This document shows, piece after piece, positions 1-55,879 of a stretch of 55,879 nt of DNA. Under the pieces are notes generated by a model. That model ran no database searches, was not told where the DNA came from, and saw only the letters and a list, made by a program, of their open reading frames with translations. How positions within the stretch are numbered: the stretch's first letter is position 1; each line of letters starts with the position of its first letter. This DNA comes from Gluconobacter thailandicus F149-1 = NBRC 100600 (GTDB taxonomy: Bacteria > Pseudomonadota > Alphaproteobacteria > Acetobacterales > Acetobacteraceae), in the NCBI RefSeq assembly GCF_000964465.1, contig NZ_BANH01000057.1:1-55879 (forward strand), written 5' to 3'. Both the position numbers and the translations under genes were made by a program.

Positions 1-359
1 GGGTCAGCCGTACGACAGTCTGGCGGACCGTCCACTGCGGCCTGTACTGTTCCAATACCGGGAGTTGAGGAACAGTACTTGCTGTCTCCCTCAGGCTGTT
101 ATTGACAGCATTCCTTAAATGACCGGTTTCGGTACAGATTACGTTTTGGTAGATATTTAGTTTTTATTTGAGAATTAATAACTTGGATCACGAATCATAG
201 CTACGTTGCCGTGGGTTAAGACTGCGATGCAGTCTTATTATTCAAGTAATTTCTAGGTCTGAAATCGAAGTATTCATCCTGCGAAAAGAACTTGTCGTAA
301 TCATATGCTTTGTTATACAATAAAATTTTCTGAAGATATTTATTTAATTATTAAAATAG
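1..359. other. Left edge, AT-rich flank of integrase, no gene recognised
   Basis: Positions 1-118 are open in more than one frame, so a partial gene tail cannot be excluded, but none of the translations is recognisable. From about 120 to 359 the DNA is clearly more AT-rich than the rest of the window and full of stops. A 19-nt inverted repeat with 8-bp arms and a 3-nt loop lies at 218-236; it could be a weak terminator or a recombination-related hairpin. The stretch lies downstream of the recombinase and belongs, by inference, to the interior of the integrated element. Confidence 0.5.
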
Positions 360-1520
360 TTACTCCATATATAGTATGCCCAGAAGCCTTTCCTGTTCTT
401 CGATTTTTTCAACAAGCTCCGAAAGTATCGGTTGATAATATCTATCGAGAGATTTGAGATCGCGATGGCCTGTTACTCGCATTAGGTCCAGCGGGTTCGT
501 CAGAAATCTTGCCAACCGGGATGTTGCTTCATGACGTAGGTCGTGGAAGGTCAGATTTTTCAGCTCTGCTTTTTTAACGATACGTCCATAGCGAACTGAA
601 AAAGCCTTCTCGTTTCCCACATTGAACAGCCTGTCGGTTGCCGCAGGAGCCTCAGGCATCTCTTCTAGCTTTTTCAGCAGTAAGCGACGTGCTCCTGGTG
701 TCAGGGGTCTTTTCTCGTCTCCGAGTTCTTCGCGGTGTTTGTCGTTCTTGACACGTTCCAAAGAAAGGGTCTTGCGTTCGAAGTCGATATTCTTCCAGCA
801 AAGCGAGACGGACTCTGAGAGGCGGCAAGCCTGTTCAATGGACCATTTCACAAGCCAGGCGTCATCCGGGCAATGAGAGCGGGCGACAGCAATGATAAGA
901 CGCTCGTACTCGCTTTTTCCGTAATCATTGTCCGTGTTGCCAGACAGTCTGCGATTGCGCTTCTTGTCTGCGCCGGGTGGTCGTTTCACAACCCTACCCG
1001 AAGCGTGATTGACCGTATGGATATCCCATTCGCTGATTGCGTGCTGAATGATGCTGGCCAGAAGGTTCAGGCGTTTGACGACTGTGGCCGGGGCATAGCC
1101 ATCTTTCAGCATTCTGTCCCTGAAAGCCCGGACATCCGTAGGCAGCCATTTGCTGACCATGACATGAACCACCGGGTCATCCAGCAGGGCAGGGATATGA
1201 CCTATCCTGTCCGCTTCTCGGTGAGCCATGCAGGTGTCGCGATAACGTTCCACCAGTTCCCTGATGGGCATTCTGTCGAGAGAAGAGGTATCCTTGAACT
1301 GTCCAAGGTCGACTTCGGCTCTTTTCTCGTTGAGCCAGCGTCGAGCCAGAGCTGAGGAGGCAAAGGTCTTTCTCAGACGTTTGCCATCGACCATCTTGCG
1401 GGCCTGATACTGTCCGGGGCCACGGTACCAAACACCCTTGGGAAGGGGTTTACCTGTGGCCGGGTCGAGTCCTGATTTGTCTGTTTCGCTCATGCGAAGC
1501 CCCTGACAGCAGAGAGCCAT
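360..1520 (-). CDS. Tyrosine recombinase / phage-type integrase
   Basis: A site-specific recombinase that would integrate and excise a mobile element. Numbered from the ATG at 1520 (386 aa), the catalytic residues of the family are visible: Arg233 in ACRLSES, His326 and Arg329 in FHDLRH, His352 in the GH motif, and Tyr361 nine residues later as the likely nucleophile. The N-terminal part (about 25-75) is short and basic and resembles an arm-binding domain (WYRGPGQYQARKMVDGKRLR); about 80-170 is the core-binding domain. A second in-frame ATG at residue 10 has a CAGGGG sequence upstream and is an alternative start. The gene begins about 100 bp past the 3' end of tRNA-Glu and points away from it, the usual layout of a tRNA-targeted island. 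All catalytic residues are present, so it may be active. Confidence 0.93.
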   Translation of the reverse strand: MALCCQGLRMSETDKSGLDPATGKPLPKGVWYRGPGQYQARKMVDGKRLRKTFASSALARRWLNEKRAEVDLGQFKDTSSLDRMPIRELVERYRDTCMAHREADRIGHIPALLDDPVVHVMVSKWLPTDVRAFRDRMLKDGYAPATVVKRLNLLASIIQHAISEWDIHTVNHASGRVVKRPPGADKKRNRRLSGNTDNDYGKSEYERLIIAVARSHCPDDAWLVKWSIEQACRLSESVSLCWKNIDFERKTLSLERVKNDKHREELGDEKRPLTPGARRLLLKKLEEMPEAPAATDRLFNVGNEKAFSVRYGRIVKKAELKNLTFHDLRHEATSRLARFLTNPLDLMRVTGHRDLKSLDRYYQPILSELVEKIEEQERLLGILYME

Positions 1521-1622
1521 ATTTTCCTGATTGGCTCAGGAATGGCTCAAAATCCAATATATGGAAAGTCAGGATATTATCCAATTACCACTAAAGTCCG
1601 CAGAAAACTGCGATAAATTAGA

Positions 1623-1660
1623 TGGTGTCCCATAGGGGATTCGAACCCCTGTTGCCGCCG
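1623..1660. other. Candidate attachment site core (3' half of tRNA-Glu)
   Basis: Integrases of this family commonly use the 3' half of a tRNA gene as attB and rebuild it on insertion. The recombinase lies directly beyond this end, so the T-arm and acceptor part is the natural candidate for the shared att core. The second copy would lie to the left of the window and cannot be seen. The boundaries are approximate and inferred. Confidence 0.4.
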
Positions 1661-1698
1661 TGAGAGGGCGGTGTCCTAGGCCTCTAGACGAATGGGAC
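1623..1698 (-). tRNA. tRNA-Glu (anticodon CTC)
   Basis: Read on the minus strand it starts GTCCCATTCG and ends ATGGGAC, discriminator A, then an encoded CCA, giving 76 nt. The 7-bp acceptor pairs fully. The anticodon stem CCGCC/GGCGG closes the loop CTCTCAC, placing CTC at positions 34-36 (reads GAG). The T-arm carries GGTTCGAATCC. The 3' end faces the recombinase at 360-1520. Confidence 0.97.
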
Positions 1699-1703
1699 TA
1701 GGG

Positions 1704-1730
1704 CGAGGGGGTTAATAGAAGACCCCCTCG
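1704..1730 (-). terminator. Hairpin between HIT gene and tRNA-Glu
   Basis: Perfect 9-bp arms (CGAGGGGGT / ACCCCCTCG) enclose a 9-nt loop, just after the HIT stop codon on the minus strand. No T-tract follows, so it may be a weak terminator of the his transcript, a processing hairpin, or a barrier before the tRNA gene. Confidence 0.45.
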
Positions 1731-1748
1731 GGCTTGGCAAGCGTTATT

Positions 1749-2114
1749 TCAGGATTTTTTGGAGAGTAGCGGTCCGAGGGATGTGCCGCCGAAAAGATGG
1801 ACGTGGAAGTGCGGAACTTCCTGCCCGGAATTAGGGCCGGAGTTGCTGATGAGACGAAAGCCTTCTTTCGTCAGGCCCTCGTCTTCCGCGATCTTTGCGA
1901 CAGCGCGCCAGAACCCGGTGATCTCGTCAGCAGAAGCTGTCGCGCTGAAATCCGCGATGGACACGTATGGCCCTTTAGGGATGACCAGTACGTGGATTGG
2001 TGCCTGAGGTGCGATGTCATGGAAAGCGAGTGCGTAATCGTCTTCGTAAACCGTGCGGGACGGAATTTCCTTGCGAAGAATACGGGCGAAAATGTTGCTG
2101 TGATCGTACGTCAT
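1749..2114 (-). CDS. HIT family (histidine triad) nucleotide-binding protein
   Basis: A 121-residue HinT-like protein, probably a purine nucleoside phosphoramidate hydrolase. The histidine triad HFHVHL sits at residues 102-107 (His102, His104, His106), and the substrate-binding stretch NSGPNSGQEV precedes it. I chose the ATG at 2114 because GGAGG lies 7 nt upstream; an upstream start would overlap hisE. It is the last gene of the his operon, 13 bp after the hisE stop. HIT genes next to hisE occur in several alphaproteobacteria; the functional link to histidine synthesis is not established. Confidence 0.92.
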   Translation of the reverse strand: MTYDHSNIFARILRKEIPSRTVYEDDYALAFHDIAPQAPIHVLVIPKGPYVSIADFSATASADEITGFWRAVAKIAEDEGLTKEGFRLISNSGPNSGQEVPHFHVHLFGGTSLGPLLSKKS

Positions 2115-2127
2115 GTGAATGCCTCCT

Positions 2128-2502
2128 TCAGCCAAGTTTCTCTTTGGGACGGGAGGCTTTTTCGGCAATGCCGCTGGTGCCTTCGCGACGCTTCAGTTCT
2201 GCCCAGACGTCTTCCGGGGAAACGCCTGCGTCTACCCACATAACGATCAGATGGTACAGAACGTCAGCACTTTCTCCGACGAGTTCCTTGCGATTGCCAT
2301 TCACGGCTTCGATCAGACACTCGACAGCTTCTTCGCCAAACTTCTGGGCAATCTTGTTCCGTCCGCGTGCCATCAGACGTGCGGAATGGCTTAGCGTCGG
2401 GTCCGTGCCGCGGCGGGACTGAACAGTTTCGAAGAGGCGTTCCAGCACATGCTCTCTTGCTGGAGATGCCTTACGCTCTTCCGGTTTTGCTGCCTTTGCC
2501 AT
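2128..2502 (-). CDS. hisE: Phosphoribosyl-ATP pyrophosphatase
   Basis: Second step of histidine biosynthesis, hydrolysing phosphoribosyl-ATP to phosphoribosyl-AMP. The helical MazG-like core is recognisable, with the metal-binding acidic motif in [13 protein letters not shown] followed by [13 protein letters not shown]. The likely start is the ATG at 2502, 4 nt after the hisF stop and preceded by GGAG at good spacing; a TTG at 2517 is possible but lacks that support. The protein is about 124 residues, slightly longer than minimal HisE because of N- and C-terminal charged tails. It is separate from HisI, which is not in the window. Confidence 0.95.
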
Positions 2503-2506
2503 TGCC

Positions 2507-3268
2507 TTATTCTCCAAGTCTGACCGGAAGGCCGGCCTCGTTCAATGCCTGTTTGACGTCCCCAACGCGGAACTGTCCGAAGTGGAATACGCTGGCTGCG
2601 AGCAGGCCGCTTGCACCAACCTGTGCGCCTTCAACGAAATGGTGGAGTTCACCCACGCCGCCAGATGCAACCACGGGAATGGTGACGGTGCTACAAACGG
2701 CCTTTAGCAGGTCCAGGTCGAAACCGGATTTCGTGCCATCACGATCCATGCTGGTGAGCAGGATTTCGCCTGCGCCCAGATCCTGCATCTTTTTGGCCCA
2801 TTCCACCGCATCCAGTCCGGTAGGTTCTCGGCCGCCCTTGGCATAGACTTCCCAGCCACCACGACCATTCGACCGCGCATCAATTGCCACCACCACGCAT
2901 TGGCTGCCAAAGCGCTGCGATGCTTCGCGGATCAGTTCCGGACGCGTGATCGCCGCTGAATTCACGGCGCATTTGTCCGCACCGGCCAGAAGCAAACGCC
3001 GCATGTCCTCACAGGTACGGACGCCCCCGCCAACCGTTAGCGGAAGGCAGATGGCTTCAGCAGTCCGGCGAACGACATCCAGAATGGTGTCCCGGTTCTC
3101 GACGCTGGCCGTGATGTCCAGAAACGTCAGTTCGTCTGCACCAGCGGCGTCGTAGAGTTTTGCCTGTTCGACCGGATCACCCGCATCGCGAAGGGAGACG
3201 AAGTTCACCCCTTTGACGACGCGGCCGTCCTTGACGTCCAAACACGGAATGACGCGGAGTTTCAGCAT
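2507..3268 (-). CDS. hisF: Imidazole glycerol phosphate synthase, cyclase subunit
   Basis: 253 residues, the usual HisF length. It forms the heterodimer with HisH that converts PRFAR plus glutamine-derived ammonia into IGP and AICAR. The TIM-barrel catalytic pair is present: Asp11 in CLDVKDG and Asp130 in VVAIDARSN. The phosphate loops TVGGGVR and ASGGVG are also seen. The start ATG overlaps the end of the GNAT-HisA gene by 7 nt (ATGCTGA), and hisE follows after 4 nt, indicating translational coupling. Confidence 0.97.
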
Positions 3269-4611
3269 GAACCGAGCACGTCCAGAGCGTCCTTGAGGGC
3301 AATGCGGCCATCATAAAGCGCGCGGCCGACAATGGCACCGGAAATGCCTGGAACCGTGCGGGCGATTTCACGCAGGTCCTTCAGGTGATCCAGGGTGCCA
3401 ACACCTCCGCTTGCAATCACAGGGATAGACAGGCGGCGCGCCATATCAGCCGTTTGTTCCAGATCCAGACCGGCCAGCATACCGTCACGCGTGATTTCCG
3501 TGAAGATGATGGCAGCAACGCCAGCGTCTTCCATGCGGAGAGCCAGATCATTGGCTTCCAGCTCGGAAACTTCGGCCCAGCCCTCCGTCGCGACACGGCC
3601 CTGACGGGCATCAATGCCGGCGACAATCTGTCCAGGGAATGCACGCGCTGCCTGACGGACCAGTTCCGGGTCCTTGACGGCGACGGACCCAAGAATGATG
3701 CGGGACACGCCAGCTTCCAGCCAACGCTCGATCGCGGCCATGTCACGGATCCCACCGCCCAGCTGAACGGGCAGGCTTGTGGCCTTCACGATGGATTCAA
3801 TGGCCGGGATGTTCGTGGATTTGCCAGCGAAAGCACCGTTCAGATCCACGACGTGCAGGTGACGGCAGCCGGCTTCCTCAAACAGACGCGCCTGTGCTGC
3901 CGGATCATCGGAATAATGCGTGGCATCTTCCATTTCGCCGCGACGCAGACGGACGCAGGCACCGTCTTTCAGGTCAATGGCGGGGTAGAGTGTCAGACCA
4001 TGGGCGGCTTTTTCTGGCGCTTCGGATGGTACGGGTGCGCCACCGGCATCAGGCGCGGCGATGCTGGACTGCCAGCGTGCAGCTTCATGTTCACCGGCAA
4101 GAAGTTTGGAGAAGAAAAGTCCGCGCACCGTCTGGCCTCCGATCCGTGCATAATAGGGGTGGGTTCCCCAGTGCTCAAAGTCGAGCGACCGGAACAGCCC
4201 GATAGCAGCGTCATGCGTTTCACGCACGTCGCAATTAATAACCTTGCAGCCCATGGCTTTCGCGCCCTGGATCATGGCATTGGCCAGAGCGCGACCAAGA
4301 CCACGGCCACGCGCATAAGGGGCTACGAAAAATCCTGTCAGATTGACGGTCGCGGCATGGGCTTCATAGCTGGAGGGCGGCCGGGCAAGCTGACCCGCGC
4401 CACAGATCATGCCCTTGTCGCGGACGACATAAAGACTGCGTTCCGGAACGAGGAGCATGCCCTCGAAGTAGCGTTCCAGTGCCTGAGAGCCAGGCGGCTG
4501 CAGCCATCCAAAGCCCCCACCATCAAGAATGGCCGCCGTTACAGCCTCGCACAGAGCTTCCATGTCATCGGGAGGCAGGGACGAGACGACGCGTTCGCAG
4601 GTAACGGTCAT
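3262..4611 (-). CDS. hisA: GNAT acetyltransferase fused to HisA isomerase
   Basis: One continuous frame encodes two proteins. Residues 1 to about 170 form a GNAT fold, with the acetyl-CoA loop in RGRGLGRAL near residue 100 and a typical C-terminal strand region. After a linker of roughly 30 residues rich in Ala, Pro and Glu, a full HisA begins near residue 205 ([13 protein letters not shown]). HisA is the ProFAR isomerase; both its catalytic aspartates are visible (AIDLKDG and GIDARQG), as are the phosphate motifs QLGGGIR and ASGGVG. I chose the ATG at 4611, which overlaps the hisH stop by 4 nt; a GTG at 4620 is also in frame. HisA is normally about 240 residues, so the GNAT part is extra. 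Its substrate is unknown. Confidence 0.93.
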
Positions 4612-5246
4612 GATGTCCACCGCAGGAAGTTGCCCATGATGGTAAGGCCGACAGCCTGACTTTTTTCAACATGGAACTGCGTGCCACAACGGTTGCCGCG
4701 AGCGACGATAGCTGGGACCGAAGAACCATACTGTGCAGTTGCTACCAGTTCGTCAGGGTTGCCGTCATGGAGGGCAAAAGAATGGACGAAATAGCCATGC
4801 ACCCCGGGTTCCAGCCCTTCCGTCAGCAGATGCGCGCCGGGCGTGAAGTCCAGAGTGTTCCAGCCCATATGGGGCAGGCGCAAACCGGCATCCGCAGCTT
4901 CGTCCATGCGGCGGATATTACCGGAAATCCAGCCTAGGCCTTCAGTGCGACCATGCTCCAGGCCATATTCGCTCATGAGCTGCATGCCGACGCAGATACC
5001 CAGAAAGGGTGTGCCGTTAGCAGTTGCGGTCTCGAGTGTATTGCGAAGGTCCGTGCCCAGCCCTTCCGCACAGTCCGCGAAGGCGCCCTGACCCGGAAGG
5101 ATGAGACGATCCGCATTCAGGATCGCATCGGCATCGCGGGTGATGGTGACGTCGGCGTCGATACCCCGGAGGGTAGCGGCTTTGCGGGCGGCCTGAGCGG
5201 CCGAGGCAAGATTGCCACCGTTATAGTCAATTACGACGACGCGCAT
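4608..5246 (-). CDS. hisH: Imidazole glycerol phosphate synthase, glutaminase subunit
   Basis: Class I glutamine amidotransferase that supplies ammonia to HisF. The catalytic triad is visible: Cys85 in GICVGMQ, and His192 and Glu194 in FHVEKS. The N-terminus MRVVVIDYNGGNL is typical. At 212 residues it has the standard length. It overlaps the upstream DUF2628-like gene by 16 nt and the downstream GNAT-HisA gene by 4 nt. Confidence 0.97.
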   Translation of the reverse strand: MRVVVIDYNGGNLASAAQAARKAATLRGIDADVTITRDADAILNADRLILPGQGAFADCAEGLGTDLRNTLETATANGTPFLGICVGMQLMSEYGLEHGRTEGLGWISGNIRRMDEAADAGLRLPHMGWNTLDFTPGAHLLTEGLEPGVHGYFVHSFALHDGNPDELVATAQYGSSVPAIVARGNRCGTQFHVEKSQAVGLTIMGNFLRWTS

Positions 5247-5623
5247 GGGAACTCCGGGGGTGAAACGGGAGAAGGTTGCCGGTCCGCCCAGCGGAGCAGC
5301 GCAATATCCTTGCTGGGGGCAGTGATCGGCGCACCGATCTGGCGCCCGTTAAGGCGCATCTCCCACAGGCGGATATCGGACGTGAAAGTGGCGAGTGCGG
5401 CATGCAGGCTGACAATGAGGGCCATTTCCCAACGCGCCGACACCAGAAGGTGGAGCAGGATCGAAACGGCCGCCGCCATCATGGCGGAAATCCAGGTGCC
5501 GTAAGTCAGGAGGCCCAGCCAGCCGAAAAACAGAACCCGCCAAGAAAAGCCCTCCTGCACCATGACGGGCAGGCCAAGCGGACGGGACGAGTTCGGGTCA
5601 ACGCAGGGTGTGAACAGCTTCAC
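5231..5623 (-). CDS. DUF2628-like small membrane protein in his operon
   Basis: 130 residues starting at a GTG at 5623 that overlaps the hisB stop (GTGA). Two or three hydrophobic segments lie at about residues 23-58 and 65-80, starting with FSWRVLFFGWLGLLTYG, followed by a soluble tail. The position between hisB and hisH matches the DUF2628 genes found there in many alphaproteobacteria; membership is my recognition from position and shape, not a search. No enzymatic motif is seen. The extra coding frame further upstream in the same phase is antisense-like noise within hisB. Confidence 0.75.
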   Translation of the reverse strand: MKLFTPCVDPNSSRPLGLPVMVQEGFSWRVLFFGWLGLLTYGTWISAMMAAAVSILLHLLVSARWEMALIVSLHAALATFTSDIRLWEMRLNGRQIGAPITAPSKDIALLRWADRQPSPVSPPEFPCASS

Positions 5624-6216
5624 AGGACGCCCTTGGTGGACGGGATGGCGCCTGCCGCCCGCGGGTCCATGGAGACGGCCACGCGGAGGGCACGGGCCAC
5701 GGCCTTGAAGCCGCTTTCCGCGATGTGATGAGCATTGGTGCCAGCCTTGCAGGTCAGATGCAGGGCAATATGGGCAGACATGGCGAAAGCACGGAAGAAC
5801 TCTTCGAACAGTTCCGTATCCATCGTGCCGATCTTTTCGCGCGGGAATGTGACATTCCACGCCAGATAGGGTCGGCCGGAAATATCCACGACTGCTTCAC
5901 ACAGTGCCTCATCCAGCGGAACCAGAGCATGACCGAAGCGCTCGATACCGCGCTTGTCACCAATGGCCTGACGGAATGCCTGACCGAAAACGATGCCGAC
6001 ATCCTCAACCGTGTGATGCCCGTCGATATGCAGATCACCCTTGGCCACCAGCTCCAGATCAAAGCCACCATGTTTGGCAAGTGCCGTCAGCATATGGTCG
6101 AAAAAGCCGATGCCACTGTCCACGGTGGAGCGTCCCTGACCGTCGAGGGACAGGGCAAGAGTGATGTCGGTTTCGCTTGTCGCGCGGTGCAGACGGGCGT
6201 GACGGGTTTCGGTCAT
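5620..6216 (-). CDS. hisB: Imidazoleglycerol-phosphate dehydratase
   Basis: 198 residues, a monofunctional HisB that dehydrates IGP to imidazole acetol phosphate. The two manganese-binding histidine clusters of the duplicated fold are clear: FFDHML with DGHHTVED in the first half, and SAHIALHL with NAHHIAES in the second. It is the first gene of the minus-strand his run; only 77 bp separate it from the divergent nitroreductase gene, so its promoter must lie in or near that gap. Confidence 0.97.
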   Translation of the reverse strand: MTETRHARLHRATSETDITLALSLDGQGRSTVDSGIGFFDHMLTALAKHGGFDLELVAKGDLHIDGHHTVEDVGIVFGQAFRQAIGDKRGIERFGHALVPLDEALCEAVVDISGRPYLAWNVTFPREKIGTMDTELFEEFFRAFAMSAHIALHLTCKAGTNAHHIAESGFKAVARALRVAVSMDPRAAGAIPSTKGVL

Positions 6217-6293
6217 GGTGGTTCTGCTACACCAGCGTGAGGGTTATTTCCACGCTGTCCCTGAAATGAGTGATGGAAAAGGAGGCTCATAGA

Positions 6294-6995
6294 GTGCCGC
6301 AGAACAGGGTTTCTGTCACCTCTCTTCAAGAGTTTGGGCAAGACTCTGCAAGCCTCTTGGCGGATGCGGTCGATCGCGCCATATCTGAACCCATGGCACA
6401 TCATCATGCATCCCTCGAATTCCTTCTCTCCCGCGCCTCGACGGATAACCTCGTGGAGCCGCCCCCCAAGGGAGATCAGCTTCGCAATATCCTGTCCGCT
6501 GCGCTTCGAGCGCCGGATCATGGTCGGATGCGGCCCTGGCGTTACACGGTTATCAAGGGAAAGCACCGTGAGGCGTTTGCCCAGGTTGTGCTGGACGCCA
6601 TGGACCGGCAGGAGCCGGATGCCCCTGCCGCCAAAAAAGCCAAGCGCCGGGACCGCTTTTCAAGCATGCCCATGATTATTGCTCTGGGGATGCATATTGA
6701 GCCCGATGGCAAGATTCCGGTCATTGAACAGGAAATGTCTGTGGCAGCCGGAGCCATGAACGTTCTCAATGCGCTTCATGCGGAAGGCTTTGGCGGCGTC
6801 TGGGTGACGGGCGCATTCTCGGAAGACCGTGCTCTACTGGAAACGCTGGGTCTCAAGGAGCCTCATCGTCTTGCAGGTTTCCTGTTCGTAGGGACGTCGG
6901 AAAAGCCGGTCGAGGGACGCAAGCGGGCCGATGTTGATGACTACATGGCCATCTGGAAAGGTGAGCCCGTCACATTTGGCGCAGACGCGGGCTGA
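6294..6995 (+). CDS. Nitroreductase family protein
   Basis: An FMN-dependent nitroreductase of the YdjA-like type, 233 residues. The flavin-binding segment AALRAPDHGRMRPWRYTVI and the C-terminal GFGGVWVTGAF stretch are characteristic. I chose the GTG at 6294 because AAGGAGG lies 8 nt upstream; in-frame starts at 6270 and 6273 would place that ribosome site inside the gene. About 45 N-terminal residues precede the enzyme domain and look unstructured. The physiological substrate is unknown. It is followed after 5 bp by a flavin hydroxylase gene, so the two are probably cotranscribed. Confidence 0.88.
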   Translation: MPQNRVSVTSLQEFGQDSASLLADAVDRAISEPMAHHHASLEFLLSRASTDNLVEPPPKGDQLRNILSAALRAPDHGRMRPWRYTVIKGKHREAFAQVVLDAMDRQEPDAPAAKKAKRRDRFSSMPMIIALGMHIEPDGKIPVIEQEMSVAAGAMNVLNALHAEGFGGVWVTGAFSEDRALLETLGLKEPHRLAGFLFVGTSEKPVEGRKRADVDDYMAIWKGEPVTFGADAG

Positions 6996-7000
6996 GGCGC

Positions 7001-8185
7001 ATGCAGTATGATGTGATTGTCGCGGGCGGGGGCCCGGTTGGGCTTGCTTGTGCCATTTCTCTTGCACGGGATGGGCGGCAGGTTTGTGTTGTTGAGCGGT
7101 CTCCGCTCTCCATTCTTGCTGATCCACCATTCGATGGCCGCGAAATTGCCCTGACACATCATGCGTCCAACTGGCTGAAAGATGCCGGGGCCTGGGTTGA
7201 AATTCCGGCAGAGTCCATTTGCCTGATGCATACGGCCCGGATCGAAACAGGAGCTGTCGGGAGTGCTCCGCTTCTGTTTGATGCGCCTGCTGAGGGGCCT
7301 GAGGCGCTGGGCCATCTTGTTGCCAATCACCTGATCCGCCGTGCGTTGTATCGCGTTGCAGCTCGTACACCCGGCGTTGAAATCCGTGCAGGCGAAGGGA
7401 TTGAGACAGCGCGGCATGATGCCCGATCCGCGAGCGTGACGCTGACAGATGGTACGAAGCTGAACGCAGACCTTCTGGTCGCGGCTGATGGCCGCTTCTC
7501 GAAACTACGGGATGCCGCCGGTATCGGAGCGATCGTCCATGATTTCGGTCGCAGTATCCTTGTGTGCCGCATGCATCATCCGGAGCCTCATGCCCATACG
7601 GCGCTTCAGTGGTTTGATGAAGGCCAGACCATCGCGCTGCTTCCGATCGCGCCTGATGGACGGGAAGGTGCATCGTCCTCTCTGGTACTGACACTGCCAG
7701 ATGATGACATTGCCCGTCTCAAAACCCTTGCGCCGGAGGCTTTCAGTGCTGAGATCACGGAGCGCACACACGGTCGCATGGGGCCGATGACGGTCGAAAG
7801 TCCGCGCTGTTCCTATCCTCTGAAGGCTGTGTATGCCCATCGCTTCCATGCGCCGCGCTTTGCCTTGATCGGGGATGCTGCCGTCGGGATGCATCCGATT
7901 ACCGCGCATGGGTTCAATCTGGGTCTGAAAGGGCAGGAAGTTCTGGCGCGCGCCATTCATGACGGGCCGGGGGATGCAGGGGCACCTTCGGTTCTGTCTA
8001 AATTTGCACGGACGCATCGTTTGGCGACGGCGCCGTTGTTCGCCGCTACGAATGCCATTGCGACAGTTTATACGCGTGATGAAGCGCCATTCCTTGCAGC
8101 ACGAAAGCTCGGGCTGGCGGTTGCCAACCGGCTTCTGCCATTCAAATCCGCCGTCACCAGTATGCTGATGGATCGTCATTCCTGA
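7001..8185 (+). CDS. UbiH/UbiF/UbiM-type FAD-dependent hydroxylase
   Basis: A 394-residue flavoprotein monooxygenase of the family that hydroxylates the ubiquinone ring. The N-terminal dinucleotide motif is VAGGGPVGLACAISLARDG, the middle motif DLLVAADGRFSKLRDAAG, and the second FAD motif LIGDAAVGMHPITAHGFNLG. Acetic acid bacteria use ubiquinone in their oxidative respiratory chains, so a role in ubiquinone biosynthesis is likely. Which position it hydroxylates (C1, C5 or C6, or several, as for UbiM) cannot be told from the sequence alone. Confidence 0.88.
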   Translation: MQYDVIVAGGGPVGLACAISLARDGRQVCVVERSPLSILADPPFDGREIALTHHASNWLKDAGAWVEIPAESICLMHTARIETGAVGSAPLLFDAPAEGPEALGHLVANHLIRRALYRVAARTPGVEIRAGEGIETARHDARSASVTLTDGTKLNADLLVAADGRFSKLRDAAGIGAIVHDFGRSILVCRMHHPEPHAHTALQWFDEGQTIALLPIAPDGREGASSSLVLTLPDDDIARLKTLAPEAFSAEITERTHGRMGPMTVESPRCSYPLKAVYAHRFHAPRFALIGDAAVGMHPITAHGFNLGLKGQEVLARAIHDGPGDAGAPSVLSKFARTHRLATAPLFAATNAIATVYTRDEAPFLAARKLGLAVANRLLPFKSAVTSMLMDRHS

Positions 8186-8204
8186 AAAGCCTGTGGAGTT
8201 TCCC

Positions 8205-9215
8205 ATGAAAGCGTTCGGACATACCCGTGCGACCCGCATTGATGAAACGGATGCGCTGATAGAACTGGACATTCCTACTCCCGAGCCGGGGCCGCGGGAT
8301 GTTGTGGTTGAGATTTCGGCAGTATCCGTCAATCCGGTTGATACGAAGTTGCGTTCCGTTGCTCCCCCAGAGGGGCAGGTGCGTGTTCTGGGTTATGATG
8401 CAGTTGGTCGGGTCGTTGCGACCGGCGGCCAGGTGCGCGGGTTCCGGGCTGGTGATCGCGTCTTCTATGCTGGAAGCAGTCTGCGGCAGGGAAGCAACGC
8501 CCGTTTTCAGGCCGTTGACGAACGTCTCATTGCGCTTGCTCCTGAAAGTCTGACGGATGAGGAGGCTGCTGCGCTTCCTTTGACGGCCCTGACGGCCTGG
8601 GAGCTTCTGTTTGATCGACTGGGTCTGCGGGCAGGAGAGATGGAAAACCCGGATGCGCTGCTCATCGTCGGCGGGGCGGGCGGCGTTGGTTCCATTCTGA
8701 CACAGATCGCACGACGCCTTACGGGCCTGAAGGTCATCGCTACGGCGTCCCGACCGGAGACCGTTGAATGGTGCAAGGCCATGGGCGCGCATCATGTGAT
8801 CGATCACCGCCGGCCTCTGGATCAGGAGCTGACGCGCATTGGTATCCCGCATGTGCGATATGTGGCCGGGTTAACGGCGACGGGACAGCACAAGGACGCG
8901 ATTGTTCGTGCGCTGGCTCCACAAGGTGCGCTGGCCATGATCGATGATCCTGCCGAGTTCGACATTATGCCGTTCAAGCGCAAGTCGCTGTCCGTGCATT
9001 GGGAATATATGTTTGCGCGCCCTGTCTTCGAGACACCTGATATGGCTGTGCAGGGGCGTATTCTTGGTCAGGTCGCCTCACTGGTGGATGCCGGGCTTCT
9101 ACGCACAACCCTCCATCAGACCATCGGTCCGATCACGCTGGAAAATCTTCGTAAGGCGCATGAACTCATGGAGAGTGGCAAAGGGATCGGAAAAGCCGTT
9201 CTGTCCGGCTTCTGA
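8205..9215 (+). CDS. Zinc-independent alcohol dehydrogenase / quinone oxidoreductase
   Basis: A medium-chain dehydrogenase/reductase of 336 residues. The GroES-like part has the marker SVNPVDTKLR, and the Rossmann motif LLIVGGAGGVGSI follows. The Cys ligands for catalytic and structural zinc are missing, so it belongs to the NADPH quinone reductase-like branch of the superfamily. The ATG at 8205 has GTGGAG 6 nt upstream, which is why I prefer it over the GTG at 8193. It follows the flavin hydroxylase by 19 bp and converges with the glycosyltransferase gene. Confidence 0.9.
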   Translation: MKAFGHTRATRIDETDALIELDIPTPEPGPRDVVVEISAVSVNPVDTKLRSVAPPEGQVRVLGYDAVGRVVATGGQVRGFRAGDRVFYAGSSLRQGSNARFQAVDERLIALAPESLTDEEAAALPLTALTAWELLFDRLGLRAGEMENPDALLIVGGAGGVGSILTQIARRLTGLKVIATASRPETVEWCKAMGAHHVIDHRRPLDQELTRIGIPHVRYVAGLTATGQHKDAIVRALAPQGALAMIDDPAEFDIMPFKRKSLSVHWEYMFARPVFETPDMAVQGRILGQVASLVDAGLLRTTLHQTIGPITLENLRKAHELMESGKGIGKAVLSGF

Positions 9216-9231
9216 GACCTTTGCTTGAGTG

Positions 9232-10686
9232 TCAGGAACGAAGAAGGCTCTTCAGTTCCTGCCGCTTGTTTTCTTCCAGCTGATCGGTGAGTAACGGAAA
9301 GATAGAGACCGTCAGCCTCAGGTCTTCGCGGGACAGAGCACTGATCGTTTGCAGGGACGCTGGATGCGACAGCGCCTGAGCGGCAAACTGAAAGGCTGGG
9401 CCTGTCAGAATTTTTTGTGTCAGGGACTGGTCGGCAAGGGAAGCAAGCTCAAACAGTTCCCAGTCCTTGGCAGTCCGGCGGTCTGAAAAGACTTGCCCTC
9501 CGAGCGCTGCCGGGACTGCACCGAGGTAGTATTCCTGGTCAGCCTGACGAAGTGCCACGACGTTCCGGGTGTTGGTATAGACGATGTCGTAGGGCAGGAA
9601 ATCGAGAAGATTGGCGTCACCGTCCAAGGCGAGGGGAGCAATATTTCCCTCTTGATCCACGGCCAGAAGATAAAGGCGGCTACTTGTAGTTCCAAGGCGC
9701 AGTGCGAGAAGCGGTGTGTCCAGAAATTCCCCGGACATCACATAAGGGGTGGAATTTTTCACCCCGATCAGCCCTTTGTCCGATGTGGTGAGCGTAAAGA
9801 GTTCAAAGGCCGGAGCTTCTGATCGGGAAGTCTGTGTCAGGCTCTCCGGCAGCGCATCCAGAACACGTGCATGACACTGGCGGGCAACCTTGCGTTCCCA
9901 TTCCCGGATGGTGCTCGTGTAGCGCTGGGGAGAGGGATCATAAACATCATTGTGGTCAGCGCCGGTGAAGCCATCTACCTGAAGGGTGATATCCTTACGT
10001 TTCCGTGCCCGGTCAATGTAATGCTCCATGCTTCGAAGCTGAAAATGCAGAATTCTTGCGCCGTTCCAGTCCGGAGGATCCTGAATGATCCCTTTGGTAT
10101 CCGACCAATAAATTTCTCGTCCGGCAGGATCAACGTAGCTGTAAGGCGCGACGTCGAAGTAGTGGACATTGTACCAGTGTCTGCTCCACCGATCAGGTCT
10201 CAGGAAAGATTTGACGTGCCTGTTGATACCGTTTTCAGGTTTGTAATGGTGTGTAAAGGCGTGGAAGGCTGGCATGAGTGGCTTGGTGACATGGCCGGAA
10301 CTGCCATAATTGCACCAGTTGATACCAACTGCCCCGACCTCATCCGGAAAGCTGCCCAGGAAGTCCTGGATCGTGTCGTGGTTCTGGAGGCTCAGATATT
10401 CGTCGGCATCCAGAAAGCCGATCCAGTCAAATTCGGCTTTGAGATGTTCGAGCGCTTCAAGGTAAACCAGCCGCTGGCGGTCGACATGTGACCCGCTGCC
10501 GCCTTTGATCCGATACAGGCGAATATCGTGCACACATGCTGCATCCGTAACGAGGCGATCCATTCCGTCTGTAGAGCCATCATCAAAGAGAATGACCGTA
10601 TCGACGCCTAGCCTGACATACCATCCGAGCCATGCGAGGATATCAGAGGCCTCATCGCGGACGATGGCAACAACGGCAACTTTCAT
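9232..10686 (-). CDS. Glycosyltransferase family 2-like (GT92-type) protein
   Basis: 484 residues. The N-terminal 230 form a GT-A fold: VAIVRDEASDILAWL, the nucleotide stretch ILFDDGSTDG, and the DxD motif in GFLDADEYL near residue 90. Strongly charged RARKRKD follows the catalytic domain. The C-terminal half (about 240-484) is not recognised; it may be a second domain for acceptor binding. Close relatives act in polysaccharide or LPS assembly, but the acceptor here is unknown. It lies 16 bp after the HTH gene and is probably cotranscribed with it and mscS. Confidence 0.85.
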   Translation of the reverse strand: MKVAVVAIVRDEASDILAWLGWYVRLGVDTVILFDDGSTDGMDRLVTDAACVHDIRLYRIKGGSGSHVDRQRLVYLEALEHLKAEFDWIGFLDADEYLSLQNHDTIQDFLGSFPDEVGAVGINWCNYGSSGHVTKPLMPAFHAFTHHYKPENGINRHVKSFLRPDRWSRHWYNVHYFDVAPYSYVDPAGREIYWSDTKGIIQDPPDWNGARILHFQLRSMEHYIDRARKRKDITLQVDGFTGADHNDVYDPSPQRYTSTIREWERKVARQCHARVLDALPESLTQTSRSEAPAFELFTLTTSDKGLIGVKNSTPYVMSGEFLDTPLLALRLGTTSSRLYLLAVDQEGNIAPLALDGDANLLDFLPYDIVYTNTRNVVALRQADQEYYLGAVPAALGGQVFSDRRTAKDWELFELASLADQSLTQKILTGPAFQFAAQALSHPASLQTISALSREDLRLTVSIFPLLTDQLEENKRQELKSLLRS

Positions 10687-10702
10687 ACGGGGCTGTTTCG
10701 GC

Positions 10703-11188
10703 TCAGTTGAAATGGGTCCGCAGGAGCGGAGTGGGCGAAATGCACAGAAGGATGAAGCCGAAAATGGCCATGACCTTCAGAGCGAAGAAGACCATATGCT
10801 GGCACATTTCCCCGGTCGTGGCCATCATCATGAACGGATCAGGCAACGGGAGGTCTATCTGCGGGGCAGCCTGCAGGCGCTCCAGGGTCGCGTTGCGCTG
10901 ATTGGCCCGCTCGGCGCGGCGCCTTACCCTTTCGGTATCTGAAATGTCTGCTTTTTCGTATAGGGTGGAAAGATACGTTTCCAGATCTTCCCGACGATAA
11001 GCGGGTCGTCCGTCTGGCGTATGGGTGCGCTGTGGCCCTGCGCCCAGGATAGACAGTGTCTTGAGGCGCCGCAGGGAAAGACCAAGATAGACGGCAGCTT
11101 CCGGGGTGGCCAGCAGTCGCGAACGCAACGGCAGATGGAAAACCTGCCCGGTCGTGTTGTGCCCTGAAATGTGTGACGGCGGAGTCAT
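10703..11188 (-). CDS. HTH (excisionase/MerR-like) protein with C-terminal hydrophobic segment
   Basis: About 161 residues from the ATG at 11188; the start is not backed by a clear ribosome site. Residues about 28-78 form a winged helix-turn-helix of the HTH_17/MerR-like type (LATPEAAVYLGLSLRRLKTL, then PAYRREDLETYLSTL). A basic stretch of the type ERVRRRAERANQRN follows. The end, MVFFALKVMAIFGFILLCIS, looks like a transmembrane helix. A DNA-binding domain tethered to the membrane would be unusual. It sits between mscS (85 bp upstream) and the glycosyltransferase. Function unknown. Confidence 0.7.
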   Translation of the reverse strand: MTPPSHISGHNTTGQVFHLPLRSRLLATPEAAVYLGLSLRRLKTLSILGAGPQRTHTPDGRPAYRREDLETYLSTLYEKADISDTERVRRRAERANQRNATLERLQAAPQIDLPLPDPFMMMATTGEMCQHMVFFALKVMAIFGFILLCISPTPLLRTHFN

Positions 11189-11273
11189 GGTCCGTGTCCC
11201 GACAGTACTGACAGGAAAACCGTAATGGATGCCTGCCGGAAATGCGAGGTTTTCCGGCGAGGCATTTGATCCA

Positions 11274-13649
11274 TCAGGCAGTTGTGAGGGTGATATTCTC
11301 CGAGCCAAAGCGGCGGAACACATCAAACAGGATGGCATCCTGAACATTCCCCCCGTCCCGCGCAGACATGATGCGGACACTCAGGCTCATCGTCAGATTG
11401 AAGTTTGAAAGTGCACTGACTTTCACAGACGGAGCGGGGTTGGAAAGAACTTCGGGACGTTGCGCGGCAACTTCGATCAGCAGGGATTTTACCTTGTCCA
11501 GATCCGCGGTGCTGGGCACCTTGAAGTTCACTGTGAGGACGCTGGTCGAGCCGGAAGTCGTGCAGTTCTTCACACTGGAAGTAATAAACTGCGAGTTCGG
11601 CACGATAAGTGTCGAACCATCGCCCAGGCCGATGTCCGTGGCGCGGATACTGATGCGCTTGACGTCACCCTTGGCTCCGGCAATCTCGACCAGATCCCCG
11701 ACGCGAACCGGGCGCTCTGCCATCAGGATCATGCCGGACACGAAGTTCTGAACGATGGACTGAAGGCCGAAACCGATACCCACCGACAGGGCGCTGACGA
11801 CCCATGTCAGATTCTGGACCGACAGGCCGGCAATTGAAAGAATGCCGAGGCCGACGAGAATCCAGGAGCAGTAGGTGAAGATACTGAGAATGGATGTGGT
11901 TGCCCCGATATCCAATTGTGTGGTCGGCAGGAAGCGATCCCGGATCCAGTGCTTTGTCTGACGGATCAGATAGTAGGCGACAATGACCAGTCCAATGCAC
12001 AGAACAACGGTGTCGAGCGAGATTTTAACGCCGTGAATCGTGTTGCCGACAAACAGAAGCCGCAGCCGGTTACCGATATCGGCCATGCTGAAGCTGCCAT
12101 CCGTCTGGGCGATGGAGAAGAGCAGCAGCAGCAGCAGAATGTTGCCTAATCCGGACAGGATGACACTGATTTGAGTCAGGCGGCGGGACGAAAGACCGAG
12201 GGCGTGAAGGCGGACACTGAACCGCCCTTCCGAATTAAAGACGTGATCCAGCACGCTCCGCCAGCACAGGCCCAGCAGTATGACGATAGCCAGGCCCGTT
12301 CCGATCGACAGCAGCCACCCGTTCAGCGAGAACGCGAAAGAGACATAGCCCAGCAGGATAGCCACCAGAGAAATGCCGAAGACCAGAGACGACAGACCAA
12401 GGGCGGTGGGGGCGAACGTCCGGGTATCGTCCTGATTGCCCAGACGTCGGAAGATGTCGACGGCGCAGATGCCGACTGTCAGGGAGAAGACGATTTCCAG
12501 AAGCGTCTGAAGCGTCGGGCCGAAGACATCCTGTGTCTGGAAAGCGCGAAGAAGATTCAGGGAAAGAATGCTGAGGGCCAGCATCCAGTCCACGCCACGG
12601 AGGGCCTTTCGTTCTCCAGGGTTTCCGGCAGCCAGAACCCCCTTGCGTCCGAAGACCGGAAGGCCGGCGCCGATGATGAACCCGCAGACCGGCAGACTTT
12701 CGCCAAGCGTCAGAGCGATCGGGCCGCCTTCCACATCAAGGGCGGCGGCGCTCCAGATCAGCCAGACAATGCCGTTGAAGGCCGCGCAGACAATGCCATT
12801 GAGGGTAATAGCGAGAACACTGTTGGCCAGAGCATCTTTCACGCCACTCTCGGCAGAGGTCCGAAATCTGGCCCCCGCACGGGATAGGGCTTTGAGGGTA
12901 AACGGTGAAATGACCCCAACCAGAACCAGCGTTCCGATGCCACCGACCAGGAGCATCATCCAGTCTGCCAGAACGCCGCCTGGGTGAAGGGATGAGCGGT
13001 TCTCCGGGCGTTCGGTCAGAAGGGCGCGCCAGAATTTTGGTGCTGCCGGAGAGATCGTGCGCTGTGACAGCGCTGCCTGTTGCAGGCGGGTGCGCCGTGT
13101 GGCCACAGCCGAATTCAGTTGCTGGGCCTGAAGGCTGTAAAGCTTGGCGCGCATCAGCGCGGACTTCACGGCCTGTGAATTCTGCTGGAGGCGCGCGCGC
13201 TGGGCGGTGACGGAACTGTCCTCATTGTCCGCGGCTTTTGGGCCAAGAATCTTGAGATAGGAATCCGTAATGTCGTCATAGGACTGGACCTGAGTCAGCG
13301 CATCCTGGGTATTCTGCTGAACGCGCTGGGCCCGGGCCGAAAGGTCATCGAGTTCGCTGCTGCCGATATTGGTGTCAGCGCGATTGAGTGTGGTGAAGAT
13401 CTGCTTGAGGGTTGCAGAGCTGTCTTCAAGCTGATGGTTGATTGTATCCGCTACCGCACTCCAGCCCAGACCACCATTCGTATCTGCAGGAACTTTTTGC
13501 GGTGTGGTTTGTGTCGCTGAAGTCGCCGCTGGGGCAGCAGACGTCAGGAGAGGCACGCCACACAAGAGCGTCAGGGCAAGGAAAGCACCTCTGCGAGTGA
13601 GGCGGGTTCGCCGGGACTTTTCGGGCACTGTGGGTCTGGGCTCTCTCAT
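11274..13649 (-). CDS. Large MscS-family mechanosensitive channel with periplasmic domain
   Basis: 791 residues. A basic N-terminus and a hydrophobic core ending near LTSAAPAATS form a likely signal peptide. Residues about 60-200 are a long Gln/Ala-rich helical region of the DUF3772 type, predicted periplasmic. Many transmembrane segments run from about 225 to 610. The MscS pore helix and beta domain start near residue 608, with GIGFGLQSIVQNFVSG and the marker ERPVRVGDLVEI. It would release osmolytes under hypo-osmotic shock. The run of CAG triplets near 12121-12138 encodes poly-Leu in a membrane helix. Confidence 0.92.
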   Translation of the reverse strand: MREPRPTVPEKSRRTRLTRRGAFLALTLLCGVPLLTSAAPAATSATQTTPQKVPADTNGGLGWSAVADTINHQLEDSSATLKQIFTTLNRADTNIGSSELDDLSARAQRVQQNTQDALTQVQSYDDITDSYLKILGPKAADNEDSSVTAQRARLQQNSQAVKSALMRAKLYSLQAQQLNSAVATRRTRLQQAALSQRTISPAAPKFWRALLTERPENRSSLHPGGVLADWMMLLVGGIGTLVLVGVISPFTLKALSRAGARFRTSAESGVKDALANSVLAITLNGIVCAAFNGIVWLIWSAAALDVEGGPIALTLGESLPVCGFIIGAGLPVFGRKGVLAAGNPGERKALRGVDWMLALSILSLNLLRAFQTQDVFGPTLQTLLEIVFSLTVGICAVDIFRRLGNQDDTRTFAPTALGLSSLVFGISLVAILLGYVSFAFSLNGWLLSIGTGLAIVILLGLCWRSVLDHVFNSEGRFSVRLHALGLSSRRLTQISVILSGLGNILLLLLLFSIAQTDGSFSMADIGNRLRLLFVGNTIHGVKISLDTVVLCIGLVIVAYYLIRQTKHWIRDRFLPTTQLDIGATTSILSIFTYCSWILVGLGILSIAGLSVQNLTWVVSALSVGIGFGLQSIVQNFVSGMILMAERPVRVGDLVEIAGAKGDVKRISIRATDIGLGDGSTLIVPNSQFITSSVKNCTTSGSTSVLTVNFKVPSTADLDKVKSLLIEVAAQRPEVLSNPAPSVKVSALSNFNLTMSLSVRIMSARDGGNVQDAILFDVFRRFGSENITLTTA

Positions 13650-13759
13650 GTGGGGCTTTCACTCCTGGTATTGATGTGTCGTTTCAACGATCTGAACGGG
13701 ATCAAGGTTCAGGAAGGTCGTGTATACTTGCTGATCGGTCAGATTTTTATGTCCAGCAA

Positions 13760-13793
13760 ACAGAAAACGCCCCCGCTTTTGACGACGGAGGCG
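13760..13793 (-). terminator. Rho-independent terminator of pyrD
   Basis: On the minus strand CGCCTCCG pairs with CGGGGGCG (8 bp with one G-U) around a 10-nt loop, followed by TTTTCTGTTT. It lies 35 bp after the pyrD stop and before mscS, so mscS probably has its own promoter. Confidence 0.8.
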
Positions 13794-13827
13794 CTTGGAA
13801 AAATCTTGTGTCTGGAACCGGCCTGCT

Positions 13828-14901
13828 TCAGGCTGGGCGTAGGGTTCCATGCGCATCAGCGATTGTCTCGAATCCGTTGCGGCGCATGGCTTCAAGAAGT
13901 TCTTTTTTCAGGCGTGCAAGAATTCCCGGCCCCTGAAGAACGAAGGACGAATAGATCTGCACCATATCTGCGCCCATACGGATCCGGTCGAGAATATCGT
14001 CACCGGTTTCGATGCCACCGCACGAGATCAGGGCAATTCGTCCTTTATTGAGGCCGGAGACGACTTTCAGGACTTCACGGGAACGCAAAGCAAGCGGACG
14101 TCCAGAGAGACCACCTGTTTCCGAAGCGAAAGCACTGTGGAGGCCAGCAGGGCGGGCAATTGTGGTGTTGGTCAGGATCAGGCCTTGCGCTCCGCCCGCA
14201 ATGGCGGCTTCGAGAATGGGTTCATAAGAACTATCGTCCATGTCGGGCGCCAGCTTGACCAGAAGGGGAAGGCGGTCCGGGTTGCGGGTATTGATCGCTG
14301 CCAGCAGATCCGTGAGCATCTGTGCGGATTGAAGGTCTCGCAGGCCGGGCGTGTTGGGGGACGACAGGTTCATCGTCACGTAGTCCACATAGGGGCTGAC
14401 GCGAGAGACGAGTTCCGGATAGTCGCGTAGGGGATCGGCGCCGATCTTGTTGATGCCAATATTCGCGCCCAAAGGCACAGTCGCACCGCGGGTGCGACCA
14501 TTAGGCATCGGGCGGTGCAGGCGCGCGAGGTTACGGCAGAAGCGATCAATGCCGCAGCCATTGAACCCCATGCGATTGATGATCGCACCATCTTCCGGCA
14601 GTCGGAAGAGGCGCGGCTGTGGGTTTCCAGGCTGTGGACGTGGTGTCACGGTGCCTGCTTCCACATGACCGAATCCGAGTTTGGCAAGCGGGCGGACGGC
14701 ACGGGCATTTTTATCGAAGCCGGCGGCCAGACCAATCGGGTTCGGAAAGCGAAGACCAAATGCGCGGGTGGCCAGGGCCGGAACGTCTTTCGGGGCAGAC
14801 CCTCCAAGTCCGAGGGCCATGGAGTTTATGGCAAGCTCGTGCGCCGTTTCCGGGTCGAAGCGATGCAGGAGGGGTGTGGCCAGTTTTCCAAGATCAATCA
14901 T
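13828..14901 (-). CDS. pyrD: Dihydroorotate dehydrogenase, class 2 (quinone-linked)
   Basis: Fourth step of pyrimidine synthesis, oxidising dihydroorotate to orotate and passing electrons to ubiquinone at the membrane. The 357 residues from the ATG at 14901 match class 2 length. Visible motifs include GLAAGFDKNARAV, the catalytic-serine motif NLSSPNTPGLRDLQ, and FMN-binding SCGGIETGDD. The start has a GGAAGAG sequence just upstream; an earlier in-frame start would add 17 atypical residues. A clear terminator follows. Confidence 0.96.
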   Translation of the reverse strand: MIDLGKLATPLLHRFDPETAHELAINSMALGLGGSAPKDVPALATRAFGLRFPNPIGLAAGFDKNARAVRPLAKLGFGHVEAGTVTPRPQPGNPQPRLFRLPEDGAIINRMGFNGCGIDRFCRNLARLHRPMPNGRTRGATVPLGANIGINKIGADPLRDYPELVSRVSPYVDYVTMNLSSPNTPGLRDLQSAQMLTDLLAAINTRNPDRLPLLVKLAPDMDDSSYEPILEAAIAGGAQGLILTNTTIARPAGLHSAFASETGGLSGRPLALRSREVLKVVSGLNKGRIALISCGGIETGDDILDRIRMGADMVQIYSSFVLQGPGILARLKKELLEAMRRNGFETIADAHGTLRPA

Positions 14902-15004
14902 GGGTCTCTTCCTTACCGCAAACCGGCTCGTGGTGCACAGGGCTGGGCACAACGTGAGGGTAGAGGGGTTGGCGGCAGCATGGGGACGGGATAGACGCGG
15001 AACA

Positions 15005-15220
15005 ATGTGGGAAGAACCCTATCTTGAAACGTGTTGCCGCTCGACCCTGCACCGGTTGCTCCTTTGTGGCGATGCAGGGCGGCCAACGGGGCTACGTGAC
15101 CAGCCCTGTCTGGAACGTCTTGAGCGCATGGGGTTCGTGCGTCTGCGTGATGACGGTCGGTTCGTGATTATGGAAGCCGGTCTGGAGCGGCACCGGCTGG
15201 AAATCGGCCCGACGGCCTGA
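15005..15220 (+). CDS. Small winged-helix-like protein
   Basis: 71 residues from the ATG at 15005. The second half, LERLERMGFVRLRDDGRF followed by VIMEAGLERHRLEI, has the shape of a winged helix recognition helix and wing, of the kind seen in small alphaproteobacterial DNA-binding proteins. A weak ribosome site (GCGGA) precedes the start. It lies divergent to pyrD with about 100 bp between, and converges with the isomerase gene 2 bp away. The product is not known to me; a regulator is an inference from fold shape. Confidence 0.6.
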   Translation: MWEEPYLETCCRSTLHRLLLCGDAGRPTGLRDQPCLERLERMGFVRLRDDGRFVIMEAGLERHRLEIGPTA

Positions 15221-15222
15221 AT

Positions 15223-16068
15223 TCAGGCTTTTTGCCATGCCTGTTCCAGGCCTGCACGGGAGGCTGCAATCAGGTCGTCAAGGTCGCCATCATAGAGGCT
15301 GTCCGGCACATCGGATGAAAAGATCTCAACCGTACACGCACCCCGGAACCCGGCCTCCCAGGTGGCATGAAGCAGATCATGGAGCGGGATCAGCCCATCA
15401 CCGGGGATCAGGCGGTCTGTTGGGGAGAAGGGCGTGCGCCAGTCGCTGACCTGAAGGGCGTTGATTTTGTCTCCCGCACGGTGGATCGCAGCACAGACAT
15501 CATCCTGCTGCCAGATGTTCCAGTAATCCAGACACAAGCCCATGGCCGGGTGCCCGACGCCGTCAATGATGTCCATCGCCTGATCGATGGTCCAGATGGC
15601 GCTTTCGATATTCACAGAGGTCGGGTTCAACGGCTCCAGCGACAGGGACACGCCAAGATCGGCCGCCAGAGGGCAGAGATCCCGCAGATACCGGATGGTC
15701 TCGTCCATGACCTTATGCATGTTGCCGGCTGGTGGCGCACCCGTATTGGTGACGAAAACGGTGCCGGGCGCATAGGGCGCAAGTGTCTGAAGACTTTTTC
15801 TGAGCCGCGCGACCCGCTGTGCCGGTTCGGACGGTTGTGGAGCCATCCGGCTCTCGAAGAATGTGCGCACGGACGGCTGGATGGCGCTGATGACCATCCC
15901 GCTGCTGGCAGCCAGGGTCATCTGTTCATGGATGCGCGCAGGGTCCAGCTTCGCCTCACAGATCTCGATCGCCTGAACACCTGCAGCCTTATAGTGTGCA
16001 ACATCTTCTTCGAAGGACCAGGGCTGGGTGGTGAATTCGTTCATGCCGAACAGAAAAGGCAGGGACAT
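15223..16068 (-). CDS. Sugar phosphate isomerase/epimerase (xylose isomerase-like TIM barrel)
   Basis: 281 residues with the AP-endonuclease-2 type TIM-barrel pattern: FSFEEDV-like N-terminus (WSFEEDVAHYKAAGVQAIEI), metal ligands in SLEPLNP, LCLDYWNIW, and the C-terminal CTVEIFS. Related enzymes isomerise or epimerise keto-sugars or inositol derivatives using divalent metal. The substrate cannot be deduced. It follows an alpha/beta hydrolase gene by 4 nt, so the two form an operon. Confidence 0.85.
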   Translation of the reverse strand: MSLPFLFGMNEFTTQPWSFEEDVAHYKAAGVQAIEICEAKLDPARIHEQMTLAASSGMVISAIQPSVRTFFESRMAPQPSEPAQRVARLRKSLQTLAPYAPGTVFVTNTGAPPAGNMHKVMDETIRYLRDLCPLAADLGVSLSLEPLNPTSVNIESAIWTIDQAMDIIDGVGHPAMGLCLDYWNIWQQDDVCAAIHRAGDKINALQVSDWRTPFSPTDRLIPGDGLIPLHDLLHATWEAGFRGACTVEIFSSDVPDSLYDGDLDDLIAASRAGLEQAWQKA

Positions 16069-16072
16069 GGGA

Positions 16073-16882
16073 TCAGCCTTTCAGGAACTCGATGACGGTC
16101 CGGTTGAATTTCTCCGTTTCATCAATGAACACCATATGGGCGCTGTCCTTGAAGAAAACGGCTTCACAGTTCGGCATATGATCTGCCACCCATGCGGGCC
16201 CGCCTGCGAGGAGGATATTGTCTTTCTCGGCCACCATCATGAGAGAGCGCAGACCGAGATGCGGCAGAACGTCTCGCCAGTCCTGGGTTGTATGATCCGC
16301 CATCATGGCAGAGCGGGCATAGTCGGGGCTGGCGGCCATTTCACGCAGGAGAAAGGTTTTCTCCTCCTTCGGAATCTCATGACTCAGGCAGTCCGCCAGA
16401 TTGTTTTGGTCGAAATTTTCGGAATCGAGAAAAACCTGCTGCTGGAGGTAGGCCAGTCCGGCCTGATCATAGCAGGTGGCGTGGCCGAGCTTCCATTCCG
16501 GAGAATAATACTGTTTGGGTGTCTGCTGCACGAAGATAGCGCTTCGAAGGCGTTCCTGTCCGAACAGCTCCAGATAGGACCAGATGACCGGACAGCCGAT
16601 GGACCATCCCAGCACCGTGGCATCCTGAAGGTTCAATGCTCCGATAAGGTCCCGCAAATCAGCTGCAAGGCGCGCTATGCGGTAACCATGTTTCGGTTTG
16701 TCCGAGCGTCCATGCCCGCGAAGATCCATGGTGATGACACGAGCGTGTTCGGACAAAGCTTCAACATTGCGATGGAAAAACCGACCCGAAAACGTCCACC
16801 CATGGATCATGACCAGAGGGCGTCCGTGCCCCTGCTCTTCGTAATGGATACGCGTTCCGTCGGTCGCGGTGATGTGGGGCAT
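16073..16882 (-). CDS. Alpha/beta hydrolase
   Basis: 269 residues with the complete fold signature: oxyanion region MIHGWTFSGRFF, strand/turn DLRGHGRSDKP, nucleophile elbow GWSIGC (Ser), and catalytic His in DSAHMVFID. Esterase, lactonase or C-C hydrolase activities are all possible. Pairing with the sugar isomerase gene suggests a small catabolic unit, perhaps lactone opening followed by isomerisation; that is inference only. The upstream dusB gene is divergent. Confidence 0.88.
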   Translation of the reverse strand: MPHITATDGTRIHYEEQGHGRPLVMIHGWTFSGRFFHRNVEALSEHARVITMDLRGHGRSDKPKHGYRIARLAADLRDLIGALNLQDATVLGWSIGCPVIWSYLELFGQERLRSAIFVQQTPKQYYSPEWKLGHATCYDQAGLAYLQQQVFLDSENFDQNNLADCLSHEIPKEEKTFLLREMAASPDYARSAMMADHTTQDWRDVLPHLGLRSLMMVAEKDNILLAGGPAWVADHMPNCEAVFFKDSAHMVFIDETEKFNRTVIEFLKG

Positions 16883-17010
16883 GGGAACTTCCTGCGTTGC
16901 CTTGCTGGGGATGGAAGAGGTGCTATGTCATAGCGTTTCAGAGGCGTTAACGGTTTCGTGGCAAAGGAGCGTTTGCGCTTGCGCGGACGCATCGGTAAAT
17001 TGATGGTGTC

Positions 17011-18102
17011 ATGACAGCTTCCTCCTCTTCTGCTCCCCCGAACCGCGTTCTCGCGCCGATTGATCTTGGCCAGGGTGTGGTGATCGAAGACCCGGTGATC
17101 CTCGCTCCGCTTTCGGGCGTGACGGATCTGCCGTTTCGTCAGCTTGCGCGCGATCTGGGCGCCGGGCTGGTCGTTTCGGAAATGATCGCGTCCTGGGCGA
17201 TGATCCGGGAAAACGAGAACACCATGCGGATGGCGCGTTCGGCTGATAACGGCCCGAATGCGGTTCAGCTTGCCGGGTGCGATCCGGAGGCGATGGCACA
17301 GGCTGCGAAGATTGCGGTTGATGGCGGTGCAAACCTCATCGACATCAATTTCGGCTGCCCTGTAAAGAAGGTCGCGATTGGCCAGATGGCCGGCTCTGCC
17401 CTGATGCGTGACGAAGTGCAGGCGGGAAAGATTCTTGAGGCCACGGTGCGGGCTGTGAATGTTCCCGTGACGCTCAAGATGCGGATGGGCTGGGATCACA
17501 ATTCCCTCAATGCACCACGCCTTGCGAAAATTGCGGAAGAGAGCGGGATCCGCCTTGTGACGGTTCATGGGCGTACGCGCCAGATGTTCTATAATGGGAC
17601 GGCAGACTGGCGTTTCGTAAAGACCGTAAAGGATGCTGTAGGCCTGCCTGTTATCGTGAATGGCGACATCAACACGATCCGTGATGCGCGTGAGGCTTTG
17701 CATCAGTCTGGTGCAGATGGCGTGATGATTGGGCGAGGATGCTATGGCCGACCGTGGTTTACGGCGCAGGTGGCTCAGTCCCTGAAAACGGGGCAGGATG
17801 TTCCGGACCCGGATCTGGTAACGGAAAAATCTATTGCCCTGCGCCATTACCGCATGATGCTCGATCATTTCGGGGAGCGTCCAGGCCTGCGTCTCGCGCG
17901 CAAGCATGTGTCCTGGTACTCCGCAGGTTTGCCAGGGTCTGCCACGTTCCGGTCCGCCATCAACCGTGTGGATAATGCACCGGAAGCGATTGGCGTGATG
18001 GAAGAGTTCTACGACCGGCATATCGAAGCAGGGGTGGTAAGGGATCGTGAAAACGGACCTGCTGGCAGTATGCCGCGTGATGGATGCAGTGAGGCGGCTT
18101 GA
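17011..18102 (+). CDS. dusB: tRNA-dihydrouridine synthase (NifR3 type)
   Basis: 363 residues. FMN enzyme that reduces uridines in the tRNA D-loop. Motifs: [20 protein letters not shown] at the N-terminus, catalytic Cys116 in [18 protein letters not shown], and GDINT and GRGCYGRPW for FMN phosphate. It is the classic first gene of the alphaproteobacterial nifR3-ntrB-ntrC-ntrY-ntrX locus, here followed after 45 bp by a reduced ntrC-like gene. The C-terminal 25 residues are unrelated to the core. Confidence 0.96.
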
Positions 18103-18147
18103 GATCATGAGGCATATCCTGTCTGACCGTTATCGTTACCGTCAGGC

Positions 18148-18876
18148 ATGATGACGCAGGTTGAACCTCTGCTGGCCGATGAGGCCTGCCGTCCCGTTTT
18201 TCTTTATGGCGCCTCGCGGCTGGACCGGCAGGATGTGGCGCGCCGTCTGCATAGCCATAGCCGTCGTGCGCAGAAGCCCTTCGTTGTCGCTGCGCTAACC
18301 GCCATACCCTGCGCCCTGCGGGAAGAAGCCCTGTTTGGTGGGCGTGAAGCGGGATGGTTCGCCCAGGCACGCGGAGGAACCCTGCTTCTGGACGAGATCG
18401 ATTGCCTTGGGCCGTCCTTGCAGGTTCGTTTTATTGAGGAAATCGAACAGTTGGGGGCAGATGTCAGGATTATTGCTGCCAGCCGCCATGATCTGACGCT
18501 GCTGCTCCGGCAGGGTGGTTTTCAGGCTGGACTACATCGCTGGCTGACGGCATTCGAGCCGTCCCAGAGACTGGGGCCAGAGCGGATCAGTGCTGTCTGC
18601 CGGCTCCCCGGAGCCGGGAATGATCGACCGCGGGGGCTGGCCAGAGCACTTGAGCGCCCGCTGACAGAGTATTTCGAGACGGGTCTCGAGAATGATGCAG
18701 GCGACCTTCATGCCAGTGTGGTGGGGGAAGTCGAGCGTCCGCTCATTACCATGGTGCTGCGCCGGACAAGTGGCAATCAGCTTCGGGCCGCCGCCATGCT
18801 CGGTCTGAACCGCAACACCTTGCGCAAGAAGATCAGGGAACTGGATATTACGGTTCCAAAGGGAAGTGACGAGTGA
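18148..18876 (+). CDS. Degenerate NtrC-like protein (partial AAA+ plus Fis HTH)
   Basis: 242 residues in the place of ntrC. The receiver domain is absent. Residues 17-52 match the Walker A region of sigma-54 activators but lack the GxxxxGK motif (VFLYGASRLDRQDVARR). Residues 59-98 keep the LFG and GGTLLLDEID blocks, but the GAFTGA loop has become EAGWFAQA. Residues 108-134 retain sensor-like RIIAASRHDL. The rest of the AAA lid is missing, and residues about 180-235 end in an intact Fis-type HTH (SGNQLRAAAMLGLNRNTLRK). It should not hydrolyse ATP or activate sigma-54 but may still bind DNA. It overlaps ntrY by 4 nt, and no ntrB is present. Confidence 0.85.
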   Translation: MMTQVEPLLADEACRPVFLYGASRLDRQDVARRLHSHSRRAQKPFVVAALTAIPCALREEALFGGREAGWFAQARGGTLLLDEIDCLGPSLQVRFIEEIEQLGADVRIIAASRHDLTLLLRQGGFQAGLHRWLTAFEPSQRLGPERISAVCRLPGAGNDRPRGLARALERPLTEYFETGLENDAGDLHASVVGEVERPLITMVLRRTSGNQLRAAAMLGLNRNTLRKKIRELDITVPKGSDE

Positions 18877-21239
18877 GTTCTTTGTCTCCGGGGCGTGTGC
18901 TGAGACGACTGACAAGCGCCAACGGGGTGGTTCTCCTGACCGTCATGGCGCTGGTTCTGGCGTTTGCGACCTTTGTCGTTCTTGCGGGTGGAATGTCCCT
19001 GGCGCATCGCCCTCAGGTGCAGGCCATTATTTTCCTGCTCGACTTTATCATGCTCATGCTCATCACAGCAGCAGGCGTGGTGCAGATCGGGCGGATGCTG
19101 GCAGAGCGTCGTCTCGGTCTGGCTGGTGCGAGACTTCATGCGCGGCTCATTACCCTTTTCGGAATCGTGGCGGTTGCACCAACGATTGTCGTGGGAGCTG
19201 TCGCTGCGCTGTTCTTCCATTATGGCGTGGAGATCTGGTTCTCCAACCGGGTGAGCAATGCCCTGTCAGAAGCCCGCTCTGTCGCGGCCGGCTATTTGCA
19301 GGAGCACAACGATAATATCCGGACGGAAGCTTTTGCCCTCGCAAACACGCTCATCCTGATTCAGAACGATGAACTGTTCACACATGGAACAGACCTTTTT
19401 CACAATCCTTCGCGTCTTCAGGAACTGCTGGATGATGAGGTTTATGAACGGGGTCTGACGGATGCGGAAGTTTTCGATCCGTTGACCAACAAGGTTCTGG
19501 GGGTTGGCGGCCTTCTGGGCAATACGGACATGAATGCCCGGCCTCCGCTGCCACCGAAGTCTGTTGTCGAGATGGCGCGCGCCGGGGATGTCGCCATTCT
19601 GGATCGGCCTGATCAGCGTATGGTGCGGGCTGTTGTGTCGCTGGGTGGAAATTCGGGTCTGATGCTGGTCATTACCCGACCAGTAGATCCCGATGTTCTG
19701 GAACATATGCGCCGTACGAATGAACTCGTGCAGGACTACCAGCGCATGATTTCCAATCGGGGCAAAACGCAGGTCACGGTCGTGGTCATCTTCGGCCTGA
19801 TGGGCCTGCTCGTTCTGGCGGTTGGTATGCTGACCGGTCTGGCTCTGGCGAACCGTATTGCCAACCCTCTGGGTCTTCTGATTCTCGCGGCAACGCGGAT
19901 TTCCCAGGGTGATTTGGGTGTCCGTGTCCCTGTGCCGGCAAAATCAATCCGGGAGAAAGACGACGAGGTTGTGGGTCTGTCCCGTGCCTTTAACCGGATG
20001 ACGGATCAGCTTGAGAGCCAGCGTTCCGAGTTGATGCAGGCTTACGATCAGATCAATGAGCGCCGCCGCTTCACGGAAACCGTTCTGGCAGGCGTGTCGG
20101 CTGGTGTGATCGGTCTGGATCGCGGGCAGGTTATTGAACTGCCGAACCGCGCAGCCTCCGTAGTGCTGCAACGCGATCTTCAGCCAGCGATTGGCAGAAA
20201 GCTCTCCGTGAGTGTCCCTGAATTTTCCATTCTGCTTGATAAAGCTCGCATTGCCCCTGACAGGGTCCATACGGATGAAATTCAGGTGGATACGGATGGC
20301 GCGCAACGGCCGGGGGGGCCAGGCGAAGGCGGAGGAGCCGGTGCGGGTCGGACGCTTCTGGTCCGGGTTGTGGCTGAATTGCGCGGGACGGATGTAGCGG
20401 GTTATGTCGTGACGTTCGACGATATTACCGCTCTTCAGTCTGCACAGCGCAAGGCGGCGTGGGCCGATGTGGCGCGGCGTGTCGCTCATGAGATCAAGAA
20501 CCCGCTGACGCCGATCCAGCTCGCAGCTGAACGACTCAAGAGGCGTTTTCTGAAGGAAATTCAGAGCGATCCGGATACCTACAGTCAGCTTGTGGACACA
20601 ATCGTTCGACAGGTTGGAGACATTGGCCGGATGGTCGATGAATTCTCGGCATTTGCGCGGATGCCGCAGCCTGTCATGCAGAATGAGGACTTCTCAAGGA
20701 TCTGTCGTGAGGCTCTGGTCCTTCAGAGAAATGCCCATCCCGATATTGTGTTCGAGACGGTCAATCTTCCGCCATCCGGGCCGGTTGTACGCTGTGACCG
20801 GCGACTCATCGGGCAGGCACTGACAAATCTGCTACAGAATGCAGCCGACGCCATTATCATGACAGGCCGCGGAAAACCGGGAGAAAAGGCTTCTGACGGA
20901 ACGGTGCAGCCAATCGGACACATTGTGGTGGGCTTGCACATTCGGGACGGGCATGTCCTGCTAGGGATAGAAGATGACGGGATCGGTCTGCCAGCGGGGG
21001 AACGCCACCGGCTGACCGAGCCTTATGTGACACACAAGGCGAAGGGCACGGGCCTCGGTCTTGCGATTGTCAAAAAGATCATGGAGGACCATGCCGGGAT
21101 GCTTCAACTCACCGATCGGGAGCCCGATCCGTCCACCGGACGGCGCGGGACGCTCGTCACGCTGTCTCTGCCTTTGGCAGAAGCAGGCGGTGCGGGAGAG
21201 AAGGAAGGCCGGATCATGAGGATGACAGATGGAACATGA
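18873..21239 (+). CDS. ntrY: Nitrogen/redox sensor histidine kinase NtrY
   Basis: 788 residues. Transmembrane segments lie near 18-40, 50-72 and 93-115, a periplasmic part at about 118-298, then a further helix at 300-325. HAMP follows (about 326-385), then PAS (about 395-520) interrupted by a Gly-rich insert near 480-495. The H-box VAHEIKNPLTPIQL places the phospho-acceptor at His539; the N-box is ALTNLLQNAADAI and G-boxes are DDGIGLP and KGTGLGLAIVKKI. The partner is NtrX, whose gene overlaps by 11 nt. GTG start within the preceding stop. In relatives NtrYX responds to nitrogen, oxygen or redox and affects envelope functions. Confidence 0.94.
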   Translation: MSSLSPGRVLRRLTSANGVVLLTVMALVLAFATFVVLAGGMSLAHRPQVQAIIFLLDFIMLMLITAAGVVQIGRMLAERRLGLAGARLHARLITLFGIVAVAPTIVVGAVAALFFHYGVEIWFSNRVSNALSEARSVAAGYLQEHNDNIRTEAFALANTLILIQNDELFTHGTDLFHNPSRLQELLDDEVYERGLTDAEVFDPLTNKVLGVGGLLGNTDMNARPPLPPKSVVEMARAGDVAILDRPDQRMVRAVVSLGGNSGLMLVITRPVDPDVLEHMRRTNELVQDYQRMISNRGKTQVTVVVIFGLMGLLVLAVGMLTGLALANRIANPLGLLILAATRISQGDLGVRVPVPAKSIREKDDEVVGLSRAFNRMTDQLESQRSELMQAYDQINERRRFTETVLAGVSAGVIGLDRGQVIELPNRAASVVLQRDLQPAIGRKLSVSVPEFSILLDKARIAPDRVHTDEIQVDTDGAQRPGGPGEGGGAGAGRTLLVRVVAELRGTDVAGYVVTFDDITALQSAQRKAAWADVARRVAHEIKNPLTPIQLAAERLKRRFLKEIQSDPDTYSQLVDTIVRQVGDIGRMVDEFSAFARMPQPVMQNEDFSRICREALVLQRNAHPDIVFETVNLPPSGPVVRCDRRLIGQALTNLLQNAADAIIMTGRGKPGEKASDGTVQPIGHIVVGLHIRDGHVLLGIEDDGIGLPAGERHRLTEPYVTHKAKGTGLGLAIVKKIMEDHAGMLQLTDREPDPSTGRRGTLVTLSLPLAEAGGAGEKEGRIMRMTDGT

Positions 21240-22635
21240 GATTCTGATCGTCGATGACGAGCCGGACATCCGGTTCCTGATCGAAGGTATCCTGAACGAC
21301 GAAGGATATGCGACCCGCACGGCCGCGAACTCCGATCAGGCTCTGGAACTTTTCAGAGCCAACAGACCGTCCCTGGCCATTCTGGATATCTGGTTGCAGG
21401 GGTCGAAGCTGGACGGGCTTGAGCTGCTCAAGATCATGCAGGCCGAAGAGCCGGGCATGCCTGCACTGATGATCTCGGGTCATGGCACGATTGAGACGGC
21501 GGTCGCCAGTCTCAAACACGGTGCATATGACTTCATCGAGAAGCCTTTTCAGTCTGACAGGCTTTTGGTTGTCGTGCAGCGTGCTTTGGAAGCTGCGCGT
21601 TTGCAGCGTGAAAACGCAGAATTGCGGCTGCGGGCAGGGCCGGAAACGACCTTGTCAGGTGAAGGTGCAGCCGTTTCGGCTGTCCGTGGGCAGATCGAAC
21701 GTGTTGCACCGACCAATTCCCGTGTGCTGATCACCGGCCCGGCGGGCTCTGGCAAGGAAGTGGCTGCGCGCATGATTCATGCGCGGTCCCGCCGTGCGGA
21801 AGGACCGTTTGTTGCACTGAACTGCGCCACGCTGGCTCCGAACCGCTTTGAGGAAGAGCTGTTCGGCCTTGAGGGCAGCGATGGACAACCAGCGCGCCGG
21901 GGCGTTCTGGAGCGTTCCCATCGGGGTACGCTGCTGCTTGATGAAGTGGCCAATATGCCTCTGGAGACGCAGGGTAAAATTGTCCGCGCCCTTCAGGATC
22001 AGACGTTCGAGCGGATTGGCGGCAATACGCGCATCAAGGTTGATGTCCGCGTGATTGCGACGACGAATCGTGATCTTCAGTCCGAGATCATGGCGCACCG
22101 GTTCCGGGAAGACCTGTATTACCGTCTTGCTGTCGTACCGCTGCGTATTCCGTCCCTGCGGGAGCGTCGGGAGGACATACCTGGTCTGGCCAAGCACTTT
22201 CTTGAGCGCTGCGCGCAATCATCAGGGCTTCCGATCCGTGAGCTTTCCGTGGACGCATTGGCTGCCCTGCAGGCTTATGAATGGCCGGGGAATGTTCGCG
22301 AGTTGCGGAACCTGATGGAGCGTCTGCTGATCATGATGCCGGGTTCGGGAAGTGATCCCATCCGTGCGGACATGCTGCCGTCCAGCATCAGTCAGGGTGC
22401 GCCCTCCATGACGCGGTTGAATTCCGGGGCGGATGTCATGAGCCTTCCACTTCGGGAAGCGCGTGACCTGTTCGAGACGCAGTATCTTCAGGTCCAGTTG
22501 ATGCGATTGGGTGGAAATATCAGTCGTACGGCCAATTTTGTCTGCATGGAGCGCAGTGCGCTGCATCGCAAGCTCAAGCAACTGGGCGTGACGACACAGG
22601 AAGATCGCTCCACCTCTTCGGCGGTCGGAAGTTGA
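21229..22635 (+). CDS. ntrX: Response regulator NtrX
   Basis: 468 residues. Receiver domain 1-120 with phospho-acceptor Asp53 (LAILDIW) and acidic pocket VDDEPD. The AAA+ domain, roughly 140-380, has Walker A GPAGSGKEV and Walker B GTLLLDEV. The GAFTGA loop for sigma-54 contact is replaced by a stretch reading EGSDGQPARRGVLERS, which is normal for NtrX. The C-terminal Fis HTH is GGNISRTANFVCMERSALHR. It forms the two-component pair with NtrY and is followed after 54 bp by hfq. Confidence 0.94.
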   Translation: MEHEILIVDDEPDIRFLIEGILNDEGYATRTAANSDQALELFRANRPSLAILDIWLQGSKLDGLELLKIMQAEEPGMPALMISGHGTIETAVASLKHGAYDFIEKPFQSDRLLVVVQRALEAARLQRENAELRLRAGPETTLSGEGAAVSAVRGQIERVAPTNSRVLITGPAGSGKEVAARMIHARSRRAEGPFVALNCATLAPNRFEEELFGLEGSDGQPARRGVLERSHRGTLLLDEVANMPLETQGKIVRALQDQTFERIGGNTRIKVDVRVIATTNRDLQSEIMAHRFREDLYYRLAVVPLRIPSLRERREDIPGLAKHFLERCAQSSGLPIRELSVDALAALQAYEWPGNVRELRNLMERLLIMMPGSGSDPIRADMLPSSISQGAPSMTRLNSGADVMSLPLREARDLFETQYLQVQLMRLGGNISRTANFVCMERSALHRKLKQLGVTTQEDRSTSSAVGS

Positions 22636-22689
22636 GCGATCTGTGACCCTATTTCTTCTTCTTTTCAGGACCGGCGAGACAACAGCACA

Positions 22690-22947
22690 GTGACGTCAGA
22701 ACCTTCCAATTCTCCCGCCGGAACACAGACCGTGCAGGAGGTTTTTCTCCAGCATCTTCGTCAGGCTGAAGCGCCGGTTACGGTGTTTCTGGTTAATGGT
22801 GTGAAGCTCCAGGGGGTTGTGGCCCAGTTTGACGGCCAGACTCTGCTTCTGCGCCGTGATGGGCATGTTCAGCTCATTTACAAACATGCCATCAGTACAA
22901 TCATGCCGGTGGGAGCGCTCCCACGCTTTACGGAAAATGAACTTTGA
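22690..22947 (+). CDS. hfq: RNA chaperone Hfq
   Basis: 85 residues with Sm1 ([20 protein letters not shown]) and Sm2 ([10 protein letters not shown]) motifs. It forms a hexameric ring that pairs small RNAs with mRNAs. GTG start at 22690. It sits between ntrX and hflX, the usual alphaproteobacterial order; hflX begins 6 bp after the stop. Confidence 0.96.
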
Positions 22948-22953
22948 GCGGAT

Positions 22954-24252
22954 TTGATACCAAGAAGCCTGCTACACAGCGCTGCTGTCATTCTTCCCTG
23001 GGAAAAGACAGGACCACAGGAAGACATCCGGGCCGCTGATGCCCGACTGGAAGAAGCGGTTGGTCTAGCCGCCTCCATCGGGCTTGTTATTGTCCGTCAG
23101 GCCGCAATCCTGCTGCGGGCCAGACGCCCTGCAACACTTCTGGGAAGCGGACAGGTCGAACAGCTTGCCGAGGCAGTGAAGCTCGATCAGGTTGATGTTG
23201 TCATCATTGATGCGCGCCTTTCTCCGGGCCAGCAGCGTAACCTTGAAAAGGCCCTTGGCTGCAAGGTTATGGACCGGACCGGCCTTATTCTCGATATTTT
23301 CGGTGCCCGTGCGGCAACGCGTGAAGGTGTGCTTCAGGTTGAACTGGCACATCTGGAATATCAGCGTTCACGTCTTGTCCGCCTGTGGACCCATCTTGAG
23401 CGTCAGCGTGGTGGCTTTGGCTTCCTTGGCGGCCCGGGTGAAACCCAGATGGAGGCAGATCGGCGGATGCTTGCCGAGCGGATTGGCAAGATCAAGAAAG
23501 AACTGGAGCAGGTGCGTCGGACGCGTGGCCTGCATCGTGATGCCCGCAAGCGTGTTCCTTTCCCGATTGTGGCTCTGGTAGGTTATACGAATGCGGGTAA
23601 ATCAACGCTGTTCAATGCTCTGACTGGCGCTTCGGTCCATGCTCAGGATCAGCTTTTCGCAACGCTTGATCCGACCATGCGGGCGCTTCGTCTGCCTTCA
23701 GGACGGAATGTTATTCTGTCCGACACGGTGGGCTTCATCAGTGACCTGCCGACGGAACTGATTGCTGCCTTCCGGGCGACGCTTGAAGAAGTATCTCAGG
23801 CGGATGTCATCCTCCATGTGCGTGACATTGCTCATCCGGACAGCGCAGCGCAGCGGGCTGACGTTCTGAATGTTCTGGACGGCATGGTGCGGGATGGCAT
23901 GCTGGACGCCCAGTGGCCGGAACGGACGATCGAGGTTCTGAACAAGGCCGATCTGATGGGTGGTGTTGAAGCTGTTCCGAAGCGGGAAAATGCAGTCGCT
24001 ATCTCAGCGATCACTGGCGATGGTATTCCTGATCTTTTCGAGACGCTGGACCAGTATCTGACACAGGCCATGCTGGATATCAGAGTCCAACTCTCCCTTC
24101 AGGATGGTGCGGCCCTTGCCTGGCTATACCAGCATGGTGAAGTCGTGGAGCGTCTGGATCATGAAAATGGGATGGATGTGTCTGTCCGTCTGTTTCCCAT
24201 GGATCAGGAAAGGTTCGAGATCAGCTATCCGGGACGCACGGTTGCCGTTTGA
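22954..24252 (+). CDS. hflX: Ribosome-associated GTPase HflX
   Basis: 432 residues. The N-terminal glycine-rich and helical part ends at GGPGETQMEADRRML; the G domain has G1 GYTNAGKST, G3 SDTVGFI and G4 NKAD. HflX splits stalled 70S ribosomes under stress. The start is a TTG at 22954 with a weak purine-rich sequence upstream; no ATG or GTG fits better. The 3' end overlaps the convergent opgC gene by 28 bp. Confidence 0.93.
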   Translation: MIPRSLLHSAAVILPWEKTGPQEDIRAADARLEEAVGLAASIGLVIVRQAAILLRARRPATLLGSGQVEQLAEAVKLDQVDVVIIDARLSPGQQRNLEKALGCKVMDRTGLILDIFGARAATREGVLQVELAHLEYQRSRLVRLWTHLERQRGGFGFLGGPGETQMEADRRMLAERIGKIKKELEQVRRTRGLHRDARKRVPFPIVALVGYTNAGKSTLFNALTGASVHAQDQLFATLDPTMRALRLPSGRNVILSDTVGFISDLPTELIAAFRATLEEVSQADVILHVRDIAHPDSAAQRADVLNVLDGMVRDGMLDAQWPERTIEVLNKADLMGGVEAVPKRENAVAISAITGDGIPDLFETLDQYLTQAMLDIRVQLSLQDGAALAWLYQHGEVVERLDHENGMDVSVRLFPMDQERFEISYPGRTVAV

Positions 24253-25391
24253 AGGGCCGTGCTGGCTCTGGCCGCTTTCGCTCTCTGGCGAGAGCGATCC
24301 AGCGGGACAGCCATGGCGAATGTCAGGAGCAGCCCCAGAACATTGATGAGGATCTGAAGTCCGAGGCCCGTGCCAAAACTGCCAAGGATCAGGCGTCCCA
24401 GCAGGTCAAGAACCGTCCCGAACGAGAACACTTCCAGAGAGTTTCGACCCAGAAGGGCCAGAACCTGCCCCAGTCGATCTGCGGATAAGCGCCGCAACAG
24501 GCTGGATGACTGAACAAGGTAAAAGATCGACATGATGTCAAACAACCGCCAGATGGCGAGGGTTGCTTTGCCATTATTGAGGGGCGCAGGGAAAAGTCTC
24601 AGGCTGCCAAGGTGCCAGTATTCATAAGGAAAACACAGGATAAATGCGCCGATCAGGTAGCCGCTGCAGAGCACTTTGGCCCACGTACGGGAGGGAAGAT
24701 CGCCATTATGCCGTGAGGCCCAGACCGCTCCCACTACCCCCAGAATATAGAGAAACTGCCAGCCGAATGGGTTGAGATACCAGCCATTCGAGTCCAGCCA
24801 GTTTGGAATGGTAATGTGTGGATCAATATTGGCGGCGCCCCAGATTGCAGAACTGATACCTAGCAGAAGCCAGGTACTCTTTTTGAGAACGGCATAAATC
24901 AGCGGAAACAATGCCAGAAGAACAATGTAAACTGGCAAAATATTCAGGTAGCTGGGCAAAGCATCGAATGTCAGGGTGCGCCAGAGCCATCCGTAACCAT
25001 GTGCCAGTTGCGGCTCAAGAATATAGTCGGGTACGGGTTCGTAATGGCGCCAGTGCCGAACCGTCCAGACGAAGACAAGCGTCAGGGCCGTTTGATAAAG
25101 ATATAGCTTGGTGCAGCGGGAAAGAATGCGCCTGATGCCGCTGCTCCAGCCTGCCCGGTCGATTAGCCGGCCATAGGCCAGATAAGACGCATATCCAGCG
25201 AGCAGGACGAAAATCTCGGCAGCGTCAGCGAAACCGAAATTCCGGATCGTAATGCGATTGATGAGGTTATCTGGCACATGGTCTGCCAGCATCATTAGCA
25301 AGGCAGCCCCCCGCAATGCATCGACACGATGATCGCGGGTATGTTTGCGCGGTAAAGGTTGCGCTTCGGACGAAGAGACGGGCAGCTGCAT
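24225..25391 (-). CDS. opgC: OpgC-family membrane protein (glucan succinyltransferase-like)
   Basis: 388 residues with about ten transmembrane helices. The N-terminal RDHRVDALRGAALLMMLADH and the following AEIFVLLAGYASYLAYGR are hallmarks of OpgC, an acyltransferase-3-like family that adds succinyl groups to periplasmic glucans. Whether this organism makes such glucans is not shown in the window, so the acceptor may differ. Its 3' end overlaps hflX by 28 bp in convergent orientation. Confidence 0.85.
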   Translation of the reverse strand: MQLPVSSSEAQPLPRKHTRDHRVDALRGAALLMMLADHVPDNLINRITIRNFGFADAAEIFVLLAGYASYLAYGRLIDRAGWSSGIRRILSRCTKLYLYQTALTLVFVWTVRHWRHYEPVPDYILEPQLAHGYGWLWRTLTFDALPSYLNILPVYIVLLALFPLIYAVLKKSTWLLLGISSAIWGAANIDPHITIPNWLDSNGWYLNPFGWQFLYILGVVGAVWASRHNGDLPSRTWAKVLCSGYLIGAFILCFPYEYWHLGSLRLFPAPLNNGKATLAIWRLFDIMSIFYLVQSSSLLRRLSADRLGQVLALLGRNSLEVFSFGTVLDLLGRLILGSFGTGLGLQILINVLGLLLTFAMAVPLDRSRQRAKAARASTALQTATVRPG

Positions 25392-25597
25392 AAGGCTTTA
25401 ATACAGTTTCCGTTCAACCGGAGTATGGAGGCCCGATTACCGCAACATTAAAGATTGTATGGAAAACTGGACAGGCGACAGCAGTCTAATCGTTTTACCT
25501 GCTTCATCGCCCAGTCAGGAAAAGGTTTTTAATACTAAATCACAATCAGAACTATTAAAATTTCTGAAGGAAATTGAGTGCTTCAGAACGGAGAAAA

Positions 25598-26026
25598 TTA
25601 ATGGTTCTGGGTTTGCACATAATCATTAGCCGTAAAGGGCGGGGCAGAAATTGCGTAAAAGCTGAGAGATGAGTTGGCCGCGGCAGCAATATGGTGTTTG
25701 AGGTGTGGGCTGATGCGGACAATATCACCTGCCTGAACCGGTGAAATGTCCGACCCGAGCCAGACAGTGCCTTTGCCTTCATGGATGAGATAGATCTCTT
25801 CGGATGTCCTGTTATAGCTTTCCGGGTAGGCTGTTCCGGGCGCCAGAGTGAATAAAGCAATACTCTGATGGGTCGAAAGCAGGACGGAACGGATACCTAC
25901 GAACTCCTGCAATGTACTTCCGGGGGCAGGGTAAATGGCAGGAACATGTGCGGGGTGTACGACCTGAGCTGCAGCGAGGGTGGGTGCAAACAGGAGCGCT
26001 AGAATGCCGGGCCTGATGTTCATCAA
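25598..26026 (-). CDS. Exported cupin domain protein
   Basis: 142 residues. A signal peptide ends near APTLAAAQ. The cupin core follows, with a metal-site-like SEEIYLIHEGKGTVWLG and the second half PHLKHHIAA. A periplasmic sugar- or metal-binding role or isomerase is possible. It overlaps the DUF985 gene by 4 nt (ATGA), so the two exported cupins are translationally coupled. Confidence 0.82.
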   Translation of the reverse strand: MMNIRPGILALLFAPTLAAAQVVHPAHVPAIYPAPGSTLQEFVGIRSVLLSTHQSIALFTLAPGTAYPESYNRTSEEIYLIHEGKGTVWLGSDISPVQAGDIVRISPHLKHHIAAAANSSLSFYAISAPPFTANDYVQTQNH

Positions 26027-26649
26027 GGTTGGTCCTTCGTACGGGTCAGGGCAGTAATCTGTTTGCGGAATGCGGGATAACGCTGACTTAGGGCCTTGCG
26101 TTCGCCAGGCTGAAAATCTTCCGGAATAAATCCGGGAGCCATTGTTGTGCCTACAAAAGACCAGCCGCCGGGTCCAACCGGGGCTGAACCCTGCCAGACA
26201 TTTTCAGGCACGACATAGGCCGGATGGTCACGATCCAGCACAATTTCTTCTGCAATGCCGTCCGGGTGCAGCAGGAGGAGATGGACGGGATCTCCAGAAT
26301 AGAAGTGCCAGATTTCGGCTGTCTTGAGTTTGTGCAGCGCGGAAAAATCCCGCCGGGTTTCGACAAACAGGATAGCCGTCGAGAGAGGATGCGTAATCCC
26401 GTCATAGCGTTCTGGAAGGGCTGATCCCGGAATGGTCTCGGCTGTACGCTGTAGCTGTGCAAACCATCCGCCCTCTACGGGCACGCGCTGCATCTTGTAA
26501 TGTTTGATGAGAGCTTGAGCGGCAGCTGGCATAGGTGCATCAGCACCACTTGAAGAAGTGGATATAACCGGGCGTGCTGTTGCTGAAGAAAGCAATCCTG
26601 CGACAAGCAGACAGCCAGGCAGAAGGCAGGCACTTAAAAAGCGGGGCAT
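26023..26649 (-). CDS. Exported DUF985-type cupin
   Basis: 208 residues with a signal peptide (LLPGCLLVAGLLSSATA). The mature part carries DUF985 cupin markers: VPVEGGWFAQLQRT, TAEIWHFYSGDP, WQGSAPV and a C-terminal FVGTTMAPGFIPEDF. DUF985 proteins are usually cytoplasmic, so the signal peptide is notable. Cotranscribed with the following cupin gene. Confidence 0.85.
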   Translation of the reverse strand: MPRFLSACLLPGCLLVAGLLSSATARPVISTSSSGADAPMPAAAQALIKHYKMQRVPVEGGWFAQLQRTAETIPGSALPERYDGITHPLSTAILFVETRRDFSALHKLKTAEIWHFYSGDPVHLLLLHPDGIAEEIVLDRDHPAYVVPENVWQGSAPVGPGGWSFVGTTMAPGFIPEDFQPGERKALSQRYPAFRKQITALTRTKDQP

Positions 26650-26732
26650 CCGAAGGAATTTCCTCTGACGGTCGCGAGGTCAATACTTTTACCCCGCTTC
26701 CGGTTCAGACGCGATGGTTCCTGTTGACAAGG

Positions 26733-28187
26733 TTACATTGCGAGCAGGGCATTGTCAGACTGGGACGCGATGATGCTGTGCTGGTCCTGTTTCAGGCCAA
26801 CAACTTCTACTGCCCGACCATGGCTTCGGAGCTTGTCCAACGTCTTTTCGAGAATCTGAACGGACGTGACATCCCAGAAACGGGCATGTGTCAGATCCAG
26901 GACGACAGTTTCAGCATCCGTCAGATAATCGATTGCATCATACAGACCATCTGCGGAGGCGAAGAAGACCTGTCCTGTAATTGTATAGGTTTCCGTCGGT
27001 CCGTCACGATGACTGCTGACCGTCAGAAGGCCTGCGGCTCTCCAGGCAAAGAAGACCCCTGACAGCAATACGCCAGCCAGAACGCCAGCCGCGAGATCAT
27101 GCGTCAGAACAACCACAGCGACCGTCACCAGCATGATCAGGGTCGAGAGTTTCGGCTGACGAAGCATGTCACGCAGGCTGTTCCACGAGAATGTGCTGAT
27201 GGACACCATGATCATGATGGCAACAAGCGCAGCCATGGGCACCTGACCGACCCAGCGATGCAGGAGAACCATCAGGGCCAGCAGGAATGCGCCGGCTGTG
27301 AAAGTCGAAAGACGGCCCCGCCCACCATAACGCAGATTGCCAACCGTCTGGCCAATCATGCCGCAGCCTGCGATGCCACCAAAAGCGCCAACGAGAATGT
27401 TGGAAATGCCGAGACCTGTGCATTCCATGCGCTGGTTGCCATGCGTATCTGTCAGATCATCGACGACAGAAGCGGTCATCATGGACTCAAGCAGCCCGAC
27501 CGCTGCCATGGCGATGGCATAGGGAAGAACGACCGAAAGCGTAGCCCAGTCGAAACTGACATGAGGAAAAGTCAGGTGAGGGAGACCGGTGGGCAGTTCT
27601 CCCAGATCCGACACCGTATGAACCGGCATCGGATGCAACATCGTGATCGCTGTCAGCAGGACGATACAGATCAGGGGGGAGGGAATGGCATCCGAAATTT
27701 TCGGAAGCAGGTAGATAACAACCAGTCCCAGAGCAATAAGGGCGTATGTTTCCCAGCCCACGCCGAGCATCTGCGGCACCTGGGCAGAGAAGATCATGAT
27801 GGCCAGTGCATTTACGAACCCGGTGCGCACTTCAGCCGAAACGAAGCGCATGACGGCCTGTAGCCGAAGTAATCCGAAGACGATCTGTAGGGCGCCAGCA
27901 ATCAGTGTCGCGAGGATCATGGCCTGAACGCCATGTGCATGAACGAGAGGGGCGGCGACCAGGGCGACCGAACCGGCGGCTCCCGAAATCATACCCGGCC
28001 TGCCACCGAAGATCGCGATTGACACTGAAATCACGAAAGAGGCGAACAGGGAAACGGCCGGAGAAACTCCGGCGATATAGGAGAAGGCAATAACTTCTGG
28101 AATGAGGGCGAACGTGCCGACCATGCCGGCCAGAACCTCACGCAGCGGGTTCTGGCCCCACTGGTGGCGGTAGAGAGCGGGTGTCAT
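26733..28187 (-). CDS. SulP family anion transporter with STAS domain
   Basis: 484 residues: a transmembrane core of ten or more helices (GTFALIPEVIAFSYIAGVSP, the SulP signature region, near residue 25), then a C-terminal STAS domain at about 385-470 (VVLDLTHARFWDVTSVQILE). Substrates in this family include sulfate, bicarbonate and dicarboxylates; this branch (short STAS, LIPEVIAFS) cannot be assigned. The ATG at 28187 has AAGGA upstream. Confidence 0.9.
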   Translation of the reverse strand: MTPALYRHQWGQNPLREVLAGMVGTFALIPEVIAFSYIAGVSPAVSLFASFVISVSIAIFGGRPGMISGAAGSVALVAAPLVHAHGVQAMILATLIAGALQIVFGLLRLQAVMRFVSAEVRTGFVNALAIMIFSAQVPQMLGVGWETYALIALGLVVIYLLPKISDAIPSPLICIVLLTAITMLHPMPVHTVSDLGELPTGLPHLTFPHVSFDWATLSVVLPYAIAMAAVGLLESMMTASVVDDLTDTHGNQRMECTGLGISNILVGAFGGIAGCGMIGQTVGNLRYGGRGRLSTFTAGAFLLALMVLLHRWVGQVPMAALVAIMIMVSISTFSWNSLRDMLRQPKLSTLIMLVTVAVVVLTHDLAAGVLAGVLLSGVFFAWRAAGLLTVSSHRDGPTETYTITGQVFFASADGLYDAIDYLTDAETVVLDLTHARFWDVTSVQILEKTLDKLRSHGRAVEVVGLKQDQHSIIASQSDNALLAM

Positions 28188-28373
28188 GTCAGTCCTTTAA
28201 GGGCGAAAGGTCAAAAGGGTGCGACGTATTCGGGCCCGGCGCGGCAATGAGACATTCAGTGTAACGCGACTTACCTTTCGAATGAAGCGTTTCCGCCCAA
28301 AGATGCCAGAAGATGATTGAACATTCCGTGCCGTCAGGACGTTGGCGTCTCACTGACCATGATGGAGCGTCAC

Positions 28374-29237
28374 ATGAGTACCTATCCGAAACCGCCGTTC
28401 GACACGCCCTTGCAGGACCGCATTCCCGGCCAGACATCCCAGATGACGCCGAAGCCGGACCATGGAGAACAGAGTTACGTGGGCAGTGGGAAGCTGCGGG
28501 GGAAGGTGGCCATTATTACGGGCGGGGATTCCGGTATTGGCCGCGCCGTAGCCATTGCGTTTGCCAGGGAAGGGGCGGACGTTGCCCTGTCATTCCTGCC
28601 AGAAGAAATGGATGACGCCCGCGAGACAGCACTCTGGGTCGAGAAAGCAGGGCGTAAGGCGTTGCTTCTGCCGGGTGACATCAAGGAGCGGTTCGTCTGC
28701 AAGGAAATCGTGGACAAGAGTGTTGCGGAATTCGGCAAGGTGAATGTGCTGGTGAACAACGCAGCGTTTCAGATCGAACGGAATTCTCTGGATGAAGTCA
28801 GTGAAGATGAGTGGGATCTAACATTCGATACCAATTCAGGTGCCGTTTTCCGGCTGTCTCGCCTTGTTGTGCCGCATATGCCTGAGGGCGGATCTCTGAT
28901 CCATACGATCTCGGTGAATGCCGACAGGCCAAAGCCGAAACTTCTCGCTTATTCCGCGACCAAAAGCGCCATTCTGAATTTTAGTGGCGGTCTGGCAGAA
29001 TTGCTTGCCGACAAGGGCATTCGGTCCAATACGGTTGCGCCTGGCCCGATCTGGACGCCTCTAATTCCGGCGACGATGGATGGTGAGCATGTCCGGAATT
29101 TTGGCGCGGATGGTCCGATGAAACGACCAGGCCAGCCCGCCGAACTTGCTGCGGCCTATGTTTTTCTGGCAAGCGATGAGGCAAGCTATGTCTCAGGGGC
29201 GAATATCGCTGTGACGGGTGGCGTGCCCGTCATCTGA
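28374..29237 (+). CDS. SDR family oxidoreductase (YghA-like)
   Basis: 287 residues. NAD(P)-binding TGGDSGIGRAVAIAFAREGA, the NNAA motif, and catalytic YSATK (Tyr and Lys) with a Ser in ISVNADR. The N-terminal tail of about 45 residues with PFDTPLQDRIPGQTSQM is typical of YghA-type SDRs linked to general stress. I chose the ATG at 28374 for its GGAG 6 nt upstream; in-frame starts upstream lack support. Divergent from SulP. Confidence 0.92.
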   Translation: MSTYPKPPFDTPLQDRIPGQTSQMTPKPDHGEQSYVGSGKLRGKVAIITGGDSGIGRAVAIAFAREGADVALSFLPEEMDDARETALWVEKAGRKALLLPGDIKERFVCKEIVDKSVAEFGKVNVLVNNAAFQIERNSLDEVSEDEWDLTFDTNSGAVFRLSRLVVPHMPEGGSLIHTISVNADRPKPKLLAYSATKSAILNFSGGLAELLADKGIRSNTVAPGPIWTPLIPATMDGEHVRNFGADGPMKRPGQPAELAAAYVFLASDEASYVSGANIAVTGGVPVI

Positions 29238-29314
29238 ACTGAAAAATTTGTAGAAAAGTTCGAGAAAGGGCTGGACGCCTGCTTCGGCTTTCTCTAAAGA
29301 ACGCATCGCTGTGT

Positions 29315-29391
29315 GGCGGATGTAGCTCAGTCGGTAGAGCGCCGGTTTGTGGTACCGGTTGTCGCGGGTTCGATCCCCGTCATTCGCCCCA
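29315..29391 (+). tRNA. tRNA-His (anticodon GTG)
   Basis: Acceptor GCGGATG pairs with CATTCGC, with one G-U. The extra G at position -1 (29315) and discriminator C are the known identity pair of tRNA-His, and CCA is encoded. The anticodon loop TTGTGGT puts GTG at 34-36. Confidence 0.97.
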
Positions 29392-29501
29392 GCAATCTTT
29401 TTTCAAGTTAAATCAACGAGTTAGTGTTCTGGAACTTTTTGGGTTCCAGCGCTGCGTTACACGTTCACCGTTACATCTTTTGGATTACTCCAAGGGTGTT
29501 T

Positions 29502-29834
29502 GAAGGCGTGTATCAACTGCTTCTGAGGCGTCGAAGTTACGCTGTCAGGTTCACAATCTCAAAGGATCGCTGGGCAGACGTTGGGGCCGTTAAAGGCTCT
29601 TCCAATGGTCTGTGTCGGGAGGTCGTGCGAACGCTGGGCACAAGAGACAGTTGTGAATCTATCAGGCGTCGAGATGAAGCGGCTGCAGCTATTCGCTTAC
29701 AGATCAGCCAACCCCTTTTAGAAGCTGGATGGGGGCCGTTAAAAGGTGATTGGAAGCCTTCTTGGGCGAGACCAACACAAGCATTTCCAAGTGTCCATCT
29801 GAGGCCGTTCAGAGTGCTTCTTGGCCTTTGCTGA
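29502..29834 (+). pseudogene. Probable remnant of a DUF6538-type integrase
   Basis: The frame reads GVYQLLLRRRSYAVRF, then REVVRTLGTRDSCESI and RRRDEAAAAIRLQIS. This matches the pattern of the N-terminal region of a class of tyrosine integrases (a beta-turn YxxRRxVP, then 'REVxRSLGTRDxxEAxRR'). No core or catalytic motif (R, HxxR, GH, Y) follows before 30180, and no convincing start or ribosome site is present. It sits about 110 bp past the tRNA-His 3' end, in the orientation expected of an island integrase. I regard it as a decayed 5' fragment. Recognition is by eye, so the assignment is moderate. Confidence 0.5.
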
Positions 29835-30170
29835 ATACATTTCCGATAGATTGCCAGGTCCCAGATCAAAGCACGCTCTCACGCGACCGAAGGCACTTTG
29901 GGCGTTCTGCTAACCCGATGGCATCGCGAGCTAGACGGGCAGATCACGAACGAGCTTTTGGATCAGAACAGACTATCTTTGAGGTATATTGAAGTATCTC
30001 TCTTGAGGTGGTGGTGCATGGATGCCATTGCGAAGTTTCGACGAGACTGTCCTATCAGAGGAGTATTGGTGATCTGCTCCTGGATGACTCCTGGTTACAA
30101 AATCTCCAGCAGGATGGATTTGTCTTGACTGATTTCGTATCGGTGTTGCAATTTTCTATGCAGGAGCTTT
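29835..30170. other. No gene recognised after tRNA-His island remnant
   Basis: Several short overlapping frames exist on both strands, but none has a supported start or a recognisable product. Base use is lower in GC than the neighbouring operons, fitting a remnant of transferred DNA. The real chromosome-backbone gene after it is the small membrane protein at 30188. Confidence 0.5.
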
Positions 30171-30187
30171 GAACAGGGAGCCTTGTC

Positions 30188-30439
30188 ATGGAAAGACCGT
30201 GGTTCGCGGCGAAGCGATATGGCTATGGGGCCGGCCGGGCTATTACTTGGGAAGGGCGCGTCACGATCATGGCGTCCATTGGAATTATTGTTCTGAGCAA
30301 TCTGTTCATGATGTGGGCCAAGAGCATCCCGGTTATGGTGATATCCGCCTTCGTGGATCTGGCGACTGTCATCGGATTGCTCTGGATATGCTCCGTGAAA
30401 ACAGAAGGGGGATGGAAGTGGCGCTGGAAAGGCGAATAA
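30188..30439 (+). CDS. Small two-helix membrane protein
   Basis: 83 residues with two hydrophobic helices (about 28-46 and 49-68) and an aromatic-rich N-terminus, MERPWFAAKRYGYGAG. This N-terminal pattern resembles small membrane proteins of unknown function common in alphaproteobacteria. GGGAG lies about 7 nt before the ATG. It converges with the DMT transporter gene 17 bp away. Confidence 0.72.
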   Translation: MERPWFAAKRYGYGAGRAITWEGRVTIMASIGIIVLSNLFMMWAKSIPVMVISAFVDLATVIGLLWICSVKTEGGWKWRWKGE

Positions 30440-30456
30440 CGTCTTCATCCCTGGTG

Positions 30457-31401
30457 CTACAAATAATTTTTATGGGCGGCCGATTGTGGTTCAGACGTGT
30501 GATGTCGGCGCCAGTGTTCTTCCAGTACTATACGTTCGTATCTGAGTTTTTGCCGGATCCAGTGCAGCATCCCGGAGAGCGTGACGACCATAATCCCTAC
30601 AAAAGTCCAGGTATCCAGCGGCTGATGAAAGAGCAGGTAGCTGAACACTACGGCCCAGATCATCTGGCTGTACTGAGGTAAGGCAACGCGATTGGCGGGA
30701 GCAAGAGCTGTAGCCATCATCATGAAAAGCTGTCCGAGAGCTGCCAGAAACCCGTATCCCAACAGAAGGGCCCATGTCGCGGCCCCATGTGGCCAACTCG
30801 CATGCATCAGCATCAGAAGCCCGTCCCCGATCAGGGGGCCGAAGAGGCTGGATCCAAACAGGGACAGTCGGGCGTTGTTATTGCCAGCCAGTCGATAAGC
30901 AATGACGCTGGCGGCATTTGCTGCGGCTGCAATGACGGCGCACAAATGGCCAAGATGAAATGCCCGGACGCCGGGGCGCAGGACAATCAGAACGCCCAGA
31001 AAACCGACGACTACGGAGAGCCATGTCCAGCCTGAGACCCTTTCCTTGAGAAGTCCGACGGAAATCAGAGTGACGAAAAAGGGCATCAGGAACATGAGCG
31101 CCAGAGCTTCTGGCATGGGCAGAAGCATGAAGGCCATGACACTGGCAGCCGTCGAAACAAAGGTGGAAATGGCACGCAATAGCCACATGGATGGCCGGTC
31201 GGTTGCAAAAATGTCGGAATAGGGCTCGTGGGGTCGTCGGATGAAGGGCAGGATCAGAAAACCCAGAACGCCTCCCGAAAAAGCCACTTCAAAAGGGTCA
31301 AGTTGCCCTGCCAGTCCTTTGGAACAGGCATCGCTGATTGAGAAGAGCGCAAACCCAATAAAGGACAGCATCATGCCTGATGACAGAAACGTCATTTTCA
31401 T
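30457..31401 (-). CDS. DMT superfamily (EamA) transporter
   Basis: 314 residues with ten predicted helices in two EamA repeats, the first from about residue 8 (MLSFIGFALFSISDACSKGL), the second from about 160. A basic cytoplasmic tail rich in His, Arg and Glu ends the protein. Family members export metabolites or amino acids; the substrate is unknown. Confidence 0.88.
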   Translation of the reverse strand: MKMTFLSSGMMLSFIGFALFSISDACSKGLAGQLDPFEVAFSGGVLGFLILPFIRRPHEPYSDIFATDRPSMWLLRAISTFVSTAASVMAFMLLPMPEALALMFLMPFFVTLISVGLLKERVSGWTWLSVVVGFLGVLIVLRPGVRAFHLGHLCAVIAAAANAASVIAYRLAGNNNARLSLFGSSLFGPLIGDGLLMLMHASWPHGAATWALLLGYGFLAALGQLFMMMATALAPANRVALPQYSQMIWAVVFSYLLFHQPLDTWTFVGIMVVTLSGMLHWIRQKLRYERIVLEEHWRRHHTSEPQSAAHKNYL

Positions 31402-31501
31402 CTGAGGTGTTCCCCTTTGCGGGCCGGGCCCGCGTAGGGAACAATGAAAACCTCATGGATCGAGCCGTCAATGTTTCAGAAGATGAAAATTTTCGTTCTG
31501 C

Positions 31502-32401
31502 TCAGACCGGATTTGAAGGCGGCGCAGACAAAAGCTGCTGTAATCCGGTTTCGAGCGGGATGGGATTGATCCCAAGTCGGTTACGCATGGGCGTGATGTC
31601 GAAATTCTTGTCTTCCAGCAGTCGCCGCACTTCTTCGGGGGCTATTTTGGGCAGCTTTGGGAGATGCCGCGTTACGCGCGACGCTGCCATCAGAAGCCAT
31701 CCGGGCAGGGAGATGACCGGGCGACCTCCAAGACCGGAGAAGTACAGGATCATTCGCACGAACGTCCGGTACGGAACGGCGTTCGGTCCAGCAATGACGA
31801 GGCTCTCAGGCCCGCTGACCTTGCCTGCAAGAAGCAGATTGATCGCCGCGATGACGCTGCGTGTAACGTCCTGCTGATTGATGGGCTGAACCAGAGAGCG
31901 ACCACCGCCAGGAAGGGGAATAATCGGCAGGCGTTCCAGAAGAAGGGCAAGACGCTGTACGTTATCTTCCCCCTGCGCGCCATAAATCATGGTGGGGTGA
32001 AGCAGGATGGACGGTCGGCCATCGGCCTGTAACGCGGCTTCGCCTGCCAGAACGCCTCGTCCATGGTCATCAAGCCATCGAGTAAACTTGCGCGTACTGC
32101 CCAAAGCGACAATGGGGGCGTGAGTGGCAGCAAGAATGTCGGGCAGATGCCGGGCATGTGCTGTGTTGACGACAACGGCTGCATTTTCGAGTGCAATCGG
32201 CAAAGCAACGGAATCGGTCACGTCTGCCTGACGGACAGCAACGCAGGCATCAGCAAGGTCCGGGGCCAACTTGCCGCGATTGCGAACAACAGCGATGACC
32301 CGGTTTCCGTTTTCAATCAGCGCGCGACAGAGAGCCGTCCCTGAGCGTCCACTGGCTCCGATGACGCAGATATTCCCTGTTTCGTCCGTAGGGTGGGTCA
32401 T
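31502..32401 (-). CDS. NAD(P)-binding atypical SDR protein
   Basis: 299 residues. The N-terminal Rossmann motif is NICVIGASGRSGTALCRAL, followed by VVVNTAHARH and HPTMIYGAQGEDN, in the style of atypical extended SDRs related to the NDUFA9/complex I assembly group. There is no clear YxxxK, so a binding or assembly role is as likely as catalysis. The start overlaps the stop of the upstream membrane-anchored gene by 4 nt. Confidence 0.82.
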   Translation of the reverse strand: MTHPTDETGNICVIGASGRSGTALCRALIENGNRVIAVVRNRGKLAPDLADACVAVRQADVTDSVALPIALENAAVVVNTAHARHLPDILAATHAPIVALGSTRKFTRWLDDHGRGVLAGEAALQADGRPSILLHPTMIYGAQGEDNVQRLALLLERLPIIPLPGGGRSLVQPINQQDVTRSVIAAINLLLAGKVSGPESLVIAGPNAVPYRTFVRMILYFSGLGGRPVISLPGWLLMAASRVTRHLPKLPKIAPEEVRRLLEDKNFDITPMRNRLGINPIPLETGLQQLLSAPPSNPV

Positions 32402-33810
32402 TGCGCACTGACCGTCAGGCTATCAGGTGAAAGTAGCGACATGACGCCAACGGGCGTAGACGCCAATGTGGAAAGCGCACTGAGAGCCATGGGCGGCTTG
32501 GGCGCAAAAACGATGGACAGCGTTCGGTTATTGGGATTGGCGACGTAATCCGGCAGGACAGCGAGAGATGGATAGGGCGACAGAGCCATTTCCATACCTT
32601 GTGCCAGAGTGGTCCGGGCCTGATCCTGCTCAGTGCTATTCAGGGGATGACCAGCATTTACGGATGGAAGAATCTGAACAAGGCGATCGCCATGCAGGCT
32701 TAGGGTCATTTGAACCAGTCGGACTGCGTCCTGAAGGGTCTGGGGCGATTTGGCTTTGAGTTGCTGATCGGATGGTCCGGTCATGTCCATGGTGAAATGA
32801 AAGTCCGTCAGGTCGGGCACTGCCAGAAGGCCCTGAGCGTGTACTGCGCCCGTCGCTGCTGTCCGCTCCTGTGTGTAGGTGAATGTGGAGTGCAGACCAT
32901 CAATATGAATGGGTGTCTTTGTTTGAGGGGCATGGAAATGAAATCCCTGGCCTTGAAATGTGCTGCTGTCCTTGCCGTTCTGCCGCGCCCCTTTGCCTGT
33001 CAGTGTATCCAGCGTGAAAGATCGATCTGAGGAGATGATCTGGGCATTGGAGAGTTTCAGACTCTCAACGGGCGGGATGGCAGAGAGCGCGGTCTTGCCG
33101 GTTTGCTGAGTAGCGACCCAGGCGGAAAGTTCAGGCTGTGTGAGTTTGAAGTCCTGCAGGGCCAACTGCATTGACGCCATGTGAGAAGTTCGATCTGCCT
33201 GCAGGGCCGTGCGGGAAATAATCGCCATGGCATTCTGGGTTGTGACGGTTGTCGTTCGACCGGGGCCGTAGCTGTCGATCTGAACACTATCGATTGTCAG
33301 GCTGTTGAAATGGGTACCGTTGGGTTGAAGGACCTGAGACAGATTCTGGATAGACAGATGATCAACGGTGCCGCGGTCCAGATTGATGTGGCCGAGATCC
33401 AGTGCATCCACACCGCTTTTGCCGATTGTGGACGGTGGTGTGACAAGATGTGTCATGTGCGCGCTGTGAGCGCGAATGATGCTGTTGGGAGCCTGGAAAG
33501 TCGGATCTTCCATATCCAGATGCGACAGGGTCAGGCCGCCGTCAGGAGTCGGAATGGGATGACCGAGCCGCATGGTATGAGCGCGGAATGTCAGATTCCC
33601 ATTCTGGAGAACCACGTCTGTCAGGAGGGCTCCGCGGGCCAGAATGGCAGGGCGGGCAGAGGCGTAAGTCAGGGTCGCGCCAGCGGGAAGAGCGGCGCGG
33701 AACCGCGAAATTCCACGATCGAGTGCGACGGTCGCGGCATGGTTGATACCAATGGCGCTTATTCCTGCAATGACCGCGAGCAGGCTCGCTGTGAGCCAAG
33801 GGCGTTTCAC
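32398..33810 (-). CDS. Membrane-anchored beta-rich protein of unknown function (DUF945/AsmA-like shape)
   Basis: About 470 residues. A single N-terminal helix (WLTASLLAVIAGISAIGI) is followed by a long extracytoplasmic part with alternating hydrophobic residues and many short beta patterns of the LxLxNxxI type, resembling DUF945 or AsmA-like proteins. I start it at a GTG at 33810 (reading MKRPWL) with GGGA 8 nt upstream; an in-frame GTG at 33837 adds nine residues without a ribosome site. Overlaps the next gene by 4 nt. Role unknown, probably in the periplasm. Confidence 0.65.
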   Translation of the reverse strand: MKRPWLTASLLAVIAGISAIGINHAATVALDRGISRFRAALPAGATLTYASARPAILARGALLTDVVLQNGNLTFRAHTMRLGHPIPTPDGGLTLSHLDMEDPTFQAPNSIIRAHSAHMTHLVTPPSTIGKSGVDALDLGHINLDRGTVDHLSIQNLSQVLQPNGTHFNSLTIDSVQIDSYGPGRTTTVTTQNAMAIISRTALQADRTSHMASMQLALQDFKLTQPELSAWVATQQTGKTALSAIPPVESLKLSNAQIISSDRSFTLDTLTGKGARQNGKDSSTFQGQGFHFHAPQTKTPIHIDGLHSTFTYTQERTAATGAVHAQGLLAVPDLTDFHFTMDMTGPSDQQLKAKSPQTLQDAVRLVQMTLSLHGDRLVQILPSVNAGHPLNSTEQDQARTTLAQGMEMALSPYPSLAVLPDYVANPNNRTLSIVFAPKPPMALSALSTLASTPVGVMSLLSPDSLTVSAQ

Positions 33811-33921
33811 GTTGTTTTTCCCGTTTTTCGTCAGCACTGGGGATAGGACGTCACAGTCCCGAAAAGTGGCGGCACGATACCACTCTGGGCGTCAGGGGCA
33901 AATCCGAGGCACGAAAAATAC

Positions 33922-33935
33922 GGTATTATAATACC
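33922..33935. promoter_or_regulatory. Perfect 14-bp palindrome GGTATTATAATACC
   Basis: A full 14-bp palindrome in the 300-bp divergent gap between the beta-rich membrane protein gene and rplM. It contains TATAAT on both strands. It may be an operator for a dimeric regulator or a pair of overlapping -10 boxes; neither strand has a good -35 at the right distance. Confidence 0.4.
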
Positions 33936-33995
33936 TCATCATTAAAAATGGCGGTAAACTGCGCCGAATCATCTGTCATGATTCAAAAAGATGAC

Positions 33996-34024
33996 TTGAC
34001 GGAAAGGCTCAGGACCGCAATAAG
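33996..34024 (+). promoter_or_regulatory. Candidate sigma-70 promoter of rplM-rpsI
   Basis: TTGACG (-35) is followed by a 17-nt spacer and AATAAG (-10), about 110 bp before rplM. The match is five of six and four of six bases. Confidence 0.5.
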
Positions 34025-34135
34025 GCCGCACCTGATCCGCTTTCAGGGCAATGGTCTTCCTTCGGGACAAGCCATCGCTGCTGAAAGCGCCATCCACGGC
34101 GCGGTTCTGCCGCGCCCCAAGCTGGAATGTCACAG

Positions 34136-34609
34136 ATGAAGACCACACGTTCGCTGAAGCCGGCGGAGGTGACGAAGAACTGGGTGCTGATCGACGCCGA
34201 AGGGCTCGTTCTCGGCCGTCTCGCCACCATCATCGCTACCCGTCTCCGCGGCAAGCACAAGCCACAGTTCACCCCGCACGTCGACTGCGGTGACAACATT
34301 GTTGTCATCAACGCAGAAAAGGTCGTGCTGACGGGTAACAAGATTGGCCAGAAGCTGTTCCATTACCACACGGGTCATCCGGGTGGCATCAAGGAGCGCA
34401 CCATCACGCAGCGTCTCACGGGCAAGAACCCGGGTCACGTTGTCGAGAAGGCTGTCGAGCGCATGATCACACGTGGTCCGCTGCAGCGCGCTCAGATGAA
34501 GCACCTCTATGTTTACGCTGGTTCCGAGCACCCGCATGACGGTCAGAAGCCTGTCAAGCTGGACGTTGCTGCCCTGAACCGCAAGAACACCATCTCACAC
34601 GAGTCGTAA
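34136..34609 (+). CDS. rplM: 50S ribosomal protein L13
   Basis: About 157 residues from the ATG at 34136, which has GGA 9 nt upstream; an ATG at 34127 would start right on that site. Family motifs: [46 protein letters not shown] and AVERMI. Binds 23S rRNA domain II early in 50S assembly. rpsI follows 9 bp later in the universally conserved pair. Confidence 0.97.
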
Positions 34610-34618
34610 GGCCTGACC

Positions 34619-35110
34619 ATGTCCGAGACCCAAGAGCGCACCGGCACGCTGCAGGACCTTGCGAGCGTTGCTCCTGCAGTAGCCACCAATGCCGCCCCGG
34701 TTCACGAAGTAAAGCGTGACGCCCAGGGCCGTTCCTACGCTACCGGCCGTCGTAAGGGCGCCGTGGCTCGCGTATGGATCAAGCCTGGCAAGGGTGACAT
34801 CATCGTCAATGGCCGTACGGTCACGACGTATTTTGCCCGTCCGGTTCTGCGTATGCTTCTCACGCAGCCGTTCCTGATTGCTGATCGTTACAACCAGTTC
34901 GACGTGTATTGCACGGTTGCTGGTGGCGGTCTGTCCGGTCAGGCCGGTGCGGTCCGTCACGGTATTTCCCGTGCACTGACGCATTATGAGCCGAGCCTGC
35001 GCGGCATCCTGAAGGCTGCTGGCTTCCTGACGCGTGACAGCCGTATTGTCGAGCGTAAGAAGTACGGCCGCGCGAAGGCACGTCGTTCCTTCCAGTTCTC
35101 GAAGCGCTGA
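34619..35110 (+). CDS. rpsI: 30S ribosomal protein S9
   Basis: 163 residues. The conserved core starts near residue 38 ([16 protein letters not shown]), with [15 protein letters not shown], and ends in the universal C-terminal FSKR whose tail contacts P-site tRNA. An N-terminal extension of about 35 residues is typical of alphaproteobacterial S9. A strong terminator follows. Confidence 0.97.
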
Positions 35111-35136
35111 TTTCTCAGCTTTTCGAAGCTTTGGAG

Positions 35137-35168
35137 AAACCCCGGTCATTCTGTGGCCGGGGTTTTTT
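35137..35168 (+). terminator. Rho-independent terminator after rpsI
   Basis: An 11-bp stem (AACCCCGGTCA with TGGCCGGGGTT, one G-T pair) and a 5-nt loop are followed by TTTTTT. It lies 27 bp beyond the rpsI stop. Confidence 0.92.
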
Positions 35169-35301
35169 CATATCTGGCGCGCAAACTTTAATGTCCGTTA
35201 TTGAAGAGATTTAGAAATAATATTTCCCTATCGCCTCTCTGGAACTCCTGTGGCAGAGTGCCCCGCACGTTTATCAGAGCAGCTTGCGGAAGTTCTTTTC
35301 C

Positions 35302-36381
35302 ATGACGACATTTACCATTGAGAAAACCGACACCCCGACCGATCCCGCACGTCGTGCGGAGCTTCTGGCCAGTCCTGCTTTTGGTCGTGTCTTCACCGAT
35401 CACATGGCGATCATTCGCTATACCGAAGAAAAAGGCTGGCATGACGCCAAGGTAACGGCTCGTCGCCCGCTTAGCATCGACCCGGCGTCCACGGTGCTGC
35501 ATTACGGTCAGGAAATCTTCGAGGGCATGAAAGCCTATCGGGAAGCGGATGGACATGTGGCGACGTTCCGTCCGGAGGCCAATGCGTCGCGTTTTGCTGC
35601 GTCAGCGAAGCGGATGGGCATGGCTCCTCTTCCGGAAGACCTGTTTATTCAGGCAGTGGACGAACTGGTTCGTGTTGATCAGGACTGGGTTCCCTCTGGC
35701 GAGGGGCAGAGCCTTTACCTGCGTCCGTTCATGATTTCCAATGAAGTGTTCCTTGGTGTGAAGCCGGCGACGGAATATCTGTTCATCGTGATTGCATGTC
35801 CGGTTGGTGCGTATTTCAGCTCCGGCTGTGTGTCCGTCTGGGTTTCCGAATTTTACACACGCGCTGCGATCGGCGGTACGGGTGAAGCGAAGTGTGGCGG
35901 CAACTATGCCGGCAGTCTGGTTGCCCAGGCCGAAGCCAAGGAAAAGGGCTGCGACCAGGTTCTGTTCCTGGATGCGCGCGAGCGTCGCTTCGTCGAGGAA
36001 ATGGGCGGGATGAACGTTATGTTCGTCCGGAATGACGGCAAGATCGTTACGCCTCCACTTGGTGGTACCATTCTTCGTGGCATCACCCGCGACAGTCTGG
36101 TCAAGCTGGCTGGGGATCATGGTATTGAAGTGCTTCAGGAGCCAGTAGAGATCGACGAACTGTTCGCGGGTGCGGCGTCCGGCAAGTACACTGAAGCATT
36201 TGCCTGTGGCACGGCCGCCGTGCTCTCACCTATCGGCAAGCTGATCCGGCCTTCAGGTGAAGCCATTTTTGGTGATGGCAAGACGCCTGGCCCTGTAGCG
36301 GTGAAGCTCAAAACCCTCCTGACGGATATTCAGGGTGGGCGTACGAATGATGTTCACGGCTGGGTCCATCGGATCGTTTGA
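35302..36381 (+). CDS. ilvE: Branched-chain amino acid aminotransferase
   Basis: 359 residues, fold-type IV PLP enzyme that transaminates the last step of Val, Leu and Ile synthesis. The catalytic Lys197 is in GEAKCGGNYAGS; other markers are HYGQEIFEGMKAYR and EEMGGMNVMFV. The length fits the large (eukaryote-like) bacterial BCAT type. I start at the ATG at 35302 (GCGGAAG upstream) rather than a TTG at 35284. The 240 bp after it holds no gene. Confidence 0.95.
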   Translation: MTTFTIEKTDTPTDPARRAELLASPAFGRVFTDHMAIIRYTEEKGWHDAKVTARRPLSIDPASTVLHYGQEIFEGMKAYREADGHVATFRPEANASRFAASAKRMGMAPLPEDLFIQAVDELVRVDQDWVPSGEGQSLYLRPFMISNEVFLGVKPATEYLFIVIACPVGAYFSSGCVSVWVSEFYTRAAIGGTGEAKCGGNYAGSLVAQAEAKEKGCDQVLFLDARERRFVEEMGGMNVMFVRNDGKIVTPPLGGTILRGITRDSLVKLAGDHGIEVLQEPVEIDELFAGAASGKYTEAFACGTAAVLSPIGKLIRPSGEAIFGDGKTPGPVAVKLKTLLTDIQGGRTNDVHGWVHRIV

Positions 36382-36621
36382 GATTTAAAAGCGCTCCGTG
36401 CTTTTGGTCAGCGGAGCCTTGGCGAGATGTGCATGGCAGGCTGTATCGCGGAACGTGATAGAGCCTGTCACACGCGTTTCGCTTTATATTTTCAAACAGA
36501 TCTGGCTTGCCTTTCCCGGGCTTGAACTGGCACTCCTGCCAGTGCTTTGTGAAACTATACCCCGATATGGCGCTCCCACGTCTGTGGCCGCCTTTTACGC
36601 GGTGGAAAGAATATCTGCTCC

Positions 36622-38043
36622 ATGGTTCAGCATGTCGTCCCGGTAATCCTGTCAGGTGGTTCAGGAAGCCGTCTCTGGCCTGTCTCTCGCAAGAGCTATC
36701 CCAAGCAGTTCTGGCCCCTCCTGAATGACAGGACCCTGATTCAGGAAACGGCTCTTCGTGGCCAGATTGCTGGTTTTTCAGACCCTGTCGTCATCTGTAA
36801 TTCAGAGCACCGTTTTATCGTAGCCGAACAGTTGCGCGATGCCGGGATTCAGAAGAGCAGGATCGTTCTGGAGCCAGCCGGACGGAACTCCGCGCCTGCC
36901 ATTGCTGCAGCGGCTTTCATGGTTGCGGAGCAGGATCCGGATGCCATTCTGTGGATTATGGCTGCGGATGCGGCCATTACGGATGAAGAGGCTCTTCGTG
37001 GTGCTCTTGGAAAAGCGATTGAAGCGGCAGATGCTGGGCGTATTGTCACGTTCGGCATGAGGCCGACCCGGCCTGAAACCGGCTATGGCTACATCGAAGT
37101 TGGTGCTGAACTGAATGGTGTTCGCGGTGTCTATGACGTGTCCCGCTTTATCGAGAAGCCGGATGCCGCCAAGGCGCTGAAACTCTGCAATTCCGATCAG
37201 TATCTCTGGAATTCCGGGATGTTCGTTGTGAAGGCCAGGGTCTTCCTTCAGGAAACAGAGCGGTATGAGCCACGCATCCACGAAACTGTCGGCCAGTCTG
37301 TCCGCAACCGCCACACGGATATGGATTTCGAGCGGCTTGAAGAAAAGAGCTTTGCAGCCGCACCAGACATTTCGGTCGATTACGCGATTGCCGAACGCAC
37401 GGAACTGGCTGCTGTTGTGCCAGGCAGCTTTGGATGGTCCGATATTGGAAGCTGGGATGCTCTGTGGGATCTGAGCGCGAAGGACGAGGATGGAAATGCC
37501 GCGATTGGCGATGTGTTTCTGGACGGCGCGAAGAACTGCTACGTCCGGTCTGACGGGATTGTGGCGACTGTAACAGGTGTTGATAACCTGATCGTGGTTG
37601 TCACGCCGGATGCGGTCATGGTCTCGCATCGGGACCGGGCGCAGGATGTCAAACACATGGTGTCACGTTTGACGCAGGTCGGGCGAAAGGAAGCGACGTC
37701 TCATAACCGGTGTTATCGCCCGTGGGGCTTCTATGAGAGCCTCATTCAGGCGGACCGTTTTCAGGTCAAACGCATCGTGGTGGAACCGGGGGCCAAGCTC
37801 TCGCTTCAGAAGCATTTTCATCGGGCAGAGCACTGGGTCGTAGTAGGTGGCACGGCGCTTGTCACGCGCGATGAAGATCTGGTTCTGGTGCGTGAGAACG
37901 AGAGCGTCTATCTGCCGCTAGGGTGTGTTCACCGTCTGGAAAACCCTGGCAAAATTCCGTTGACACTAATTGAGGTCCAGTCTGGTCCCTATCTTGGTGA
38001 AGACGATATCGTGCGTATCGAGGACGTTTACGCCCGCAGTTAA
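36622..38043 (+). CDS. manC: Mannose-1-phosphate guanylyltransferase / mannose-6-phosphate isomerase
   Basis: 473 residues, bifunctional type II. The N-terminal nucleotidyltransferase has ILSGGSGSRLWPVSRKSYPK and a C-terminal cupin isomerase (about 350-473) with the histidines of LQKHFHRAEHW. It makes GDP-mannose from fructose-6-phosphate with a mutase, for capsule, LPS or acetan-like polysaccharides. It stands alone here, not in a polysaccharide cluster. MVQHVVPVILSGG is the usual start. Confidence 0.94.
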   Translation: MVQHVVPVILSGGSGSRLWPVSRKSYPKQFWPLLNDRTLIQETALRGQIAGFSDPVVICNSEHRFIVAEQLRDAGIQKSRIVLEPAGRNSAPAIAAAAFMVAEQDPDAILWIMAADAAITDEEALRGALGKAIEAADAGRIVTFGMRPTRPETGYGYIEVGAELNGVRGVYDVSRFIEKPDAAKALKLCNSDQYLWNSGMFVVKARVFLQETERYEPRIHETVGQSVRNRHTDMDFERLEEKSFAAAPDISVDYAIAERTELAAVVPGSFGWSDIGSWDALWDLSAKDEDGNAAIGDVFLDGAKNCYVRSDGIVATVTGVDNLIVVVTPDAVMVSHRDRAQDVKHMVSRLTQVGRKEATSHNRCYRPWGFYESLIQADRFQVKRIVVEPGAKLSLQKHFHRAEHWVVVGGTALVTRDEDLVLVRENESVYLPLGCVHRLENPGKIPLTLIEVQSGPYLGEDDIVRIEDVYARS

Positions 38044-38055
38044 AGGAGTATGCGC

Positions 38056-38643
38056 TCAGGTGGGCTGGTCTATCCAGCCTGCTTTGACCGCTTCTGCCAG
38101 TTGCTCTGGCGTGTCGAGATCTTCCAGTAGTTCTGGAGCCTGGATTTTCAGAGGTGGATTGTCTTTCCAGAGATCCCGGAAGCCTTTGTCTCCCTGGAGT
38201 TCTGATGCCTTTGCCAGTGTTTCCGCAGTAAGGCGTACTGGGATGCCCTGAGCGTCCGGGCGGTACTGCGAGACGATATTCCGCTCCACGCTGTGTTCCA
38301 GTAGTTGCATCAGGTGCATAAGCGTCAGGCGCGGCTGATCTGTTCCTGCAATCAGGACGGCATCCGGGCTGCCTTTGAGGGATTTTGCCGCGGATTGAAG
38401 AGAACTGGCCAGACCGGTTTTCCAGTCTGGATTGCGGCAGATTTCTACAGGAAGTCCAATGAGGGCGGCTTCAACGGCCTCCGCGTTCCCCCCAGTGACA
38501 ATGATCAACCTGTCTGACTGTGTCTGGAGCATAAGGTCCGCGACATGGCGCACAAGCGGAATGCCCTGTCGCATGAGGAGTTGTTTGGGCTGCCCGAGCC
38601 GGCGACTGCCACCTGCGGCCAGAAGAACGGCATTATGAGACAT
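38056..38643 (-). CDS. mocA: Molybdenum cofactor cytidylyltransferase (MocA-like)
   Basis: 195 residues. MobA/MocA fold: LLAAGGSRRLGQPKQLL nucleotide loop and AGTDQPRLT with the metal Asp. MocA makes the MCD form of the cofactor used by xanthine-oxidase-family enzymes. Translation starts on the stop of xdhC (TAATG, 1-nt overlap). Together with xdhC it suggests a xanthine-oxidase-type enzyme elsewhere in the genome, such as an aldehyde dehydrogenase. Confidence 0.9.
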   Translation of the reverse strand: MSHNAVLLAAGGSRRLGQPKQLLMRQGIPLVRHVADLMLQTQSDRLIIVTGGNAEAVEAALIGLPVEICRNPDWKTGLASSLQSAAKSLKGSPDAVLIAGTDQPRLTLMHLMQLLEHSVERNIVSQYRPDAQGIPVRLTAETLAKASELQGDKGFRDLWKDNPPLKIQAPELLEDLDTPEQLAEAVKAGWIDQPT

Positions 38644-39611
38644 TATACGGGCCGATGCGCGGTAACCTGAGACAGAATGGAAAGCGCGATTTCCATCGGG
38701 TTGCGGGCGTTGATATCCACGCCTGCCGGTAAATGAAGTTTTTCAAGTTCGGCAGTTTCAATACCTGATGCTTTCAGGGCTGCCAGACGGCTTGTGATCT
38801 TGCGGCGGCTTCCCAGAATTCCGACACAGAAGGCATCGGACTTCAGGGCTTTAGTGGCGATTTCCAGATCGGTATGGGCATCATGGGTCAGCGTGTACAC
38901 GGCGGTCCACCCATCCAGGGGTAATTCCTCGAGACACTCTTCCAGGCGTCTGCGATCATAATGGTCCGTGGTTATCATGCTGGGAGGGAGAACTGGTCCA
39001 AGCGGGCGAAGCAGGAATGTCTCGACGTTGAACTGGGGGGCCAGCTTCAGAAGGGCGAGCGTGACAGGATCCCCACCGGCGACGACAATTCGGAGGGGAG
39101 GGGGATAGAACCGTGCGAATGTCTTTCCCTCTTCAGATGGGGGCGCATGATGCGTGAACTGCATCGTCCCTGTCTGAAGATCCGTCACGATGGCAATGGC
39201 CTGACGTGCTTCACGGGCTTTCCGCAATTGCGCAACATGTGCGACCAGATCCACTATGGGTCTAACAAAAATACTGATCCGGCCCCCGCAGGTGAGCTGG
39301 ATGTCAAGAACAGGGCTGCCTGCACCATAGTCCAGAAGGCGAGGGCGAAGCTCTTTCAGGCACTCCAGGGCTTCTGCTGCAACAGCGGCTTCCACACATC
39401 CGCCAGAAACATACCCCTGAACGTCTCCGCTGCTGGAAATGGCCATTTCACTGCCCAACGGGCGGGGCGAAGATCCGGTAATGGAGACGAGTGTGGCAAG
39501 AGCGGCCTGCTTGCCCTGCGCCAGCCATGCTTCCAGTGTGGGAAGGAGATCATCAGTCAGGCCGTATTCCGGCCATTGGGGAAGAGGAGCAAGCCTGTCC
39601 GGCCCCATCAT
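38643..39611 (-). CDS. xdhC: XdhC/CoxF family cofactor-maturation protein
   Basis: 322 residues. N-terminal XdhC domain (AALATLVSITGSSPRPLGSE, the GGCVEAAV motif) and a C-terminal Rossmann domain with GGDPVTLALLKLAP and CVGILGSRRK. XdhC inserts sulfurated Moco into xanthine-dehydrogenase-like enzymes. No such enzyme gene is in the window. Coupled to mocA; divergent from moeA. Confidence 0.9.
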   Translation of the reverse strand: MMGPDRLAPLPQWPEYGLTDDLLPTLEAWLAQGKQAALATLVSITGSSPRPLGSEMAISSSGDVQGYVSGGCVEAAVAAEALECLKELRPRLLDYGAGSPVLDIQLTCGGRISIFVRPIVDLVAHVAQLRKAREARQAIAIVTDLQTGTMQFTHHAPPSEEGKTFARFYPPPLRIVVAGGDPVTLALLKLAPQFNVETFLLRPLGPVLPPSMITTDHYDRRRLEECLEELPLDGWTAVYTLTHDAHTDLEIATKALKSDAFCVGILGSRRKITSRLAALKASGIETAELEKLHLPAGVDINARNPMEIALSILSQVTAHRPV

Positions 39612-39744
39612 GAAATATCCTTTCCTTTACGAGCCCAGGAGACTAATCCCAAATGCGATTATGACATAGCCTGTCCTGCACAGGAGTTGATCCGTACCGC
39701 AGCAGGTCTATATCGGCAGGAATGAACTCCAGCACGGGTAATCA

Positions 39745-40953
39745 GTGGAGCGGAAATTGGTTGAACTCCTGAGTGTCGCACAGGCCGTGGATCTGGTTCT
39801 GGGGTATGCGGGCCATTTTGGAACCGAGCAGGTTTCATTGGCCGAGGCGTCAGGCCGTATTCTCCAGCAGACCATCTGTGCTGAACGTGCTCAGCCTCCT
39901 TATGATCGTGTCATGATGGACGGTATCGCCTACCGTTATGGAACCGGGCCGGTTCTGGGCTGTCAGGGCATTCAGCGCGCAGGTGTGCCGGGACAGGCCC
40001 TCCCTGAAGGCAATGCCTGTCTTGAAGTCATGACAGGTGCAGTCTTGCCTCCGGGAGCAGATACGGTTGTCCCCGTCGAACGGTTGGTTCGGGATGGAAA
40101 GCATATTCGTTTTGAGGACGGCTACGCGCCCGAAAAAGGCCAGTTCATTCACCGCAAGGGGGCGGACTGCGTAGCGGGACATGAATTGCTCGCCCCGGGG
40201 CTGCGTTTGAATGGGCCGGCTCTGGCTGTTCTGGCTGGAAATGGTCATGCGACTGTTGAGGTGTCCAGTATTCCGTCAATTGGCATCATCGCGACGGGTG
40301 ATGAACTGGTCGAAGTTGGTGCTTCGGTCAGGGATTGGGAAATCCGGCGTTCGAATGAATATGCGCTGACGGGCGCGCTGGCTTCACGGGGATTTACCCG
40401 TCTTGAACGATCGGTCGTTCCGGATGATCTCGCCGAGACGATGCTGGCGCTGGAAAAGCAGCTCGCCAGACACGATGTTCTGGTTCTCAGCGGGGGCGTT
40501 TCCATGGGACAGTTCGATCACGTGCCGACAGCTTTGATGAAACTTGGGGTAGAGCGTGTCTTTCACAAGGTCGCGCAACGTCCAGGTAAGCCGCTCTGGT
40601 TTGGTGTTGGCCCTGAAGGACAGCGTGTTTTCGGCCTGCCTGGGAACCCGGTCTCGGCGACCTGTTGTGCCACGCGCTATGTTATTCCCATGCTTCTGGC
40701 GGCGCAGGGCGTCGAGCGACCCGAGACGTATTCCGTGGAATTGACTGTGGATGCAGCGCGTGTCGCGACGCTAACCCGTTATCTTCCGGTCCGCGTGACG
40801 CACGACGGTTCCGGGCGTGCGCTGGCGACACCGTATCCGATGCCAACCTCAGGCGATTTCAGCTTCCTTGCCGCGACAGATGGCTTCGTGGAACTGGCGC
40901 CAGGTGAAGGCGCTGCTCCTGCCGGGTCTCACGCTGTTTTTCATGGCTGGTAG
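39745..40953 (+). CDS. moeA: Molybdopterin molybdotransferase
   Basis: 402 residues. Inserts molybdate into adenylylated molybdopterin. Markers: RAQPPYDRVMMDGIAYRY, EVMTGAVLPPGADTVVP, GIIATGDELVEVG, and LSGGVSMGQFDHV. The GTG at 39745 is given, but a TTG at 39757 has a better ribosome site (GGAG, 6 nt spacer), so the true start is uncertain. The 3' end overlaps moaA by 11 nt. Confidence 0.95.
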   Translation: MERKLVELLSVAQAVDLVLGYAGHFGTEQVSLAEASGRILQQTICAERAQPPYDRVMMDGIAYRYGTGPVLGCQGIQRAGVPGQALPEGNACLEVMTGAVLPPGADTVVPVERLVRDGKHIRFEDGYAPEKGQFIHRKGADCVAGHELLAPGLRLNGPALAVLAGNGHATVEVSSIPSIGIIATGDELVEVGASVRDWEIRRSNEYALTGALASRGFTRLERSVVPDDLAETMLALEKQLARHDVLVLSGGVSMGQFDHVPTALMKLGVERVFHKVAQRPGKPLWFGVGPEGQRVFGLPGNPVSATCCATRYVIPMLLAAQGVERPETYSVELTVDAARVATLTRYLPVRVTHDGSGRALATPYPMPTSGDFSFLAATDGFVELAPGEGAAPAGSHAVFHGW

Positions 40954-41980
40954 TTCACTCACATCTTCTGTTCGGGATCGTTTCCAGCGACCTCTGCATG
41001 ATCTCCGGATTTCCGTGATGGACCGGTGTAATTTCCGGTGTCCCTACTGCATGCCGGAAGCGACGTATCATGAGCATTTCCGGTTTCTGGAGCCTAAGGA
41101 AAGACTGAGTTTCGACGAGATTGTCCGGGTGGCTCGGGCAGCCGTTTCGCTCGGCGTCACCAAGTTGCGCCTGACTGGGGGGGAGCCACTTCTTCGGCCT
41201 GAGCTGCCTTCTCTGGTTCGCCGTCTTGTTGATATTCCAGGCGTTGAAGATGTAGCCCTGACGACAAATGGCGTTTTGCTGGATCGTCATGCCATGGCCC
41301 TCAAAGATGCTGGGCTGGGTCGGGTTACGGTTAGCCTCGACAGTCTGGACCCTGCGATTTTTTCTCGTATGAGCGGGGGGCGTGCCCAGCTTGAACCGGT
41401 TTTGACAGCGATCGAGAAGGCGAATGTGCTCTCGTTTTCCGGCGGCGTGAAGGTGAATACCGTCGTGCAACGTGGTGTGAACGATACCGGGGTGGAAGAT
41501 CTTGCCGCCCGGTTCCGGCATACCGGCATTATCGTGCGATTTATCGAATACATGGATGTGGGAACGCGTAATCACTGGGAGCTGAAGGAAGTCGTTCCAT
41601 CCCGTGATCTTGTAGCGCAACTGAATGCGCGTTGGCCGCTGGAACCTCTTGGGCCTCAGTATCAGGGAGAGGTCGCCCGTCGATATCGCTATCAGGATGG
41701 CGGCGGTGAAGTCGGGTTTATTTCGTCGGTTACGGCACCGTTCTGCGGTGACTGTTCCCGGGCCCGGCTGTCCTCAGACGGACAGATCTACACCTGCCTG
41801 TTTGCATCTAAGGGAACGGATTTACGCGGGATTCTGCGGGGTGATGCAGATGACGACGCTCTTCGGGAACAGCTTGCTTCCGTGTGGCGGGGGCGGACGG
41901 ACAGGTATAGTGAAGAGCGCGTAGCAGGTGAGACCAATCCGGCGTCACACCGGATCGAAATGAATTATATTGGCGGTTAG
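40943..41980 (+). CDS. moaA: GTP 3',8-cyclase (radical SAM)
   Basis: 345 residues from the ATG at 40943. First Moco step, turning GTP into cyclic pyranopterin precursor with MoaC. Radical SAM cluster Cys29, Cys33, Cys36 (CNFRCPYC); the second [4Fe-4S] site is CGDCSRARLS and the Cys in IYTC. The protein ends in GG (NYIGG), needed for activity in MoaA. Overlaps moeA by 11 nt; 18 bp before moaC. Confidence 0.95.
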   Translation: MAGSSLTSSVRDRFQRPLHDLRISVMDRCNFRCPYCMPEATYHEHFRFLEPKERLSFDEIVRVARAAVSLGVTKLRLTGGEPLLRPELPSLVRRLVDIPGVEDVALTTNGVLLDRHAMALKDAGLGRVTVSLDSLDPAIFSRMSGGRAQLEPVLTAIEKANVLSFSGGVKVNTVVQRGVNDTGVEDLAARFRHTGIIVRFIEYMDVGTRNHWELKEVVPSRDLVAQLNARWPLEPLGPQYQGEVARRYRYQDGGGEVGFISSVTAPFCGDCSRARLSSDGQIYTCLFASKGTDLRGILRGDADDDALREQLASVWRGRTDRYSEERVAGETNPASHRIEMNYIGG

Positions 41981-41998
41981 ATCGGGAGGCCGGGACAG

Positions 41999-42481
41999 AT
42001 GAAAACGCTCACCCATGTTAACGAACGTGGCGAAGATCCGCGGATGGTGGATGTCAGCGGCAAGGATGTCACAGAGCGCACGGCTCATGCGCAGGCTCGG
42101 GTTCTGTTCCCTGCCGATGTAGCAAAAACCCTGAGCGATGCTGGCTTCATGACAAAGAAGGGCGCTGTTCTGACCGTCGCGCAGATTGCAGGCGTGATGG
42201 GCGTGAAAGCGACGTCCCAGCTGATCCCGCTTTGTCATCCCTTGTCCCTCAATGGGTGTCGCGTTGAGATTACAATGGAGGCAGACGAAGCCGTCATTGA
42301 TTGCAGGGTCTCCTGCCAGGGCAAGACAGGCGTAGAGATGGAAGCCCTGACCGGGGCTTCTGTAGCCGCGTTGACGATTTACGATATGTGCAAGGCGCTT
42401 TCGCACGACATGGTCATCCGGGATGTCCGGCTCATGGGAAAGGCTGGTGGGAAGCGGGACTTCCAGCGGATCGGAGCATGA
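41999..42481 (+). CDS. moaC: Cyclic pyranopterin monophosphate synthase
   Basis: 160 residues with HVNERGEDPRMVDVSGKDVT, the LIPLCHPL metal/substrate motif and MEALTGASVAALTIYDM. Completes cPMP formation after MoaA. The stop overlaps the start of the mobA-moaD fusion by 4 nt (ATGA). Confidence 0.95.
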   Translation: MKTLTHVNERGEDPRMVDVSGKDVTERTAHAQARVLFPADVAKTLSDAGFMTKKGAVLTVAQIAGVMGVKATSQLIPLCHPLSLNGCRVEITMEADEAVIDCRVSCQGKTGVEMEALTGASVAALTIYDMCKALSHDMVIRDVRLMGKAGGKRDFQRIGA

Positions 42482-43305
42482 GCCCGCTTTACGGACTGGT
42501 TCTCGCTGGCGGTCTCAGTTCCCGTATGGGGCAGGACAAGGCCGCGCTGACCTATCATGGTGAACCGCAGCTTCGGAATGCTTTCGATGCCTTGTCCCCG
42601 ATGGTCGAGCGGTGCTTCATCTCGGTCAGAAATGGGCAGAAAGACGATCCCCTCCGTGCTGGATTCCCTCTGATCGTTGATGCCGTCGATGTGGATGGTC
42701 CAGCCGCCGGCCTTCTGTCTGCCCATCAGGCGTATCCCGATGTGGCATGGCTTGTTCTGGCCTGTGACCTGCCATTGCTGGATCGTATCACGCTGGAAAC
42801 GCTCATTGGTGCACGCGATGACCAGCATGTCGCTGTGGCTTATCGGAGTGAGCATGATGGTCTGCCGGAGCCGCTCTGTGCCATCTGGGAGCCTGCCGCT
42901 CTTGAGGCTCTGGCTCGACAGGTTGAGAATGGCCGGAAATGTCCGCGGAAACTCCTGATCAATAGCGATACCCTGCTTCTGTCTCCACGGACGACAGGTG
43001 CCCTGGATAACATTAACACTCCCGAGGAACGCGAGAGCGTATCCCGGCGGCTGGGAGGCCAGATGATCCGCCTCAATGTGGAATATTTTGCTCAGATGCG
43101 AGAGCTTGCGGGACAGAAGATTGAAACGGTGGAAACCGCTTTCGGGACTGTCGGACCGCTCTATGAGCAGCTGAAGGAAAAATATGGCTTCCCCTTCGAG
43201 GCCTCCCGCCTCCGGGTGGCTTTGAACGGGGATTTTGCGCCATGGACACAGCCCTTGAAGAACGGAGACCATGTTGTGTTCATTCCACCGGTGACGGGCG
43301 GATGA
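42478..43305 (+). CDS. mobA: MobA-MoaD fusion: guanylyltransferase plus sulfur carrier
   Basis: 275 residues in one frame with no stop between the parts. Residues 1-190 are MobA (LVLAGGLSSRMGQDKAAL, ACDLPLLD, NINTPEE), which attaches GMP to molybdopterin. Residue 196 begins MIRLNVEYFAQMRELAG, a full 80-residue MoaD, the sulfur carrier of molybdopterin synthase, ending in the required C-terminal GG (PPVTGG). A GGGAGG sequence lies 4 nt before the internal ATG at 43063, so free MoaD may also be made. The fusion puts a protein of the cofactor's second step in one chain with one of its last. Starts within the moaC stop; the stop overlaps moaE. Confidence 0.92.
   Translation: MSPLYGLVLAGGLSSRMGQDKAALTYHGEPQLRNAFDALSPMVERCFISVRNGQKDDPLRAGFPLIVDAVDVDGPAAGLLSAHQAYPDVAWLVLACDLPLLDRITLETLIGARDDQHVAVAYRSEHDGLPEPLCAIWEPAALEALARQVENGRKCPRKLLINSDTLLLSPRTTGALDNINTPEERESVSRRLGGQMIRLNVEYFAQMRELAGQKIETVETAFGTVGPLYEQLKEKYGFPFEASRLRVALNGDFAPWTQPLKNGDHVVFIPPVTGG
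43053..43065 (+). promoter_or_regulatory. Candidate internal ribosome site for free MoaD
   Basis: GGGAGG at 43053-43058, four nt before the ATG that begins the MoaD part. The spacing is short but workable. It would give an 80-residue separate MoaD alongside the fusion. Confidence 0.45.
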
Positions 43306-43805
43306 CGCGCTTCTTGATGGCTGATGCGCCTGCTGACCTGAACGGTCTGCGGGAAGGGCTGCATCTGGCGGAAGCCGGAGGCTTCTGCACGTTCGAAGGC
43401 TGGGTCCGCAATAGCAATGAAGGCCGTCCGGTGGATGGGCTGGAATATGAGTCTTATGCCGAACTCGCCGTAAAGGAAGGTGAGCGGATTATCGAAGAGG
43501 CTCTGGCCCGTTTCGAGATCAGTCATGCTGTTGCGATGCATCGAACGGGAACGCTTCGGGTCGGGGAGGTTGCCGTCTGGATCGGTGTGTCCGCGGCTCA
43601 CCGGGATGCTGCTTTCCGGGCTTGCCGTTATATCATCGACGAGATCAAGCATCGGGTTCCGGTCTGGAAGAAAGAGCATTATCTCGACGGAGATGCAGAA
43701 TGGGTCGCCTGCCATCACTGTCAGACGGTTCCTCGTGCCAGTGATGATGTCCACGATCATGGACATCATCATCACGATCACGGCTCCTGCGGTCACCAGC
43801 ACTAA
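43302..43805 (+). CDS. moaE: Molybdopterin synthase catalytic subunit with His-rich tail
   Basis: 167 residues from the ATG at 43302, overlapping the preceding stop by 4 nt. MoaE core: FEGWVRNSNEGRPVDGLEYES and catalytic Lys in VPVWKKEHYLDGD. After the core (about residue 145) an unusual tail carries VHDHGHHHHDHGSCGHQH; such clusters bind Ni, Zn or Cu. Most MoaE proteins end soon after the core. It partners MoaD, here fused to MobA. Confidence 0.93.
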   Translation: MTRFLMADAPADLNGLREGLHLAEAGGFCTFEGWVRNSNEGRPVDGLEYESYAELAVKEGERIIEEALARFEISHAVAMHRTGTLRVGEVAVWIGVSAAHRDAAFRACRYIIDEIKHRVPVWKKEHYLDGDAEWVACHHCQTVPRASDDVHDHGHHHHDHGSCGHQH

Positions 43806-43942
43806 ACGTTTGCCCGGCGGTCGTTTTTCGCAGGTCGCCGGGTAATTTTTCAGAAAATACAGAGCTTTGCGGTCCACTTTCCAGGAGCGGCAGATCGTCG
43901 TGTCTCTTGTGGAATGAGCGATTCAGATCCCATTTTTAGATT

Positions 43943-43961
43943 GATATTGCAAATCATTCTC
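43943..43961 (+). promoter_or_regulatory. Candidate Fur box
   Basis: GATATTGCAAATCATTCTC matches the 19-bp Fur consensus at 15 of 19 positions by my count. It lies 41 bp before the next start codon, in an AT-rich promoter-like stretch. It would repress the next two genes under iron sufficiency. Confidence 0.65.
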
Positions 43962-44001
43962 AATTAAGGTGTCTCTGGTTCTGCTGATTCGGAGATTGAT
44001 C

Positions 44002-44562
44002 ATGACACGGACGCCACTTTTCCTGTCTGACCTGTGCTGCTGCGAGCGCCTTGCGCTCTGGAGTATCCGGTGTCTGGTCAGTCGCTACCGACTTCCTTAC
44101 TGCCACGAAACACGCACAACAGACGGAATGTTCCCCGCATCGTTCCGGCCAGTTCTGGATGCGGCAGAGCGTGCGTTTGAGGATGCCACTCAGCACCTGA
44201 AGGAGACGGGTGCGCCAGCCCTCGATATCAATCCGCCAGGATCGCAGGGCCTGAGTGCTATGGAAGAGCGCTTTCTTCAGGGAATCCAGACTGTTCAGAA
44301 CGAAGGGCAGAAAGAGGTTTTTGCGCTGCTGGCGGATCTGTTTCCCGAGCGTCTGATGCAAGGGTACATCGTGACGGCACTGGCGCTGATTTCGGATTGT
44401 ATGGCGGGCATCGGTCACTGGCTTCCGCGCCATGAACGGAAAACGGCTGGTGCTGGCGCTCTGTCATCTCTTGCACGCTGGAAAAAGATTCACCCAGCAG
44501 ACATGCGTGTTCTCTGGCCCCGTGACGTCCCTGCATCGTGGGCAGGCAGAACGCTTCATTAA
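44002..44562 (+). CDS. Unknown protein, probably iron-regulated
   Basis: 186 residues from an ATG with GGAG 7 nt upstream. The N-terminus has three adjacent cysteines in LSDLCCCERLALW, another in SIRCLV, and one in LPYCHE. The rest is mostly helical and ends in a basic region (ARWKKIHPADMR). No family is recognised. The upstream Fur box and the following small membrane protein suggest a two-gene iron-responsive unit; a role in iron or haem handling is inference. Confidence 0.75.
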   Translation: MTRTPLFLSDLCCCERLALWSIRCLVSRYRLPYCHETRTTDGMFPASFRPVLDAAERAFEDATQHLKETGAPALDINPPGSQGLSAMEERFLQGIQTVQNEGQKEVFALLADLFPERLMQGYIVTALALISDCMAGIGHWLPRHERKTAGAGALSSLARWKKIHPADMRVLWPRDVPASWAGRTLH

Positions 44563-44579
44563 GGGGGCAGGGTGGAGAA

Positions 44580-44759
44580 ATGAGAGACTATTCGTCCACG
44601 CCCAAAGAACTCGAAACAGCAGCGGTTTCATTGCTCATGTTGAGTTTGGGAATTCTCAGTTTCGGCTGGATCGCATGGATAGGCTTTGATCTGACCCTTG
44701 AGGAAGTGCTGAATGCCTTCTGGAGGCATGGTCCGGTCTGGTCGATGTTCGGCGAGTAA
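44580..44759 (+). CDS. Small single-helix membrane protein
   Basis: 59 residues: a polar N-terminus (MRDYSSTPKELE), one membrane helix at about 13-36 (LLMLSLGILSFGWIAWIGF), and a short C-terminus. AGGG lies 7 nt before the ATG. It starts 17 bp after the unknown Fur-box gene, so it is probably the second gene of that operon. Function unknown. Confidence 0.7.
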   Translation: MRDYSSTPKELETAAVSLLMLSLGILSFGWIAWIGFDLTLEEVLNAFWRHGPVWSMFGE

Positions 44760-44762
44760 GCC

Positions 44763-44962
44763 TCAGTCTACTCCGATCATCACACTGGATGCCTTGATAA
44801 CGGCATAGGCTTCTTTTCCGACAGCCAGCTCCAGTTCATCCGCGGCCTCGTTCGTAATGGCGCTTGTCTCATGATCGTGCCATTGACGTCGAGTGTGATG
44901 TGAGACGTTGTTGCACCCTTTACGATCCGGCTTTTGAGCTGATTGCGTGCGCTGAGTTTCAT
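44763..44962 (-). pseudogene. Frameshifted molbindin (Mop/TOBE) molybdate-binding protein
   Basis: The first half, from the ATG at 44962, reads MKLSARNQLKSRIVKGATTS, then HITLDVNGTI. The second half continues only in another frame: ETSAITNEAADELELAVGKE, then AYAVIKASSVMIGVD, ending at 44763. Together they make a near-complete 68-residue Mop domain, which binds molybdate. Between the codon at 44873-44875 and that at 44868-44870 there are two extra bases (44871-44872), a net loss of one nt from an original frame. As it stands the first frame ends at 44780 with a scrambled tail. The gene lies beside the Moco cluster, fitting molybdate storage. Confidence 0.82.
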
Positions 44963-45046
44963 GTGTCTGTCCCTGCTGATGTGTTTCCACCCAGGGGGTT
45001 AACGACATGGCAGGACACCAGTCTCATTTGTAACTACTGCGTCTTC

Positions 45047-45077
45047 CCGAGAGACCTGGCCAAGCCAGATCTCTCGG
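45047..45077 (-). terminator. Strong hairpin after ornithine decarboxylase
   Basis: 13-bp arms (CCGAGAGAYCTGG type, one G-U on the minus strand) with a 5-nt loop, 10 bp after the ODC stop. No T-tract follows, so it may stop RNA decay rather than terminate. Confidence 0.55.
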
Positions 45078-45087
45078 ACTGAGTGTT

Positions 45088-46227
45088 TTAGATGTAGTGC
45101 TCGGTCAGCGGTGGGAAGCCATTGAAACCGACCGAGCAGTAAGTCGAGACATAGGCGCCGGTTGCCAGGATCTCGATCCGATCTCCGGATTTCAGGCTGT
45201 TCGGCAACGGGATGCGGTTCTTTTCGTAAAGAATATCCACACCATCGCAGCTTGGGCCGGCTACGACACAGGGTGAGCGCGTGCTGTCGTTCTCATCGTG
45301 AGGCGTGCGGAATGTGTAGCGAATGGCTTCGCCTTCTGTTTCCGCCAGACCACCAAAGCGCCCGATGTCCAGATAAACCCAGCGTGGATCCTTCTCAGCG
45401 CCACCGCGGCGGCTGACGAGAATGACCTCGCTGGAGACCAGACCAGCCTGACCCACCATGTACCGGCCTGGCTCAAGCAGGACTTCAGGCTCACCGTCTG
45501 GAAAGTGTTCGGCCAATGCTGCACGGATGGCTGTACCAAAATCCTGCACGGACGGGATGTTCTCCCGATAATGCGTCGGGAATCCACCGCCCAGATTGAT
45601 CATCTGAAGGTCGAGACCTTCCGCACGAAGCTCATGATACAGCGTTGCTGCTTTGGCGATGGCGTGCTGATAGGCGGCAATGCCGGTCTGCTGGCTGCCT
45701 ACATGGAAGGACAGGCCGTAAGGGTGCAGGCCCAGCTCTTTCGCACGTCGCATGAGATCGCGGGCATGGGCGATCGTTGTGCCGAACTTGCGGGACAGAG
45801 GCCAGTCAGCACCTTCGTTTTCGACGGCCAGACGGCAGAAGACGCGCGCGCCAGGTGCATTGGCGGCGATTTTCTCAAGTTCTTCCATGCTGTCCAGCAC
45901 GAAGAGATCAATCCCCATCGCGCGGGCCTCACGGATGGCCCCGACCTTCTTGAGGGTATTGCCATAGGAGATACGGTCAGCCGTGGCGCCTGCGTCGAGG
46001 CACATCCGGATTTCTTCCAGAGAGGCGGCGTCGAAGGAGGACCCGAGAGCGACAAGGCGTTTCAGGATTGCCGGAGCTGGGTTGGCCTTGATGGCATAGT
46101 AGATCTTGCCTGACGGAAGCGCGTCATGAAGAGCACGATAGTTGTTTTCCACAACATCGAGATCAACGACGAGGCAAGGAGTTGCCGGCTGTTGCTCGGC
46201 AAGAAAACGGGTGATTTTGGGAGTCAT
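45088..46227 (-). CDS. Type III PLP-dependent ornithine decarboxylase
   Basis: 379 residues from the ATG at 46227 (MTPKITRFLAEQQPATP); earlier in-frame starts would add 79 residues with no family pattern. Alanine-racemase fold: the PLP lysine is Lys47 (YAIKANP), glycine loop LGGGFPTHY, and catalytic Cys in GPSCDGVD near the end. It makes putrescine from ornithine, possibly also cadaverine from lysine. A structured leader precedes it. Confidence 0.9.
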   Translation of the reverse strand: MTPKITRFLAEQQPATPCLVVDLDVVENNYRALHDALPSGKIYYAIKANPAPAILKRLVALGSSFDAASLEEIRMCLDAGATADRISYGNTLKKVGAIREARAMGIDLFVLDSMEELEKIAANAPGARVFCRLAVENEGADWPLSRKFGTTIAHARDLMRRAKELGLHPYGLSFHVGSQQTGIAAYQHAIAKAATLYHELRAEGLDLQMINLGGGFPTHYRENIPSVQDFGTAIRAALAEHFPDGEPEVLLEPGRYMVGQAGLVSSEVILVSRRGGAEKDPRWVYLDIGRFGGLAETEGEAIRYTFRTPHDENDSTRSPCVVAGPSCDGVDILYEKNRIPLPNSLKSGDRIEILATGAYVSTYCSVGFNGFPPLTEHYI

Positions 46228-46290
46228 GACACTCATTCCCAGAACCGGACTCGTCAGGGAAGAATGACACCCTGCGAGTGTGTTGCGAAA
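46228..46290 (-). promoter_or_regulatory. Structured leader of ornithine decarboxylase, speF-like candidate
   Basis: Two exclusive pairings are visible in the RNA just before the start. In one, CAGGG (46274-46270) pairs with CCCTG (46259-46255). In the other, CCC (46259-46257) and TCATT (46267-46263) pair with GGGAATGA (46240-46233), hiding the region just before the start codon. The speF RNA element precedes this gene family in alphaproteobacteria; I suggest, not claim, that this is one. Confidence 0.5.
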
Positions 46291-46612
46291 CGGTCGAACG
46301 GACCAGCGAATAGCGGGGACCCAAACAAACGGGACCCGGAAGGCCAGAACGCTTGACGTCGTTGCGTAACCTCGAGAGGGCCAGTGGCACGTGCGTTGCT
46401 GCGTGACGGGGCGTATGAAACCAAAGCTTCGTCGTTGCAAGGGGTATTTTTGCATTATTTGCATTTAGGAAATAATGATGGCCGTGAAATCAGGGCAAAT
46501 TCGGAACGCAGAAGGCTATTTCTGCGTAATAGCTGGGCCGAACTGATCTTCCGTCTGAAGAGCAGTTCACCTTGCATTCTGCCCATAAACAGGAACTGCC
46601 GAGGACCCCTGC
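46291..46612. other. Divergent intergenic region, no gene
   Basis: Lies between the ODC leader and the BrkB-like gene. It should hold both promoters. The middle (46440-46520) is AT-rich. I see no supported coding frame. Confidence 0.5.
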
Positions 46613-47758
46613 GTGAGCTTATTTCCCGATTCTGCGTCAGCTTCCGGCCCTGCGCCGGACGCACCTTCGGACCCTGACCGGAAAACAATCCAGAACGATA
46701 TGGAACGTGTCAGGCAACTGACGCCCGACCCGGACGAGGAGGATATCCGTCAGGCGCGCAAGCTCGGCCCGGATGCGCCGGGAACAGGGGCAGCCTCTCC
46801 GCTCAATATGCCAAAGGCTGGCTGGAAGATCATATTTCGTCAGGTCTTCTCAGAGATAGGCTCATCCCAGACGTCGCTTTCAGCTGCCGGATGCGCATTC
46901 TACGCAACCTTGTCGCTCTTCCCGGCCATTTCCAGTCTGATTTCGCTTTATGGTCTGGCTTTTGACCTTCAGACCGTAGAGCCGCAGCTTGAAGTGTTGC
47001 GCCATTTACTGCCACCCACCGCGTATTCGCTGATCGGGAACCGGATTCATGAGCTGGTGTCCCAGCCTCATACGTCCCTGACGATAGGCCTGATTTTCTC
47101 GCTGTCTGTGGCCCTCTGGTCAGCCTCTGCCAGCACAAAGTCGATTCTTTCGGCTCTGAACATGGCCTATAATACGACCGAAACCCGCGGGTTTCTGCGC
47201 TTTCAAGCAACAGCGCTGGCGACGACATTTACGGCGGTGTTTGGTGCCGCTCTCACACTGGCCCTCATGGTCGCGGCGCCAGCCCTTGTTGATTATCTGC
47301 CGCGCATCTTGGGGTTCCGGAAACCGCCGCCGCCCTTTGACCTGCTGGTTTCCTATGGTGCGCCGCTGGTTGTTCATACGTTGGCGCCGCTGTTGATGCT
47401 GCTGTTCGTCTTCGTGGCGGTGACGATGCTTTATCGTTTCGCGCCGTGCCGTGAAGCGGCAAAATGGCGCTGGATTGTGCCTGGCTCTGCCGTCGCTACA
47501 GTTCTGTGGGTTCTGCTGTCCCTTGGATTTTCCTGGTACGTCGCACATTTTGCGAGTTATGGCGCAACGTACGGACCCTTGGGTGCCGTCGCCGCGATCA
47601 TGATGTGGTTTTTCGTGAGTGCGTATGTCGTGCTGTTCGGCGCGGAGCTGAATGCGGGGCTTGAAGAGCGCGCACGAGGTGCACAACCTCGTATTTCTGG
47701 GCTGCCTCAACCTGACCCACTGGTGGCCGAAGCTGTCGCAGCAGAGCATTCGCCCTAA
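46613..47758 (+). CDS. YihY/BrkB family membrane protein
   Basis: 381 residues starting at a GTG. The first 65 residues are hydrophilic and acidic (DPDEEDIRQARKLGPDAPG), then six membrane helices follow: AAGCAFYATLSLFPAISSLI at about 90 and last GAVAAIMMWFFVSAYVVLFG at about 320. The family was once thought to include RNase BN; its function is not settled. Converges with rlpA. Confidence 0.88.
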   Translation: MSLFPDSASASGPAPDAPSDPDRKTIQNDMERVRQLTPDPDEEDIRQARKLGPDAPGTGAASPLNMPKAGWKIIFRQVFSEIGSSQTSLSAAGCAFYATLSLFPAISSLISLYGLAFDLQTVEPQLEVLRHLLPPTAYSLIGNRIHELVSQPHTSLTIGLIFSLSVALWSASASTKSILSALNMAYNTTETRGFLRFQATALATTFTAVFGAALTLALMVAAPALVDYLPRILGFRKPPPPFDLLVSYGAPLVVHTLAPLLMLLFVFVAVTMLYRFAPCREAAKWRWIVPGSAVATVLWVLLSLGFSWYVAHFASYGATYGPLGAVAAIMMWFFVSAYVVLFGAELNAGLEERARGAQPRISGLPQPDPLVAEAVAAEHSP

Positions 47759-47779
47759 TGGTTCAGGGCGAATGCGTTT

Positions 47780-47805
47780 CCCCGCCGGTTAGTGCTGGCG
47801 GGTTC
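47780..47805. terminator. Bidirectional-type hairpin between BrkB gene and rlpA
   Basis: CCCGCC pairs with GGCGGG around a 10-nt loop, followed on plus by TTCTTTTCC. It overlaps the end of rlpA, whose stop lies in the loop. Confidence 0.55.
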
Positions 47806-48421
47806 TTTTCCTGGAAGAAGATTGAGAAGAAGCGGCCTGGATGGCTTCTTCACTGGTATCAGCCGAATCGGCTTCAGCCACTTCGCTTGCGACATTCGGG
47901 GCTGACATATCCGTTGCTGGATGGTCAGCAACCCGTGCGATCGTGACATGCGCCGTACCGCTATGCAGCATCCCGATACGTTCGGCGGCAGCATGGGACA
48001 GATCAATAATCCGGCTGTTGAATGGACCTCGATCATTGACGGTGACGATCACTGACCGGCCCGTGTCCTGAGACGTGACAAGCAGCTTCGTGCCGATTGG
48101 CAGGGAGGGATGAGCAGCCGTCATGTCATTGGTGTTGAAGATCTGGCCGCTGCTGGTTCGGCGGCCATGGAAATGACGTCCATACCAACTGGCCATGCCG
48201 TGCTGCGTCCAGGATGCTGCCTTGTGCGCTCGGTTCGCGAGGGCGGTTCGTACCGAATCCGCCCAGCTTGTTCTGACTGTCCCCGCTGAACCATCCGGAG
48301 ACTCGTCGGCCGCATAGGCGACAGAGGCACCGCTCATTCCTGCAAGGGCGACAGCAAAAGTCATGCCGCGCAGAGGAACCAGACGTAAAGATGGGCGTAG
48401 GGCAGACAGGACAAAATGCAC
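47789..48421 (-). CDS. rlpA: RlpA-like septal ring lytic transglycosylase
   Basis: About 210 residues from a GTG at 48421. It gives a basic N-terminus, then a signal peptide ending AGMSGASVAYA; starts further up would overlap the aroQ promoter. The double-psi beta barrel shows GMASWYGRHFHGRRTSSGQ, TVNDRGPF and RIIDLSHAAAERIGM. No lipobox Cys, so it would be a soluble periplasmic form. The Ser/Ala-rich tail ends with SSSRKRTRQH. No SPOR domain is present. Confidence 0.87.
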   Translation of the reverse strand: MHFVLSALRPSLRLVPLRGMTFAVALAGMSGASVAYAADESPDGSAGTVRTSWADSVRTALANRAHKAASWTQHGMASWYGRHFHGRRTSSGQIFNTNDMTAAHPSLPIGTKLLVTSQDTGRSVIVTVNDRGPFNSRIIDLSHAAAERIGMLHSGTAHVTIARVADHPATDMSAPNVASEVAEADSADTSEEAIQAASSQSSSRKRTRQH

Positions 48422-48575
48422 TAGACTGGTTTCTTCTCCAGTGGACGAAAGCGGGCTCGAACCATGCTTCCTAGCACAAAACCGAGGCCCTGTCCCCTTT
48501 TGAACCCTGCGAAGACGGCAGGAATAGGGCGATGACGCTTTCATGACGGCTCCGAAAGTGCTATCGCGCGGCCAG

Positions 48576-49025
48576 ATGAAACGTCCTCTCATTGCCGTAC
48601 TGAACGGCCCGAACCTCAATATGCTGGGTCTTCGTCAACCCGGAATCTATGGCCACGCTACGCTCGATGATGTCGAGCAGGTGTGCATTCAGGCTGCCGA
48701 ACGTCTGGATGTTGCCATTGATTTCCGCCAGACAAACGGTGAGGGGGAACTCGTGTCCTGGGTGCAGGAATGTCGCGGCCGTGCTGATGGAATCGTGATC
48801 AATCCTGCCGCTTATGGACATACCTCGATTGCTTTGCTTGACGCGCTTCTTGCCGTCGAGCTGCCAATCGTTGAGGTTCACATCTCGAATATTCACCGCA
48901 GGGAGCCATTCCGGCATCATACCTACGTCTCGCAGGCCGCCATCGGTGTGATCTGCGGCCTCGGCGTCAGGGGATACGCGCATGCGCTTCAGGCAATAAC
49001 CGACATGATCGAAGACGAAGGATGA
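48576..49025 (+). CDS. aroQ: 3-dehydroquinate dehydratase, type II
   Basis: 149 residues from the ATG at 48576; an ATG at 48543 would add 11 residues before the canonical start. Shikimate pathway. Markers: IAVLNGPNLNMLGLRQPGIYG (catalytic Tyr), NPAAYGHTSIALLDAL (catalytic His) and VHISNIHRREPFR. The stop overlaps accB by 4 nt, a linkage seen in many alphaproteobacteria. Confidence 0.96.
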   Translation: MKRPLIAVLNGPNLNMLGLRQPGIYGHATLDDVEQVCIQAAERLDVAIDFRQTNGEGELVSWVQECRGRADGIVINPAAYGHTSIALLDALLAVELPIVEVHISNIHRREPFRHHTYVSQAAIGVICGLGVRGYAHALQAITDMIEDEG

Positions 49026-49477
49026 GCCGTATGCTCGTGGACAAGGATGCCATTCGGGCATTGGCCGATATTCTGACCGAAACCGGCCTGACCGAAATCG
49101 AGATTTCCGAAGCGGACAGCCGCATCCGCGTGGCGCGCAATGTCAACGTGGTCCAGGCTGCCGCTCCGGCCGTTGCAGCTGCGCCTGTGGCTGCCGCTGT
49201 GGCTCCGGTTTCTGCTGCCGCTCCGGCTGATCCGGCCAAGCATCCGGGCGCTGTGCCCAGCCCGATGGTGGGTGTGGCTTACCTGACGCCTGATCCGTCC
49301 TCCCCGCCATTCGCGCAGGAAGGCCAGCCAGTTGCTGCCGGCCAGACGATCATGCTGATCGAGGCCATGAAAACCTTCAACCAGATCAAGGCTCCTCGCG
49401 CTGGCACGCTGACGAAGTTCCTCGTCGAGTCCGGTCAGCCTGTTGAATTTGGTGAGCCACTGGCGATCATCGAGTAA
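49022..49477 (+). CDS. accB: Acetyl-CoA carboxylase biotin carboxyl carrier protein
   Basis: 151 residues. An N-terminal helical region, an Ala/Pro-rich linker (about 45-75) and a biotinyl domain whose biotinylated Lys117 lies in IEAMKTFNQ. Overlaps aroQ by 4 nt and accC by 1 nt, so translation is coupled. Confidence 0.96.
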
Positions 49478-50826
49478 TGTTTTCAAAAATCCTTATTGCC
49501 AACCGTGGTGAGATTGCGCTGCGTATTCAGCGCGCCTGCCGCGAGATGGGCATCAAAACCGTAGCGGTTCATTCCACGGCTGACGCCGATGCCATGCATG
49601 TGCGTCTGGCGGACGAAGCCGTCTGCATTGGTCCGCCAAGTTCTCGTGATTCGTATCTGAACGTTGCTGCCATTCTCTCGGCTGCCACGATCACCGGTGC
49701 GGAAGCGATTCATCCCGGCTATGGCTTCCTTTCCGAGAATGCCGAATTCGCCGAGACGGTTGAAGAGCATGGCCTGGCCTTCATTGGTCCGACCGCTCAG
49801 CATATCCGTATGATGGGCGACAAAATCACGGCCAAGACGACCATGCGTGAGCTGGGCGTTCCATTGGTTCCGGGATCTGACGGTGCACTGCCGGATCTGC
49901 AGTCGGCTCGTGAAGTGGCTGAACGCGTGGGCTATCCTGTGCTGATCAAAGCCGCTGCTGGCGGTGGTGGTCGTGGCATGAAGGTTGCCAAGACGGCTGA
50001 CGAGATTGAGGAAGCCTGGACCGTCGCACGTACCGAAGCGCGCGCGGCCTTCGGGAATGACGAAGTCTATCTTGAAAAGTATCTCAATCGTCCGCGTCAT
50101 ATCGAGCTTCAGATCCTTGGTGATGCCCATGGCAACGTGGTGCATTTCGGCGAGCGTGACTGCTCCCTCCAGCGTCGTCACCAGAAGCTGCTTGAGGAAG
50201 CAGGTTCTCCGGCTCTGACGGATGCTGAGCGTGAAGAAATCGGTCGCACCTCGACCGAGGCTCTGGCCCGCATGGGTTACCGGAATGCCGGCACGCTTGA
50301 GTTCCTGTATCAGGATGGTCAGTTCTGCTTCATCGAGATGAACACCCGCCTTCAGGTGGAGCATCCGGTGACGGAAATGGTGTGCAGCGTCGATCTGGTG
50401 CGTGAGCAGATCCGGATCGCGGCTGGCGAGAAGCTTGGCTACACGCAGAAGGACATCAAGATGTCCGGCCATGCTATCGAGTGCCGCATCAACGCCGAGA
50501 ACCCGGAAACCTTTGCGCCGAGCCCTGGCACGGTCAATGTGTTCCATGCTCCGGGCGGTCTGGGTGTACGAATGGACAGCGCTCTTTATGCTGGCTATCG
50601 CATCCCGCCGTACTACGACAGCATGATTGCCAAGCTGATCGTTCATGCTCCGACCCGTCAGGAAGCCATCGCCCGCATGCAGCGCGCGCTGGACGAATGT
50701 GTGGTTGATGGCGTGCAGACGGTGATCCCATTGCACCGGAAGATCCTTGCTGATCCGTCTTTCCAGAAGGGTGACTACACCATTCACTGGCTGGAAAACT
50801 TTGTAGCTGCACAGACGAAGTCCTGA
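49477..50826 (+). CDS. accC: Biotin carboxylase
   Basis: 449 residues, the standard length. ATP-grasp enzyme that carboxylates biotin on AccB. Markers: [48 protein letters not shown], and [15 protein letters not shown]. The carboxyltransferase genes accA and accD are not in the window. Confidence 0.97.
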
Positions 50827-50842
50827 TCTGGAGACCCATGCG

Positions 50843-51412
50843 ATGAGTTACGCAGAAACCGTCTTTCTGGATGTTCAGGTCGGACATGTCCCGCAGGTCG
50901 TTTCTGCGCTCTCCGGCCTTGAAGGGGTCGGAGCATGGGTGACGGAAATTGGTCGGCTCAACCGGATCACATTGCTCCGGACCGCAGAGACTTATGCCGA
51001 ATTGCTGGAAGGACGTCCGGAAGTACTGGCGTCTCTGCCGCATGAGCATCTGGTTCGGGTAGATGTGACGTCCTGGCGTGTGGTCACACCTGTGGCTGAG
51101 CCAGGGATTTATGGCGGTGTCTACGAATGGCGGTGCTATGAGGCTACGCCTGATGGCATGGCAGGTCTGGAAGAGCGTTTTCTGGCTGCCGTACCGGAGC
51201 GGACAGGGCTTTCGCCGCTGACATGCACACTGGTTTCGATTGAAGGTACTCCGCGCTTTGCCCATTTGTGGCCATACGTAGATCTGAACCAGCGTGCTGA
51301 AGTCCGTTCAGCTGCGGTTGCAACAGGAATATGGCCACCGAAGGTGGCATCTTTCCTGACGCGGATGGAAAATGAAATTCTCGTTCCGCTGCCGGGCTCG
51401 GCTTGGCGTTAA
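50843..51412 (+). CDS. NIPSNAP-like domain protein
   Basis: 189 residues. The second half has a ferredoxin-like fold resembling NIPSNAP: YEWRCYEATPDGMAGLEERF, then HLWPYVDLNQRAEVRS. The first half appears a second, diverged copy (VFLDVQVGHVPQVVSAL, then WVTEIGRLNRITLL). Such proteins are mostly of unknown function. It follows accC by 16 bp and may be in its operon; a strong terminator follows. Confidence 0.75.
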   Translation: MSYAETVFLDVQVGHVPQVVSALSGLEGVGAWVTEIGRLNRITLLRTAETYAELLEGRPEVLASLPHEHLVRVDVTSWRVVTPVAEPGIYGGVYEWRCYEATPDGMAGLEERFLAAVPERTGLSPLTCTLVSIEGTPRFAHLWPYVDLNQRAEVRSAAVATGIWPPKVASFLTRMENEILVPLPGSAWR

Positions 51413-51439
51413 CGTATCACGCCGACTTAGAGAAAAAGA

Positions 51440-51474
51440 AAGCCGGGCTGCACTGTTGCGGCCCGGCTTTTTTA
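51440..51474 (+). terminator. Rho-independent terminator of accBC operon
   Basis: AAGCCGGGC pairs with GCCCGGCTT (9 bp) around a 12-nt loop, followed by TTTTTATT. It lies 27 bp after the NIPSNAP-like gene stop and 6 bp before the convergent exporter gene. Confidence 0.92.
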
Positions 51475-51479
51475 TTGGA

Positions 51480-53678
51480 TCATCCGGTTATGGGCTGGGT
51501 CCACTGACCATATTGGCTGAGCCCGGTAAATTTGGAAGCTGAGGGCTTTTCCTCACTCACGGAAGCATGGCTCTCCCGTTCAATTTTCAGGCCGTCTGCT
51601 GTGAGGCGGAACACGATGTCTGCATGTGCAATGGTTGCAGGTCGATGCGCGACCATAATGCGTGTCTTGTTGAGCTGTCGCAGCGCCTTGGCGACTTTTG
51701 CTTCGGTGGCTTCGTCCAGATGGCTGGTGGCCTCATCAAGAAACAGGATCTGAGGTGCACGATAAAGGGCGCGGGCGAGAAGGGCGCGCTGCTTCTGTCC
51801 GCCAGAAAGGCTGGATCCCATGTCGCCCACAAGGGATTCATACCGCATGGGCATGCGCTGGACATCGTCGTGAATGGCGGCCCGTCTGGCGCAGGTTTCG
51901 ATGAGCGCCTGATCAGGGCTTTCCGAGAACCCGCAGATATTGTCTCCGATTGAGCCGGAAAACAGGCCATCATCCTGGAGCACCCCGGCAATCTGGGAAC
52001 GGTAGCCATCCAGTGTGAGACTGCGGATCTCGGAACCGTCCATAAAGATTTCCCCCTCAGTGGGCTGCTGAAGTCCCATGAGAGTTTTCAGCAGCGTCGT
52101 CTTGCCGCAGCCGGAAGGCCCGACAATGGCCACGCTCTGTCCGGCAGGAATGTCGAAGGACAGGTTCCGGAAAATCCAGGGTCCGTCAGGGCTGTAGCGT
52201 ACGGAGAGATTGCGGACGGCCAGACTGCCGCGGCCTGCCTCATGAGAGGATGGCGATGGCAGGGGAAGGCCTTGTGGCTCAGGCTCGCTCATGACGATAT
52301 CTGAAAGACGATCCGTCTGGATGCTCAGCATCCGGAGCTTGAAGCCGGTATTGATGAGGCTGCTGATCCGGCCGGCAAACTGGTCCTTGTAGGACAGGAA
52401 CGCCACGAGCATACCGACGGACATATGGCCGCGCATGACCATATTGGCGCCAAGGACCAGCATGATCAGACGGTCTGCACCGAAGATCATATCAGCCAGG
52501 CGACCAAAGATCAGATCAAAGCGCTGGAGCCGCAGGTGAATGTTCATCGAGTCAATGACGCTGTTCAGCCAGGCTGTCTGACGCCGCTCCCGAAGGTTCA
52601 GAAGCTTGACGGTGGCCATGTTGCGCAGGGTTTCGATGAAATGCGTCTGGCTTTTCGCATCCTGTACGACGGCTTCTTCCGAGGCGCGACGGTAGGTGCC
52701 GTAGGTCGTCAGACGCAGAAGAATATCCAGCCCCATGGCCACACAGGCAATGGCGCCGAGCCAGCCGCCATAGAGGAACAGCATCACGCCCATTCCGACG
52801 GCCATGATGCCGTCCAGAATGGTTTGCACGAGGTCGGTGGTTAGTGTGTGCTGAATGGCGGAGAGCGCACCGAAACGGGAAATGACGTCTCCGATATGGC
52901 GCCGTGCGAAATAGTCCAGCGGCAGGCGCGTCAGATGTTCAAAAAGCGAGCCGTTCCATTTCAGGGAGACCCGACTTCCGAACATGACCACGGCCCAGCT
53001 TCGAACACTGGCCACCAGCATCTGGAGCAACAGGAGCACGACCATGGCGCAGGCGACGGTCGTGAGAAGATCGTGGTCTCCTGTGACAAGCACTTCATCA
53101 ATGATGATCTGGCTGACCATCGGTGAGAACAGGGCGATGATTTCCAGGCCCAGAGAGAGTGCAAACAGGTAAGCCAGTGCGGGTTTGAGGCCCGAAACAT
53201 GCCGAAACATGTCCCTGAGCCGAAGGGTTTTGCGCTCATCCTTACGCTCGAAACGTTCGGTCGGTGTGACTTCGAGTGCGACGCCAGTGAATTCCCGTGA
53301 AAATTCCTCCCGACCAATTTCCCGTCTACCCACAGCGGGATCATGAATGATGACGGCCTGCTTCCTGCGCTCTATCAGAACGACGAAGTGATTCATGCCC
53401 CAGTGTAGAATGCAGGGGAGAGTCAGTTTATCGAGGTCTTCAATTTCCAGCCTGACAGCACGGGCGTTGAGACCTACACGACCTGCAACCCCGACAATTT
53501 CCCGCAGGGTTGTTCCTTGAGACGACGTTCCCTGCTGCCGACGAAAGGTGGCAATATCAATGGAGTGACCATGGTATCCCATGACCATGGCGAGGCAGGC
53601 GAGGCCGCACTCAGCCGCTTCGGACTGAAGAACGACAGGAACATGGCGGCCAAAGCCGAACTGGAGATCACGCAGCAT
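51480..53678 (-). CDS. C39 peptidase-containing ABC exporter
   Basis: 732 residues, full-length peptidase-containing ABC transporter of the bacteriocin exporter type. The C39 peptidase covers 1-135 with Cys24 (AECGLACLAM), His97 (WGMNHFVVL) and Asp113 (HDPAVG). Six membrane helices run from about 165 to 450. The ATPase has Walker A GPSGCGKT (520-527), signature LSGGQKQR (624-631) and Walker B LFLDEAT. It would cut a leader after Gly-Gly and export the rest. It is 11 bp after the HlyD gene. All catalytic residues are kept. Confidence 0.95.
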   Translation of the reverse strand: MLRDLQFGFGRHVPVVLQSEAAECGLACLAMVMGYHGHSIDIATFRRQQGTSSQGTTLREIVGVAGRVGLNARAVRLEIEDLDKLTLPCILHWGMNHFVVLIERRKQAVIIHDPAVGRREIGREEFSREFTGVALEVTPTERFERKDERKTLRLRDMFRHVSGLKPALAYLFALSLGLEIIALFSPMVSQIIIDEVLVTGDHDLLTTVACAMVVLLLLQMLVASVRSWAVVMFGSRVSLKWNGSLFEHLTRLPLDYFARRHIGDVISRFGALSAIQHTLTTDLVQTILDGIMAVGMGVMLFLYGGWLGAIACVAMGLDILLRLTTYGTYRRASEEAVVQDAKSQTHFIETLRNMATVKLLNLRERRQTAWLNSVIDSMNIHLRLQRFDLIFGRLADMIFGADRLIMLVLGANMVMRGHMSVGMLVAFLSYKDQFAGRISSLINTGFKLRMLSIQTDRLSDIVMSEPEPQGLPLPSPSSHEAGRGSLAVRNLSVRYSPDGPWIFRNLSFDIPAGQSVAIVGPSGCGKTTLLKTLMGLQQPTEGEIFMDGSEIRSLTLDGYRSQIAGVLQDDGLFSGSIGDNICGFSESPDQALIETCARRAAIHDDVQRMPMRYESLVGDMGSSLSGGQKQRALLARALYRAPQILFLDEATSHLDEATEAKVAKALRQLNKTRIMVAHRPATIAHADIVFRLTADGLKIERESHASVSEEKPSASKFTGLSQYGQWTQPITG

Positions 53679-53689
53679 CCGGGTTCTCC

Positions 53690-54982
53690 TTATCGCGGGC
53701 CAATGGTGGTGGTGGTCAGGGTGTTGCGGACACTGATGACGGGATCAAGGAGCCACTGCCAGAGGTGCCTGCGGTCTGTTGCAATATCGGCAGAAACCGT
53801 CATGCCAGCTTCAAGTGGACGTCGTGTTCCATAGGTCTCGATATAAGTCTGATCTGGTTGGACCCGGATGCGGTAAATATCCTGCGGGGAACTGTTTTTC
53901 TGATCGTTCTCCTGCCCGGAATGAGGTGCCTGCTGCCCTCCGCTGGTGACAGGAGCATGCGTGATCTCTGCAATATGACCATGATGCAGACCGAATTTCT
54001 GGTACGGAAACGCGTCATAGCGCAGCAGGACAGGCTCGTTTTCTTTGAGGAAGCCAATTGAAGCGCTGTTGACGTAAAGCTCGATCTGCAGAGCCTGGTC
54101 TGTCGGCAGCAAGGTCACAAGGGACGTGCCCGCTGCGACCTGTTCACCCAGATAACCGCGGACCCCGGTCAGGATCCCATCTTCCGGAGCGAGAACAATC
54201 GTGCTGCGTCGACCTTCGTTCTCCGCAGTCTGCTGGTCGATGGCCGCAATCTGCTTGTCCAGTTCATTCAGGTCGTGGGAGAGCTCGGTATCAAACCGGG
54301 CAAGTTTGGAGGCGAGATCAGAAATCTTGCTTTCCGCGTCAGTGCGGGACTGCAGGGCCTGTGCGTGGGAGCTGAGAAGCTGCGCGTAGGTATAAAGCTG
54401 GCTCTGGAACTGCGTCTCCGTGATCAGATGATTGTTCTGCGCGCCCTGCATCTTTGCCAGAGCTCTCTGAACCAGAGGCAAAACGCTTTCATCATTGGAA
54501 AGCTGGGCAGAGATCTGCTCACGCTGGCGGGTCAGGAACTGGATCTGATTCAGAAGGGCCTGATGCTCGATGGGAGCGGATTTTTCGCGTAAAGCCCGCT
54601 GGTTCTCCAGAAGCGTCTTTTGACGCAAAAGGTCCGCCAGAACCTGCTTCTGTGTCGGTCCGGTCAGGGATGTGGCTTCCAGATCTTCTGTGAAAAGCAT
54701 GTCGCCTTTCTGAACGTGTTGCCCCTCTGTGGCGTGAATGACTGAAATCGTTCCCGGTTGAATGGCGCCAAGTGTCAGGAGGCCGCTCTTCGGCATGACC
54801 TGTCCGGTTGCATGCACGCGACGGGTATAGGTACCAAACGTCAGAAGGAGCACTGTTCCGACGGTGAGAGCCAGACAACTCCAGGCCACAATCCGCACGG
54901 AGAGGGGTTGGCTGATCTGGACACGTCCGAGCCATGCGTCACGACGGGCATCCAAGGCTTCACGGCGAAAAAGAGAACTCAT
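53690..54982 (-). CDS. HlyD-family membrane fusion protein
   Basis: 430 residues. A short basic cytoplasmic start, one membrane helix at about 28-50 (IVAWSCLALTVGTVLLLTFG), a lipoyl half-motif (VHATEGQHVQKGDML), a long coiled coil from about 115 to 265 and the beta-barrel. The C-terminal region has RRPLEAGMTVSADI, an HlyD marker. It links the inner-membrane exporter to an outer-membrane TolC, whose gene is not in the window. Confidence 0.93.
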   Translation of the reverse strand: MSSLFRREALDARRDAWLGRVQISQPLSVRIVAWSCLALTVGTVLLLTFGTYTRRVHATGQVMPKSGLLTLGAIQPGTISVIHATEGQHVQKGDMLFTEDLEATSLTGPTQKQVLADLLRQKTLLENQRALREKSAPIEHQALLNQIQFLTRQREQISAQLSNDESVLPLVQRALAKMQGAQNNHLITETQFQSQLYTYAQLLSSHAQALQSRTDAESKISDLASKLARFDTELSHDLNELDKQIAAIDQQTAENEGRRSTIVLAPEDGILTGVRGYLGEQVAAGTSLVTLLPTDQALQIELYVNSASIGFLKENEPVLLRYDAFPYQKFGLHHGHIAEITHAPVTSGGQQAPHSGQENDQKNSSPQDIYRIRVQPDQTYIETYGTRRPLEAGMTVSADIATDRRHLWQWLLDPVISVRNTLTTTTIGPR

Positions 54983-55039
54983 GGGTAACGATATGAACCA
55001 AGAGAAGTGAAGAGAAAGTAAAAATGCTTAGATAGCAGT

Positions 55040-55071
55040 AAAGGCTCCCCGTTTTTCAACGGGGAGCCTTT
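55040..55071 (-). terminator. Perfect 14-bp hairpin between precursor and exporter genes
   Basis: AAAGGCTCCCCGTT and its complement enclose a 4-nt loop. It lies 52 bp after the precursor stop and 57 bp before the HlyD start. The T-tract on the minus strand is only three bases, so partial termination is likely. This would give more precursor than exporter mRNA. Confidence 0.7.
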
Positions 55072-55123
55072 GGCGTAAATATACTTCGCCAGTCATGACG
55101 AAGCCCAGAAAATCTGAAAGAAA

Positions 55124-55513
55124 TTAGCCGACAGCAGGCGGGAACGTGATTTTGGTGCCGCCATTGGCGATGGAGGTCGAAATCGCGCTTACGACACTCT
55201 TGTAAATAGCGAGACCGTTTGTTGCGCTTTGAGCGCCGATCTGGGCACCAAGCTGGACGTAAGATGCAATGTTCTTGATGTCAGCAGCGATAACGGATTT
55301 GCTTGCGGACTGTGCCAGATCAGCAAATACATTGTAAACGCCAGCCAGATACCCGCTGTATGCGCCTAGCTGTGTTGAATAATAAGAAGCGTAGCTCGCC
55401 GCGTTGCAGCCAAAATTAATTCCGTTTGAAATCCCAAATTGGTAATTATATCTTCCGCATCCGCCAGATACTTCATTTAGTTCTGAAACAGACAGTTCAC
55501 GAAGGGCAGACAT
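55124..55513 (-). CDS. Double-glycine leader precursor, probable bacteriocin-like peptide
   Basis: 129 residues. Residues 1-18, MSALRELSVSELNEVSGG, form a perfect LSxxELxxVxGG leader for a C39 exporter. Cutting after Gly18 leaves 111 residues beginning CGRYNYQFGISNG. Cys19 and Cys36 are the only cysteines and could form a disulfide. The product is rich in Tyr, Ser and Ala; the last two thirds look helical and mildly hydrophobic, ending TFPPAVG. AGGA lies 8 nt before the ATG. The exporter genes follow on the same strand. No known bacteriocin family is recognised, and no immunity protein is nearby. Confidence 0.88.
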   Translation of the reverse strand: MSALRELSVSELNEVSGGCGRYNYQFGISNGINFGCNAASYASYYSTQLGAYSGYLAGVYNVFADLAQSASKSVIAADIKNIASYVQLGAQIGAQSATNGLAIYKSVVSAISTSIANGGTKITFPPAVG

Positions 55514-55839
55514 CTCTGGAATCCTTAGGATAAAACAATCAACTTTCTGCTGTTCTCATATTTCCCTGACTTTTTTCTAAGAATTATCAAAGAGATTTCT
55601 CAGATGCGAAGGAAGATGCGAACTGGCGAAGAGTGGGCATCGAATTAAATGAACATGATGAGTTTTCAAAGATAATAAATCGTTAAAGGTAAAAAATTTA
55701 TAAATAATTTTCATTTCTGTGAGATAATCAAAAAATACCTTTTTTAAAGACTCTATTTGATGGTGAGCAACGTAGGATTCCCGCTATAATTAGTTCGTTA
55801 ATGTACCTGATCGTTCGTTCAAAGAGGTCGGATTCTTAA
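55514..55839. other. AT-rich region upstream of precursor gene
   Basis: No gene is recognised on either strand. The DNA is sharply AT-rich, unlike the rest of the window, and should hold the precursor promoter. The contrast fits transferred DNA. Confidence 0.5.
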
Positions 55840-55879
55840 GAGCCTGTTTGGAAAATCACGGGTGAGCATTTCTGCGCAT
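55840..55879 (+). mobile_element. Candidate IS5-family terminus at window edge
   Basis: GAGCCTGTTTGGAAAATC resembles the outer inverted repeat of some IS5-family elements, and the TTAA just before it (55836-55839) would fit their target choice. The rest of the element would lie outside the window. Assigned from memory of the pattern. Confidence 0.4.

What the first reader, a model, noticed from the sequence alone, without database searches (positions are those of the whole stretch)
51480..55513. Complete C39 exporter locus with a double-glycine precursor of unknown type
A 129-residue precursor with a textbook LSxxELxxVxGG leader sits directly before an HlyD adaptor and a full PCAT exporter with intact C39 triad. 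The 111-residue product starts with Cys right after the cut and has one more Cys at position 18 of the mature form. It is longer than a usual class II bacteriocin and resembles no family I know. No immunity protein, modification enzyme or regulator is visible. Such systems are little described in acetic acid bacteria.
Basis: partly seen in the sequence, partly recalled or inferred. Interest (0 to 1): 0.85.

Follow-up and report, generated by a model that had tools for sequence, protein, structure and literature searches.

The report
Secreted peptide paired with intein-like protein
Acetic acid bacteria carry an apparently undescribed secretion locus whose small exported protein is inherited together with a self-cutting (intein-like) partner protein, a pairing that may reveal a new way bacteria build or use molecules outside the cell.

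Summary
In detail: a 129-aa precursor with a double-glycine leader, an HlyD adaptor and a complete C39 exporter. The precursor belongs to an uncharacterised family: 33 proteins in one profile search, the named ones all Gluconobacter or Acetobacter. Its core is predicted as three helices.

The window is a whole contig ending 366 bp upstream of the precursor in an insertion-sequence end. In relatives a divergent Hint (hedgehog/intein-type) gene lies there; this genome holds it at another contig's end with the same IS repeat. All 10 exporter-linked Acetobacter loci fetched share the layout Hint, precursor, HlyD, C39. The Hint protein's N-domain was found in 17 of 127 Hint proteins compared, 16 of them tied to this precursor family; 23 other Hint genes had no GG precursor in their stretches. 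No immunity-gene candidate appeared.

Best reading: a vertically inherited two-part secreted system with a microcin-type exporter. Pairing rests on comparative genomics only; whether it kills neighbours or builds a surface structure is open.

The parts
55460..55513 (-). Double-glycine leader (18 aa, MSALRELSVSELNEVSGG)
   Evidence: leader pattern in 25 of 25 aligned family members; no nonsynonymous change v G013
55127..55459 (-). Mature secreted protein (111 aa): variable Cys-containing N-terminus, then a core predicted as three helices (precursor residues 38-67, 72-95, 97-116)
55124..55513 (-). Whole precursor gene
55040..55071 (-). Strong G+C hairpin between precursor and hlyD, attenuator-like; by eye a strong hairpin stands in this gap in all 14 loci folded, with different stem sequences (no shuffled control)
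53690..54982 (-). HlyD-type adaptor (membrane fusion protein)
51480..53678 (-). C39 peptidase-ABC exporter (PCAT)
55671..55686 (-). Promoter-region motif TTAACGATTTATTATC; the pattern TTAACGANTTNTTATC occurs exactly twice in the held genome, the other copy upstream of the Hint gene on contig C187
   Evidence: the pattern was drawn from these two sites; at 3 mismatches one match in the window is not above shuffled expectation
55837..55839 (.). TAA, probable 3-bp target duplication of the IS (matched on the flank at the C187 end)
   Evidence: sequences, read by eye
55840..55879 (+). End of an insertion sequence (inverted repeat GAGCCTGTTTGGAAAATC) at which the contig stops; it separates the precursor from its Hint partner gene (G000:C187:215667-217412)

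Best explanation
A dedicated two-part secretion locus of acetic acid bacteria. Part 1 (genes shown, action inferred): the precursor is cut after Gly18 by the C39 domain and passed through C39-ABC, HlyD and a TolC-type outer-membrane protein encoded elsewhere, releasing an 11.4-kDa protein with a disulfide-capable N-terminus and a helical core. Part 2 (position, conservation and specificity shown; action inferred): the divergently transcribed partner has a locus-specific N-terminal domain, a Hint domain of intein/hedgehog fold with the residues of N-terminal cleavage (Cys240, Thr319, His322 in the A. musti protein) and a C-terminal domain; it most likely cuts itself before Cys240 and frees its N-domain. 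The two products work together at the cell surface or outside. My estimates for the purpose: short-range antagonism in the manner of the Caulobacter Cdz system 0.4; non-toxic surface or matrix structure 0.35; signalling or other 0.25.
For: Precursor, HlyD and C39-ABC are contiguous in Gluconobacter-genus genomes G000, G013, G004, G006 and in all 10 exporter-linked Acetobacter loci fetched, each with a Hint gene of the same type; it is divergent and contiguous in G013, G006 and the 10 Acetobacter loci, while in G000 and G004 precursor and Hint gene lie at the ends of two contigs. The same two genes (edd, eda; named from recall) flank the Hint side in all four Gluconobacter genomes. The Hint N-domain is found in 17 of 127 Hint proteins compared (16 of 115 plus P0055 among the 12 that one search dropped); 16 of the 17 are tied to the precursor family by direct view, identity, species or contig length (P0055 by identity to the others only); the context of P0049 was not seen. 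23 other Hint genes in 16 stretches of 3 genomes: 0 GG precursors in the stretch (the pattern finds 25 of 25 known ones). Hint genes lie within about 10 kb of the exporter in 9 of 36 genomes (1.46 expected); without Gluconobacter, where the link was first seen, 6 of 29 (1.06 expected, simulated P 3.7e-4); by genus, Gluconobacter included, 6 of 22 (1.37 expected, P 6e-4). Motif copies only upstream of these two genes in 3.43 Mb. Hint model matches BIL and intein structures, best E 6e-6. OEP (TolC-type) domains in the genome.
Against: No experiment shows secretion, cleavage or contact of the two proteins. The Hint+C part of the linked proteins is not one clade (5 changes needed; shuffled mean 16.8, 0 of 500 shuffles as low), so recruitment or swapping happened more than once. 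25 of the 36 exporter genomes show no Hint gene in the fetched stretch (several stretches are cut by contig ends; G000 and G004 have theirs across a break). The motif pattern was drawn from the sites it then finds, lies on the other strand relative to the Hint gene, and has only degenerate copies in most Acetobacter loci. The N-domain is poorly predicted: pLDDT under 50 for residues 114-139 and 159-237. P0055, with the N-domain, lacks the CFxxG start of the Hint part by pattern.
Confidence: 0.62

Rival explanations
1. Ordinary class II microcin/bacteriocin: a diffusible antibacterial peptide with a CvaAB-type exporter; the Hint gene has no role in it.
For: GG leader, PCAT and HlyD are the microcin export set (PMC9746304, passages). 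Of 25 family members 8 match Bacteriocin_IIc and 5 MccV, best E 9e-4, 9 match a class IIb bacteriocin model, best E 0.001; one A. conturbans member is named Bacteriocin in UniRef; carnobacteriocin B2 at E 0.19 in a PDB profile search. Several GG precursors beside related exporters look Gly/Ala-rich and bacteriocin-like by eye.
Against: No immunity candidate in the gene spaces (13 loci) or within 3 kb (14 loci). The second Acetobacter precursor stands alone at one site in 9 of 9 loci fetched, without exporter or Hint within 7 kb. Core under strong purifying selection and constant chromosomal place, unlike many bacteriocin loci (recalled). Hint pairing is specific.
Confidence: 0.25
2. Non-toxic surface or matrix component: the peptide coats the cell or joins a pellicle or biofilm, with the Hint protein as processed anchor or scaffold.
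For: No immunity candidate; same chromosomal sites across species; some Hint paralogues are named antigen 43 or autotransporter-repeat protein by their sources; Cys/Gly/Pro/Ser-rich variable N-termini.
Against: Nothing here tests adhesion; leader and exporter match the bacteriocin pattern; no convincing PDB match to the core by fold or profile.
Confidence: 0.3
3. Chance neighbours: Hint genes are numerous (13 in this genome) and the divergent layout is accidental.
For: 32 of 36 genomes searched have Hint_2 genes, up to 18 each.
Against: Same layout in the exporter-linked loci of this precursor family in two genera; N-domain specific to the locus; adjacency above expectation in genera not used to find it.
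Confidence: 0.04

Closest known systems
Class II microcins with CvaA/CvaB export (e.g. microcin V)
   Same: GG leader, C39-ABC exporter with triad, HlyD adaptor, TolC-type protein from elsewhere, peptide of about 100 residues
   Different: No immunity candidate found nearby, no confident sequence match, divergent Hint partner, constant chromosomal place, second orphan precursor in Acetobacter
Cdz contact-dependent system of Caulobacter (PMC5380434, passages)
   Same: Alphaproteobacterial; small proteins exported by type I secretion; two proteins (two or more family rows in 11 of 13 Acetobacter genomes); a short GxxxGxxxG stretch (G50, G54, G58) in the first helix
   Different: Mature part 43% G+A+V+I here against 75% in CdzC/D; no counterpart of CdzI found; Hint partner
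Hint_2 / BIL / Hedgehog-type autoprocessing proteins
   Same: Hint fold, Cys1 and TxxH motif of N-terminal cleavage
   Different: Locus-specific N-domain; the intein C-terminal His-Asn splice motif is not seen (by eye), so cleavage rather than splicing is expected; paired with an exported peptide
NHLM/NHLP-type RiPP exporters (TIGR03796, TIGR03797)
   Same: The exporter's best NCBIfam match is TIGR03796, 524 bits
   Different: Under the curated cut-off of 853 bits; the precursor matches no NCBIfam model; no modification enzyme was recognised beside it, though neighbouring ORFs were only partly annotated

Membership tests
Class II microcin | Precursor with double-glycine leader | tested here: met
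Class II microcin | PCAT with C39 catalytic triad | tested here: met
Class II microcin | Membrane fusion protein beside it | tested here: met
Class II microcin | TolC-type outer membrane protein available | tested here: inconclusive
   28 OEP-domain matches in the genome, none shown to serve this exporter
Class II microcin | Cognate immunity gene near the precursor | tested here: not met
   gene spaces of 13 loci and 785 small ORFs within 3 kb in 14 loci: the hydrophobic ones shared by three or more loci lie over the precursor or over the flanking 754-aa gene in other frames. In G000 and G004 only the side up to the contig end was seen; distant immunity genes not excluded
Class II microcin | Sequence match to a verified microcin core | tested here: inconclusive
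   window protein: 0 families; 5 of 25 members match MccV, best E 9e-4, probably by the leader
Class II microcin | Antibacterial activity | not testable with these tools
   needs bench work
Cdz system | Two small glycine-zipper proteins | tested here: inconclusive
   one member of this family in the genome, with a short zipper only; other GG peptides elsewhere in the genome were not sought
Cdz system | Membrane immunity protein CdzI type | tested here: not met
   with the limits told above
Cdz system | Surface retention and contact-dependent killing | not testable with these tools
   needs bench work
Hint_2 autoprocessing protein (partner) | Hint fold and PF13403 | tested here: met
Hint_2 autoprocessing protein (partner) | Catalytic Cys1 and TxxH | tested here: met
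   C240 nearly invariant, T319 and H322 invariant in 41 rows; their role is recalled
Hint_2 autoprocessing protein (partner) | Self-cleavage shown | not testable with these tools
   needs bench work
NHLM/NHLP RiPP export | Exporter over the TIGR03796 cut-off | tested here: not met
   524 against 853 bits

The most novel reading that the evidence does not exclude
Natural expressed-protein ligation: C39 cleavage leaves a peptide with an N-terminal cysteine (21 of 25 family members), the Hint partner activates its own N-domain as a thioester, and the peptide's N-terminal Cys attacks it, so that the secreted product is N-domain joined to peptide by a native bond. Weakness: four members have no Cys at +1 (P0007, G006, A. 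sacchari, A. nitrogenifigens), and for three of these a Hint gene of the same type is seen (not looked for with P0007); the Hint-linked precursors of other families have no Cys at +1.
Probability: 0.06. Interest if true: 0.92.

Novelty: new variant of a known kind. Interest (0 to 1): 0.62.

Why it matters
Acetic acid bacteria are prominent in vinegar, kombucha and insect guts, yet the Acetobacteraceae gene-cluster survey read here assigns the acetous RiPP clusters to two major groups, DUF692 and linocin M18 (PMC8776678, section 18), and a Bombella study reports no bacteriocins by BAGEL4 (PMC9147383, passages), although Bombella loci here carry GG precursors beside a C39 exporter. A conserved pairing of a C39-exported peptide with an autoprocessing Hint protein would give a testable role to one group of bacterial Hint proteins and would add a partner that the microcin scheme of PMC9746304 (passages) does not list.

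Tried and rejected

Papers, what was seen: PMC9746304, PMC5380434, PMC3482391, PMC2765452, PMC9147383 passages only; PMC8776678 passages and section 18, where a passage also mentions Hint-domain proteins beside a PKS gene in Asaia; all others search listings only.

Rows dropped or not examined: of the 26 rows, 20 places were fetched; of the exporter genomes, G226 was not fetched, nor the second exporters of G155 and G153; of 33 proteins not all were read, and 25 family rows were aligned; one search left out 12 of 127 Hint proteins (looked at).
Full report
Observation. The precursor, HlyD and C39-ABC genes are as described. The exporter has the C39 domain with C24, H97 and D113 invariant in 8 relatives, and by eye the ABC motifs are intact. 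HlyD and C39-ABC are 11 bp apart; precursor and hlyD are 141 bp apart with a strong hairpin between them, and by eye a strong hairpin of different sequence stands in that gap in all 14 loci folded, which would fit more peptide than exporter being made (inference).

What the window hides. The window is a complete contig, G000:C135, and the precursor starts 366 bp from its end. The last 40 bases begin with GAGCCTGTTTGGAAAATC, found at 18 places in this genome, 14 of them within 41 bases of a contig end (the contig lengths for the other 4 were not looked up): the end of a multi-copy insertion sequence. The same repeat ends contig C187, next to a Hint gene 87% identical to the one that stands divergent to the precursor in the near relative G013. 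A TAA is found at the IS edge on both sides (read by eye). The same edd/eda genes (named from recall) flank the Hint side in G000, G013, G004 and G006. So an IS has probably been inserted between the precursor and its divergent neighbour in this strain; this is inferred from two contig ends, not read across. In G004 the two genes also lie at two contig ends, for a reason not looked into. That the genus is Gluconobacter is inferred from named homologues and from a contig length shared by G019 and G. aidae.

The precursor family. A single-sequence search found 4 proteins, those with a name being Gluconobacter; the profile found 33, the named ones Gluconobacter and Acetobacter. Among 100 genomes, the window's own included, 6 matched the single sequence: the window's own, G013 (93%), G004 (80%), G006 (44%), and weakly G038 and G054. 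Twenty-five sequences were aligned: leader in 25 of 25; Cys directly after the cut in 21 of 25; at least two Cys in every mature part; a variable Cys/Gly/Pro/Ser-rich N-terminus; then a conserved core (GYLAGxYNVxAD ... ITFPP). AlphaFold2 gives three helices with high confidence for the core and low confidence before it; the five models differ in quality (mean pLDDT 74.8 to 41.8). Between G000, G013 and G004 the core has dN/dS 0.01-0.10 and the mature N-terminus 0.22-0.45 (simple counts).

Acetobacter. Of 49 genomes of that genus 13 have the family, 11 of them with two or more rows (some rows partial). Twenty of the 26 rows' places were fetched. Ten are exporter-linked and all ten have Hint, precursor, HlyD and C39 in one layout; nine are orphan second precursors beside genes that look like queC and queE (names recalled), with no exporter or Hint within 7 kb; one is a third type. 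The ten loci share a flanking 754-aa gene (not found in the A. sacchari locus L103) with weak BTAD and Trans_reg_C matches just under the Pfam cut-offs, a candidate regulator. Named examples are A. musti, A. sacchari and A. estunensis.

The wider exporter group. Relatives of the exporter at E 1e-130 or better are in 32 of 200 Acetobacteraceae genomes, beside many different GG precursors. In the genome-contig scan 8 of the 80 loci kept (of 544 confirmed) had a Hint gene within about 10 kb, all 8 among the 13 that are Acetobacteraceae by their titles. G005 has a related exporter (78%) with a glycine-rich cargo and a Hint protein whose N-domain does not match the locus type; G038 has three tandem GG precursors beside a Hint gene about 170 kb from its exporter. 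G019 has the exporter, cut by the contig end, with no precursor of the family and an aspartyl-protease-like gene before hlyD.

Is the Hint link real? The 36 genomes are those without G226, plus G013, G004, G006, G005 and G019; the observed list was entered by hand. The fair test leaves out Gluconobacter, where the link was first seen: 6 of 29 against 1.06 expected. Relatedness inflates this, so the per-genus count (6 of 22 against 1.37, Gluconobacter counted as one genus) is safer. Expectation used the counts and rounded genome sizes, with a 20-kb span although some stretches were shorter. The strongest evidence is specificity: the N-domain (about 240 aa) is found in 16 of 115 Hint N-termini and in P0055 among the 12 left out there. 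Of these 17, five were read from loci beside a precursor (P0008, P0009, P0013, P0014, P0015), P0055 is tied by identity only, the context of P0049 was not seen, and the others match a precursor-bearing genome or contig by identity, species or contig length. Twenty-three other Hint genes in 3 genomes had no GG precursor in their stretches; the leader pattern used finds all 25 family members and ten other precursors. Against it: the Hint+C part of the linked proteins falls in several groups, so that part was swapped or recruited more than once.

The Hint partner. PF13403 with E 3e-29 in the G013 protein; the A. musti model matches BIL2, BIL and inteins; Cys240 is nearly invariant and Thr319 and His322 are invariant in 41 rows. 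No His-Asn splice end is seen in the alignment consensus (by eye), so N-terminal cleavage, as in hedgehog proteins, is the expected reaction (recalled chemistry). No N-terminal hydrophobic signal is seen by eye, so its way out of the cell, if it leaves, is unknown.

Mechanism. Shown: gene content, conservation, leader, exporter, partner, specificity. Inferred: cleavage after Gly18, export, disulfide, Hint self-cleavage, joint action outside. Purpose is open between contact-range antagonism and surface structure. The lack of an immunity candidate, constant chromosomal sites and an orphan paralogue speak against a plain diffusible bacteriocin; the export set, the weak bacteriocin-model matches of family members and the glycine-zipper stretch speak for something of that kind.

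Known or new. Export works like that of class II microcins, and the biology may be like Cdz, but no immunity gene of either kind was found, so membership is not claimed. The searches named in Tried and rejected found no description of the family or of its Hint pairing.

Noticed in passing
L029:2540-10093 (Gluconobacter-genus genome G001): Another C39 locus: HlyD, C39-ABC, a second C39-like protein (by eye), a protein with a radical-SAM-like Cys motif (by eye) and a 95-aa precursor ending its leader in ISGG; looks like a radical-SAM RiPP cluster.
   Followed up: no
L119-L122, L083 (Bombella): GG-leader precursors beside the C39 exporter in Bombella genomes, a genus for which a genome study (PMC9147383, passages) reports no bacteriocins by BAGEL4.
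   Followed up: partly
L018:7735-8888: Three tandem glycine-rich GG precursors directly beside a Hint gene in G038, with the exporter about 170 kb away.
   Followed up: partly
L211, L212, L214, L217, L219, L221, L224, L225, L227: Orphan second precursor at one site beside queC/queE-like genes (names recalled) in nine Acetobacter genomes; possibly a two-peptide partner exported in trans.
   Followed up: partly
L028:5776-6804: In G019 an aspartyl-protease-like (RVP, E 4e-6) gene lies before the hlyD gene where the precursor would be expected.
   Followed up: no
L077:7152-7451: GG precursor whose mature part holds repeats of IHHPDGYVATPA.
   Followed up: no
L086:5634-6241: Two near-identical GG precursors with a polar, Asn/Gln/Tyr-rich mature part.
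   Followed up: no
window 55840-55879; 18 places in G000: IS inverted repeat GAGCCTGTTTGGAAAATC, 14 of 18 places within 41 bases of a contig end: this IS probably explains a number of the contig breaks.
   Followed up: partly
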